64,000 bases of DNA from Polytrichum commune (taxonomy: Eukaryota > Streptophyta > Polytrichopsida > Polytrichales > Polytrichaceae): NCBI GenBank assembly GCA_950295325.1, contig OX485804.1:70177533-70241532 (forward strand), written 5' to 3'. Both the position numbers and the translations under genes were made by a program. The notes beneath the pieces were generated by a model, which worked only from the letters and a program-made list of their open reading frames with translations, made no database searches and was not told where the DNA came from. Position 1 is the stretch's first letter, and the number at the start of each line of letters is the position of its first letter. Shown here piece by piece: positions 1 through 64,000 of the stretch.

Positions 1-3000
1 GCGATCTCGAGAGTCGCAGCATTACCAGATGAAGGTGTGGAATTTGATAAACTCCCTGACCTACAAAAATCGGAGGCAGAAGAGATCTTTGGGTACAAGT
101 TTAAGTAGGACAAAGAGACCATTTGGGACTATGCAGCAGCTCGTCAGCATTGGAAGGCATGATTCAAATTTGTGAACACCAATCTGTTATTTCGAACCCT
201 GGAACAAAAAATGGAGCATAAATATGTCGTGGTGGCCATTAGAAGCTGGAAAGGCATGGAGGTAAATTGGGCCAAGTTGGTATAACAAAGGATTAATGAA
301 TAAATTCAGGAGATGAAAGTAATTGGATCGCAAGTCATTCACTTATACTCTGCTTTTTATATTTCCTGCCTTTGTGAGAATGTGAGTGTGATGGTCGAGC
401 AGACACCTCCAAGATACGCATTTCCTTCGTCTCCCCCTTCTCCAACAATTGATGAATTAGAGGTGCAAGCAGCCAAGGCAAGGTGCATGATTGTAGAATT
501 GGAGAAGAAAGTGTCGGATCGGAAGGGTAAAATTGAGCAAATCCAAGAGAGAAGCGCTGAGTACGTTCAACATATTAATCAAATATTGCAGGAAAAATTG
601 AGTGATCACCGGAAACGTGAGCAGCTATAAACTATTAATGTTGCTTTGAAGATTCAACTTGAGGATTCTCGTAGGGAGCTCAATCGGCTTCAAGGCGAGG
701 GACCAAGGAAAGATATGACGCGGCCAATCATGGTGGAGAAGTCGGTCAACACCATACCAGTTAAATCGGTGCCCTTAATCCCCTCCATGACGGTGGTTCA
801 ATGCACACCCAACCCGCGGGAGTCCACCTCAACTCCACCCTTGCCTCTCTTGTCTATGGAAACATGTATTAGCCTATGGTTGGCCAAGGGCAAGGTGTTT
901 CCTCAATTTAATTTGTATCATTTGTACGAGTTACAGAGAGATCTATTTTTTATCATGACCGGGAAGAAGATTGAAGAGTTATTCACTCATGAGCAATTTC
1001 AAACTTTGTGGGAATTTAGTGTGAAGCTGAAGGTTGAAAACCTCTTCACCAAGATTTTGGCTCGTAAACATTTGAGGTTATCAGACCCTTTTGCTGTTTT
1101 TGTGAAATTGGAGACGTGAGCGCTCGAATTTATCTGTACTATTCCGGGTGTGAAAAACAATGTCAAATTAAGAGGAGCATCGGAAGGCAGGTACATGAGC
1201 GTGTGGTTGACTGGGCGGATTATGGCTCTCAGATGTCACAACAATTTTATGGACATGATAGTAATACCAGGGCCGAATGGCAAAATACTTTGGAGTCATT
1301 GTTGCTCTGGGTGAAGGATGAAGACTATTTGGTTCGAATTTTGGATAGCAATTTGAAACGAACCTATCAATTTACAGAGGTATTGGATTTTATCAATTCC
1401 TACTATATTTACAATCGGGAACGGGCCGAGGATTGAATGAAGAGGTATTTGCAAGCAATTGAGGCAAAGAAAACACCCATGCTTTCAATGCAAGGGCAAG
1501 TACAATTTCTGAACCCTGCACTAGGTTACCGTCCTAGATAGATGATGCGGGTGACTATGACTTTAGAAGGAAGTAGGGCCAATCAAAGGTACTTAGGTAA
1601 GTACTTGGAATTTTTTGACGATGACATCGAGCAACATGTTCCTACCTGGCCCGCGTTGGCCTGGAAACTTGAAGACTATGGCCTTTCAAGATTTGAACTG
1701 GTGGCTGTCGATATCATTTACAAGCAAATTAGTGAGCCATGGTCGTTTGAACCACCCCTAGTTGTTCATAGTCATCCTCAATTTTGTCCTTGTGATCGTC
1801 GACACAAATGGGCACCTGATGCTACAATCAACTCCATTGAGTATAATTGTCGCAACCCTTGCTAGCCCCCGTTGACAATCTTGCCAATTTTCAATTCTAG
1901 CAAAGGTTACGAGCGCTAACCATTCGCATTCCGCCATGCCAATGGTTAGCTCCTCCTACCCCGGACCATATAGTTCATAAGAGGGGAACCAACCCTCCTA
2001 CTTTACTTTTGGGACTCACCCCTTAATCCGTAACCAATTCCCAAATGTGGACTTCCATCCATGGAAGTCCAATCCTATGTTGATCATCGCATTGCCGGAG
2101 CAACACTACAACAACCCGAACCATACTAGGCAACTATGGCCTCACAATGGGCCAAAGCCCATGGAGGCCGTGCCGTTTGGCCTCGGGTGGGTGAGGCCAC
2201 ACCACCTCACCCATATAAGCCTCTAGGACTCTACGCGGGGCCCCTACCCCACCGTCAACCAACCTCTTGTCTCTCTACCAAGAGTTGGGGCCAAGTGGAC
2301 ATTCTCCTTTAGCTGCTGGGCCTAGAACCCCCCTAGCAGCTTCAGACCATCATAACTTCCTTGTATGATGTCTGATCATAACAACCAACCACTCTATCTT
2401 CATCTACGCTTCACGTAGATGCCGATGGACTCCTCACTTGCCGCATTCGGGCAAGTCTTGAGGAAGTTATGCCTGTTTGAACCTTGGCAGTCCCGGGAAT
2501 CACTCCCAGGCACTGCTGTACCAGGGCGCTGTCCCGGGACAGCGCCCCACTCAAATGGCCATAACTCCTAGCTCCCACCTCCGATTGAGGTGTTCTTGAG
2601 CATTCTAGAATCACCACGCCATGAGCTACGCATAGCTTATAGCCTTACCCTTGTGCCTCCTAGTCTCCGTGGGTGGGAGGCGTTCCCAACGCCCGGGCCC
2701 TCACCCACACTAGGATTACTTGGGCCCTCTCACCAACGGCGCCACAAGTCCCGGGTGTCACTCCGGGGTCCCCCTTGTGCCCATGGTGTTTCGGGCACTC
2801 CTCATGGAGAGGTGCGCGACAATAATTGGCCTCAAATTCAGGGAGCCCCAGGATTTAATACACCGGTGCAATGTCAAGCGGCGTATCAACGATTTTTTGA
2901 AGACCATCAAGACCATCGAGATCCGGTTTTTTTTCGAGTAGCAATTTGTTGTGCAGCCTTGGCGGACTGGTGCGAACGATGGAACTTTGCCATTAACGTG

Positions 3001-3290
3001 AACACTCACTAGGAAGCGAGACAAGAGTTCCTTATGTTGTTGAAACTCCAGTATCGACTTGCTTAGTGGCTGAGATTAGTGGAGGCAATGGCAATTACTC
3101 ATTTCATCGAAGGAGTTCATACTAGTCTCATTAATGAATTTCCTTACACATGAGCTGGTCCCTTTGATAGATTTTTGCGGTGACAATGCCAACATAATCC
3201 TCAGGGAGTTGCACAAGACGAGGATTTACAGAGGGCCATCATACGAATGGAAGGCAAGGACTTAAAGAAGAGAGGGAAGCTGTCAGCTAC
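1..3290 (+). pseudogene. Decayed unrecognised ORF, split by a solo LTR
   Basis: A long protein-like reading frame can be followed through several defects. From 1 to about 1116 it stays in frame 1 with in-frame stops (for example TAG at 106-108 and TAA at 628-630). After a frameshift near 1116-1120 it continues in frame 3 to 1847. The solo LTR at 1848-2821 then interrupts it, and on the far side (from 2822) the same frame resumes and runs with further stops to about 3290. The joined codons read ...SIEYN then WPQIQGAP..., so the LTR landed inside the ORF. Residues encoded at about 450-620 form a charged, coiled-coil-like stretch (DELEVQAAKARCMIVELEKK). I do not recognise the family. A retroelement gag-like protein or a lineage-specific plant protein are both possible. 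Non-functional in this copy. Confidence 0.5.
1848..2821 (+). mobile_element. Solo LTR, copy 1 (974 bp)
   Basis: It starts TGTCGCAACCC and ends GCGCGACA, so it has the TG..CA ends of an LTR and a 6-bp terminal inverted repeat TGTCGC/GCGACA. It is flanked by a perfect 5-bp target duplication, ATAAT (1843-1847 and 2822-2826). Two further copies of nearly the same length lie at 15009-15980 and 18030-19001. No internal retroelement sequence is attached, so this is a solo LTR left by LTR-LTR recombination. It contains a TATA-like CATATAAGCC near 2212 and a perfect 24-bp GC-rich palindrome at 2524-2547. Confidence 0.9.
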
Positions 3291-5379
3291 AAACCCCCAC
3301 CCATTTGCGTCGTAGTCCGGGTGGGAGCCGATGACTCACATACCTTTGATAAACCCCTTTGCTCGTGTGCTTGATGCTCAATACTCAAGATTGGAAATAT
3401 TAACTCACACCTTTTTATTCCAATGCCATGAGGATCCAAGTATTTAAAAATACTATCCTTACTCATGGCCCTCGGTACACAACCACATCCATAATGCCCA
3501 TGAATTGAGTGTCACCCACCTAATTTCCTTAAACCCGACATGACATCGCAAGAGATTGGACATGCCCACATCCTTGTGAGTGGCCTCAAAATAATGTGGT
3601 TGCACGATTCAAACCACTCTCCTAAATGATAACTTCACAACATAACTGCCTCAACTACAACATGAAGCTTCAAGCATCTGGCCATCCCTACCCTTCAAAG
3701 AACTAACACCTACCACACGCTAAAATCCTACTGGACCATCCCAAATTCCCATTACAAATACCGACCAGAAGGATGGGCACTCCAGATTTGCATTCGGAGT
3801 TAAGGCCATTCGGAGGAGGCTGCTGCTAGGCTCTGGCCTTAGAGTTGACTGACACCCTTCCTCAATGGCCTTCAGCGAGGATTCAAGCCCAGCCGCCGAG
3901 CGCACCCTCTCGGCCCTTGCCCCTCCTTCCTGTGAGAACGCTGGGATGTTGCGAAGCAGTACTGCTGCACCCTCTCGTCGTAACATCCACAATGCAATTC
4001 GACAGTCCTTCGAAGAGGACCCCCAGCAAAGTTTGGGCTAGCAACCGCCGCATAACTGCCGCCTCTATCGGACCGAATCCCAGTCGACCAGTCTGACACC
4101 TTGCAAATTTTGAGCTCCCAGATCAGTGATCTTACCATAGCAGCAGCGACCGAACTGAAGTGAGAGCACTCTCGCTTCACAACACCCGAGAGAGGCGGGC
4201 AACTCTGGAGCAAGACCCCGAGGCAGATTGATGAATAAGGAGAGAATTTCTCACCCGGGTGTAGAGCAGAATGCTTCGCCTTCTTCTCTTGTGCCCCTGG
4301 ATAGCTGCATTGCTCACATTCGCCCCAATCGTGCACCTGGTTTGTTGTGAGACCCTCTCAGTGCATCCCCGCTCTCGCATTTTGCCAGTCCACTGTACTC
4401 CTCAGTTGACGCTAGCGCCGCTGGTCCTTTGGTCGTCCTCGGGGAATTCCAGCTCTTCCATCCCCCTTTCGCCTCTAGCCCAACACTGGAAGCCGGTCAT
4501 CCAGCCATGCGCCATCCTCTCGCCCAATTAGTTGTTGTTTTCTCCGGCTCACAGATCCATCCAGCATCCGAACTAATGACCTGCAACCTAGGCTCTACAC
4601 ATCCCGTCCCTCCTCGGTGACCTCCTCTTCCTTCCGGACAGAGAGAGAAAGAGAGAGAAAAAAAAAACTGAGAGAGGAAATCCCGATAGTCCCAGGTCCT
4701 TCCCCGAGAGCCCAGAAATCCGGGTCTGATCCACTTCCGGGAGGACCAACCTCCCCTTTACGCACACAACTTCAACCTAAAGCAACCAAGACTCTTACCT
4801 AAAACAAACAATTCTCACTAGCTTGAACCGCTTCCCACGGTGGGTACCAACTAAGTTCTAATCCCACTAACTCTAAACTTTGTCTATTAATTAATTCCCA
4901 AATCACTACTTTGACCTTGAGCCCCAAAATACTCCTACACACATCTTCAACTCAACTCTAATCCAAACACACCAACTTCACTCTGTTTAAACTATTGGGG
5001 CCTCCAATGTAAATTAGAAACCTAAATTTTTAATGGTTTTAGGGTCAGGAACACATGTGAGCATGAAATTGGGCTCACAGAAGTAGAGAAGTCGAGATGA
5101 TCTTGAGGATGACAAATACGATGTTCGTGATAGTTCGGCAAAACGACTCTAGATTGGCGAGGACGCCAAGTGATAGAAGAGGGGGCCATGTAATCCACAT
5201 TTTTGTTTCGGAGATAGCATTTTGTGATTTTAGCTGTTAAGAGTGGAACAATATTGCTCTATAGTTCTCACTTAGTGACAAAATGATCAATTTATTACTT
5301 AGAGACTGAAATGGTAGAAAGTTAGTAACAATTACCAAGATGCAGATTGGTTGGCCATATACTGTAGTGTAAATAGTGA
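3291..5379. other. Spacer without recognisable gene
   Basis: Several short overlapping ORFs exist on both strands but none shows a known domain or splice structure. A purine run (GAGAGAGAAAGAGAG followed by a poly-A tract) lies near 4640-4672. I see no tRNA, rRNA or clear transposon end. Confidence 0.4.
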
Positions 5380-5660
5380 CATTTTGTGAAAGGGCCATAG
5401 TATGGTATGGTGGTTACTAGCCGAACCTCTCTTCTTCGGGGTTATAGGCAAGAGGATCGACCATAGTCATTTAGTCATCCTTTGGGACTCAAGAGAGCAG
5501 AGCTAGTTGAACATACACCCTCTCGGGAAGAGAGTGGTATTTTTTTGTGGTCAATCTTCTTTTCCTAAGCAATTGCAAGTTTCTAAGAGGATTAGAGCCT
5601 CACCATTTTCTGAAGTAATTCTTGTGTGAATTAGCTTGAGTGAGAGTGTGTGTTTCTATT
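5380..5660 (+). repeat. LTR-like dispersed repeat, copy A
   Basis: This stretch resembles 54690-54990. Both hold a block of the form CCTCT-GAGAAGAGAGTGGT, then a T-run, a GATCTTCTTTT-like stretch, TTCTAAGAGGATTA and TTTCTGAAGTAAT or close variants. By eye the similarity is roughly three quarters. The Copia pol relic at 6630-7668 lies downstream, so this may be a decayed LTR of the same element, but no clean TG..CA ends or target duplication were found. Confidence 0.4.
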
Positions 5661-5854
5661 CTGTCTTCCCCAAGGAAATAAAATCAATAATTTGTAAGAA
5701 GCTTTGCAGGTTACGCATAAGGTCTATATATTGAAATCTGCCTAGTGTGTCGTATGTGTGTGTGTCTACTTCGGGTGAGTATGTGTGTGCTTGTATTCTC
5801 AATTCTGTCTATGTGGGAGGATAATGAGTTTTTCTTCACGGTTGTGAAGTCCTC

Positions 5855-6013
5855 CGTTTCTCTAGTGTAAGGCGTGTTTGTGCTTTTTACAAGACCTGGC
5901 AAATTCAAAAACAAACTTTGTAAGGATAGAGACAGCCTGAACTCAATGATAAGAAAATAATGCAAGAGCTTGTAGCATACGTTGATAATTTTTTCGTTTC
6001 TCTAGTGTAAGGC
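5855..6013 (+). repeat. 19-bp direct repeat 140 bp apart
   Basis: CGTTTCTCTAGTGTAAGGC occurs at 5855-5873 and again at 5995-6013. It is too long for an ordinary target-site duplication and may be the trace of a local duplication. Confidence 0.6.
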
Positions 6014-6256
6014 AATTCATATTTGGCTGTGAGTCGCTTTTGTGACAATGCATGTGGATTTCGCCAGTTTCTCAGGTGGCTTCACAAAGGAATTCAATTG
6101 TCACAGCCACAAAACTTTTCCATCGTGCCCATGGAATAGTCAGGCTTCAAATCTGAAGGTAACTTTCACATGTTTAATTGACTACCTGTGCACATCTGTG
6201 TATCTGGATAATCTACGTCGTGTCTTTTTGAGCTGCTTTTCCTGCACATTTGGTAG

Positions 6257-6414
6257 TGCAGGAAATCCTTGACTCCAGAATGAGTGTATTTCTGTTGAAA
6301 ATATATCCTGTAAATGTCAAATTGGGTGTTGGAATGGTGTCAGATGGCACCCTGGTTTTCGCATCTTTTGGCACAACGGCTTTGAGTAAAGGAGATACCA
6401 TTCTAGAGCTGCAG
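6257..6414 (+). CDS. Possible isolated exon, family not recognised
   Basis: An open stretch sits between an acceptor-like TTTGGTAG and a donor-like CTGCAG/GTTTGT. It reads VQEILDSRMSVFLLKIYPVN and continues with a Gly/Ser-rich, beta-like segment ending GDTILELQ. Codon content looks coding and both borders look like splice sites. No neighbouring exon was found within a few hundred bases; a Copia relic begins about 200 bp downstream. It could be a leftover host-gene exon. I do not recognise the family and assign no function. Confidence 0.3.
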
Positions 6415-6629
6415 GTTTGTTGCACAGTTCCTTGATGAGTTCCTTGTAACATATAATGATTCTGCCTTCCTTGCATGACGGCGGTGAGTGAGTCCTAAAT
6501 TTTGTAATTCAACCAGCTTCTACATGTTTTATACTCAAGTGGAAAAGAGTCGAGGTGTCAAGGAACAAGAATGAAGAATATGGCTAAAGAAGATTAAAAA
6601 ATCTCTACGGCTTAAAGCATACTGGCCAG

Positions 6630-7668
6630 TTGTGGAATCACACTTTTGATGCCTTTCTCAAACTCTACAACCTCATTACTACTATTGCACACACTTGTCT
6701 CCACTATAGACCTCCTCAATTTCTGTTGACCTCATTGTCGGCATTTTTGTCAATGTTAGTTGGCATCGTGTGTGTCTCTAACGAACATGAACTAGATGAT
6801 GTCATTCAACATCTTGCTTGTATGTTCAGAGACATGCCTATGGATTATTACACTGGATTTCAAGTTCATCACGATCCCCACACTCACACTATTCTTATCA
6901 ATCAAGCTCACTATGTTTCCGACATTATTAAGCAGTTCCAATTGGATACTGCTAACTTTGTCTCAACCCCCACAGATACACATCTTCCTCTTCAAGCAAC
7001 TCAAGGGCCCTCATGATCTTGCCCTCCCACCCTCGGCTCCTTATCGCGAGGCAGTCGGTTGTCTCATGTATGCGATGGTCTTCACTCGACCCAATATCGC
7101 ATTCGACATTAGTTGAGTTGCGAAATTTACGAGTCAACGCTGCCATTCTCATTGGACTATTGTGAAGCGCATCTTTCATTAGCTATCTGGTACGATTGAC
7201 ATGGGCATTTCTTATTATGGTTCCCCTGAAGTCTCTGCATTATGCGGGTATTGTGATGTAGATTACGCCGGTGACCACGACGACAATAAATCTTGCACAT
7301 GTTATTTGTTCATTCTTGCAAATGGCATTGTAGTATGGTGCAGTAAACAATAAGGGTGCATTTCTGATTTGACCACTGAGGTTGAATTTGTCGCCATGGC
7401 AAAGTCAATTAAAGAAATAATTTGGCTTCGTCGCCTTCTCCACAACCTAGGGTTACCTCAACGGGCTCCTACGATTATCTATTCTAATAAGCAAGGTGCT
7501 ATCCAATTAGTCAAAAACCTCAAGTATCACAAGCAGACCAAGCACATCAAGACTAAATACTATCTGATTCGAGAGAAGTACAGCCGGAAACAAATTGATG
7601 TTCACCGCATCCATACTAATCAACAACTTGTAGATCTTCTTTCCAAGGCTCTATTTCTCTTAAAGAGT
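6630..7668 (+). pseudogene. Ty1/Copia pol relic (reverse transcriptase end and RNase H)
   Basis: The translated pieces follow the Copia polyprotein order with frameshifts and stops. Reverse-transcriptase C-terminal motifs come first: CVSNEHELDDVIQHL, MDYYTGFQVHHDP, YVSDIIKQF and VSTPTDTHL. Then PYREAVGCLMYAMVFTRPNI, the RNase H region with CDVDYAGDHDDNKSC, TTEVEFVAMAKSIKEIIWLR, and a 3' segment KQTKHIKTKYYLIREK and QQLVDLLSKAL. The FVDDG-type catalytic segment expected before CVSNEHE is missing or scrambled, and stops occur near 7014, 7116 and 7350. It is therefore a dead fragment of an LTR retrotransposon. No gag, protease or integrase was recognised nearby. Confidence 0.9.
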
Positions 7669-7892
7669 ATCTTGTGTGCATGTAGTGTATCAAGCGTAAG
7701 GACAAGTTGTAGGTACAACATCCTGTTAGATACGGCAATGCATAGCATAGTGATCAAGTAGTGTATCACGTGTAGGAGTAATGATAGGAACTATTTTATA
7801 AGGTACTCAGTAAGTGTAATAGCTTAGCATAGTAATAAAATTTCGTTCAAAAGCAAAGTTGTTTCCTCACAGTTACTTGTGACATTTACTCC

Positions 7893-8165
7893 AATTTGCA
7901 TCAGGGGAGAACCAACAGCTACATGTAGTTACAGATGAACCAGTTGAGCTTGAGAAATAATTGGTTCAGATTCAAGACTTCAGGAAAATTACCAATCGAT
8001 TCAGAGGAATTTCCAAAATATTCCTCATCTTAATAAAGAAAACCCGAAAGATGTCAACATGTAACCAGTTTATATTGGAAACACCAGGATCTTGACTGGC
8101 TATGCCCAAAAATATCCATGGATACTGTTTCTCTGTAATCCGACCCAGAAATGACCATTGTAGAT
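7893..8165 (-). mobile_element. hAT-type MITE fragment (226-bp family), minus orientation
   Basis: The reverse complement matches the intact 226-bp elements at 12550-12775 and 58418-58643, including the GGGGAGAACC end, the CCGGTT-like repeats and the TGTTGACATC block. It is diverged and longer than the intact copies, with no clear target duplication. Confidence 0.6.
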
Positions 8166-8218
8166 CAATTTCCAAATTTTAAGTATTCCCAAGAGAGAGC
8201 GAGAGAGATGATGCCAAC

Positions 8219-8400
8219 CAGTGCCCAGGAAGTTTTTGGGCATAGTTGGTCAAGATCCTAGTGATTCTAATTCCAACCAGTTACATGTTGACATCGTCCG
8301 GTTTTGTTTTATTCATGTGAGGTATATTCTATAGATTCCTCTTAAATGATCGGTAAAATTCCTGAAGTCTTGAACTCAACCGGTTTATTTGCAACTAGGG
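8219..8400 (+). mobile_element. hAT-type MITE fragment (226-bp family), plus orientation
   Basis: Begins CAGTGCCCAGGAAGTTTTTGGGC and follows the same family consensus (TTACATGTTGACATC, AGTCTTGAACTCAACCGGTTT). The 3' end is lost. Together with the minus-oriented fragment just upstream it makes a tail-to-tail inverted pair. Confidence 0.6.
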
Positions 8401-8628
8401 TAGATGCACCTATTATTGCGCATTTAAGGACTCGTCCACGTGTATAAACCACAATTTAGGGATATTCTCGGAACTTATTACATGAAAATTGGAAAGATAT
8501 GAATTGATTTTATTAGTGTTTTTCCAAAATATAATTTTGTAAATGTATGACACCTCGATGTAAGAATTCAAAGAGGTAGGTTTTAAGCTACTTTTGAAAG
8601 GTCAAATCACCTATGTTTACGCATGCTG

Positions 8629-8698
8629 TCCCTATGATTGCGCACCATGTGTTCCTATGATTGCGCACCATGTGTCCCTATGATTGCGCACCATGTGC
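8629..8698 (+). repeat. Three-copy 24-bp minisatellite
   Basis: Three consecutive copies of CCTATGATTGCGCACCATGTG (each followed by a few variable bases). Nothing else is recognisable around it. Confidence 0.85.
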
Positions 8699-8699
8699 T

Positions 8700-9827
8700 T
8701 GACACTTAGGATGCTTCTTGACACTCATAATCCGAGCTTGAGTGCAGATTGCGTAATACGCTGCACAATATACAAAGACGCACACACACTATGATCTGAA
8801 TGGCAAATAAATTATTTTAACCAACTCAATAAAAAATGAAAACTTTGCACACTGAAAGTATGTTCACACGTGTTTTTTACATATGCATTGCTCCAAATAT
8901 GGTGAGCTTATGAAAAAACAAAGTAGTGTAATTGCTTCAATACCAACAACCAATCTTTGGGTGACGTGCACCTGCAAGATATCTACTACACGTATCACAT
9001 ATAGATGAGATGTGACGGCCTCTCATATGACAACTCTGGTATTTTGTTTGTAATCGAACTGAATCACTATACCTACACAAAATATGATATTTAGTGTTTG
9101 ATACACTACATACGAACATAATCCTGCTCAAAAAATGGAACATAATCTTGGAACATAACAAGTCACTGCTCAAACTCCAAGTTGGACGGCTCAGGCCTTT
9201 ATAGAAACCGTAAATTCCATTACAGCCAAAATCAAAACGACCATCAGGTCTGTCTGCAGCCGTCCTTCTCCCAGATAGAAAAAACAATCTTACTGCCTTG
9301 CTAAGGTTCCGTTGGTAACAACTTACACCCATGAACCATAAACACAGGTTAATGCACTGCAGTGGATAATCTCACCAATTAAACCAATTTCTCCTTCATA
9401 AGCCTCTCCTGCACAGGTAATTTATGATGATTGCCATAGAATGTGCCACATGGCAATCTTGCATTGCCTGTAACCACTTAAATCCTACGTGTTGAATAAA
9501 TGATGAGGTATTCAGAAACTGTGAACTTATAAGCACCGAGGGGTTTCACAACAAAGGATCGGAGTTTTCGTGTTTTTGACACTGAAGTATACTTACAGTT
9601 CATAGAAGAGATTCAACAATCCATTATGAGGGCATTTCAACATTGAGATAAGAGGTGATAAGATTGCCTCCTGCTGTGAACCTACATGTCTGACTCTAGG
9701 GTTTGGAATTGCAATATCGGCCTCCACTATGTCATTAAACATCTTCGGTTTGAATACTCTGCATCTTTCAGAATATGATACTTAGTATCGAGCAAGAAAT
9801 GCATTTGATCTGGGCTAGGGTGTTTAC
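8700..9827. other. Spacer downstream of the kinase relic
   Basis: No domain-bearing ORF. The C-lobe exons expected for the kinase relic (minus strand) were looked for here and not found. Confidence 0.4.
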
Positions 9828-12063
9828 CAGCTCGGAGCGCTTCTGAGGGAAGGGGCTCCTGATGGTAGGAGGCCGCCCGAGTACCATCTCCAAGAGCGCG
9901 GCGCCATACTCGTATACCTCTTGTTTATCGCGTTGTTCCCGCTGCAGACATTACGGCATGTCTTACTCCGCATCATGTTCAAACAACTGCTTGAATCGGC
10001 ATCTCATTCTTTAATGATTTAATTAACAATGAGATTCACCTATCCAATTCCTCTCCAATATGTGTCCTCATTTCGGGGTAAGCAAAGACATGATAGTACT
10101 TTGACATGTACTTCCAACTCTGAGATTGCAGCAAAAGAGAGGATAAGCTTTTAGCAAGTTGAGCGCACGCTCTACAGGATTGGTGTAGGGATGGTTGTGA
10201 CAGGGGGACAGTGAGATTTCATATGTTACCTTCGCAGAGACGCATTGTGAACAAGTCGAGCAGCTCCAAATTTTCCACTTCCAGATTTTGATTCTGATGC
10301 AACAACCTGCACCACTCCAAAGAAAATATGAAATCTGGAAGATTTGAATTTAGTACTGCACTTCATGTCTAAAAACCCCCGGATATGGTTCAAGATATTT
10401 CGAAGGGAAAGAGACCGGTTGCTTACATCCATGGAAAAGGAAACCCTCCGCACCAGCAAACCGAAGTCGCTGACTTGTGCTACCATATTTGAATCGAGCA
10501 GAATGTTAGTGATCTTCAAGTTGTTGTAGAATATAGGGGGCGACACTCCGGTGTGTAGATAATGGATCCCACGGCCAGCGCCGATTACAGCGGCAAGCCT
10601 CTGTGACCAGTTTAAAGCGTCCCTACCCTTGTGTCCTGCGCACATTCGTTCAAAACTTCAAACAAGTGCCTCCATATTCTTCCATCATTGATGCATTCAC
10701 ACGCCGAGAGATAAGATCATCCTCTCCACCACTATTACCTCTCTCGATAAATCAATCTTGCATTGACATGATACCTCCGGCATCGACTGTGCATTCTACA
10801 AATTCTTCAGAGCAGCTTTACTGGAGCATTGACCGACATTAATGAGATTGTGAGGTGTGCTTGGAGAATTAAACTTACTTCTCAAGTGGCTTCGGAGGTC
10901 ACCCTGCTCCACGAAGTCAGACACAATGAATAAGCAATATGATTTAAGCTCTTCGTCGCCAACTTTCGTTGACATCTCTTCTGTGCAGTAGCCAAGAACA
11001 CTAACAAGGTGATGGTGCCTCAGCTTGCTGAGCACCTCTGCCTGTGTTTTGTATTCGTTCATGTCCTCCTTCGACTTGAAAGCCAACCACTTGACCGCCA
11101 CATATGTCTTGTCTTCCAGCTGCCCTTTGAACACCTGTATTTTAGTGCAGAGAATTTCAGCCGCCAGATCCCATTCTTTGCAGAAAATCACACAAGAATC
11201 GGAGTCACAGGGGATAAATAGCTCCGAATCTTGAAAAAATTACTGCAAGGAGGTTGCTCTGCATTGGCAGCACAATTATACGTACCTTTCCATGCCTGCC
11301 TTCACCTACAAATGAAGATGGGCTGAAGTTATTCGTAGCCGTCTTGAGATCTTCGATAGTGAAGGTTCTGTTCACAGATTGAGGGAGCACTCCTAGTCGC
11401 ATGGACTGCGAGATGTATCCTGGTAAAATAGATTCAAACTGTTATGAGAATGAAAATGATCACCACCGGCTGTTAAAAGAGGTAATCGGTACTCATTTCT
11501 GTATGTTGTTTGACCTGATTGCAAAGTCTTCGGCTCACATCCGATTACTAAACTTGTATTTCGATTGATGCAGGGGAGATGATAACAGGTTAACCATTGC
11601 GAAATTGTGGTTGAATGTGGTGATGAGATTGAAAAAGAATTTAAGAACTCATACTTGCATTGAAGAGCAGTTCCGAAGGGATGCCAAGGCTGTTTGCGAA
11701 AGAGTGATCCTCCCGTCCGTCGATACTATCTTTGTCACTTCCACATGATTTTTTGATCAACACAAACACGAATGCACACAATGCCACTGTCACCCCTACC
11801 CCTCCTCCCACCGCAGCGGCGATGATCGCCAACAGATGGTTATGGTGGAGGCTAATAATCCCAAGCTTGGCAGCAGATACAGTAATCCGACGGTGGGGAA
11901 TACAAGAATGCGCGGACATAGGTGTATGCTGCGCAACCATGGGGTTTTTCGCAGTGATAGGCACACATACCATAACCACCAGTTCTTCCTGGACATAGAC
12001 GCCAACCGACCGAAGGCTGGCACCGTTGAGAGGCCGTTTCACCCTTGGGCAAGGTGGGCTCAA
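9828..12063 (-). pseudogene. LRR receptor-like inactive kinase relic (At3g03770-like family)
   Basis: Minus-strand exons join cleanly for most of the domain. 11655-12063 carries a membrane segment (about 11755-11835) followed by Lys-Lys. 11286-11419 reads ARYISQSMRLG and RTFTIEDLKTATNNF with the Gly-rich loop GEGRHGK. 10879-11134 reads VFKGQLEDKTYVAVKW and KLRHHHLVSVLGYC. 10427-10635 reads ALNWSQRLAAVIGAG, GIHYLHTG, NNLKITNILLD and VSDFG. Then follow 10230-10306 and 9828-9941 (EVYEYGAALLEMVLGRPP). Family members are plasma-membrane pseudokinases; here too the HRD motif is absent (NNLKI replaces the catalytic loop), though the VAVK lysine and DFG are present. The last two exons do not join in phase, the end of the C-lobe is missing and no LRR ectodomain is recognisable upstream. 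I read it as a truncated gene or pseudogene. Confidence 0.75.
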
Positions 12064-12549
12064 ATGGTCCTTCAGGGACCGTTAAGCTCTACTGGGGGAT
12101 TTTCAATGGTTGGAAGGAAAGGAGGGGTGTCCAGGACAAACACTTTGACATTGCATATTCAGAATGTTCAGTCCGGTACACTTCGAGTACTTAAGTTTCT
12201 CAAATTCTGATGGATTCATACTACACAGCATTGACCACCCATCAGCTGTAATGCATGTAGGTAGAATCAAATTTAGGATTTGTGGGACCATTGCCAGTTT
12301 GCAAATTGCTGAAGTGATTCACATCCTTACCAATTCTTCGTTGAATTTAATTGCAAAGCCCAAGATCTATGGGGATGTTTTCCACTTCTGCCCCTTTGGA
12401 GCCTCAAGAAAAACTTAGACCGTTACAGGAGGGGTAAAGTGCAACCATGGACCATCCAAGAGGACCAGAAGAAAGAAGAGGACCTGCAATAACCACACCA
12501 GAGCAACCCGAGTCCCAAGTGATGCAGAGAATTTGACAGACATCCCGGC

Positions 12550-12775
12550 CAGTGATCGGGGAGATTTTTGGGCATAATCGGTTGAGATACTAGTGTTTGC
12601 AAGTCCAACTGGTTACATGTTGACATCCTTCGGTTTTCCTTTATTAAAAGGGGATATATCCTATAAATTTCTCTAAAATGATCTGTAATTTTCCTGCAGT
12701 CTTGAACTTCAACCGGTTATTTCTCAAACTCAACCAGTTCATCTGTAACTAGCTGCCAGTTCTCCCCGATCATAG
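12550..12775 (+). mobile_element. hAT-type MITE, intact copy (226 bp)
   Basis: Terminal inverted repeats are CAGTGATCGGGGAGA at the left and its near-complement TCTCCCCGATCATAG at the right. Flanks carry an 8-bp target duplication with one mismatch: ATCCCGGC (12542-12549) and ATCCCAGC (12776-12783). An equally long copy lies at 58418-58643. It is too short to code; 8-bp duplications are typical of the hAT superfamily. Confidence 0.8.
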
Positions 12776-12789
12776 ATCCCAGCTCATAT

Positions 12790-14779
12790 GAAGATGCTCA
12801 CTTGCAATGAAGGTTTGGATTATCAATGTTGGTGCTGAAGGACACCTTCCAAGTCCAGACCTTGCTCATGCAAACAAGAAACTTTTCTCAGGAATTACTG
12901 GCCCAACATGTGGCCATTATCTGAATGATAATTGATAATCGTTGGGCTCATTTTCTTGCCATCAGCTTCAACTTAAAAGACAAACTTGCCCAGCACAAGA
13001 ATGCTCAATGCAAGCCATTATTCAGGATACGTGATTTGGAGTATCAGTAGGAGTATTCAAGCCCCATTGGTAATACTGCACAAGCACACCAAGTCATATG
13101 TATTTCACCTTTCACAATCCCAGCACAATTCAGTAGAGTACTTTGCACTAAGACTTCTTCCCATTTCAGAGATTCCCATGCGATTTGCTTGTATCTTCTC
13201 TGTACTTGCATAAGCACATATGCATTACTACTAGAAAAGCACATACGCGCCTTAAACCCATATCGTCTGGGTGAGAGCCAAAGGGCAAGTATATACTGTA
13301 AGGCTTCCCCCTCTCCTTTCGAATTACTAGACTATGACTTGACATTTTAGACTATGATTGGAGACCACGACTATGGCCCGGTTCTCTAAGACGTGGAACT
13401 TGGTAACTATGACCGATACTTGGTCTATGCTCGCCTACATTCGAGACTATGACCGATTAAGACTTGATACTTGGTACTTGTGACTGATACGTGTCACATC
13501 AGGTTAAACTCTGCGATTAAACTTAGTTAGTGACCGGTCGATTAGTCTGGGTTACTGGTTACTACATTTTTTGCTAACTTCATTTTGGTAAATTTCGTAA
13601 GTGAATAACTTAACTACATTATGAATTTCATCTTGTCTAAAGGAGAAGAACTTATAGATGAAAATTAAGGTGCCCTTGACCTTGGTTTTAGATGACCATG
13701 GCATATTCAAAGACTATTGTTGGGTTGTGACCCCCTGTTTTGTAATTTCAACTTAAAAGGAATAATACGCCTGGATGTTGGTTGTAAGGAAGAGACTGAA
13801 TAATTGTATGTCCTGCATTAAGTGCCCTCACATTCATCAACCTTAAGACAATTAATTCCCGAATACACACAAGTAGTCATACTTCATAAGAATGTCATCT
13901 TTATTTCGTTTAGTAACCATTGTGATCTATCAATGAACCTAATTGTGACAATCTATAGTTCAATCTTACACACATTTAGTCTTCCCTGTTTGGTTTTCTT
14001 AATTGAAACCCAATCCCAAAAACTAACTATACACCTATCATGGAATCGAGATACGAGAGCCAATGCATATCGGCCGAACCGGTGATCAATGGTTTGTATA
14101 CTCGTATCCTTAACGTTCCTTCCGACGCTTTCCATCCAGAAACCTGTGCACAGGTCTTGCACAGTTAGCCATTTCTCTCTCTTGTAGTTTAATCATCAAG
14201 TCTTGCAAGAGATTGTTTCCTTGTGCACGGAACTACGTTCATCTTAGCTCATTCCAATTTCCTCTGCATTCTCTTGGACATCTTAGAATGATTGTACTCC
14301 TCTACTGTCGAGATAATTCCTCGGATCCACCCAGCAAAGGATTTAGTCTTTACCACACCGTGACGTGTTATCATTTTTACAACCCAGTGGCGATGATCAG
14401 GTGGCTTCGGTGGCAGTTGTGATTGCAGATCGAAACACTCTCCATGGTTGATTACGATCGAATGATGTTCAATAGGAAGCAGCTCTTGTTAGTTCCTTGC
14501 GCCAATGTGAGATATGGAATTCTGGACGTTCTTTGTGGTGTTTTAATTGAGTCAGAGTAGATACACGGATGTATTCGAGGCTAGTCCGCCATGAGTAATA
14601 AGAAGTGACTTAGCCGAAGTACATGAGAAGTTTGAAACTAAGTCAGGCTTTCAAAATCTTCAGGAGCTGATGATGGCATAATTTTGTTACAAAGGTAGTC
14701 ATTGTGTTTGCAGATCAAAACACTCAAGTCTATGAGTTCCAGGTGATGGTTAATAGGAACCAAGTTTTTTTTGATGCTT
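12790..14779. other. Spacer with weak dispersed repeats
   Basis: No gene recognised. 13255-13560, rich in GACTATGAC and ACTTGG runs, resembles 56120-56345 (CCTTTCCTTCCGAA-like block followed by ACTTGGAC runs). About 14425-14528 and 14708-14812 form an imperfect direct duplication; both contain GATCRAAACACTC, TTAATAGGAA/TCAATAGGAA and end GGAATTCTGGACG. Confidence 0.4.
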
Positions 14780-17700
14780 GTGCAATTGTGAATGTGGAAT
14801 TCTGGACGCCATTGGCATAGAAGGGATGAGAATGGATTGAACCCATCTGCAAACAACGCCATGCAGATGTTTAAAAAACCCGACGCGAACGAAAGAAACT
14901 TGGTGTCGATTGCACGCCACGCAGGCGAGTCGTGTACGCCATGCATTTTGCCATCCGTGGATTTGTTATTATGAGCCAACCTCAACAATCCCGCTATTCT
15001 AGCTGACTTGTTGCGCACCTCTCCATGAGGAGTGCCCAAAACACCATGGGCACAAGGGGGACCCCGGAGTGACACCCGGGACTTGTGGCGCCATTGGTGA
15101 GAGGGCCCAAGTGATCCTAGTGTGGGTGAGGGCCCCGGGCGTTGGGAACGCCTTCCGCCCACAAAGACTAGGGGTAACAAGGGTAAGGCCATAAGCTATG
15201 CGTAGCTCATGGCGTGGCGATTCTAGAATGCTCAAGAACACCTCAATCGGAGGTGTGAGCTAGGAGTTATGGCCATTTGAGTGGGGCGCTGTCCCGGGAC
15301 AGCGCCTTGGTACAGCAGTGCCTGGGAGTGATTCCCGGGACTGCCAAGGTTCAAACACGCATAACTTCCTCAATACTTGCCTGAATGGGGCATGTGAGAA
15401 GTCCATCGGCATCTACGTGAAGCGTAGATGAGGATGGAGTGGTTGCGTGTTGGCATTAGACATCATACAAGGAAGTTATGATGGTCTGAAGCTGCTGGGG
15501 GCTTCTAGGCCCAGCAGCTAAGGGAAAATGTCTACTTGGCCCCAACTCTTGGTGGAGAGACAAGAGGTTTCTTGACGGTGGGGTAGGGGCTCCGCGTAGA
15601 GTCCTAGAGGCTTATATGATGAGGTGGTGTGGCCTCACCCACCCGAGGCCGAACGGCACGGCCTCCATGGGCATTGGCCCAATGTGAGGCCATAGTTGCC
15701 TAGTATGGTTCGGGTTGTTGTAGTGTTGCTCCGGCAATGCGATGATCAACATAGGATTGGACTTCCATGGTTGGAAGTCCACATTTGGGAATTGGTTACC
15801 GATTAAGGGGTGAGTCCCGAAAGGAAAGTAGGAGGGTTGGTTCCCCTCCTATGAACTATATGGTCCGGGGTAGGAGGAGCTAACCATTAGCATGGCGGTA
15901 TGCGAAGGGTTAGCATTCGTAACCTTTGCTAGGAATGAAAATTGGCAAGATGGTCAAGGGGGCTAGCAAGGGTTGCGACATGACTTGTACCACATTACCA
16001 ATCGAGGTATTAAGGGGAAGTGTCTCAAAACACTCACTGGCACTTGTGACTTTCCATAGGCTTTGTATCGATTTGCATTGCAAACTGGACATTCAGTCAT
16101 ATCTTTGTGTGCGTCCCCTTGAAACAACACACATCCATTCTTACAAGCGTGTATATTCTCGTAGTTGTGGCCAACTTTCTCCACGAGCACCTTTGCATGG
16201 TACATATTCGTGGGCAGAGAATTCGGTCATGGCAATATGTATTTGTGTAGCAAGTACAACAATTCATCCACAAATTTGATATTCAACCCGTGCATTGTAC
16301 AGATAGTTATGATGAGCATGGTTGCTGCCAGCTTTGTCACAGAGGCACCTGCATACAATGGGTGGCACGACAACAAAACATCTGCCAGATTCAAGTTTTG
16401 GAAAATATCCAGAGGTGTGTCCTCTGAATCCGCTGCTCCGTCGTCCATTTCGGGTCTCCCGGATGAATCTCTGGGTGCAGATGCAGCAGCCTCCCTCGGG
16501 GGGTGCACCTTTCATTAAAACCTAGAATCACGTGCGTTCACTGCATACTCTAAAAACCCCCTATATACAAGTTATTTTTTGTGAAATGAAGTAATACACA
16601 TACAATTGCAACAATAAATATACAAGTGACAATATGTATACACAAATAAACATCCATTCATATGTAGTCATTAACATAAGTATAAAAATATAATTTTGAA
16701 CAATAATCAACCCCTATAATATGTATAACAAAATATCCTAGCTTTCATCAGCAAAGTCGTTGAAAACTTTTTCATCTCCTAGATGTAACTCATAAACATT
16801 TGATTCACCAATATATGTCATTGTAGCCAATGCAATTATTGTCTCTAAGTCTACCATCAAATGATCAGTAAGATCATATGTCCACTTGTTGTTAGCCCCT
16901 TTTTGATACCAACATAAACCAATCTCCTTGTTACTTTGAGTTGAATGAATCATTTCAAAACCCTAATACTGCCTCTTTCCCCGATATTACCTTGACACCT
17001 TGTACATGGTTCATACTACCCTATAAGGTTGCTAACGAAAATCGTTAATCCTAGTTAATCCTAATTTCATCCAATATGAAAACTTATGATATGTAGTATA
17101 GTAACAATACCATACAAGTACAATTATTGTATACTTTTTAAAGGCCTTCCATATATGTACGTAACTATAAATTATAACATGTATACCATATGTATACGTA
17201 ATACGGCAAGGTCCAAATCAATACCCCTCTTGTGCACTCACGTATACTCGTACATGTTTAGTACAGTGCACCCCCCGAGCAGCCTCCGCCATCATTCTTT
17301 CACGCTCTTGCATAGAGTCTGCCTCTGCTTGCACATTCTCCACAATGGTTTGGATTTGTTGCACAACCTCCATAATGTGGTTGTCCAATTGTCGTCATAT
17401 TTGCAAAGTCTTGTTGTTCCGTACGACCTGCACCATGAGCTTCGCTGGCAGGAGGGACAATCGTAGGTGGGATAGCATTCACATTTTCAAACAGCCTTTG
17501 CAGTCCAACATTCCTATCCACTGGACGTGGGAGGAAGGAGGCTCCACCGCTGCGAACGTGATCGTCCCATTCATCATCAGAACCGTCCCTTACACCCGGG
17601 CCTCTCCATCTTTGGAAGGAGTGGTGTCTCCCATTTCCATTAAATGTTTTTCAACCATGTCCATCGCCATGTGTTTCTTGCTCCCTTTGCAAAGTTTGCA

Positions 17701-17850
17701 AGGGCAAGCCATGTGTTTTATGCGGTGTTCTGCGTACATGGTCTTCTCTCGACGCCATAACTTCTCATCCTGCATTGCGACGTGTATAGGATAGTGCAGG
17801 TCACGTCGAGGCACCGAATCTCCCATGGTGGTGGTTTGGTCCAACAAGGT
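14780..17850 (-). pseudogene. CACTA (En/Spm) TNP2-type transposase relic
   Basis: Minus-strand pieces in order. 17590-17790 reads MACPCKLCKG and VEKHLMEMG, the cysteine motif of the transposase-associated domain. 16230-16508 reads PLYAGASVTKLAATM, which opens the TNP2 core. After one in-frame TGA near 16227 the same frame continues to 15986 with the metal-binding CKNGCVLFQGDAHKDMTECP, CNANRYK and VLRHFPLIPRL. The solo LTR at 15009-15980 interrupts codon-for-codon. Beyond it the frame resumes with ARIAGLLRLAH, MHGVHDSPAWRAID and ALFADGFNPFS (down to about 14780). This is the standard TNP2 order (W..AIDH.. then F..D..N.R..L..DGFNPF). The C-terminal half is missing. No CACTA ends were located. 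Dead copy. Confidence 0.85.
15009..15980 (-). mobile_element. Solo LTR, copy 2 (972 bp)
   Basis: Reverse-oriented copy of the 1848-2821 LTR. Flanks are a perfect 5-bp duplication, TGACT (15004-15008 and 15981-15985). One terminal base differs from the other copies (TGTTGCGC at the plus-strand left end). The GC palindrome core GCTGTCCCGGGACAGC is kept. It sits inside the TNP2 coding sequence, so it inserted after that CACTA element. Confidence 0.9.
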
Positions 17851-18029
17851 TGGATTTTTCTTATGTGCCTAGCATCTCTGCGACAATTCCAATGTGTTAT
17901 GTTAGATAGCCTGCCAAAATTCAATCAAGGGTGGGATGTTCACATGCAAAAACGTTCTAATGTCTAAATAAACATGCTGGATAATTCCATGGCTCCATCA
18001 ACTTAAGCGACTTGGTTCGACAACATTGG

Positions 18030-19001
18030 TGTCGCAACCCTTGCTAGCCCCCTTGACAATGTTGCCAATTTTCATTTCTAGCAAAGGTTACGGGCGCTAA
18101 CCCTTCGCATACCGCCATGCTAATGGTTAGCTCCTCCTACCCCGGACCTTATAGTTCATAGGAGGGAACCAACCATCCTACTTTGCTTTCGGGACTCACC
18201 CCTTAATCAATAACCCATTCCTAGATGTGAGCTTCCATCCATGGAAGCCCAATCCCATGTTAATCATCGCGTTGCCGGAGCAACACTACAACAACCCGAA
18301 CCATACTAGGCAACTATGGCCTCACATTGGGCCAATGCCCATGGAGGCCGTGCCGTTCAGCCTCGGGTGAGTGAGGCCACACCACCTCACCCATATAAGC
18401 CTCTAGAACTCTACGCGAGGCCCCTACCCCACCGTCAAGAAACCTCTTGTCTCTCTACCAAGAGTTGGGGCCAAGTAGACATTTTCCCTTAGCCGCTGGG
18501 CCTAGAAGCCCTTAGCAGCTTCAGACCATCATAACTTCCTTGTATGACGTCTAATGCTAATAAGAAACCACTCCATCTTCATCTACGCTTCACGTAGATG
18601 CCGATGGACTCCTCACTTGCCACATTCAGGTAAGTCTTGAGGAAGTTATTCCTATTTGAACCTTGGCAGTCCCGGGAATCACTCCCAGGCACTGCTGTAC
18701 CAGGGCGCTGTCCCGGGACAGCGCCCCATTCAAATTGCCATAACTCCTAGCTCACACCTCCGATGGAGGTGTTCTTGGGCATTATGGAGTCTACACGCCA
18801 TAAGCTACGCATAGCTTATGGCCCTACCCTCAAGCTTCCTAGTCTCTGTGGGTGGGAGGCGTTCCCAACGCCCGGGGCCCTCACCCACACTAGGATCACT
18901 TGGGCCCTCTCACCAATGGCGCCACAAGTCCCGGGTGTCACTCCGGGGTCCCCCTTGTGCCCATGGTGTTTCGGGCACTTCTCATGGACAGATGCGCGAC
19001 A
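18030..19001 (+). mobile_element. Solo LTR, copy 3 (972 bp)
   Basis: Starts TGTCGCAACCC and ends TGCGCGACA, with a perfect 5-bp duplication ATTGG (18025-18029 and 19002-19006). The 24-bp palindrome is at 18703-18726. It is in direct orientation with copy 1 and inverted relative to copy 2; the different target duplications show three independent insertions. Confidence 0.9.
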
Positions 19002-19651
19002 ATTGGTGTGACCTGCAATGGGTGCCACCCAATCTAAACACTGAATTCGATGGTCATATGTTTTAGTGCACACGTCTGCTGGGTGCTAATTCCATGCATG
19101 TGCAATTAAAGTATTGGCTGGCTTTTGCTGAGAATTTTGGGATTGCTGGGAAACATGTTTCCATGAAGGTTGTCGCGCGCCAAAATTTCAAATGGGATGG
19201 TCCAAAAACATGCACGTCCATTTCCGTTTGAGCTCTTTCTTTTGTTTGTACATGCGCATTGCTTGTTGGTGAACATTATAGGGTATGCAGGCATGAAGTG
19301 TACCCACTTCAACCACGCATATGTTCAATATGAATAAGTCCATATATATGTGCTCAATTGACTAAATTGTGACTAATGTGGACAAAATAACTTTGAATGT
19401 ACAGAATGTACCATTGTGTGATTTGCACAATAATGTCCAATCATCATTGGGTTCTTGGCAAAGAAATATGAGCATGATCGGATGCCGTGCAGGATGCAAG
19501 TACTTGTGATGTGTTGTCCGCCCACACGGTTACCTATGTGGATGACAATCACCAAATATGGTGAGTGTGGCACCCACCTCATCCATGTCCTCAACTAGGG
19601 TATTGTATGTGCCCAGGTTAGTGTGTTGTATGCGTATAATCCTTCCCTCGC

Positions 19652-20326
19652 ATGGAGAAATCTTCCACGCCTGCTTGCTTGGGATTCTTTAGGCGTGCCA
19701 AATTATTGCAGCCTGTTGGCGTTGGAGTTGTCAAGGCGAGTGAGGAGGTCGAGTTTCTTGCCGATGTCTCTTATCAACCTCTATTACAGTGCATCGAAGT
19801 GAGAGGGCAATGCCAATTGAGTCATGTAGATGAGGGAAGACGAGAGGTGGGAGGAAACAATTGCAACCAAAGGATAGAGGATTGGGAGGCCAACTTGAAC
19901 GACCAGGGGCAAGGGGAGGCGGAAAGGCAGGAGGCCAAGTATAGGCGAGTGTTTGTGGAAGGAAGGGAGGACATAGAGTGCATGAGGGATTGTGGAGGTG
20001 GCGCGCAAGAGGAGGGGCACGTAGAGGAGGAAGGGAGTGTGAAAGAGGGAGTAGGCGCTCAGGAGGAAGGCTTTGTTGTGCAACAACCAAACACCTACGA
20101 GGCCGAGCACAACAAACGCGTGGCAAAGGACCAGGAACGACTCCAACTACTATTAAGTGCAAAATTCAGCATGTGGGTTGGATCAATTTATGGGTTTTTG
20201 TTATTCTTGGGTGGTGGGTGTTCTCTCTTTCCGTTCGCCCAAACTGGATCTTTGGCATGTGGTCAATGGTCGCCTGCATTGTCACACCCACCTGTTCTCC
20301 TCCAAACCCTAAATCTGAATACCTAA
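19652..20326 (+). CDS. Unrecognised ORF, 224 codons
   Basis: Open from ATG, with a Glu/Gly-rich middle (GAQEEGHVEEEGSVKEG) and a short charged end (HNKRVAKDQERLQLLL), then a hydrophobic, probably non-coding tail. The first two thirds have a composition plausible for coding. No domain recognised, and no splice partner was established. It lies in a transposon-rich tract, so a transposon accessory protein is possible. Low confidence that it is a gene. Confidence 0.2.
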   Translation: MEKSSTPACLGFFRRAKLLQPVGVGVVKASEEVEFLADVSYQPLLQCIEVRGQCQLSHVDEGRREVGGNNCNQRIEDWEANLNDQGQGEAERQEAKYRRVFVEGREDIECMRDCGGGAQEEGHVEEEGSVKEGVGAQEEGFVVQQPNTYEAEHNKRVAKDQERLQLLLSAKFSMWVGSIYGFLLFLGGGCSLFPFAQTGSLACGQWSPALSHPPVLLQTLNLNT

Positions 20327-20479
20327 TCTTTCCTTGTGCAACCTGTTTCGACGCCATTTTTTGGAGGACCAGCAGGTTGGCAGCCTCCATTCCAGTATTT
20401 TGTGTGAGGTGCAGCTCATGCTTGCATTGTTGTGTGTGTGTCAAATTAGAATCCGCTTGTATGAGGAAATTGTGGGTTT

Positions 20480-21241
20480 TTGGAGCACAAATCCAAGCAA
20501 CCTTCTCAAACCCTTGTTTGTTGTCCACCTTTCATGATGTCTGGCTCCGAGGGTGACCAAATAGAACATGAGATTGTGATTGTGGGCCATCAGCTTGCAC
20601 TTGTGAACCACAAATTGCAAAGCCAATTGGAAACCATGAAAGATCTCATCCACGAGTACGAGGTTTTTTTGGCGGCGGAGGGAATGCTGGATTGGTCTGG
20701 GATCATCCCCGTTGAAACGGCTCTCCTTGCTCTGCCAATGCTAATTCCTTCCCCACGTCCTACAACCATTGCTGTTCCGGACATGAACATAGTAGACCTC
20801 TGTGCGGTTGTCCTCCCCTTAATTCAGGATGACATGTTTTCATGGAGAGAGGACAAATTTTTTGCCAGCTTGGGGAAAAAACCCACACATGCCTACACCC
20901 GAACCAACCCCCCCTGCAGTCATATAGGTTTCCAGCATGTGCCTGTGGCAGTCCTGGGAGGGAGGGAGGGAGGTGGACATGCCCTATGGGTTGTGGGGGG
21001 ACTTGCATCGACAAGTTGTGTGCACGGACAATGTGCAATTCCTAAAGACCAACCACCCTATGCTTCATGTCTTCTACAAATCTATGGAGGCGCAACTTTG
21101 TGTTGTCACCAGATGCTGCCCGGAAATGCATCGCAAAACCCCGGCAGTTCCCAAGTTTTTTGGATAGTGCATGCAACGGGGATTGCAATTATTAGGGTTA
21201 CTTTGTATTTTTGTGTTCGTCCAGTGTGTGCCAGATTCTAA
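20480..21241 (+). CDS. Unrecognised ORF, 253 codons
   Basis: The N-terminal half (IEHEIVIVGHQLALVNHKLQ then ETMKDLIHEYEVFLAAE) looks like a genuine amphipathic helical protein. The second half becomes Gly/Cys-rich and looks random. No known domain. It could be a decayed exon of a DNA-transposon gene, like the pieces on either side. Confidence 0.2.
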   Translation: MEHKSKQPSQTLVCCPPFMMSGSEGDQIEHEIVIVGHQLALVNHKLQSQLETMKDLIHEYEVFLAAEGMLDWSGIIPVETALLALPMLIPSPRPTTIAVPDMNIVDLCAVVLPLIQDDMFSWREDKFFASLGKKPTHAYTRTNPPCSHIGFQHVPVAVLGGREGGGHALWVVGGLASTSCVHGQCAIPKDQPPYASCLLQIYGGATLCCHQMLPGNASQNPGSSQVFWIVHATGIAIIRVTLYFCVRPVCARF

Positions 21242-22022
21242 CTTCATTAAAGGGAGAGTTGCACATATCTTGGTTATATTTGTGATGGTATTGGATCATA
21301 TATACTTGTGTATCGTTCAAGATTGTTGCACAAGAGCTTAGTTCTTCCCAATTCTTAGAGGAAGAGACCAGCCTCAAACGCACGAGAGAAGGCGATCGTG
21401 AAGGAAAAGGCATCAGACGCCAACAATGAGGATTTGGTTGAAGCCGACACGACACTGACTGTTCCGCCTTCAAAGAAGATAAGTAACAACAACATTGTAT
21501 TCGCCAATATGAAACAGGCAGCAAGTATGAAACAAGTAGCAAATCTTTCCTCCCCCAATATAATATTTGCATGCGTGTAGAATATACACCCAAATGTGGT
21601 CACCACCACATGTCGGCAAGTCAGAGTCCCGAGAATGTCCGTGGGCGGAGTGGGGGCAGTGTTGTTTATGAAGGTCAGGGCTGACTTGAATTTATTTTTG
21701 TTGACTTAGTGCAACGCGTTTTTATAAATTGCAAGTAATTTTTGTTGGCCTTGCAGTGTGCATATGCAGAATGCCGGAGGAGGGAGAGGAAAGGGCAGCA
21801 ACAAAACGTCAGCCCGGTAGTCAAAACCAGAGTGGGATTTAAACCGAAACAGGACGCAGAAACCCGCGAAGAACATGCCATATGTAAGAATCGCGACACC
21901 CACGGGATATATAAACCTTCAACTTCGTCAAGGAGCTTTAATTCTGTGAAAATTTTAGTCGTGCTAACCGGTGACTGTGTTTTCATTGTTTATACGCCCA
22001 GGGAGCATGGGCAAAAGGGGAG

Positions 22023-22292
22023 TTGGTGGATTTATTTCACCCTGACGAGCCGGTGAAAAAAATTGTTGAGTGTTGCACTGTCTCTGGCTATGTTGGAGAA
22101 CCATTCCATGGCATGAGCATTGCGCCAGGAATGTTTAAGGTTAATGTGGGCCGGATTTTGGTTCAGGATTGTCCGTTGTTTGTGACTGTCGAAGACGACA
22201 TGCCTCCACAGCTGACACTTTTGAATGTCAAGCGCGGGATGACGGTGTGGCCAGGAGCCTATCTACGCCTGTATGAGCCAAGCTCAGAATAA
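22023..22292 (+). CDS. Possible CACTA Tnp1-like C-terminal fragment
   Basis: The frame reads KKIVECCTVSGYVGEPFHG, then a beta-rich segment (MFKVNVGRILVQDCPL) and ends RGMTVWPGAYLRLYEPSSE. The layout (short GxVxG start, two central strands, a WP near the end) recalls the C-terminal domain of plant En/Spm-like Tnp1 proteins. The match is by pattern only. A splice acceptor-like region precedes it. No other domain was tied to it. Confidence 0.3.
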   Translation: MVDLFHPDEPVKKIVECCTVSGYVGEPFHGMSIAPGMFKVNVGRILVQDCPLFVTVEDDMPPQLTLLNVKRGMTVWPGAYLRLYEPSSE

Positions 22293-22299
22293 ATAATGT

Positions 22300-24264
22300 G
22301 GTCTTTATAGTTTTGAAGAAGTAACATACGCGGATGCACAAGTATGACCATATACGAGGCGTTCATGTTGGACACATGAACTTGGCAATAAAATGTGTTG
22401 TTATGTTTTGTTTGTTTTTTATTGGGTTGTTGTTTATGTCAATCCTTGTGAGCCCAATATGGAGCCCACATGTTTTCTTAACCTCTAAAATTCATAAGAA
22501 TGTAGGTTTGATTTTTGTACCAAACATTTGAAAGCATAAAAAGAGTGTGAGTTCGGGTGTGGATGAAATTTAGATATAAGCCAAAGCACTTGGGAGTGGG
22601 GCATGGTAGGATTAATTAGAAATAAGTAATGGGATTGCAAGGGGGTAGGCCCTCGGCAGTAAGGGTTGGCCTTGTTAGATAGTTTTAATTGACTAAGTTA
22701 GGATAGGTGGGTAACCGTAATGGGGTGCGGACACCTGTTCCCTAGAAAAAACCGGGACCAGGACTTTATTGGTTCGGTGGACGGGCAGAGCATTGAGAGA
22801 GAGGAATGATCAGGAGAAGGTGGCGAGAGAGGTCGGCTGGAAGCGTGGCGGAGTTTGCTGGTCGATGCCTCGGCATCGATTCACAGCGGGATTTGGCAGC
22901 TGCATTAGGGAGCGGTAGCAAAAGGGGTGAATGGGGGAGAGAGGAGGCAGGCAAGGCTGGTCAGACAAGGGTGAATGAGAGGTAATGCGAGGGAGGCAAG
23001 GTCTAGTCGAAGTTGTTGGCTGAGGGCAGAGGATGCGCATTCGGGAGGAGCGGGGTAGATGAAATTGCTGGCATTGCTTTGATGATGAAACATGGATTGT
23101 AACGGCTGGTAGCCTCAATGGGATGCGGATCTCGGAGTCCAGAAGCTCACACAATGAGTGAAGGAGAGGGGAGATGTGCGGGAATTTTGATCAGGCAAAA
23201 GGCATTTGTTCTGGGGATTACTCCTGCAATGCAGGCACCTGGTAATTGGAATTGTGGTCGGAATTGAGTGTGGGAAGAAGTGCAGAAGGGCCTCGAATCA
23301 CTCGGCATCAATAATTCCAGGGTTGTTGATTGAGCAGTCAAATTGGTGCGGAAGGGGAACAGTGTGGGCAAGGCAGCCGTTTTCTTTTAGTTGCAATTGG
23401 TTGCTCGATTGAGGCCACAGTTAAGGTGTTGTTCAGGGGCCGAAGCTGGAATTCAGGAATTGAGGAGAGGAGCTGGAACCCCGCAACAAGAAGGGGTGAA
23501 ATTGGCTAGTAGGAGAACGGGCTCCTCAAGCTGCTGCTGTCTACTGGTTACCGAACTGAGAGGGCGGAGGAAGGCAGTTGAGCCAGTACCCACAGGGCAG
23601 GTTGCTACCAGGTCCAGCAAGGAGGTGACTCATTTAATGGGAAGGCTAAGGGGTGCGGCAGTTGACAAGTTTAAGGTGCATCAGGGCAATGGGAAGTTAG
23701 GGGCTAGGTAGGTAGGGCTGCCAATTTTGGTGGGATGTGAGGGGATTTATTTAAGTGAGGCTTGATGGAGGAATGCCCCAACAAGTCAAGTTAATCATAG
23801 ACATCTAATACAATTAGGAGCATGGTGGTGTTGATCATTTCAATATGATGTAATTGGGTGTGAGCTTGGTATGGACATGAATTTATGACATGTGAGGCAT
23901 ACAAGGCCGAGGGGTGTTTTAAGAATTGTGTTTGGGTCACTTTTAGCAAAGCTGGTGAATTCAACACTAGAGGGAGGTTGTGATGAGAAAGCCAGTCCAC
24001 ACTGTGGGATTTAATTAAGCCAATGTTAACCTCAAGCTTCCACCTGGACTACCACGCACAAGGGTGGGGGTTTGTGGCTGACAATCCTGAAAGAAGTGTT
24101 GAAATTCTATTGGTGCCCATCATGCGCTGGACTTCATGTGAAGAGGTATAATTAGCCTCCTTGTGAATTTGTACATGAAAAACACTCCATCATTCAATGT
24201 GATTGGAGCTATTTTTTTATCAATGTTGTGTACATGTTGGCATGTTGTGGTTGGCATGTTGTAG
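22300..24264. other. Spacer, G-rich in its middle
   Basis: 22600-23760 is purine-rich on the plus strand and has long ORFs of low-complexity composition on both strands, but no domain. Could be a retroelement untranslated leader. Confidence 0.35.
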
Positions 24265-24399
24265 TTGTTAATGCAAGAGGCTCAAGAAGAAGCTCTTCAA
24301 GTAGCATTGAACATCTTCAACACTGAGGATGTGGGTGGACGAACAACAAGGATGAAGTATGAAAGACAACTTCATACAACTGTCAAGAAACACTTTGAG
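24265..24399 (+). CDS. Guanylate-binding protein (GBP)-like exon
   Basis: A 45-codon open exon lies between GTTGTAG and the consensus donor GAG/GTAAGT. It reads QEEALQVALNIFN, VGGRTTRMKYERQL and TVKKHFE. This matches the helical domain that follows the GTPase core in plant GB1/GBP proteins (pattern EA...AL..FN..VG....+KYE..L....+K.FE). No GTPase-domain exon is in the window and no clear following exon was joined. It is therefore either one exon of a gene with very long introns or a broken gene fragment. Confidence 0.5.
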
Positions 24400-25072
24400 G
24401 TAAGTACGAATTTTCTTTGGTGTGGTTTCTTTTGTATGAGAGATTACGTTGCCCGGATTCTGGATAATTTTAACATTGCAAACAGACACGAGGTTGTTTA
24501 TTCAAAGAATTCTCTTAAGTATGTCTTTGGAAGTTTTCCCTGATACCTTGAATTCACATAGATACATCTTCACACATATTATTTTCTTGTAATACTTGAA
24601 TAAAGAGTCTTACACCAGTATGTTTGATCTCTGGTTCTGATTGCAGTCGAAGTGCTAGCCTGGATAATTGATGATGAGCTTCTACTGGTTCTCGCCCTCA
24701 TCTATAGGTGATTATTGATCGATCACATGGTTAGGAAGTGCCTCTTTACAATCTCAGTCCCAAGTTCCTGATACATGTTGTTAGTTTGTAATGGACAAGA
24801 CAGTTCCCTTTGTCAACATAGCTAAGCAGAGTATCTTGCAGAATGAACATTGTAGGTTCTACAACTGAAGTTTTTGGGTAAGACCCCATGGAAAGACTTA
24901 AACTATCCATTAGTTCTACCTTATTAATAGTATGCATTCATTTCCTTAATGAGCTGAACATGTGTTGAAGAAGCGATCATTTTGGTAAGCAGTTAACTGC
25001 AACCTGCTACCTTTTCTTGGCTGAGGAAGTAGAATTGACCAAATTCTTGGCACTTGGCATAATTAAAGACAT

Positions 25073-25240
25073 TTGTGTTGCAATAGTAATAAGAAAAAAA
25101 ACAATGATGCACAAGATGGTGGCGATGCTAAACTGCTCTCTGTGTCCCAAATAGTTCAAGAAGAAAACACCGAAGTAAACCAACAGCCCACATCAAACAA
25201 AAAAAAGGTTACAGACAGGCCTAGCCGAGCTGACGTTCAG
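25073..25240 (+). CDS. Possible exon, Lys/Asn/Gln-rich, family unknown
   Basis: The frame reads NSNKKKNNDAQDGGDAKLL, SVSQIVQEENTEVNQQP and SRADVQ and ends at a donor-like CAG/GTAAAA. The composition suggests a disordered linker. It could belong to the guanylate-binding-protein-like gene 0.7 kb upstream, but no frame connection was shown. Confidence 0.25.
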
Positions 25241-25425
25241 GTAAAAACTAGCACATGTCACAATTGGGAATCTTTCTTGACTAATTCCAGAGAATGTGTT
25301 GAAATTGGTTGATTAATATTGTACTTACATGTTGCAAGAATTTGGGTTGCTCTTTTTGCACTAGGTATATTTCTTAGTGAACTTTGTCAGGGCATCTGTC
25401 TTGCAGTCTCTCTTGAAGGGAGAAA

Positions 25426-25821
25426 GTGATGTCCCTCAATTTATTTTCTAAATGGTTTTCTAATACCTGGTACTCTATATCATCTTATATTTCAATCCAT
25501 TCTGCTTGGACAACTTCAAGGTTCTCTCTGCCCTGCCATGGCCAAGGAGGGAGATGTGAAGCATGTTGCAGAGGAAGGGGGTACATTTGTAGATGGAGTG
25601 TTGTCATTGCTTATCCTGATCAGATGACAAAGTCAGGGAAGAAGTTGCCTAAGAAATATGTAAAGAGTGTTAGAGAGGTTGTCAAGAGGTTGCGGGAGTC
25701 ATTTCAGGAGGACACTATGAACGACGCAAAATTTAGAAGAAATGTCCATCCAACATTGGAATTGGTGACTGCACATCCATTCTGTAGCAGCATTGCTCAC
25801 AATCGGAACAATAGTACTTGA
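25426..25821 (+). CDS. Unrecognised ORF with a Lys-rich helical segment
   Basis: The part from about 25622 reads QMTKSGKKLPKKYVKSVREV, VKRLRESFQED and FRRNVHPTLELV, which looks like real alpha-helical protein. The first half does not. Possibly a 3' exon of a neighbouring broken gene. No family recognised. Confidence 0.25.
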   Translation: MMSLNLFSKWFSNTWYSISSYISIHSAWTTSRFSLPCHGQGGRCEACCRGRGYICRWSVVIAYPDQMTKSGKKLPKKYVKSVREVVKRLRESFQEDTMNDAKFRRNVHPTLELVTAHPFCSSIAHNRNNST

Positions 25822-26299
25822 GGAAGAGCACTGGGTGGTAATCTATCAATGTGATTCTCTAAGAGGTGTGTGAAATCATAACTTGTGCATTGGAGTGTTA
25901 TGTGGGTAGGACAACATGTGGGTGGGTTTTGGTTCTGGGGTTGTTCCACAATGAATTGCGAGTGTTTCTAGTGCGTGTTGTTGTTGGGACTGCTTATTTA
26001 ATCTCCTTAGCTTTGGGATAGGATGAAATTGAGACCTAAAAGGATAGGGGAACATACATTGGGATGAATTCTTTGTTAGTTGTGGTCGCACTTGATGCTA
26101 TAGACAAAAGAGCACAAGAAATGATAGAGATGTTTGTTATTGATCTAGAGCATAGCAGACGCACACATGAAAAACTTAATTCAAACTTTCGGAGAATTCT
26201 TTCATCATCAACAAATAATGATAATGATTCCTATGGTTTAGTTTCGAATGATATGGATTGAACTTTAGGATATTAATACATCTCTAAAAACTCACTTTA

Positions 26300-29200
26300 T
26301 TTTAGTTGTTCTCACGAGCAATGACCCTTACATTGAGAGTAGAGATAATGAAGGTTGAGATTGTATTAACTCCAAAGAATTATATTCAAATCATAAGGAG
26401 AAAAAAAGGTTAATATTTTTTTTGAGGATTACGATTGAGCATGTTAATGAAACATGATATTCTCAAGCGATTATAAATTAACATGATCTTATATTGTGAG
26501 TCTTCTCAGCTTATTGTAAAGGAACGGCCCATGGTGTTCATCAAGAGGTTACCATTTTCTTTTATTCAATCAAGGGAGGAAATGGATCACTAAGCAAGTG
26601 GCCCTTAAGAAGCCAATTCCGCAAAAGTGGCGGAATGAAATTTCCCTCTGCACCTCGTTTAAGTGGAATATCATCTCGCACAAAGCTAAGGCACAAAAAG
26701 AGGTTGTATTTCTCTGGTCGATCATCCCCAAGGCTGTGGCAATTAACGAGAAACGTAGAAAATCCTCGGGGGGGGTCACTCCCTCTTATAATAATGCATG
26801 CATGTGCGCTTAGGACCTATTTATTGGGGGCTATTTACCTTGCACAAAATATTATAAGGCATGGTTTTTTCAAAATAATGATAAATGCTTGTATTTTAAT
26901 ACACCCTATCAGTAATTATAAATTTTGAGGGAATCATTTTAAAAACTCTATTTTACTTATACTGCCAAAGAAAATTGGAAAGAAGATTGCAATTCAAACA
27001 ATGCGCTGAAATTTTCCCTCCCGGCACGTAGGTAGAGAACATTAACTCCACATTGGATATATTGGTTCAGTAACGTTCAAGCCAGCCAACCTGCAAAGTC
27101 ATCCATCCAAACTTTTTCAAAAGAAAATTACCTCTTTTCATCCACTAGCACAGACCCTACCCTAGACCCGTTACCCTTAGTAATTGTTTCCACGATATTT
27201 TACATGTACTAACTTGATAAGGAGGGGGCCACACCCGGGGGGTCCATGCCCGGTACTGGTGCCGGCACCGGTGGGGAATAGCTAATGGGCACCCCACATG
27301 GGGTATCCAAAACGGCCCTTGTGGCATGGTGTCAAAAGTTGTCCCCTCGTCCTTCCTACCGGAAAGGGGTTCACAGCTGCCCAGAACACTGCTTTCTCGA
27401 CGTAGCCAAATACCAGCGTTTCGAGGAAGCGGATGGATGGTGTGAATGAAAATACGGAGGTTGGGATGGATGTCATCCACTGCCAGAGCCGCAGCGCAAT
27501 GGAAGCGGGCAATGGAGGTCGGACATTCGAGGGTGGGACGGGGGTTCGGTCGAACATGGTGTGCATGTGGCCTGCGGCGAGTCGATGCGACTTGGGGGGG
27601 TCGCCACTCAGTGGTTTCGGTGCGATTGTGGTTTCTTGAAGGTGAGTGCCACGCCCGCGAAGAACATCTACGTGTCCCGGAATGTGAGGCACGGGGGGAT
27701 CACACCCTCTTACATTTTGTAACTCTTACATTAATGGGGTATTTAATGGGGGGGTATTTATGCACCTCTCGGTATTTTTTCCCTCCCTATTTGTAGATAT
27801 AAAGTTGCTTTGACATATTTTTAAGCACCCTATGTTTATTTGTAATTTTTTGGAGAGACCAATTTTTAGCATCATATTTTTTTTATAAATTGTACAGGTA
27901 CCAAATAATGAACAGAATACTATAGCATTGCAAAATCGACTATGTGAGCAACAAATGTTCCATACTATCCATCTTGTCATTTAATCAGTTTCAATTAGTT
28001 ATACCAATGCTAAAGCATTCAAAGTACCATTCAAAACACAATCAATAACACTTGGAGTTTAGTTAAAAGATTACCAATGAACATGGAGATGACAAAATGT
28101 ACAAGCTAACATAGACAAGTTATAAACACGGATAGAACAAAACAAGCAATATAATCAATTGTCATAAGACATGAAAATTTTGCATAATTATCTACTCCAA
28201 AACAAAAGATTGCATTCAATTGAAAAAACTAAATACACAAATTGAAAACAAACACATTCAATTTACTTTAATTGTGTTCACAAACACATTCAACCTTGTA
28301 CCAAATATTTACAATGTGAAGGGTTAGGATATAACTATGCACCCTCCAATACATGTCAAGGTACATATCAATATCTTCTCTTATGTCATGATAAGACAAA
28401 AAATTTGGAGAGGTTTAACACCAATGATGACAACGAACTAAAACTAATTGTTGGCACGAGGCGGACATACCTCACGAGAGCGGAGCAAACCGAATCTTTG
28501 GGGCTTGTGACACACCATGTGTGAATGTTGTGAATGCTATGGAGCAAAGAAGAAAGCTCCAAAAAATGTGTCTTACCTACCGCCTCTGTGCCACGCTTCA
28601 CCAATGCAAGACCTCCTACCCAAACGCTTCACCGCCTTCATACCACTATGCTTGTCCAAACCCTAAGCAAACCCAAGGGCCGTTGAGAAGTCACAACATT
28701 CCTTCCCCCAAAAAAATCCACAACGTTTTCCTCCAAACTAACGCGTTTCATTCAAATTTGGACAAAATTACACAATTTTTCATCCAAGTAGTCTAACCCA
28801 TAATTATTCTATTGATTCTACTACACACATTTGGGGGGATCCAATATCTATAATCCTATTTTTTTTCTACTGATTACTAAAATGGAGGAATTATTCACCG
28901 CCATTTTACATATAAACATGTAGGGAACATATTTCCAAAGCTATGGTAGATCTAATGAATGTATAAATTTTACCCTCAACGAATTAAATTGACCCTATTT
29001 TTTATCTCACATGGTTTCTAAAATTCCGATAGTCACCTCCCCGTGATGTGAGGCACGTGCACATAAGAAATAGGGGTTGAGAGATGGAGAGTATGCGGGA
29101 ATGTGGCCCACCGCATTTGTTTCGGGAATTTGTGTTGTGAATCGCCCTCAGCAGGATAGGAGACCAGCGTCGCCACACAGGCCGTCCCCAATTCCAATGC

Positions 29201-31800
29201 TTGTGTTTGCAGGTGCGCTGTTGGGTTCATGTGCACACATAATTTTGGAAACCCACCATCGCTCCGCACACAGAACCAGGGGTCAACGGAGTGCTCCTCC
29301 GAGCAGGAGACGTCCATGAATGGCATTTTCGTTGTCTGTGTTGGTCTTCGCTGGGTTTTGGTTGGGGCAGATAGTCGCCATAGATCATACATTGGAGTCT
29401 GGTTAGCCGGATTGATTTTTGGATGGCTGTCGGCATGTTGTACTCGGCCCATCCGCTGCTAACAAATCGATGTTGTGTATTAGGGCATTGTCGTCCGCGT
29501 GGCTGGGGGTTGCGGCATCGTGAGCTTGGAGGTCGCCTTTTCTACCTTGGAAGGGGGCCCAAGGAAGGGGTGGGGTGAGAGTGTAAGAGGGGGTGGCATT
29601 GGAGGTTGTGCTATCCAGAAGACGCGGTGGAGCCGGATTGAAGCCGGGAGACGGAGGTAATTCCTGGCGCAACATCCTGGGCTACGGTTTGTGAATATTT
29701 GTCGGTTGTCCTGTTTTGGTTTGGTGGTTCGGGCTGTGGTGCCTGGTGTGGTATTTCTGTGCGCACAATTTGGTCGTTGCTGCCGGCCTCCAGCAGCTGT
29801 GCGGAGCATATCCGGGCGTCGGCATCGGCTCCGCCAATCGGGGACTGCCTGTCATTGGTTATTTTGCGGTCGGCAGGACGTGCTGCACATGAATGTGTGG
29901 TAGGAATCCAAGGTACTCGCCCCTTCGACCTTCTCGGCCGTGTCTTTGGTTATGTCCCATCCTGGTCCTCTGTTTTTTATGGTTGGGGCTCTACCATCCG
30001 CCCCCGTGTGTGAGGGGTGGACTGTGCGTGCCTTCGATCTGCTGCGATGATTGTGGGATGCGGTGCGGATTCGTGGGCCGGTTGCAACATTCGAGTGTCG
30101 TGCACATTTTTTGGTGCACATTCAGTGCGTCTGTCCGGGGTGGTTGTGGACATTGGGTGCGCCTGTGTCGAGTGTGGAGATTTTGCCATTCCCAGAGGTT
30201 GCATGCTCAAATTCATGGATTGGTTTGCAGTCGGGGGATTACACGTTCAGGGTGCTACGACGGGGATGGATCAGAAGCATACCTTTGTGTTTCTTTCTCG
30301 GAATTGGGATTGGTGCGCCTGTGGGGTCACTGTGCGGAGCGACGGATGTTCACAACAGTCACATTGGATTTCATTGTGAGTTCTTGCAGAGCTGTTGTCC
30401 TGCTGGTGTTGGCTCCACATGGTTGTGACACGGGTAGATCACTTTAAGGCATTTTTGTGCGCCACGTGCGGCTGGGGTTTTTTTTGCTTTGGGGCTATTT
30501 ACCTTCAAGGGTTGAATTAAAACCTCCCTATAATTACTTAAATTTAAAAAATGGCCCATTTGTTTGCACCCTTCCATTACTTATATTGTCCAAGTCACTG
30601 CAATTTTTTGTACTCTATATTCTTTTTAAGCCATTTTTGGACAGACGGAAATCCCAATTATCATCCATCCCCGTGAGTCCTAAACCCATTTACATAGCAT
30701 ACTAAACATACCTTCTAGGATCCTTATCTTCAGCCCCTATATTAATTTTACAATAAAATAATGGCCCACGTTTTATGTCCATCCAACTTACTTATAATGG
30801 GATTGTCTACATTTAATGGCCCCTTCATTATTTGGAATTCCTTTATAATTTTAATTTCAAATGATTTTAATCCTCTCTATATTATGCCGCACGTCGTTTT
30901 TAAAATGCACTAAGTGATCCACCCGTGGGTTGTGATGGAGCTGGGGTGGCTTCCCAGGTGCTCCTCCAATTAGGTTCTCAATTGTCGATTTTGTATGTGC
31001 AGGTTTGCCTGTCTGGACTCCTCCACACTAAAATTCAACCCCCCCGGTCTCCACTCTTCGATGCTGGGAGACACCGGCTTTGCTACAATTGCACCTGCTC
31101 CGCAAGCCCACATGCGTGAATGTAATGCGGACATTTTTTCGGTCTCTCCAGGAAGCAACAACCATTTCTTTGGGCGGCCAACGATTGTCTACAGTTTAGG
31201 GCCCCGGGTTCCGTGGACTTCTTCACTTCTTGTGGTTGCCCTCGCCGTATGCAGGTCTCATCACTTGGCCGCAGCGTCGGGTGGTCCCCATATTGGTGCA
31301 TTCTTGCTCCACATGGCAATCCTTAGTGTAAACAGGTGCAACTCGGTGCATGCGTGTTCATTGGGCCCTTCGCATCTGCCGAGCACTCTTGCATTGTTTT
31401 TTTGCTGTTGTTTGTCTGCCACATTCTGTCGTGAGATATGTTGGCTTCATGTATCCCACCAAGGTTTACGCCCAGTAGGGTTTGCCATGGCATTTGTCCG
31501 TTGACTGTGAAGTTCTTTTGATTTCTACGGGTTTCCTGCCTTCAAAGAACTTGGATTTCTGGACCGGCTGCCATTCTGTGTGTCCTAAGGTGTTTATGTT
31601 GTGCGAATTATATGCGAGTCTATGTTTCCATGCAGCAAGACATAACATTACCAGTTTGCATTCAACTGTTGTTTGTATCTTTGTTTCAATAATTTTGTAG
31701 ATATTGGGGTTGTCTGTGTTCCATGTGTGTGTGTTGGGGGGGGGGGGGTTTAATTGGTTTTCGAGCAATAGACGACGCTGTGCATTTGGGCGGGTGCTCG
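26300..31800. other. Spacer with GC-rich islands, no gene recognised
   Basis: GC-rich tracts (27200-27700, 29050-30480, 30900-31500) alternate with AT-rich DNA. Long ORFs occur on both strands in the GC-rich parts, with Trp/Cys/Gly-rich translations and no domain, as expected for chance ORFs. GGGGCTATTTACCTT occurs at about 26827 and about 30491 in the same orientation. Confidence 0.4.
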
Positions 31801-31826
31801 CAATGTCCGTCAACTCAAGTGCCCAT

Positions 31827-32070
31827 AGACATGGACGATGGCTTCCCATCCGAGTTTGTGGACGACGAAGTGCCCCTGTCCAATGTTCCAGCGCCTTCGA
31901 GAGGTGGTGTGCGTGGTAGGGGTAGATCGAACACCGGACGGTCATCATCCGTATCTTCACATACAAAGGCTGCACTTCCCCACAAGGTTCGAGGGCCTAA
32001 CTGGACGGAGGCGGAAATGCTTGTCCTCATCGGGCAGAAACGGATTGAGTGGGACGGGAGGCATAATTGA
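31827..32070 (+). pseudogene. Trihelix/SANT-like DNA-binding fragment
   Basis: The frame reads MDDGFPSEFVDDEVPL, a Ser/Arg-rich linker, then PNWTEAEMLVLIGQKRIEWD. The last part is the first helix of a trihelix (Myb/SANT-like) domain, with the expected W-T-.-.-E pattern. The frame stops just after it (near 32070), before helices 2 and 3. Such domains occur in GT-type transcription factors and in the accessory protein of PIF/Harbinger transposons. Because transposon remnants dominate this tract, I favour the second, weakly. Confidence 0.45.
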
Positions 32071-33117
32071 AATTAGCCCTCTCTTGCCAAATTCATGTAT
32101 GGAAACACGGCGTGGAAGTTGATCTTGGCAGGTTGCATGGGTGTGGTTGGGTGCCCCCGACGTCGCCCGCATCGGGCGGGCCAGGAAATGGTGATTGCGC
32201 AAATACCAGTGCGTTGCGAGCCTTCAAGCCTATGGGGATTGAAGGGTGGGAGGGCGACGGGGACATTGCGGACCCGGCTGGAATAGGTGCACATGCGAGG
32301 CCCACGCCGTAGATGGCCGACATGGAATTCACAATGGAGGCCATGGGGAGAGCACAGTCTGTGCTCCCTCCCTGTTCCACACGCAAGCTATGGCCGGCCA
32401 CAACAATGGGGGCCGAACCCTAACCCACCCCCCCACCTGAGGGTTGTAAGAGTTGGGCGCTAAAGTCTGTTTGGTAGGTTATGGCCGCTGCTATCGCAAG
32501 TCACAGCCGCGAACCGGAGGCATTTTGGGTTCGGCGCCAAGCAGAAGGCAGGCGGAACAACAAAAATCGACCCACAAACAACAAAGAAAGTGCTCCCACA
32601 CCCACACACCCATGCCGCTACCTAGACACCGAAATGCGCAGGGAAGGGGTGAGGAGACCAGAATAAGCATGCATTACCCACCCGAAATGCAGTTCCCGAA
32701 GCTCAGCGTCAATTGCAATCGCCGTTGCTCCCTCCATGTCGTTGTGCGCGGATCTAGGAGCATAGGATGTTTCAGGGCCTCGGAGCGTGGGAGCACTACT
32801 AGGAATGGGGGTCCTTTCCCACACCAGAAGGAAATGGTTTTGCCAATTGATATCAAGCACGACACATATCCTAGTTGGTCCAACCACTATGGATGTGGTG
32901 TATTCTTGGACTAGTCCTAATTTTTAAAACGTATTGTGTCAAGACGATGTCCCAGGATAGTGCCCCTGGTAGGTGTCAAACTTGTGTCCCACTTTATTAT
33001 ATGATGCAACGGAATTAAAAGTTAATTTAGTCCATGCTATATATATATTAATCTCCAGCATTTATTAAAAAATGCAGTGATGGTGGGGGGCGCTACATCG
33101 CCGGCTACAGGTGTTTC

Positions 33118-34284
33118 GGTGTGTGGGGCCCAACTGTGTTTCTACACTCGGGGCCCGAAGTGCTACAACTGGGGCCCGAGTTGAGACACTTCAGGGTCCC
33201 AATTTCTACACTTGGGGCCCGAAGTGCTATAACTGGGGCCCCAGCTGAGACATTTCGAGGCCCCAGGTGTAGCAATTGGGGCCCCAATTCCTACACTCCG
33301 GGCCCGAAGTGCAACAACTGGGCCCGAGTAAAGACACTTCGGGGTCCCAATTTCTACACTCGGGGTCCCAAGTGCTACAACTGAGGCCCGAGTTGAGACA
33401 CTTCGGGGCCCCAATTTCTACACTCGGGGCCCAAAGTGCTACAACAACGGCCCGAGTTGAGACACTTCGCGGCCCCAGGTGTAGCACTTGGGACCCCAAT
33501 TCCTACACTCGGGGCCCGAACTGCTACAACTAGGGGCCCAATTCCTACACTCGGGGCCCGAACTGCTATGACTGAGGCCCCAGTTGAGACATTTTGGGGC
33601 CCCAGGTGTAGCAATTGGGGCCCCAATTACTACACTCCGGGCCTGAAGTGCAACAACTGGGCCCGAGTAAAGACACTTCGGGGTCCCAATTTCTACACTC
33701 GGGGCCCCAAGTGCTACAACTGAGGCCCAAGTTGAGACACTTCGGGGCCCCAATTTCTACACTCGCGGCCCAAAGTGCTACAACAAGGGCCCGAGTTGAG
33801 AGACTTCGCGGCCCCAGGTGTAGCACTTGGGGCCCCAATTCCTACACTCGGGGCCCGAACTGCTATAACTGAGGCCCCAGTTGAGACATTTCGGGGCCCC
33901 AGGTGTAGCAATTGGGGCCCCAATTACTACACTCCGGGCCCGAAGTGCAACAACTGGGCCCGAGTTGAGACACTTCGGGGTCCCAATTTCTACACTCGGG
34001 GCCCGAAGTGCTACAATTGGGGCCTGAGTTGAGACACTTCGCGGCCCCAGGTGTAGCATTTGGGGCCCCAATTCCTACACTCGGGGCATGAAGTGCTACA
34101 ACTAGGGCCCCAATTTCTACAGTCGGGGCCCGAAGTGCTACAATTAGGCCCCAATTCCTACACTCGGGGCCCGAAATGCTATAACTGGGGCCCCAATTGA
34201 GACATTTCAGGGCCCCAGTTGTAGCACTTGGGGCCCCAATTCCTACACTCGGGGCCTGAAGTCCTATTACTTGGGGCCCAAAGT
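33118..34284 (+). repeat. GGGGCCC minisatellite, left block
   Basis: GGGGCCC or GGGGCCCC recurs about every 21 bp. Linkers rotate among GAAGTGCTACAACT, GAGTTGAGACACTTC, AATTTCTACACTC and AGGTGTAGCACTT; several linkers are inverted complements of each other. Because the period is a multiple of three, long ORFs stay open on both strands; they are not genes. The block is cut at 34284 by the 16.1-kb element and continues in the same orientation at 50382. Confidence 0.95.
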
Positions 34285-34314
34285 AACACTATATTCGTTA
34301 ATCGGAGACTTTTG
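34285..34314 (+). repeat. Left terminal inverted repeat of the 16.1-kb element
   Basis: First 13 bases AACACTATATTCG are identical to the complement of the right end; three mismatches follow within 29 bp. The AAGT duplication lies directly outside. Confidence 0.85.
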
Positions 34315-34689
34315 AAAGTCTCAAAATAAAATATGCCCATAGTTTGGGATGCCAATATTGTGGGCATATGGAATGTTGGGAACATCAAGAACATGACAAT
34401 TTAAAAATTCGCACGTAAAGAATATTCCTAATACTAAAAATAGAAAATTGCAATTATAATGAAAACGTGAACTCCATGTGGAAAATAACAAGCGAATATA
34501 AAAAACAAATGGTTTATGTCATTATAGAGTTTGGGGTGCGCATCCCATAAGTAAGGTTCTTATGGTTTTGGATGGCACATCCCAAACGTATACCACAATG
34601 GAGTGTGACAAGTCTACTAAGTCTATTAAAAACCAAGACTACTAAGTACTAATGTTTTTTCCCGCCGTTAACTTTCACCTATGTTATGT

Positions 34690-37600
34690 TTACCCATCTC
34701 CATCTTCCGCTTCATATCCATTCTCGGCGTCATTTTCCGCAGCTGCAATACGTGCCAAGTTGTCTTTGGCAAAATGTATATGTTTTTGGGGGATGGTCAT
34801 TGCTTCTGTGTTGGAACCTTTGCGCGGCTTCCAAGCACAAAGTATAGTATCCGTGTTTATCCAAACCGGTGTGTACGCTGAGTCCACTGTCCACTTAAAA
34901 TTCTTTTTGGTGTCCCAACCTAAATAAGTGCGGAGCACGTTGTGGTCTTTAGTGCTTGGACGACAATATTCCACCTCAATTTGACGAAAGTTGGGGCTAG
35001 TTCGAACAAAATTGGGTGAAGACAATGCTTTTACCAACCAAATTGGCTTGGGATGCTCCTCATCCCCAGCTCGTACGAGGACCAAATACCCTTCATGGCA
35101 ATCAACACCTACACGAAACGACGGTGCCGGTCGATTGCGGGCAGGGCCAACGTAATGCTCGTCCATTGCGAACTCTTCACGAACGTCTCCATTGCTGAAA
35201 AACATAGTATCGGACTCGACAACCGTCAAACGACTTTGTGGCCAAAATCCTTGTGTCAAAGTCGTACGGGTGTCGCCACCAAGTGTCATCAAGGCTGAGC
35301 GAATGCGATCCCAATACGCGATCAACGGTTCATGGGTATTTCTAACACGTCTTGTGATGTCCTCCTCGCACAACTCTTTCCAATATTCAATGAATCCGGA
35401 TATGCCTTTGATGATTTCCGGCCCATTCCTCATGGGTTCGGGTTTGCAAGGCTTTGGTTCCCCATCCGGGACCAAACATTTCTCATCATTGTCTTGACGC
35501 CATACGAGTATACCATCATCCGGGCCCCAATTAGGAGATGTGCACAAAAGCTTGAATTGCATGGCCGGGAGACCATCGTCCCTCATATAAAATCGGAATT
35601 GTTGTGCTTTGGTATGCCCCACCAAACGGTCCCCTCCCTTCAACATGTATGGCTTGATGAAGGCCTTGAAATTTGGTACTTCCTCAATCAAGTGCGGAAT
35701 TACTGGCATATGGTCCAAATCCATATACGATTTCATAAGAAGAGGTATGGTTGGAAAATCTTCTTCATGCAACTTCATGCTCCACCGTCCGAATGATGCA
35801 TCAATGTCGTCGTGTGTATGTCCCACCATCAAGAAAGACACAAACACCTCCTTGAAGATTCCTTTCGCCACGAGCAATGACCAAAAACAAAATACGTATC
35901 GACATTTGTTGTCCTTCGCACAATTATCAAGTTGAACGTGGAGAGTTGGAGGCAATGGTTTTGCACAAATGGGCTCTCCGGGTGGTTCTGGCAATGACGA
36001 CATACAAACCTCCTTCCCCAAAAGCACTGCCTCATAAAGGGATGTGGTTCCACAACCATCAAAAAGTGCACGGGAAGAATGTACCGGTGGCTTCTCAAGA
36101 TCGCGCAACAGTTTTGCAAATGAACCCACCGTGTGGTTAGCATCCCCAGGGTAAAAATCCAAACCATAATGGGCATACTTTACGTCCCCATGGCCGTGGG
36201 CAATCATACCTGGAAAAAACAAACGATGCGTGACCAAAATAATCAAATAACCACTAAACGGATGTATGGAGTTGGACATTTGCCAAACACACCCAAGAAA
36301 ATTGGATAGACTTTAAACACGTAGTTGTGATTTCATACAAACCTGTGACAGCTACGGGCAACTTGAAGAGACCATCCGTGGCCTTTATTTTGCGTGCATA
36401 ACAAGGGCATGCGGTCTTGGCGTGGTCCATTTTATCATGGATGACTGTTAGAACCTCTGTGGGCCTCATTATGGATAGAGCACGATTCTTATAGTAATCT
36501 TGACGGTGTGCCTCTTGATTGTTGACATGTTCAATATATTTTTTCTGGTGTCTGGAATGAGATTCAGTGCCTATGGGGTGGGCGTCTCGAAGACCTTTGT
36601 ATTTTTCACACGTCGTACATCTAGCGAACTTGTCCCCGGGTCTTTTCAGAATGTATTCCGCAAACTGCTGGTTTTTAATCACACTCAACTTGGACAAAGA
36701 AATGGGCCCACATCCCGCTATGCGACCCACTTCATTGATGTCCGTTAAGATGTTCTTCCATTTTGTGCCCGTGGGCAACACCATTTGAACAACCTTCTCC
36801 CCTGACGACAATGTCCTCGTCTTGTGGGGCATTGCATCGGCCAATGGCACTATGATGGTGGATAGTGTCGCGGACGCTTGCAGTGTAGCCTCCCTAGGTT
36901 TCTTTGTGCCCGAGTTGCCATGAAATCGAGAGCGGCGACCCAACGATGAATATTTTCGAAACCTATAAAAGTCAGCCTTGGAGACGGCGTGGATGGTATA
37001 CCACGCTGTACAACACACATCAACATTCTCAAGTGTCACCACCTTATGCCCATGGGTATCAAGGTGCAAATTTCTGTGGACCTCGAGTTTCTTAGCCGAC
37101 CTCATACGAAAATCCGCAAGCCACATCTCTTGACGCAGAGATCTAATTTTCTCCCGCGGGAAAAATTGGCAACATTTCCTCGTGCAACAATCCTTGCCGG
37201 ACACTAGACGGATAGATTCGTCCCCCAAAAGCCGATCCCGTCGACGCTCCTTATCTCCGCGAAGCACACGGTTTGAATCATATCTACGGAGGCCTTTGCG
37301 AGGACGTGTTGTGGCCAACAAAGCTAATTGTGTTTGCTTATGCCGCCGCTCATGATCCCACAAACTCACTTCCTCATGTAGAACTCGACGAAGCGGCCAT
37401 CGACGCAAGGAAAATCTCCATGTCACCGGGAACTCTACCGGAAGCAAAGAGTTCAAGATGCACACGCCAACATCATCGAGACCTAGGGCGTTGGCATCGA
37501 CACAATCACGGGGATTGGAGTTTCTACATATACCATCTGCCACCGGGACACCAACCTCGTTGAGTAGAACGACATCAAGGCCAACCCATTGCTCCCTCCC

Positions 37601-37819
37601 GAAACCGGCACACAACGGAATGTCATCGTGGTCATCTCCGGAATGCAGAGATTGTTCGTGGACTTCCAAAGATTCATGGGAGGATGTATCCACAAACACC
37701 CCCCTCACGTTTGGTGAACCATTACTATCTGCCGACGGGGAAGACAGTTCACATTCAGCATCGGATGACGATGCATACGTCGACAACTCCAATGAACTAT
37801 CACTCACATGCAACGCCAT
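34690..37819 (-). CDS. DUF7869-type transposase-like protein (998 aa, 2 exons)
   Basis: Exon 1 is 37819-36343, the intron 36342-36210 (133 bp, GT..TTTTCCAG) and exon 2 36209-34690. They join in frame as ...PVAVTG-MIAHGHGD. ATG 37819 was chosen because the 59 codons upstream look non-coding. Residues 211-217 hold a cysteine cluster (CCTRKCC). A second cysteine pair is at C401/C404 (CTTCEKY). Exon 2 has the core typical of DUF7869 proteins: QLDNCAKDNKCRYVFCFW around residues 585-602 and VGHTHDDID around 621-629. Such proteins are repetitive in many plant and animal genomes and are thought to be transposase-related; the D/D/H residues here could form a metal site, which is inference. No palindrome copies lie within this gene. 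The frame is intact, so the copy may be recent. Confidence 0.8.
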
Positions 37820-38046
37820 ACAGCCTAGACCAACCACCAGGACATGATCAACCCAACCACCACCGCAATGCATACAAGAGAGGATAGAATATATGTGGAG
37901 ATAAATGGCCCAAAATTGACAAACAAATTTTGGTGCACCATTGGAGAACCTCACGCACAAAGACGAACGCGCGTCCCAAAAAAACGTTTTAAGCATACGT
38001 CTAGGTTGTTCACTAATGTAAACAATACATGGACAAAGAGGAGAAC

Positions 38047-38512
38047 ACTCGTTAGTCGTCCAGGAGGGCCCTGCTGTTCGGACCAGCGCCTGTCCACATA
38101 CAACCGACGACGAAATCAGAAATCCGAGAACGCCACATGCATTTACGAACGCGCATTCGTGACCTCAGTAACTTCTCCATGTACATCCGGCGGCCTTCGA
38201 GATCCCTCAAATGAGAGCACCCTGAGGAATATCGGTTTTGTAGGTCAAAGTACCATGTTGACTTAGGAACCTGCGCGATATACTATCACAAGAGAACACT
38301 TGTCCATACGCACAAAATTAGCAAATCTGCAGATGATGCCTGAATCAACTCCAACAATATTTTGAACACTGAGCACCTCCATATTGTGAATTTGATTATG
38401 TTGACTTTTGCGTACCTACCCATTTACGAACGGACGTTCGTAAATGGGTGCGACCCCGTGTTCACATCCTTCACGGACGAGCGATGAGCATATTTTTCTT
38501 GCTATTCTGTGT
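38047..38512 (+). repeat. Relic duplicate of the cargo exon 3 end and intron 3
   Basis: This tract aligns collinearly with 47424-48012. Shared landmarks in order: CGTTAGTCGT/CGTTAATCGT, GGAGGGCCCTGCTG, CCAGCGCC, a palindrome copy, TTTTGTAGG, GACTTAGGAA/GCCTTAGGAA, ACTATCAC, GATTATGTTGA, another palindrome followed by TGCGACCC, and GAGCAYATTTT. Coding frame is lost in this copy. It shows that the cargo region was once present upstream in another copy or was rearranged. Confidence 0.7.
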
Positions 38513-39216
38513 TCGTAAATTACTGCCATACTGATGTGCATGAATGAAGATGTGTTGCTGGATGCGTAGACAATAATGACATGTATTTACGAACGAACGT
38601 TCGTAAATTCCCGACCATCAGGTAACAATAGATACGGGTCAAATAAGTATGTATGATCCTCGAAGGCATATTTACGAACGCACGTTCGTAAATGACTGTC
38701 ATGGATTAAGTGCATGTGACTAACCATATGAGTACCTCAATCCAGAACATGCTCTCATGTGGGATTTACGAACGCACGTTCGTAAATTACCGACCAACAG
38801 GTACCAATAGACAAGGGTCAAATATATATGTATGAAACTCGAAGGCATATTTACGAACGCACGTTCGTAAATAAATGCCATGGATGATGTGCATGTGACT
38901 ATCCATGAGTAGCTCAATCCAAAACATGATCTCCTGTGGGATTTACGAACGCACGTTCGTAAATTACCGACCATCAGGTACCAATAGATAAGGGTCAAAT
39001 ATGTCTGCATGGTCCTCGAAGGCATATTTACGAACGCACGTTCGTAAATAACTGAGATGGATTACGTGCATGTGACTATCCATATGAGTAGCCCAATCCA
39101 GAACATGCTCTCATGTGGAATTTACGAACGCGCGTTCGTAAATCCTTGCCATGTCCAGGTCCGAATCGTTTGTCTAAACCTGAAGCTCTTCATCTTTACG
39201 AACGTGCGTTCGTAAA
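38423..39216. repeat. Palindrome cluster 1 (nine sites)
   Basis: Sites of 22 bp with core ACGAACGNNCGTTCGT and T/A-rich edges begin at 38423, 38586, 38671, 38765, 38850, 38942, 39027, 39121 and 39195. The central dinucleotide varies (GA, AA, CA, CG, TG). Each core has four CpGs arranged symmetrically. A degenerate site lies at 38142. The cluster sits 0.6-1.4 kb upstream of the transposase start. Confidence 0.95.
38586..39142 (+). repeat. ~178-bp tandem repeat carrying two palindromes per unit
   Basis: Corresponding sites are spaced 177-179 bp apart (38671, 38850, 39027 and 38765, 38942, 39121). Between palindromes the units share TGCATGTGACTA, CCAATCCAGAACATG and CTCGAAGGCATAT. About three units. 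Confidence 0.9.
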
Positions 39217-39229
39217 GTTCCGGTATTTA

Positions 39230-39480
39230 CGGCGGTATATGCGGTAGGTACAGCCTGTACTGTACCTGGGTGGTGTAGGGTTGGCGCACACGAAATGGCT
39301 TGAGCGCGTTCGGTGAGGTCTGTAGAGCGCACACTTGCATGTGCCGCTGAAAAGAGCTTTGTTGTGGGGGGAAGAGCTTTAAGTACTTCACCCCGCTGGT
39401 TCAAAATCCCTTGGATGCTTTTTAAAAAGCAGATTCCCGCCGCCTTCTTTGACCTAACAATCTCCCATTCCATCCATGCG
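39230..39480. other. Short non-repetitive tract inside the element
   Basis: An ORF of 99 codons exists on the minus strand (39473-39174) and reads as plausible protein in part (MEWEIVRSKKAAGICFLKS). A minus-strand TATA-like CTATTTATATAA lies at about 39484-39495, so a promoter and leader exon for the minus-strand transposase are possible. Unproven. Confidence 0.25.
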
Positions 39481-39599
39481 GAATTATATAAATAGCATTG
39501 TCATGTATGGAACATGCCTTGCATGCACGCCAACATATTGAAAATATATAAATCGGTTGCACACCTTAGTTGTGACCAAGGTCTCATCGAAATATATGT

Positions 39600-39605
39600 A
39601 TATAC

Positions 39606-39642
<37 letters not shown>

Positions 39643-39757
39643 ATGTCTAAATATGAAGATGGTTAACATTGAATATTTAATGATTTGCGACTAAGGTATG
39701 AAGTCCAAGTTAATTGACAATTGATGCCTAATAAAGTTATGAATGTCGAAGTCATAG

Positions 39758-39798
<41 letters not shown>

Positions 39799-39810
39799 CA
39801 ATGAGGTCAG
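39600..39810. repeat. TA and CA microsatellites
   Basis: An (AT)n run at about 39605-39640 and a second TA/CA run at about 39757-39802, separated by unique AT-rich sequence. Confidence 0.9.
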
Positions 39811-40778
39811 AGTGGCTAAGAAACATGTTGCGGACGCCCCTAAAATTATAGGTATCATATGTTTCACATCAAAAAATGACCGTAATATGGTCACCAAGTG
39901 CATGAATACAACTAAAAAATCGGGTTAATCCATAATGGCTTGCACTAGGGTAGATTGAGGACACTATGAACTAATTATACCTAATAATATATGTAAGTTA
40001 GGTCTTCTTTCAAATGGTATCTAGGTGTGAAAATAAGGAATTAAAATGGCATGAGTAGGAAGGATTAATCAATTTGTAATGCTGCATAGTATGATAGCGT
40101 AATGATCATTGAGACTTGAAACCATACTAGCTACCGTAACGTTGAATCATAGTTACAATTATTATGTGTTTGACGTCCTATTGGAAATTGAATTTTCGTC
40201 CACTTGTTGTAAGGGTACGGATACACATTGGTTAAATGTTTATTAGATCATTGGTGATATTTATAGTTGAATGCATTGTTCGATTGTTAGTTTAAGTTGA
40301 CACATGATTAAATGAGTTGAGGTCCTATTGGAAATAGACTTTTAGGGTTTGGGGAAATGCACTATTAATTTGGAATGGTGCATACAATAGTATGTACTTA
40401 CAATTAATATATGTTTTGCATCCTATGAGAAGGATGTGCATCATCATAGCTTAAAGTGTTGATATAAATTGAAGTCTTAAGACATGCATGTTATTATAAT
40501 AAGATCGTGGATTGTGTGATGAAATTTCACTCAGAACTATTAAGGTGAAAGTGGGAATATTTGAAATTTCACTTATCACTTAAACCAAAGTTTTATCTCA
40601 AATCTATTAATTTGGAATGTGAAATTGACAATTGCCATCATTATCAATTATTATAGTTGTTATGAACGGAATTAAGCATTCTCCATCCAACCAACATTGG
40701 TAGACCAATTTGACCTGCCCTCAGAAAACAACATGGCCACATATAAGAAAGGTTGGTAAGATAAAAAGATGCAAGGAT

Positions 40779-40850
40779 GTAGGGTTTAGGGTTTGCGGTT
40801 AGGGTTTAGGGTAAGGGTTTGGGGGTAGGGTTTAGGGGTTTAGGGTTTGT
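40779..40850 (+). repeat. Interstitial telomere-type repeats
   Basis: A degenerate run of TTTAGGG/TTAGGG units (AGGGTTTAGGGTTTGCGG...GGTTTAGGGTTTG). TTTAGGG is the common plant telomere repeat. It is internal to the 16.1-kb element, so it does not mark a chromosome end. Confidence 0.85.
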
Positions 40851-41439
40851 GAAAGTTGTGTATGTGGTATTTGGGTTTAGGTTTTAGATTGTTACTAGGA
40901 TACATTACACACACAAACAATATTGACTCCTCAAAAACCCTTGTAATTGCATTAACTTCATTCATCGCAAGCTCGTAGTTGATGCTAGCAAAATAGTTGA
41001 CCACTCCAGAAATGCATTAGTTCAAGCTAACACCTAATATTAGAACTTGAATTGACATCCTATCGTATAGCAACTCTGCGCAATCTCATATTATTATGAA
41101 TTCTTTTTTGCATGTAATATTTATTTGAGGAACCATCGAATTAATTGAAAGATATCTAGCTCTTACATAAACTATATTTTAAAACACCATATATATATCT
41201 TTGGGGGTGGATTCTACATTGACAACCTAGGGAGTGACATGCATTGTTTATTACGAATTAACTGAGCATATTTTCCTAAAATATGTTTACAAGGAATCCA
41301 AATGTAGAGGTACTAAGGAAATAAAACGAGTAAAATTCATGTATTTGAACTAAGCTTGTCAAGTTAATGCCTTAAACGCGTCCATTACATAAAAATATGT
41401 CAAAGCATGAGAATAACATGAAGGGTTCCAATATACAAC

Positions 41440-41635
41440 CATCTCCCATCTCCCATCGCATCCCATCCCATCCCATCCCTTCCCATCACCTCCCATACCA
41501 TCCCATCCCATCTCTCTCCCAACCCTAGCCAGTGGAGTTGTGCCACGTGGCAGGTGCTGGGAAACCCTAGCGGTGCACCTACCTCCCCGCGCCCCTTCCT
41601 CTTCTCCTCATTTGTCATTTCGAGGAGAGGAGGAG
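41440..41635 (+). promoter_or_regulatory. Promoter-like tract: CATCC repeats, G-box, telobox
   Basis: A run of CCCAT/CATCC units (41440-41515) is followed by a perfect G-box palindrome GCCACGTGGC (41542-41551), then AAACCCTAG (41562-41570, telobox type) and a C/T-rich stretch. In plants these motifs cluster in promoters of actively expressed genes. The cargo coding region begins 1.6 kb downstream. A transcription start is inferred, not seen. Confidence 0.4.
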
Positions 41636-41699
41636 CGGAGCGTTTAGAGAGCGAAGCTCTTGCTTTTTTTAGTCTTGAAGTTTTAAATTAGTTTTGTTG

Positions 41700-42030
41700 C
41701 AAGTTTTGAGAGATTTCAGATTGAGAGCTTGTGTGAAAGCTTTTGAGTTTGTGAAAGCTTGTGAGTTTGTGAAAGCTTTCAGTGTGAGAGTTTGTGAGTT
41801 TCAAAAGCTTGAGAGCTTGAGTAGGAAAGCTTCAGAGTTTCGGATTGAGAGCTTGAGGGTGATCTTTAGAAGCTTGAGAGTTTAAGGAAGCTTCAGAGTT
41901 GAAGCTTGAGAGTTTAAGGAAGCTTCAGAAGTGAAGCTTGAGAGTTTAGGGAAGCTTCAGAAGTGAAGCTTGAGAGTTTAGGGAAGCTTGAGAGTTTAGG
42001 GTTTGCTTAAGAGTTCAGAAGCTTGAGAGC
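41700..42030 (+). repeat. AAGCTT/GAGAGTTT short tandem repeats
   Basis: Imperfect repeats of GAAGCTTGAGAGTTTAGGGAAGCTTCAGA and shorter variants. It follows the promoter-like tract and could be part of a transcribed leader. Confidence 0.7.
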
Positions 42031-42514
42031 TACAAGGTTGTGAGTTTTGTGTACATAGGAGTATACTAGGGTTTGTATATAAGCTGTGAAGGCTTGAGGT
42101 CTGCATTAGAGAGTTATCTGAGTGTGCATTTGAAAGGCAATTGAGTGTGCAGTTGTGAGGATTTCTGGGATTTTCAGAAAGAGAAGAAGCAGGGATTGCA
42201 GTGTGCAGCATTTCAATGTAATTTGTTATCCTTTCCAACTCCTCTCACATTCTGAAAATGTTGCTTCTTGAATTCAATTTCTTTTGTTACATGCAATGTG
42301 AACTATCACTCTTTTCTTCATGTTTCATTCTGCATCTCATTCTGCATCTCAATTGCTTTATGATTGAAGAATTGCATCATTCTGACCAAAATTTTGCAGG
42401 CACGGCTGCAAGCAGAGTAACTAATAAGTGAGTTATATACATATACGTATATATACGTATTCGTATATACACGAATACATATATGTACGGACAGGGGATC
42501 CCAAAACCATCACA

Positions 42515-43146
42515 TATACGAACGCTCGTTCGTAAATGGACATACACTGCATACCCACCTCCATTTACGAACGCTCGTTCGTAAATGGACATACACTGCA
42601 TACCGAACCTCCATTTACGAACGTGCGTTCGTAAATACGCACTCCACGTTCTTTGAGATGATCTATATTTACGAACGCACGTTCGTAAATATACTCAAAA
42701 TATCACTCAGAAAGAACCCTAACTTAAATATGAACCTCTATGAATATCTAAAGAACAAATACAATTTTGCGAACACCAATAAGACAAATCACATGTACTT
42801 ACGAAAGATAAATCAACCAAATATCCGAAAAGATAGACCAAATGGACATACTTACGAACGCACGTTCGTAAATGAATCCAAACCTATAAAACCTATATCT
42901 TTTACGAACGATCGTTCGTAAAAATAACCAAATATATTACAAACACATTCATGACGAGTAGTCTCTTTGATCTTCATATCTTTTACGAACGCTCGTTCGT
43001 AAACTCAATACTAAAAATTTATATGATCTTGCAACCCCTCATTTACGAGCGAACGTTCGTAAATATAATTACATCAATTGCAAAGACGCATTAACACTGC
43101 GTAGTCTGTGGGATATGCATGTCACTTACGAACGTTCGTTCGTAAA
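42515..43146. repeat. Palindrome cluster 2 (nine sites), upstream of the cargo gene
   Basis: Sites start at 42515, 42564, 42614, 42668, 42851, 42901, 42982, 43042 and 43125; the last ends 29 bp before the chosen start codon. A splice-acceptor-like TTCTGTTGCAG directly precedes that ATG, so this cluster may lie in a 5' leader intron. Central dinucleotides here are CT, TG, CA, AT, AA and TT. Confidence 0.95.
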
Positions 43147-43174
43147 GTCACTAATTGTTTATATTCTGTTGCAG

Positions 43175-46100
43175 ATGGCAAGATCAAGCAGAAGCGCCAT
43201 TGAGATGTTCGCGGTGAAGGTCGATGGCCTCCCAGAGTCGGTGTTAGACGATAACGGCAACGACAACTATGTCCCCAAGGAAGACTTCATGGGGGAGTGG
43301 ATGGCACTGCCAGAGAAGATCGGGGACGGCCTCTTCTGCATGCGCTTCACCTACGAGCTGGAGACAAGACCGGACCAGCCCGAACAGTGGGTTCAAATGA
43401 AGACGTGGGAGATAGAGTCCATAGAGGCCCAGCGGGAGTATGTAATTTTGGACATGAAGAACAAGAAGGATCGTATCAACCTCTTGTTACATTTTCAGAA
43501 AAATACCTTCTCCTACCAATACGCCACCAATAACGTAGCGGAAGATGCCAAGCACTTCGACCTGGACGGCCTCTTCTCCAAATATGCGTTGAGCCCATAC
43601 TGGACTGCAAGGAAATTGAACGCCCTGGCATTGAACATCTCCAAATACAACAGTGTGGTCACTGAGGCAAACAAGAAGAAGAAGAGCCCCAGGAAACCAT
43701 CCACATCAGGGGCAGGAGGATCTAGAAGTGCACCCAGGCCTGTGCCTTCCGCTAGCAGGGCGACGGAGGGCCCCAGTAGACACTCCACGCCATCGAAGAG
43801 GACAAGGGAGGAGATGGAGAAATCGGGAGTAACGGAGACCGCAGAGGTGACCTCGCTTGTCGTAATGCCCACCCCCTTGAAAAAGGGTGAGAACCCTGAC
43901 GCTGTGAAGGCCACGAGGATCCTTCGAGACTTCAACAACTACTCGAAGGATTGCTGGCCCATGGGACGCCACTTCACATTCAACGTGGACTGCTTCAAGT
44001 GCGAGATGTCCCCCAACAAATGGGTGGTTCGCTCTCGCGAAAGCGGTGGTGTGAAGTGGCAGATAAATAATCTAATGAACAACGTCAAGTGGGACATGCA
44101 GACCGTCTGCGTCATGCCGAAGGGGCTGACATCCCGTCCGACGGAGAAGGACTGGCCACGGATCCAGAATGGAGAGTTCTGGATCATAGACGGCCAACAC
44201 AGCTTGGAGGCGTCCCAAATAATTCTCAAGGACGACAACTTCCAGCATGAGCTGAAGGAGGACTTGCGCTACTGGAAGGCGTTCTTGGTGTGGTCGGACG
44301 ATTGGGACAAGCTGCGGAAGATATCCACCTTCCTCAACTCCGGCAACAAAATCAAGGCCTTCGAGGCGTCGTGGGCAGCCAACATAGTGGCTGCAAGGGA
44401 CGTCTGGGTCGCCCACGGGTGCCCCCCTAAAGAAAGGGAGAACGCGAAGACGCCGTCTCCACAATGGAAGGTGAGTTTACGAACGAACGTTCGTAAATAT
44501 CTTTGACATTCAAATTTTCAAGTTCTTTGACATTCAAACTTACGAACGTGCGTTCGTATTTTGTGCGTTACTGATGTTTTTCTTGCTACAGGCATTCTGC
44601 GACGCGATGGTGGACAAGTTCTCCTCCATCGACATGAAGTCTACAACAACCAAGTCTGTCCTGGAGCTCAAGGGTGAGCTCCGCCTCATCTGTTGCAACA
44701 GGGACACTTGGGAGTTGTGGACACAATTTTTTGATGCGCACAGCTCGGGCGATCTGGTCAACCCCGACACCGAGGAGAAGTACAGCGCGGAGAAGACCGG
44801 GGAGGCCCCTCCACTACTGAGGGAGTTCTTCAGGTCCCTTCAAGGGTTAACAGAGTCCGAGTTGCAGAGGTGCGCGGTGCATCTTCTTGGGAACACTGTG
44901 GGAAGAACCATCCCATACCCGAAGATATTTTTGAAGAGGCCAAGACACAAGCCCGGCACGTATTCCATCAAGGAATGGTGCGAACACCGCAAGCTGAAGA
45001 CTGCTGCAATGAGGGAGTTGAGCGCCCTAATACCAGAGTACGCACTCATCCTAGCCGACGGGGACATTAATTGGGCCAGCTGGAAGATGTTCAAGGTCGA
45101 CTACAACATCTCCGGACCCTCAATGCGTTGTCTTGTCAAGGAGCACGCCTCCATTTTGAAGCAGAAGGGGAACAAGAGGACAAAGAAAACCGAGACGGAT
45201 CCCCAAGAGGTGGAGCAATACAGAAGCTTTTTGACGCGGAAGAGGTTGGCCACATTCGAAGGAGTGGCCAGATTTTGTCTGTTGACAAAAGGAGTGGAGA
45301 GGGTGACATTTTCCAAGTGGGACCGGACCATGAGCAGGGCCGAGGTGAGGGAGGATCGACGGGGGTGCCCATTTGCCCTGATCGATTTCAGGGGGATCCC
45401 CGGTGCGTCGAGGCAGGGGGGGAAGGACATACCTTTCTACGACCCCTTCATGGCCAAGTTCAAGGAGCACAAGTCTCCGGACATGAGGGAGCCTCACGTT
45501 TGGCTGTGGATAGTCGAGCAGGAGAAGCTCTCTGCTGTAGTCGACCTGTACGAGAAGTCGATCAAATTTGAGTACAGCATCTTCCACAGCACTTACGTGC
45601 CCGCCAAGACGGAAGGGATCGTGGCCATCAACGAGGCCAGGGGGAACAAACAGGTGGGGGCGGTCAGCCTCGTCTTCTTGACGTACAACGCGCTGCGGAA
45701 TGGGCGAGCCCCTGTCAAGGCGAACACTACGTTCAAGAAGATCTACAGCATCCCCCATCCCCCTCCCAAGGATCTGCTGCAGGAGACCTTGTACACTGTC
45801 TTCCCGGCGATGGAACTCAGGTTGGAGTTCTACGTCTCCGTTTTGCAGAGCGTGGCAATAAGCGGAGAGACCGTGTACAACGTTTGTGGCGGCAGCAAGT
45901 TCATGTACGCTGCGATGGTAAGCTCTCCAACTAATATTTACGAACGCTCGTTCGTAAAGTTCACCTCAACTTGTCTTGGGTTTGATGACATTGTTTCTCG
46001 TCGTTGATGTTTACGAACGCACGTTCGTATTTTCTAACGTATTTGCTTGAATCTCAGATGCTGGGGCTGGTCGTCAACAGCTTCATTGAAGCCATCGACG

Positions 46101-48877
46101 AGGAGGACTTCCACGTGCACAGGGCGAAGGCCTCCACGATGGACCTGGAGGACATGTCCCTCCCGAGGACGGACATCAACATGCCCGTCGACGAAGGCAT
46201 GCCCGCCATGGAGACGGACGACGACGAGCCCGCGCCCTCCTACAACGTCGAGGCGATCCTCCGATCCTTGGACGTCACTCCTCTCCGCATTTTGGCGCCG
46301 TCGGGAAATCCATCCGACGTGCAAGGGACTCCGGGTGGATACACGGGGTCGTCGGCGGGGACAACCCAAGATGTCCTCCCCGCGAGAACGTCTGGAGCGG
46401 AGGCATTCGGCACTCCCGGGGGATGCTCGACATCCGTGTCGCCCAGGCCGATCGTGGTTCCCAAGATGGAGAACCTCGACCTTCTGGACCAACGGTCCCG
46501 ACCGACGTTGGACCAGTACCGCAACACGAGGCGGAGGATGAAGAAGACCCCCTACGTGGAGCTGCCTCCGGGGGCAATCATCGAGGTCTCCGATGAGGAC
46601 GAGGGCGACATGGAGATCATGGTCGAGCTGGGGGTAGACTTCGACAAGAACAAGCGGGTCAAGGAGGAGGCGTTGTCCGTCGCCGAGCTTAACGCCAAGC
46701 TCGAGCAAAAGATGAAGGAGGACATGGCGAAGGCGGCAGAGGAGAATGCCAAGAAAATGTTCGCAATTCAGGAGGAGCTGAGGCAGTCGAACGAGAAGAC
46801 GGACGCCATCCTCGCCATGCTCCAGCGTATGCAGAGCTTCTCGGCGCCCCCCCAGCCGGCCTACCCCTTCACTGGAGGATACCCCTCCCAATCCCCTCCA
46901 CCGGGCATGTTCACCGGAGGGCCTTCCCGCCAGCAGGCGCCCCACCCCACGCCTGTTGGCACTCCTCCGCCACCAGAGGTTCCCTCGACCACCTCCCACG
47001 ATGCTGTGGCGGCGGCCATCCAGGAGGACGAGGATTTACGAACGCGCGTTCGTGAATCTTCAGGTCCTCCAGTCCTCACCCCTCCCCCTTCAAGGGTAGG
47101 ACTGCCCTCATACACCGATGCATCGTCTTTCACCGTCGTCCCCAGGGTAGTAGACAGACATGGCGATGACTCTGCGCGACACACTGACATGGTCATTGTG
47201 GAGGACACGCAGGGGAGCCCCAATGACGCACCAGGGGTGCATGGGATGGACGTGGAAGAAACCCATGCGGCGTGGATGGAGGATGTCAGGATGGACGCGC
47301 TCGACCTGGGCGCCGAGGAAGAAGACGCGCTGCGCATCCAGGCGACACAGGCCTCTCAACCGGAGCGTGAGGCAGAGGCCATGGAGACAGAGGCGGCTGC
47401 AGCTGTGGAGGTTACGAACGCGCGTTCGTTAATCGTTGAGGAGGGACCTGCTGCTCGGTCCAGCGCCGCTACCCCTCCCCCCGATGACGAGGTAACTCTC
47501 CTCTGAGAATACCATTTTTTAACGAACGCGCGTTCGTAACCTCTCTAACATCGCGATGTTTTTATCTTCATCGACATCCAGTGGCCTTGCGAGAGCCCTC
47601 TTCAGCGGTCCCCCTTAGGGCCGAACAGTTTTGTAGGACACGGCATCATTTTGCCTTAGGAAAATGTGATAGACTATCACGTGAGAAATGTAAATATTCA
47701 ACGGATTAATATATGAGCCTATGTTATCTGCATCGCGTTGCTTCAAATTCTCTGCCCTCGACCCCTTCTCGTATGTTGTATATGTTGATGAGATTATGTT
47801 GATTCTTGCATACCCACCTCATTCGCGAACGCTCGTTCGTGAAAGGCTGCGACCCACTGTCCACCTCATTCGCGAACGACCGCTCGTAAATGTACGTGTA
47901 GCCGCGCTCACGAACGAGCGCTCGTAAATGATGCGCACCGCCCCCGCAGCCTTCATTCACGAACGCTTGTTCGCAAGTGTGCCCTTGAGCACATTTTCCT
48001 TGCACTCTCCTCACTTCCTCGTCTTTCCCCATAATGCACCGTCTTCATTTTCTACGCAAAATTTCATTATTGGATCATAGAATTAAACTAGTCGCGTTGT
48101 TCATCACAGGACCCCCCGGAGATTGGTCGCAACCCCTCTACCAGTGGACCTCCCACCCGGAACAAACCTTTCATCGTTTTTGACCTCAACGGGGTGTTGT
48201 GTCACACCCAACACATCCCAAGGGTCCCCACGCGTCCCTTCCGTCACCCCGACGAAAGGGACTACGACGGCGAGCTCGACACCCTCATTAACCGCAAGGC
48301 TGTCCGCGCCCGTCCCGGCTTGCGTGACTTCCTTCGCGAGGTGGTCGAGTTCGCTCACGTCATTGTGTGGAGCTCCATGGTCATGGAGAACACCGAGCCC
48401 ATCGTCCACTTCTTATTCCGTGATCTCCCGAGCCCTTGCCTCGTCCTCGGCCAAGAGGACTGCGACGAGCTGCTCGACGAGAAAGGTCAACCGGTGCCCA
48501 AGTTTGGCGGTCGGGGCGGAGGACAACAGTTCCTCAAGGTCCTCCGCTCGAGACTCTGGCGAGGCGTCCCCCGTCTGCAAGGGACGCCGCACGGGTGGTG
48601 GCCGACTCCAGAGAACACCGTCCTCATCGACGACAGCCCCACCAAGAGCGTCTTGAACCCCCCGGGCAACGTCATCTTCCCGGACACTTGGACCGGCGAT
48701 AGGCAAGACACATTTTTGGTCGATAGGCTAGCCCCCTACCTTAGAAGGCTCGTGCTCCACGCCGGTAGCATCCCATTTTTTGTTAGGTCCAACCCCTTCG
48801 GCAATGCGGCGCTAAGCCCCCGCGATAATGTATTCAAGAGCATCATGAGGCTCGCCAAACTCAATAAATTGATTTGA
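43175..48877 (+). CDS. Cargo protein: ParB/DGQHR-like, methyltransferase-like, coiled coil, FCP1-like
   Basis: Exons 43175-44470, 44592-45917, 46058-47491 and 48110-48877 join in phase 0 at GT..AG sites to give 1607 aa. ATG 43175 is used because it follows a CAG acceptor and begins good coding sequence. Residues 339-343 are DGQHS, with FLNSGNKIKAFEA at about 386-398, as in the ParB/DGQHR fold. Residues about 690-880 resemble a beta-type DNA methyltransferase: CPFALIDFRGIPGA (DFRG 697-700 where DPPY/W is usual), VWLWIVEQ (735-742) and GETVYNVCGGSKFMYAAM (857-874), continuing MLGL across the splice. A charged coiled coil covers about 1082-1136. The C-terminus is FCP1-like. The methyltransferase is probably catalytically altered. 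Joining exon 4 is likely but not certain; a short alternative last exon (47582-47659) would end the protein before it. Confidence 0.65.
44476..44560. repeat. Two palindromes in cargo intron 1
   Basis: Sites at 44476-44497 and 44539-44560 fill much of the 121-bp intron (44471-44591). The first begins five bases after the GTGAG donor. Confidence 0.95.
45937..46031. repeat. Two palindromes in cargo intron 2
   Basis: Sites at 45937-45958 and 46010-46031 within the 140-bp intron (45918-46057). Same two-site arrangement as intron 1. Confidence 0.95.
47035..47056. repeat. Palindrome inside coding exon 3 (first)
   Basis: Core ACGAACGCGCGTTCGT in frame, encoding DLRTRVRES. The last bases are changed to GTGAA; the plain palindrome would also be open in this frame. 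Confidence 0.9.
47411..47432. repeat. Palindrome inside coding exon 3 (second)
   Basis: Core ACGAACGCGCGTTCGT in frame, encoding VTNARSLI. Edges are GTT and TAA rather than TTT and AAA, so the outer palindrome is reduced here. Confidence 0.9.
47519..47977. repeat. Five palindromes in cargo intron 3
   Basis: Sites at 47519, 47822, 47869, 47907 and 47956 within 47492-48109. The last four are more diverged (for example CGCGAACG and CGCTCGTAA variants). Confidence 0.85.
47582..47659 (+). CDS. Alternative short last exon of the cargo gene
   Basis: After the acceptor CATCCAG, phase-0 reading gives WPCESPLQRSPLGPNSF and stops at TAG 47657-47659. Using it would release the ParB/methyltransferase part without the FCP1-like domain. 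The relic copy near 38190 has CATCCGG at this place, so its acceptor is destroyed. Speculative. Confidence 0.3.
   Translation, partial: WPCESPLQRSPLGPNSFVGHGIILP
48110..48877 (+). CDS. FCP1/SCP-type HAD phosphatase-like domain exon
   Basis: The 255-residue exon after TTCATCACAG reads KPFIVFDLNGVLCHT, VRARPGLRDFLREV, HVIVWSSM, TVLIDDSPTKSV and ends LAKLNKLI. These are the HAD motifs in order: motif I normally DxDxT/V, here D-L-N-G-V with the second Asp replaced by Asn; motif II Ser in VWSS; motif IV DD. FCP1-homology proteins act on phosphoserine in nuclear proteins; many plant relatives also have DLNG, so activity is uncertain. There is no in-exon ATG before the domain, which supports splicing to an upstream exon. 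It is the fourth phase-0 unit of the cargo gene. Confidence 0.75.
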   Translation, partial: DPPEIGRNPSTSGPPTRNKPFIVFDLNGVLCHTQHIPRVPTRPFRHPDERDYDGELDTLINRKAVRARPGLRDFLREVVEFAHVIVWSSMVMENTEPIVHFLFRDLPSPCLVLGQEDCDELLDEKGQPVPKFGGRGGGQQFLKVLRSRLWRGVPRLQGTPHGWWPTPENTVLIDDSPTKSVLNPPGNVIFPDTWTGDRQDTFLVDRLAPYLRRLVLHAGSIPFFVRSNPFGNAALSPRDNVFKSIMRLAKLNKLI

Positions 48878-48988
48878 AATGCCTCCATGTCTTTGCTTGT
48901 ATCATGTGGTTCACATTTACTAATGCTTGCTTCGTTTTTGGATGTCTTTTGTTGTTGTGATTGTTGTTGTTGTTGTTCTTGCCCATAG

Positions 48989-49989
48989 TCTGCCCCCATA
49001 TGCGACGCCCCTGTGGTCGACGGCCCTTCCCGTCTCCTCTCGCCCCCTGCCTCCCCTTCCCGCGACGTCACGGGCTTCCAAATGCCATCCCTCTACCAGT
49101 TCTCGGCGGTCGACGCGGCCTCGGCCGTGGATTACTCCCGCGACGTCGGCATCGACGACGGCGTCGTCAACAGCCCGCCCCCACCACTTGTCGCCCGCGC
49201 CTACGCCCCGTCGCCCTCCCCCCTCTCCAAGGAGAAACGGACGCTCGTTCGTTTGGGACACCTCTCGCCCTCGAGGGACGACGCCGTCGCTCGTCGCGGG
49301 CCGAGCCGGCGTCTCCGCATGGAAGGCCCCCGTTGCCACACCTCCCCCGCCGACTCCGTTCCTCCCCCCGCAACGTCCTCCGCGATCGTGGGCCCTCCAC
49401 GCCTCGACTCCCCCCCGCCATCCAACATAATTGCAATAGTTCCATCGGCTCCGGATGCTCCCGTCGACGCCCCCCTCGTTCCCACCGTTCCCCGCATGGA
49501 CGTCCCCAAAGCCAAGGTGCCCTCCTCAACCCTGAACCCCTTTCTCGCTTTTGCTTTCCTTGTCTTCCGTTTGCGTGCCGTTCTCTTTACGAGCGCCCAT
49601 CCCAAACCGCCCTCATTATTTTCCCCACTCCATTCCTATTCTTATCTTCCTATGACGTTGTTTCGCAGGTGGTTACCCGCTCGCTTGGTGCCCGGCCCTC
49701 CTCCACGTCCTCCTTGGATAGGCACGCCCTCAAGGCCGCATCTTCCGAGTCCGATCGTTGTCTGGCCCTCCGGAGAAGCGCAAGACGTTCCCTTTCGCAA
49801 ACACCCTCGCATTCTACTTATAATACCACCTCTTACAATTCGGGAGCGCGTCCTGAAACATGCAAGAACGACACATATTCCTGTCCAGGCAACACACAAG
49901 GATACAGTCGTGGGCCTGAGATTTTTAGAGCCATGGAGGCCGCCAAAAAAAAGGGCTTAGCCGCAAAAAAAAAAAATGGGTCGGACTAG
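48989..49989 (+). CDS. Pro/Ser/Arg-rich coding exons at the right end of the element
   Basis: Exon 48989-49516 follows a T-rich tract and GCCCATAG and reads SAPICDAPVVDGPSRLL onward, rich in Pro/Ser/Ala. A donor AAG/GTGCCC at 49516 and acceptor TTTCGCAG at 49668 join it in phase 0 to 49669-49989 (VVTRSLGARPSSTSSLDR...AAKKKNGSD, stop). The junction explains why two overlapping frames each look coding over half of this region. Disordered and basic. No domain recognised. It may be a further alternative 3' part of the cargo gene or an independent gene whose first exon I cannot place. A degenerate palindrome is at 49234-49255. Confidence 0.4.
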
Positions 49990-50351
49990 TGTGACGTCTA
50001 GAAGCGTACTAGTGGGACGGACTCCCTAAATGGGCTTAGGTGTAGAACATATTTAAGTGCTTACTTTCTATGCTATTCCAAGTTACTCAAGACATTGATG
50101 GTATTTCCATTATAATTGTATTTCAATCCCAATTAATTCATTCAACTTCCATTCATTCTTCGCACCTTCCCTTCCATTCATAACGAGTTGTGATTTCATA
50201 CGCAACTATTTTCATGTATGCCTCACATTTTTGTTCACTTCCATGCCTTTATGTATAATAATAGTAGCATACCATTATACATATGGAATTTTTAGTCGTC
50301 ATTACTGGTCCAATTTTTAAAGGTGCATCCTTATATAGTCTCATAATCAAC

Positions 50352-50381
50352 AAAAAGTCTCCAAATACCGAATATAGTGTT
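50352..50381 (-). repeat. Right terminal inverted repeat of the 16.1-kb element
   Basis: Plus strand ends CGAATATAGTGTT, the exact complement of the left end. AAGT follows directly and then the minisatellite resumes with GCTACAACTGGGGCC. Confidence 0.85.
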
Positions 50382-51386
50382 AAGTGCTACAACTGGGGCC
50401 CCAATTCCTACACTCGAGGCCCGAAGTGCCATAACTGGGGCCCGAGTTGAGACATTTAGGGGCCCCAGGTGTAGCAATCTGGGCCCCAATTCCTACACTT
50501 GGGCATGAAGTGCTACAACTGGGGACCCAATTCCTACACTCGGAGCCCGAAGTGCTATAACTGGGGCCCCAGTTGACACATTTCGGGACCCCAGGTGTAG
50601 CAATTGGGGCCCAAATTCCTACACTCGGGGCATGAAGTGCAACAACTGGGCCCGAGTAAAGACACTTCGGGGTCCCAATTTCTACACTCGGGGCCCCAAG
50701 TGCTACAACTGAGGCCCGAGTTGAGACACTTCGGGGCCCCAATTTCTACACTCGGGGCCCAAAGTGCTACAACAACGGCCCGAGTTGAGACACTTCGCGG
50801 CCCCAGGTGTAGCACTTGGGGCCCCAATTCCTACACTCGGGGCCCGAAGTGCTACAACTGGGGACCCAATTCCCACACTCGGAGCCCGAAGTGCTATAAC
50901 TGGGGCCCCAATTGACACATTTCGCGGCCCTAGGTGTAGCAATTGGGGCCCCAATTCCTACACTCGGGGCATGAAGTGCTACAACTTGGGCCCGAGTTGA
51001 GACACTTCAGAGCCTCAGTTGTAGCACTTCGGGCCCCAATTTCTACACTAGGGGCCCCAAGTGCTACAACTGGGGCCCGAGTTGAGACACTTCGGGGCCC
51101 CAGGTGTAGCACTTGGGGCCCCAATTCCTACACTCAGGGCCCGAAGTGCTACAATTTGGGACCCAATTCCTACACTCGGAGCCCGAAGTGCTATAACTGG
51201 GGCCCCAATTCCTACACTCGGGGCTCGAAGTGCTACAACTGGGGACCCAATTCCTACACTCAGAGCCCGAAGTGCTATAACTGGGGCCCTAGTTGACACA
51301 TTTCGGGGCCCCAGGTGTAGCAATTGGGGCCCGAAGTGCTACAACTGGGGCCCGAGTAGAGACACTTCGGGGCCCCAATTCCTACA
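50382..51386 (+). repeat. GGGGCCC minisatellite, right block
   Basis: Same unit types and orientation as 33118-34284, so it is the second half of one interrupted array of about 2.2 kb. It ends next to TATATATATTAAT (51388-51400), which also occurs just left of the array at 33040-33052. Confidence 0.95.
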
Positions 51387-51399
51387 TTATATATATTAA

Positions 51400-52006
51400 T
51401 TTAACGCACAGTCTACACGCGCGGCCATTTTGACAGTTGTTCACATTCACTGTCGGATTTTTTTCTGGGACGATTTCCATCCACACCCGGGCGGAATATG
51501 AACCACTGTGCATATATCCGTCACGGTGGCCCCTCTATGTCAGGCCCCCCTGTCGTTTGAACCACTATCCCTTGTAGTGGAGGTCAGACGACGGTGGAGC
51601 GTGTGAGATGAGACTCCGTTCGAGTTGAGAGGCCCTCTGCGCGCGAGGCCCGATAGAGTACAATGGATGAATGTTTGGGGTGCACCGGCACATGTCCGGC
51701 CGGTGCGGGCCCCGGCATGGACCCGGCTCCGGCTACGGGTATTTTCACTATCCGGCAGGTAGCTTCCGACCATTCAGTATGGACACGCAATCCCGCCCCA
51801 GCACCACTTGGTGCGGCCAGGCCCTAAGAAAGGGCCGTTGTATGTGATGGTAGTTTACATGTAAACATGTTTCATTATTTAAAATCCCCCTATATTATAG
51901 GTACATCTACAATAAATATATCAGACCTTTTTTTTATTGCACGTTGTTTCTATGATTTTTGCCAGTGACCCCCCTGGGGAAAAATCTTGGCAGAGATTGA
52001 CAAAGT
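51400..52006. other. Spacer
   Basis: No gene recognised; short Arg/Ser-rich ORFs only. Confidence 0.4.
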
Positions 52007-52440
52007 TGCCCTCACTGTGGCCCAGAGTCAATAGAATCAGTAGAACATAGGTCCTACAACAATCCACTCACTCAACAAGGGTGGCGGTATGCTGCCAATA
52101 TCATTTGGCAACTCTTTGCCAAATGAAGAAATCTCGGTCCAAGAAAATCCTTTTCTATGATGCAATGCTTCTTTGATCAACCTTTGTGCAAGACACTTAA
52201 ACGATTTAGTTGCACCTAGTTCTTCTTAAGAAACAGTCTTCTATGGATTAACTGGCACCAATGGAATGATATAGTTTTTAATGATCTATAATGGTTCATT
52301 GAGAAAATATGTCAAGTCATTTGGGACACCTTGCAAAATTATAATAGGATTGAGTGGAAACGGACTCTCTCGGATTTGGAAAAGGCCAATGACATGGCCT
52401 ACTAGGACATTCTTAACGAATTCAATTTGACTTGGGGGGT
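52007..52440 (+). pseudogene. LINE reverse-transcriptase 3' end (zinc-binding zf-RVT region) relic
   Basis: The frame reads CPHCGPESIESVEH, then QQGWRYAANIIWQLFAK, and after stops RKSFSMMQCFFDQPLCKTLK, NWHQWNDIVFNDL, VIWDTLQNYNRIEWKRT and DILNEFNLTWG. This is the C-terminal zinc-binding part of plant non-LTR retrotransposon polymerases (CP.CG..E...H....C pattern; the last Cys is lost). Several in-frame stops show it is dead. The polymerase core is not in the window, as is usual for rearranged LINE tails. Confidence 0.7.
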
Positions 52441-52449
52441 CAAAGGTCT

Positions 52450-54689
52450 TATTGTGACCAAGAGTAACTCTGCCCAAATAATGTGACCTTGATTTCAGTG
52501 ACTGTAGTTTAACATCTAAAGTTTTTTGACAAATCCAACCGTATAGAGGCTTGCATGTTAGAGGTGACTACATAGTGTCTAAACATTAAATGTTAAAGTT
52601 CTATAATGTAGGAGACTATAATAGGAGTGTTAATAGGGTGCAAGCATGGTAAAGTGGACCAAAAAAGTGCTCCGGTATACTAAAACCATAATTGTTTTGG
52701 TCAAAGGCCTAAAAGTAGTAGCAAAGAGTTATTTAAATTGGAATTCTTTTTATGATGACCTCTATTGTTGTGTTAAATACTCAAATGTAGAATATCAAGT
52801 TGAGATCTTCAATACTTAGCATCAAAAGTGATGCTCAAAAACAAATGGTTGAGTCTGGTTTTGGATGTAGATTTCATGACCTTAACTATTTTGAAATTAG
52901 AATTTTTTTATATTCCTTGAACTCATTATGTACTTGAGGGCATCACCACAAAACTTTGTAAAAAACCATCAATTTCATGTAATTTTATCATATTTAAAAC
53001 AAATTTTAGACAGTCACTTATTCAATATCACCTACTTGCACGCCACTTGCACCGTCTTCTAAAATAGGTAGACTTTTCTTGGAATTCTTTTTGTCATCAT
53101 AAATTGCTTGGCTTTGTAGATCAAGATTTTGTTTAAATGTCTATGGTTTATTTCTTCACAAAATTCAAAGTTAGTACATAAAATTGAATCACTTTCACTT
53201 AACACTAGGCAGGGATCAGGAGTTGTCCATTTTACCGTGCTTGCACCCAATAGTGGTCTTGAGGGGCAACAATTCATAAATTAATTTAGGTTGATTTTTG
53301 GATCAAACCTCTACTAAAATCATCTCCAAATGACAAAAATGCTACTCACATTCAAAAGAGGGGCAAATACACCTACTCAAAACAACTCACAAATCTTGAA
53401 ACCACTATTCTATGATTTTTTTGGAAGCTTTGCAATTTCGGGTAGTGGTGTCACAACTACGCACCTTCTACATGGATATTGCACACACCCACACATGTCC
53501 AACTAGAAATTCCAAGAACAGATTTTAAGGATATCCTACGTTTGATTGTCATGCAACTTTTTACATCAATTGGGAATCATTTGCACAAATGGATCAACAA
53601 AAAACATGTTAAAAGGATATGCTACCCCTAACCCGCGGAGGTGACAAATGTCAAGCAAGCGTTTCACTATAAACTAGTTGAGAGCACACTCTCAAATTCA
53701 AATTAATCTAAAATTATGTCCAAAAATCTCCCAGAACATTGTCATGGTTCTTTAGAACTTGTTTTGTTAAAGAGGCATCCATAGTAGTGCAGGTATCATG
53801 CGAAGTACATGCCAAGAAGGATTTGGGAGGTGTCCATGTAGATGCTTGATGATGTGGAGTCTCCAAAAACAAGCCATCAAGTGTATCCTGGTGATGATAA
53901 TGACAACAACAACATGCCCAAACTTGTTGCTCACATATTATTTGAATGAAAATCGATTTGATATTTATACCTTACACACCCCTTTCGAGAGTCCATTCGT
54001 CCATTCCTCACCTAAGGTAGCCAAACCTATGACCACCCTAACTTTAGGGTCACATTTATTTATGACCGGATTAAAAAAAGGGTCTGGATTTGGTTTAGGG
54101 TGATACGAACAGAGTAAAAGTGGGTCTAGGGGGTTTAGGGTTATTCAAGTACGAACATAGTAAAAAGGGGGTCTGAATTTGGATTTATTTAGGGCCCTGC
54201 TGAAAATAGGTACCCAAAACACGAATGGGTTAGGACACACTTAGGTATAAGTGCGGTCGATGGGTTGGGTGGATTCGGTTATGATCTATTTAGGTCCATA
54301 CTAAAAATAGGTGAATAGTGTGATCTATTTCAAGGATGGATGAATGCGGGAGGTACAAAATAGTTAATTCAATCCGAGGCACATTTAGGTATGAATCAAA
54401 TAGGTTGGTATTGTGGCGGATTCGGTTTTCTTTCATTGGCTTAGGAGCAAACTTTGAATGGAATGGAACGGAACGGAACACACTGGGGTGTCAATCCGAA
54501 ACCCTGGTAATTGGTGGAATGTACAGTCGGATGGGGGGGTGTAAACCAAATTTTTGTCTTTTTGATGACTTTTTGCACTCATAGTTTAAATAGATGGATA
54601 GATGCCACTTCATAATGGAAAATCAGTGGTAAGTGTGTACATAGATGAATTAAAGACATGATTAGTGAGAATTCAGTGACAGTTGCCCA
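52450..54689. other. AT-rich spacer
   Basis: No domain-bearing ORF. 54080-54500 holds loosely repeated GGTTTAGGGT, TTTAGGTA and GGTTGGGT motifs without clear period. Confidence 0.4.
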
Positions 54690-54990
54690 AAAGGTGGTTG
54701 GGGCAGACCATAGTTAGCGGAAGGAGGAAACTGAAATTAACTGACTATAGGCAAGTAAGGTAGTTAGTAACCGAACCACCCTCCTCAAGAGATATACTCG
54801 GAGGAGAAAGAGGACACAGACAGTCAGAGTGGACTCCGTAGTTGAGACATAGAACAAGCAACCCTCTTGAGAAGAGAGTGGTCTTTTTTTGTGTGAGTGA
54901 TCTTCTTTTTCAGAGTAATTACAAGTTCTAAGAGGATTAACAGTCTCCTCATTTTCGGAGTAATCACTGTGCAAATATCTGAAGTGTGGT
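54690..54990 (+). repeat. LTR-like dispersed repeat, copy B
   Basis: Partner of 5380-5660: CAACCCTCTTGAGAAGAGAG, then a T-run, GATCTTCTTTTTCAGAGTAA, TTCTAAGAGGATTAA and TTTTCGGAGTAATCACTG. No target duplication or pol sequence attached was found. Confidence 0.4.
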
Positions 54991-56514
54991 TGTGTGTAAT
55001 TCGATTGTCTTTTATGAGAAAATACATGTTTGGTCTTGAGTACCTGTTATGGGAGTGATTTGTGTGTGAGTGGTTGTTTATGGATTTTTGATATTAATAC
55101 GAGAGTGAGAAAAGTTCTCAAGTGGAGATAAGTCGCACTGAGTTAGGAAGAGACTCAATTGGGGAAAATTGAGTATCTTATCGGTATGCATGCCAAAATG
55201 GTTTAAGTGTTACTTTGGAATCCTGTGAAAGGATGAGAGTTTTTTGTCTTACGAGTAAGTGAATAAGGAAATTGGGAACAACATAGGTCTCTCATACATG
55301 AAATACTAATTTTCAGTAGATTCTAAGTGATGATTCCAAATCATATGAATTACCTGATGAATAAGTAAGTTCAAGAATCAATGTTTAAGGTAAAAATTCT
55401 TTGATCCCTGGGAAAGGGTGGAAGGTCGCTTGAGTATAATTGTGAAGTTAACCATGGGAAGAAGATTCCTGAAAAAGAGAGTAATTCCTGAGCGATGAGA
55501 TTAAACTGGACAATGACACGAGCCAGTAAATGAGGGAGTGTACAACTCATATCTTTATGATGAAGATGAGAATTGATGAGTGAATGACAGGAGAAACTTG
55601 TAACATGATTTCTCAGTCCGTAACTTATTAAGTCCAAGGCAGCGAAGTGGCCCAAATAGAGAAAAGATATCTTTGATTAAGATTAATTATAGTTCGGTGT
55701 CGAAACTGATATCTGTATGAACTTGAGGGTGAGAGATTTCAATTCTGTGAAATCGTCGCGTTGGTAAAGGATCATCATAAAGTAAGCAGTCTTAATACAC
55801 TGACCATAAGTATCTGAGTCTCAGGTATGTCGTTTCAGTAAAGAGGAAGGAATAAACTACAGAACTTGAGATAAGAGTGAGTCTGTGTCTCGAAATTCAC
55901 GACAGAATTGCCTTCCTTCACTTTGGATTGGCAAGAGCAAAATTTGTTAGATTGCGGACTCTCCGAAATCAAGACGGGAGTTGTTTGTAATTGCCTAAGT
56001 ACGTAAGCAGGTGAACTCTCACAGTGGGAAGAGTAAAAGAGGAGTGGAAGTAGCGAGCCACCCCCGAGTGAGAAAGAAGAGAGTGTGTAAACGTGGGAGA
56101 GTGTCTCACCTATTAAACCCATATGGTTTGAGTGATGGCAGAGAGGCAGGTATAAAGGGAGGGTCTTACCCCTTTCCTTCCGAATATACTTGGACTTGGA
56201 CTTGGTACACAGATTGTGGACTGCCCCACTATGGTTACTTGTGACTGGATATTGACTTTGGTTACTGTGGCTCTGGTGACTGGTATGCTCGCTCACTCGC
56301 TTAGGTTCTCGTTCGCTTAGGCCGCTCGTTACTAGACACTAGACTTTTGCTGGAAATCATAAGTTAACGTAAGTATAATCATTTAAAGGATGTTTGATGT
56401 AATCTCATATAAGACATGGTTCAGAGTGTCATTTTTTCTCTTTATTGCCTTGCCCTTCACTGAACTGTCCAATTGGCTCATTACACAATTAGTACTTACT
56501 TCATATGCATTTAG
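54991..56514. other. Spacer
   Basis: No gene recognised. 56120-56345 resembles 13255-13560. Confidence 0.35.
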
Positions 56515-57692
56515 GAGGTGGAGTTGAACATACTACTGAAGGACATATGGAAACACTTATCCAAGGGCGATGTATTAGATGTAGTGTCGATATCATTGGA
56601 GTCAATTGTGTTCAAGCTGGTTTCTCATTACAATGATCTTACAAAAGTTCTCAATCTGGTGAGTAACAACTCGTTCATTTTATTCAGAATGCCCAGATAC
56701 TGTATTAAGTATTAGGGTTTCAAGTATAGTTCTCAACTTGTGGCAAAACTTCAAGTACTATGTAGTAGATAGACAAAATTCGGATGGTAATGAAAGTCTA
56801 AACTTCCTGATTGGGTTGAAAATCAAGGTAAGTAATTCTACACTTTATTGACAATTGCAAATTAGTGTGAGCATATCTGGTTGGCTTAAGTAGGGCTCTT
56901 CTATGTGGACACTGAAAGTACTTTGTGGATGCTTTACGGTTTATCCTTACAGGTTAACTGAGTTACTTTTGAGTTACATTCATGTTGGTCTCAGGTACAT
57001 GTGGAGATTCTAGATTTTTTTGTTGGAGATATTCGGCTCTCTGTTTACAAACGGGTCTTAGGGTTTAGGACTAGGTAACATCGTTCCATTTAAGCTCAAA
57101 ACTTCCCTGAGATAAGATGTAGAATGCAAAGATGCACATGAATGCCAACTTTTGCAAATATATACACCACAAATTCCTCTGCATAGTTGCAATCTGCAAT
57201 CCTGGACCAAGTACATGTCTGAAGATGTCACTCTACATTGAGTATGGATGCATGTCATTAGTGCCACAGTTGTACTCTATTGAGCACTAATTTCTCCTAG
57301 AAAGTCTTGTTTTTCTCACTTTCAAAATAATGTACAGAACCAATCAGAAGATCATTGATCCTGTCACCCAGCACATTGTTTTAGAGCAAGGGCGTGTTCT
57401 GCATGACTCTCTAGACAGCTTGAGCAGTGATGATGAATGCCGTCAAATCACCCGCCTCATTGCTTGGCTTGTGCAGTTGGTGGGTCGATATTCTTGAATC
57501 AGTTGTAAATATTGGAGGTATAGAGAGTGCGTTTGCTTCTGTGATCACTTTTGAGGATTATTGCTGTCAAGTTTCTTGGCATTGACAGGCATGGAAGTGC
57601 TTTTGCAGGTAGCCTATGGACTTGATCTAGAGCAGCACCTTGAGTTTCTTGTTGAATGCAGGACCACATTTGGGAACATGGACCTTATTCGA
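56515..57692 (+). pseudogene. VPS35L (UPF0505/C16orf62)-like exons
   Basis: Three exons with good GT..AG borders. 56515-56658 reads EVELNILLKDIWKHL and LESIVFKLVSHYNDLTKVLN. 57338-57479 reads KIIDPVTQHIVLEQGRVLHD and DDECRQITRLIAWLVQL. 57609-57692 reads VAYGLDLEQHLEFLVECR and TFGNMDLIR, joining the previous exon in phase 0. VPS35L is the scaffold subunit of the retriever complex, which recycles cargo from endosomes; its conserved order (DP..., LHD.., FG.D.E..L.F..E.R..F.N) fits. Only this middle section is present: the N-terminal part and the continuation after LIR were not found. An open stretch at 57796-57897 might be another exon but does not fit the family. Probably a gene fragment. Confidence 0.6.
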
Positions 57693-58417
57693 GTACGTGC
57701 AAGCTTCTCTTATCTGTATTCTTTAGAAATTTGCATGAGCTAGTCTTCTACCAGTCTGCAATGTTGTCTCGATGGGATGTTGTTTTATTTAGCTTGTAGC
57801 TAAAGACATTGCAACAAGTTTCACTACACAGATGCTTTCTCATGACTTCACGACAATAGTGTCATGGGTGATTGAAATTTGGATGAAAAATCACCTGGTA
57901 AGTGACAGTAAGTGCAACACTGTAAATCTATAATCCCCCAAAAAATTTACAAGGAATGACAAATAATGTTGGGTGAACATTTAGTGTTGGTGACTCTATA
58001 CCGTGGTTTACAATTAGTATTGAGCAAGACAATCATGATTGGTGACACTAAATATCATATTTAGTGTATTTCATGTTTTGTATGTGTACTGTCCTTTACT
58101 ACTCTAAAGACAATGTCCTTGGTCTGGTGAAGTCAAACTACTGATGGAACACCCAAGAAGGAGCAACAAAAGTTTCTCGGTATGGAGCCAAGCCCACACT
58201 AATGGACCATGTACTTGGGTTTCTTCATGGACTCGTTAGACTATGGGAATTGCATAACATTGTTCTGGATATGGATAATGTTATGTGGGTGATCTTGCCA
58301 CATTGTTCTCTTCATTGGATGACACTAAAATTTGTGCACGGTCATCTAGAGTCTACCATATTTTATAAAGAGTACAATCATTTAGTGGGAAAGAACAAGT
58401 GGTAAGACCACGCAATC

Positions 58418-58643
58418 CAATGATTAGGGAGATTTTTGAGCATAATTGGTTGACATCCTAGTGTTTGCAAGTCCAACCGGTTACATATTGACATCCTCCG
58501 GTTTTCCTTTATTAAATTGGGGTACATTCTATAAATTCCTCTAAAATGATCAGTAATTTTCATGCAGTCTTGAACTTCAACCGGTTATTTCTCAAACTCA
58601 ACCGGTTCATTTGTAACTAACTCCCAGTTCTCCCCAATCATTG
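58418..58643 (+). mobile_element. hAT-type MITE, intact copy (226 bp)
   Basis: Ends CAATGATTAGGGAGA and TCTCCCCAATCATTG are near-perfect inverted repeats. Flanks: ACGCAATC (58410-58417) and ACGCGATC (58644-58651), an 8-bp duplication with one change. Same length as the 12550-12775 copy. Confidence 0.85.
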
Positions 58644-58659
58644 ACGCGATCCTTGAAGT

Positions 58660-59277
58660 GCTAAGACGTGTCCACCCACAATGAGGTCAAAGTTTTACTG
58701 CCATAACATCTTCTAGAATGATCTTTTAGCCTAGTATGCTTTAAGTACACTCTAATTTTTAAACACATTTCTTTAAAAAAAATTTAAATTGTGATTCTAA
58801 AGAATACTAGTGATTACTGGTGATGTGGGGCACGCTATTTACTGTAGCAAATTGTGGGGATCCGTTGGTTACTTAATGATGTGCTGGGGCAGGGAGTGTT
58901 TAGCTTCAGCTGTTTTAAAGCACAGAAGATAAATACTAGTTCTTGAATTGACAAACAAATGCGTACATAATTTGATCACAGATAGGGAGCATCAAAAAGA
59001 AACCCCAAGACTAGTGTGAATTTTGAGATTTCATTTCAAGTGAGAATGGTCTCATTAGTCATTGAATAGTAAGTAGTTTCATTCTCAAATGGCAACGTAC
59101 TGTACCTTACAAACAACTTCATCACGTTTCCAACAAATAATAAATATTCTTAAAAGTCATGTTCGTCACCCATTTTTTATAATTTCTTTTTTGGAAAAAC
59201 ATAATATTGTATATTTGTCATTCATCCAAAGGAGGCTTGTAAGTTAGCACCGTTATATGGATAACTTCACTCACTTA
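58660..59277. other. AT-rich spacer
   Basis: Nothing recognised. Confidence 0.4.
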
Positions 59278-61221
59278 GGGTCGCTTTACACTACGGTGGA
59301 GAAGTGCACCGGTCGGTCAAGAATTTTCGCCCAAGACATGGTTGTTTGAGGCCAGGGATGGTATGCTGGAGAAGATGAAAAGACAATAAAATAATGCCTT
59401 AAGAAGTCTTGACCGGCCGTAGTGTAACCACCTAGAGGAGAAGTGTATTGGACAACTTCACCAAGAGAAGTCCACCGGACTACTTCACAAAACGGTCAAA
59501 GCCGGCCATAGTAGAAAACTTACCCCCTAAATGACCATTGTATTGATATTTAAAAAAATCATATTGATAAATAAAATAAAATCTATATGGCAATGTTTTA
59601 GAACTTCTTTCATGACAATAATTTATTTGAAAATTTTCCACCTCTAGAATACATTTTAATTAAGGTAAATAAGTAGGTAACATATCTTCTTATAGATTTT
59701 TAAAGAAATTACATGTTGGTATAGTCCAACCTTGTTAATACGACACTCATTATACGACACCCTCAATCTTACGACACATTTTTATAAGACCAAACTTTTT
59801 AGTTCAAAACTCCCTCTTTTATACAACTACAACACTCGATAATGCAACATATAGAATCTTTGTTTTGTCATATTAAAGAGGTAGTTAATGCTAGAATTCC
59901 TTTCATCTATACAATGTACATCTAAAATACATCCATTTTCACTTGGAAACCACTTGGGAACTTCATTTTTTGTTGAGAACTTAATGGTAATTAGGGTTAC
60001 TAATGTAGAATGAACATAGTTAGGGTGAGAGTGGCTCCTGCCTAGTATGTTGCCCTTGTACACGGGTGATATAGTATCACCAGTATCTTGATGCTAAACG
60101 TCATGCATCATTGTTGTCTAGTTTTTTATTAGAGAACTCTTTATATTTTGGTGTTAATGAAATTATTAGTTTCCAAAAGTTGGATGGGAATTTAGATAAG
60201 ATGACAGTTGCTAACTTGGGTAGGCAACACCAAAGATCTTTGGACTCTTATTTTAAGAGTTCTTGAGAATATTTGTAATTTTTTGGAGTTATAAGTTATT
60301 ATTTCATACCATCTATATTTCTTAAACTCGTTGTATATATTTTAAAGCTCATATTACTTATGTTTTCATATTCCCTCAATAATATGACAACTTTACGTCA
60401 TTTTTCATATTCATGAGAAGACGACAACCCGATAATATGACTGTTTGTATTTCCCAAAAATGTCATACTAAAGAGGGAGAAAATTAGTGCAAAGATTTCT
60501 CTCGGACCATCACACCCCCTTATGTTTCATAACCACGTGCGATAAAAATTTGCTACCCTATATTATATGCCATATATAATTTTAAAATTTATGATATTTT
60601 TTCTACATATGCATAACCATTGATAATATATTTTTATATATTTTTATTGAATTTTTTAGGCATCTTAATTTATTATAGTAATTGTTTCAAATCAATTTTG
60701 TGTCATTCTAGTTAGAAACGGTATGTTTTATTTTTTAATTTTAAAAAAACCATCAAATTTGGTTATTATTTTTTACTATGTAATAGATACCGTGTATATC
60801 TACTCATGAAAAACAAATGACAAAATTTTGACCCATTTTGGTGATGCTATATGTAAAAAGTAGATTTGTTTTATTGCACGTGAAGTTCAACTTGACAATG
60901 GAGTGCACCCCCTAAGAGATTTCTGAGTCTAAGGAGGAAATATTTTATTGAAGTTGGAGTTCTCTGGAGGCCAAGTTTCTTGTCCGAGGCTTTGAGGTTG
61001 CCCAAGAAACTTGACCTCCGGAGAACTCCCCTTGGAAAAAGTGTGGCCACGTTGCCAACCATTTCATTTTTTCATTCATGTATAAAGTTCTTCACCAAAA
61101 GACTCTTTGGCCGTAGGGTAAACCACCACCAGACAAGAGTATCACTCTCAGCCAATCAAATTTCAGAATTCCCCTAGAATTCTTGACCGGAGGACTTCTC
61201 CACCATAGTGTAAAGTGGCCC
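59278..61221. mobile_element. PIF/Harbinger-type non-autonomous element (1.94 kb)
   Basis: The left end GGGTCGCTTTACACTACGG and the complement of the right end GGGCCACTTTACACTATGG match with three differences, and both continue TGGAGAAGT. The 3-bp duplication TTA flanks it (59275-59277 and 61222-61224). A TTA duplication with ends starting GGG is typical of PIF/Harbinger (Tourist-like) elements. The inside is AT-rich and has no transposase, so it would need help from elsewhere. Shorter pieces of its end sequence recur inside (near 59400-59500). Confidence 0.8.
60956..61029. repeat. Hairpin inside the Harbinger-type element
   Basis: Arms 60956-60982 and 61003-61029 are 27 bp each, complementary except for two positions, with a 20-bp loop. 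Arm starts GGAGTTCTCTGGAGG. Confidence 0.9.
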
Positions 61222-61229
61222 TTAGATGC

Positions 61230-63940
61230 ACAAGTGTTGTAAAGCCTTGTGCTTTCTACAAAATTCAAACCACTAGTGCCAACAATGAATGTGGATTATG
61301 TAGAACTTTCATTTCTTGTTCTCTCTTATCCACCGGTCAACCCCTAAATGCTTGACCTTGTCACCGTGGTGAAAATCTTTAGATTGTATGCCATATTTCA
61401 CAATTATTGTTGAATTGAAAAATAAATTTCATATTTTTCCTACGTGAGACCAAATGTCAACTATAATCTATAATTTTGAAAAGATTATAAAACATAAAAA
61501 TTACATTATAATGATTACTTGAAGTACTAAAAGTAAAGAAAAATCATATTAATGAAAAAATACATTAAAATAACATGAATACTTTACCAATGTGTACAAT
61601 AAAGTGGAAAACATTAGGTAACCATGCTCAAAAGATATTTCTAAATTTGGAAATATAGTGGAAATACCTAAAACCATGGACCACCATGGAGGAGCAATGC
61701 TAATACACCTTTATTTTGTAATTGCTGTAAATTATGCAATTTTAAGAATTTTGAAAATGGAATAGAAACTAGACTTTGTAAGCTACGTTTACTTAGTCAA
61801 GCTTGAATTCAAAGAATATTATCTCGATGGCCAAAATTGTATTTCAGTTGTAATGAAAAAGTGATCAAATAGATTTGGTCGTTGAGGCGTTTAGGGATTA
61901 AACTATTTTACAAAAAATGTAAGTAACTTGAGCACAAATACTTCAAATGACAAAGTTCTTTCTGAAATTGAAAGGTTACTTGAAAATGAAAATGTTCTTA
62001 GTTGCACAATACTCAAAATAAGTTAGTCTACTATGTACTATTGGGCCTCAAAAGTTTGTTCACAACTCATGTTTTTCTCATTCAACTCCTACACATTTTT
62101 TGCAGCCTTATCGAATTTTGTCCATATCTCATGCATGAAAACTTTGAATCACAAAATGCATTTTGGAGGTGATAGAAAACTTGGCCATCTAACTTTTCTT
62201 AGTAAAAAATATTTCAAAATAAAATCATTTGGTATGTTCAATTGTGCATCAAAATCTACTGACAGTATGGTGTTGTAAGAATACACATGGGCTTGCAAGT
62301 TCTTATCCCAAATCATTTGGGAGTGACTTGGAATGAAATTGACTACAAGTTCAACCCAATCGGCCTTTACAACTCACACTTGCTTATACAAAATATACCA
62401 AGAAATGTGAGAAAATGGGAACATTTCAAAATTTTGAGTATTTAAAAAAACAACTCTTATGAAATTTAGCAAATACCACTTGTAATTTCCAAAAAGAATC
62501 CTTTTTTTTGGAACTATTTAAAGACGGAGTTGCTTGGAAGGTATGGTACTCTAGTGAAACTAATTATCCATTTGCCTCTACCTCATTTGCACTATGAACC
62601 CGTTTAATTCCCCCTCAACAAACCTAGGTGAGCCCTTAATTGATATTATGAATTTATGAAGTTAAATGATCAAGGAGGAAATTAGGGCCACTCGGTGCAG
62701 TACATGCAATTGCTCGGTATCTCCCTCACAACCAGAGTCCAGTAGTAACAACTTGCTATACCAAGGTTGTTCAATGTAGGCAGTCACGGCTCATCAACAG
62801 TCTTTAGGAATAATAAGTATCCACATAGAACCAAGGTCAAGGGCATCTTGATTTGATTTATAGTCTTTCCTTAATTGAATGATAATTTAATGAATCAAGA
62901 AATATTATAGTTCAACCCCACGGGTTGTTCAATTCCTTAACTTATCTTCATATTTAATGAGGCAGTGGGATCAATGTCCTTACCAATTTGTTGAACGGTA
63001 TCAATCATGTGGGTATCCGGAGTCTATAGACCGAAACACGTTAGTAGGGACACATACTACCACAAATTAATGTCATCATTCATGATAGTTATTAATTGGT
63101 CCCTTAGTAAATTTACAGTGTTTAAACTAGCTACTCATGATTAAATTGACCCCTACTCATCGTCCTTGTAATTATCAAAATTATACTTGACTTAATGCTT
63201 TTAAGATTGATTGTTACAATTTGCAAAAGTCATCATTCATGATAATTATTAATTGGTCCCTTCGTAAATTTACTTAAACTAGCTACTTATGCTTAAATTA
63301 ACCCCTAACTTGCAAAAAGCTGAGTAGCAAGTGACTAAGTCTAACGAATCCTAATTGAATAGGCACCTAAAGGATCAAATCCTCATACGAATGATCAAAG
63401 CCTAGCGTAAAGATAGCTAGCGTTTTGATATCCAAATCCCAAGTCACAGGTAGTAAGTCTCAATGGCCAATAAGTGTCTAGTGATATTCAAAGGCAATTC
63501 ACTTACTTATTGATTATATTCATGCCCTTTTCAACTTCTCCAACCGATATGGGATAACTCTTCGCCACTGCTTTGAGACCGCGATCCTCCGCTTGTCTCT
63601 AACTCTTTGCCTCCTTCGACCATCGTCCTTGTTGCAGGCTATGGACTTCCTTCAAATCCTGAAACTTTGATTTGTTGTTGTCAATCAATGGCTTTAAATA
63701 TGGAAATTTTGTGGTAGCATTCAACCTGTTTGCACTTCCAAAATTGAGAGTTCTCATAATGACAATTAGCCACCCCTTAACAAGTTTTGTTTTCTTGACG
63801 AGAGCTTGCGGAAGTCTGTTTTCTAAGGCCCTGCAGAAAATCTATCTTATTAGTTTAGGCTTGAGCCCCATGGGTTTCAGAGAGAGCCTCACACCCAGGA
63901 AGTTCACAAGAGCAAATATTTCAGATTCTGTGCTCCCTTT
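61230..63940. other. AT-rich spacer
   Basis: No gene, RNA or transposon end recognised. TCATCATTCATGATARTTATTAATTGGTCCCTT occurs twice (about 63072 and 63230) as a local duplication of roughly 100 bp. Confidence 0.4.
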
Positions 63941-64000
63941 TACGATTGAGAAGAACCCATAGTTAGTTACCGATGAACCGGCAGAGTTTGAGAAATAACT
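63941..64000 (-). mobile_element. hAT-type MITE, cut by the window edge
   Basis: TACGATTGAGAAGAACCC, TAGTTAGTTAC and GATGAACCGG match the complement of the 3' end of the 226-bp family. The rest lies beyond 64000. Confidence 0.65.

Follow-up and report, generated by a model that had tools for sequence, protein, structure and literature searches.

The window, that is, the whole 64,000-nucleotide stretch of Polytrichum commune DNA that was analysed, contains a complete DNA transposon of ~16.1 kb (34285..50381), delimited by 29-bp terminal inverted repeats (TIRs) with three mismatches (AACACTATATTCG......GGAGACTTTT). A ParB/methyltransferase-like gene on the forward strand and a DUF7869 gene on the reverse strand both lie within this single TIR pair. 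Homology to four other copies of the element stops at 34283–34285 on the left and 50381–50385 on the right. With the element ends drawn at AACAC/GTGTT, 4-bp target site duplications were read in four of the five copies with both flanks (AAGT, AGTG, ATGT and TCTT); in the window AAGT occupies 34281–34284 and 50382–50385. The fifth copy (L051/L052) showed no duplication (ACAT versus AAGT). An assignment to CACTA (En/Spm) elements, considered for the CACTA-like end, was dropped, because CACTA target duplications are 2–3 bp and those observed are 4 bp. Sola2 transposons are described as producing 4-bp target site duplications (PMC3627910), so by the length of its duplications the element would fit the Sola group. 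The GGGGCCC arrays at 33130–34284 and 50382–51393 were also considered as element ends, and the comparison with the four other copies places both outside. They form one tandem GGGGCCC-rich array (periods of 21, 42 and 64 bp), already in place when the transposon inserted and split it. Searches of the host genome (407.8 Mb, 64 contigs) scored at least 22 full-length copies of the segment 36200–43174 (6975 bp), including that of the window, out of 1336 candidates; these were 97–100% identical.

The transposase-like exon (34690..36312, reverse strand) carries the DUF7869 domain (PF25273) at residues 118–258 (Pfam E 4e-40, 137.9 bits, cutoff 26), the only domain found in the opposite-strand protein. 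An open frame at 36254..37834 on the same strand (MDHAKT region) is a candidate for the upstream coding part of this gene. On the forward strand, the sequence predicts a spliced gene of four exons with a 1607-residue open frame and three GT-AG introns, all of phase 0. An earlier sequence-only reading had placed a ParB and DNA-methyltransferase-like fusion at 43175..47491; the gene is real, and its range extends further, to an in-frame fourth exon at 48110..48877. Exon 1 (43175..44470) encodes a PH-like part (residues ~24–166), a disordered linker (171–229) and a ParB/Srx-like part (~267–396). Exon 2 (44592..45917) encodes a helical region (~20–220) followed by a part resembling beta-class methyltransferases (~223–442). 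Exon 3 (46058..47491) begins with the probable end of the Rossmann-like fold (MLGLVVNSFIEAIDE) and continues with low-complexity and coiled-coil-like sequence; a similar exon is present in three other loci (L074, L078 and L082). Exon 4, which is predicted, encodes an FCP1/NIF-like phosphatase domain (PF03031, E 2.7e-16, 60.1 bits, cutoff 21.8). The catalytic motif of FCP1/NIF phosphatases is DxDx(T/V); it is absent from exon 4, which has DLNGV, with Asn for the second Asp. Homologues of exon 4 lie downstream of the gene in all four loci fetched from two other protein clades (see below), with 62.5% identity in L079 and L082 and 43–44% in L080 and L081, and DLNGV is present in each.

The number of homologous proteins rose from four in a first search to 95 after alignment-based searches (longest contigs 0.8–20 kb), every one without a name or labelled 'hypothetical protein'. 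The host genome has at least 95 copies of exon 2 (those scored among 1162 candidates), 84–100% identical; 11 of them, including the window, share the top score, and some carry stop codons. These homologues and genomic copies argue that the gene is not a chance open frame. Of the 95, eight were retrieved for dN/dS and seven of them used (L059, in which part of exon 1 is missing, was left out). The ratios were 0.01–0.11 for the ParB-like part, 0.09–0.29 for the methyltransferase-like part, 0.08–0.27 for the PH-like part and 0.09–0.25 for the helical region; against the three divergent copies they were 0.01–0.04 (ParB-like) and 0.09–0.12 (methyltransferase-like), dS exceeding 1 in some comparisons so that the lowest ratios are rough. 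Judged from these substitution patterns, the gene is under purifying selection.

The folds of the two central parts were assessed from AF2 models built on separate alignments of exon 1 (pLDDT 71.8) and exon 2 (pLDDT 81.5), since a combined alignment misplaced exon 2 fragments onto exon 1. Structural matches of the exon 1 model point to the ParB/Srx-type fold that had been read from DGQHS, a motif found as described at residues 339–343. The exon 2 model matched methyltransferase Rossmann-like folds: in the comparison with VIA, all 50 among the matches listed are amino-methyltransferases of the beta class or the MT-A70 group, and the fold matches include MTA1 and METTL3-METTL14 complexes. C5-cytosine enzymes also appear in the Foldseek matches, lower in the list. 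The best Foldseek E-values for ParB-like and methyltransferase-like matches were modest (1.9e-3 and 7e-3). A profile search against PDB sequences gave no relevant match to either part, and the folds are therefore assigned from structure prediction; Pfam, NCBIfam and PHROGs gave weak matches only (GmrSD_N, E 0.097; N-SET, E 0.15), as did the DGQHS region of the homologue P0002 (DUF6551, E 0.03; DUF1015, E 0.043). In the viral structure library nothing fell below E 0.001; the best match (E 5.2e-3) is unnamed, and the named ones are methyltransferases mixed with unrelated proteins. Viral, phage or prokaryotic relatives were not found in IMG/VR (three alignments), in GTDB contigs or in phage records (tblastn with P0002), the IMG/VR and GTDB scans being seeded by two short peptide patterns each and insensitive to distant relatives. 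Overall, the models support the reading of the protein as a ParB-like plus methyltransferase-like fusion.

Both parts depart from their active counterparts in the motifs that matter for catalysis or nucleotide binding. CTP-clamp ParB proteins bind nucleotide with GERRxRA; this motif does not occur in the ParB-like part, where 34 of 37 sequences have DGQHS (one GGQHS, one DGQHN, one gap). Beta-class N6A/N4C methyltransferases have a catalytic (D/N/S)PP(Y/F/W) and the SAM motif FxGxG. The beta-class order of motifs proposed from the sequence agrees with the model, in which the FALID strand (exon 2 residues 261–265) precedes the TVYNVC strand (427–432); the WLW strand is at residues 304–306, and the motif I-like stretch, with NVCGGSK in exon 2, runs on across the exon 2/3 junction (NVCGGSKFMYAAM continued by MLG). 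The replacement of DPPY by DFRG, also pointed out from the sequence, holds throughout the family: in the window the position reads DFRGIP, and DFR is present in 44 of 45 homologues, DFC in the remaining one. No homologue of the 45 has (D/N/S)PP(Y/F/W) at the catalytic position; PPY, PPW or PPF occur elsewhere in three proteins. FxGxG is likewise not seen: of 40 homologues that extend over motif I, 38 have GG[ST]K there, with Lys for the second Gly. If the protein were an active N6A or N4C methyltransferase marking the element that encodes it, as has been proposed for algal ParB-methyltransferase transposon proteins including Sola1-1_Ec32, the fold, the motif order and the purifying selection would be accounted for, but these two replacements make such activity quite unlikely.

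The replacement of DPPY is fixed across clades of only ~34% identity, and this speaks for a new use of the methyltransferase-like part rather than decay. It is extremely improbable that the gene is no more than a passenger in decay, with structural matches that reflect common folds. The alteration of both enzyme motifs, the modest Foldseek values and the absence of a PDB relative in sequence profiles would suit such a passenger; dN/dS of 0.01–0.29 for the two domains in seven copies, the maintenance of the family at this divergence and the uniform class of the 50 VIA matches listed for exon 2 would not.

The element contains many copies of a palindrome, TACGAACGNNCGTTCGTA, which consists of inverted arms around a free 2-bp centre. 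With up to two mismatches allowed, 27 sites were found in the window, all within 38144–47926, and none in 100 shuffles. Ten lie 5' of the transposase gene (38144..39214; starts at 38144, 38425, 38588, 38673, 38767, 38852, 38944, 39029, 39123 and 39197) and nine 5' of the ParB/methyltransferase-like gene (42517..43144; starts at 42517, 42566, 42616, 42670, 42853, 42903, 42984, 43044 and 43127). Each intron holds two: intron 1 (44471..44591) at 44478–44495 and 44541–44558, intron 2 (45918..46057) at 45939–45956 and 46012–46029, and intron 3 (47492..48109) at 47521 and 47909, together with decayed ones near 47825, 47872 and 47959. None of the 27 falls in exons 1 or 2. The remaining two are in the coding sequence of exon 3 (47037–47054 and 47413–47430), where their translations are LRTRVRE and VTNARS; it looks as though the motif had invaded the low-complexity part of the protein. 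Between the left end of the element and the first site lie 3.9 kb, and between the last site and the right end 2.5 kb; further decayed palindromes occur near 37963 and 49237, the latter (one changed arm base, outside the 27) 1.1 kb inside the right end. The host genome holds 4680 exact copies of TACGAACGNNCGTTCGTA and none of a reversed control.

The two 5' clusters are separated by 3.3 kb of mostly AT-rich, palindrome-free sequence (39215–42516). This contains a short TAGGGTT-like repeat run (40780–40849), which we take to resemble plant telomere sequence. The stretch 39194–39889 is similar to sequence flanking another copy (L044; 77% over 707 columns) and is perhaps a nested insertion.

Conservation of the sites was followed in the four most diverged copies fetched (L057, L058, L059 and L060; exons 80–84% identical). 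The arms were 92, 93, 100 and 95% identical to those of the window (L059 covers 56 arm positions), the centre dinucleotides 67, 67, 75 and 46%, and other noncoding positions 64, 64, 64 and 60%. Palindromes may anchor the alignment of copies, and the centre positions serve as an internal control against such anchoring. The contrast was smaller in the nearer copies L061–L064 (exons 92–98%), with 95–99% for arms and 90–96% for other noncoding positions; in L064 the values were 95 versus 94%, and in L062 six of 12 palindromes were still exact.

The host genome carries three lineages of the protein, ~33–46% identical across clades. Many of the database homologues end in intron read-through, and the tails differ by clade: YERSFV or FTNARS in the clade of the window (I), FTDARP, YGRASV or LRPRGRK in that of P0002 (II), and VWVDRPKL, FGSIDPN or LGRSTQT in that of P0004 (III). 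Assuming the design seen in the window, and given that a peptide does not fix its DNA, the palindromes deduced from these tails are ACGAACG-NN-CGTTCGT (I), ACGGACG-NN-CGTCCGT or ACGGCCG-NN-CGGCCGT (II) and TGGGTCG-NN-CGACCCA (III), all with a CGNNCG core. The two new palindromes occur 9731 (TTTGGGTCGNNCGACCCAAA) and 1147 (TTTACGGACGNNCGTCCGTAAA) times in the host genome and their reversed controls not at all; the counts of the three palindromes are not comparable, because the patterns differ in length. The variant ACGGCCG-NN-CGGCCGT had no exact copy within the loci scanned.

Five clusters of the new palindromes, picked for a spacing like that of the two introns, were fetched, and all five contain a gene of the matching clade (L074 and L076, 69% identical to P0002; L075, L077 and L078, 66–75% to P0004). 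The exact palindromes in each of these loci are all of the matching type. All five loci have own-type palindromes in the intron separating exon 1 from exon 2, and four have them right after exon 2 as well, where L076 has imperfect ones only. A further 3-kb locus from the type II search (L073) has exon 1 of the gene, 73% identical to P0002. A diagnostic peptide, by patterns written after the tails had been seen, is present in 45 of the 95 homologues and agrees with the clade in all 45 (19 I, 15 II, 11 III); the other 50 have none. By these sequence comparisons, each protein clade is associated with its own type of palindrome. The proteins were scanned for residues that are invariant within a clade and differ among all three; the 14 such positions in exon 1 and seven in exon 2 formed no clear cluster, clade III being represented by two sequences only for exon 2.

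Palindrome arrays also occur with no gene nearby: eight overlapping loci at about four places (L065–L072) have palindromes of type III, frequently spaced by 32 or 64 bp, and no gene within 1.5 kb, and are possibly non-autonomous elements. At another place (L001–L008, C1:639146-643273, and C1:640646-646097), 33 type I palindromes lie in 5.4 kb, with a transposase fragment of 63% identity and no ParB-like gene in the stretch to 643273; from its sequence this may be either a related element or an array sharing the motif of the window.

The inverted symmetry of the sites and their location in introns and 5' regions could also suggest RNA hairpins (acting in splicing, termination or as small RNA) or short mobile palindromes. 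A free 2-bp centre is too short for a normal RNA loop, and neither variant sits well with sites that can be aligned at matching positions of diverged copies and recur in intron 1 in all five distant-clade loci, which makes this explanation very unlikely. The sites may instead belong to the transposase or to a host factor, with the ParB-like protein acting elsewhere; ten of the 27 do lie 5' of the transposase gene. Their 5' and intronic positions, 3.9 and 2.5 kb inside the ends, argue that they are not transposase end sites, and none of the 27 is near an end. Moreover, it was intron sequence of the ParB-like genes in other clades that led to the other two palindromes, and a single host factor would leave three private motifs within one genome unexplained. 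We therefore consider this alternative unlikely.

The matched changes of the two arms, the free 2-bp centre, the recurrence of sites in the same introns and the private type of each clade are as expected if the element itself encodes a protein that recognises specific sites as a dimer. A private palindrome in each lineage suggests a system of docking sites by which the transposon controls or unsilences itself. We thus propose, with moderate confidence, that the gene encodes the accessory protein of a two-gene DNA transposon and that protein and palindromes form a self-encoded binding system acting in anti-silencing, in the manner of VANC, or as an activator. The ParB-like part and the helical region that follows it would bind the palindromes as a dimer. 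The methyltransferase-like part would no longer methylate, and may serve to bind DNA or a cofactor or to dimerise the protein. The protein would cover noncoding sequence of the element that encodes it and thereby keep that element unsilenced and transcribed, as VANC does for VANDAL, and the FCP1-like domain perhaps acts on RNA polymerase II. The agreement between clade and motif would also be expected if whole elements shared a common descent and their repeats were homogenised, and a different protein could be the one that reads the palindromes.

A more specific, parS-like version of the binding system is speculative and, to us, rather doubtful. Here the protein would load at its private 5' and intron palindromes and spread as a clamp against DNA methylation, the methyltransferase-like and FCP1-like modules would read the site and license RNA polymerase II, and lineages would change palindrome and protein together, so that orthogonal systems coexist in the genome. 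The clamp is weakened by the replacement of the usual arginines by DGQHS.

The pairing of ParB and methyltransferase domains in transposon proteins is already known from descriptions of algal elements. As far as the literature searched extends, three features are new: the loss of DPPY is fixed, a phosphatase-like exon forms the C terminus, and one genome houses three palindrome systems, each private to its lineage. The search, which covered few subscription journals and no bioRxiv preprints, found no report of palindromes tied to ParB-like transposon proteins. There are few worked examples of transposons that escape silencing without waking the whole genome, VANDAL/VANC being one. Three co-resident lineages with private, sharply defined palindromes in thousands make the co-evolution of protein and site directly testable by swaps. 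They offer three candidate DNA-binding systems, possibly orthogonal, and suggest a specific, testable function for the ParB-methyltransferase proteins of algal transposons.

Several known systems share features with the one proposed. The sites of bacterial ParB/Noc proteins (parS/NBS) are palindromic; the likeness lies in the predicted fold of the N-terminal nucleotide-binding domain and in the palindromes, whereas the present protein has DGQHS for GERRxRA, belongs to a eukaryotic transposon and is fused to other domains. METTL14 and MTA9 have kept the amino-methyltransferase fold with a changed catalytic motif. The predicted fold with its altered motif resembles this situation, here with DFR and with no active partner known. 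Several lineages of fungal DNA transposons are described as having captured TET/JBP dioxygenases, thought to counter methylation-based silencing (PMC12730594); unlike this enzymatic removal of methylcytosine, motif-directed binding is proposed here. In Ectocarpus, the 21.5-kb DNA transposon Sola1-1_Ec32 is reported to encode, on the strand opposite to the transposase, an accessory protein with ParB-like and amino-methyltransferase domains, the latter predicted to make 4mC or 6mA (PMC12477816, where Iyer et al. 2011 and Petroll et al. 2025 are given as sources for such proteins in transposons of green and red algae). Compared by description, the two systems agree in that a large DNA transposon carries a single gene for the two domains, on the strand opposite to the transposase; they differ in the loss of DPPY here, and the account of Sola1-1_Ec32 available to us mentions neither palindromes nor a phosphatase domain. 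VANC21 and VANC6 of Arabidopsis VANDAL transposons are described as recognising family-specific short motifs that are dense in noncoding parts, including introns (PMC5735166, PMC10398659). The VANC21 motif, the 9-bp YAGTATTAY, is arrayed in one orientation (PMC5735166), unlike the palindromes with a free 2-bp centre found here. In motif pattern, the moss element and the VANDAL transposons are alike: a transposon-encoded protein is accompanied by family-specific arrays of motifs in noncoding sequence and introns, and these change between families.
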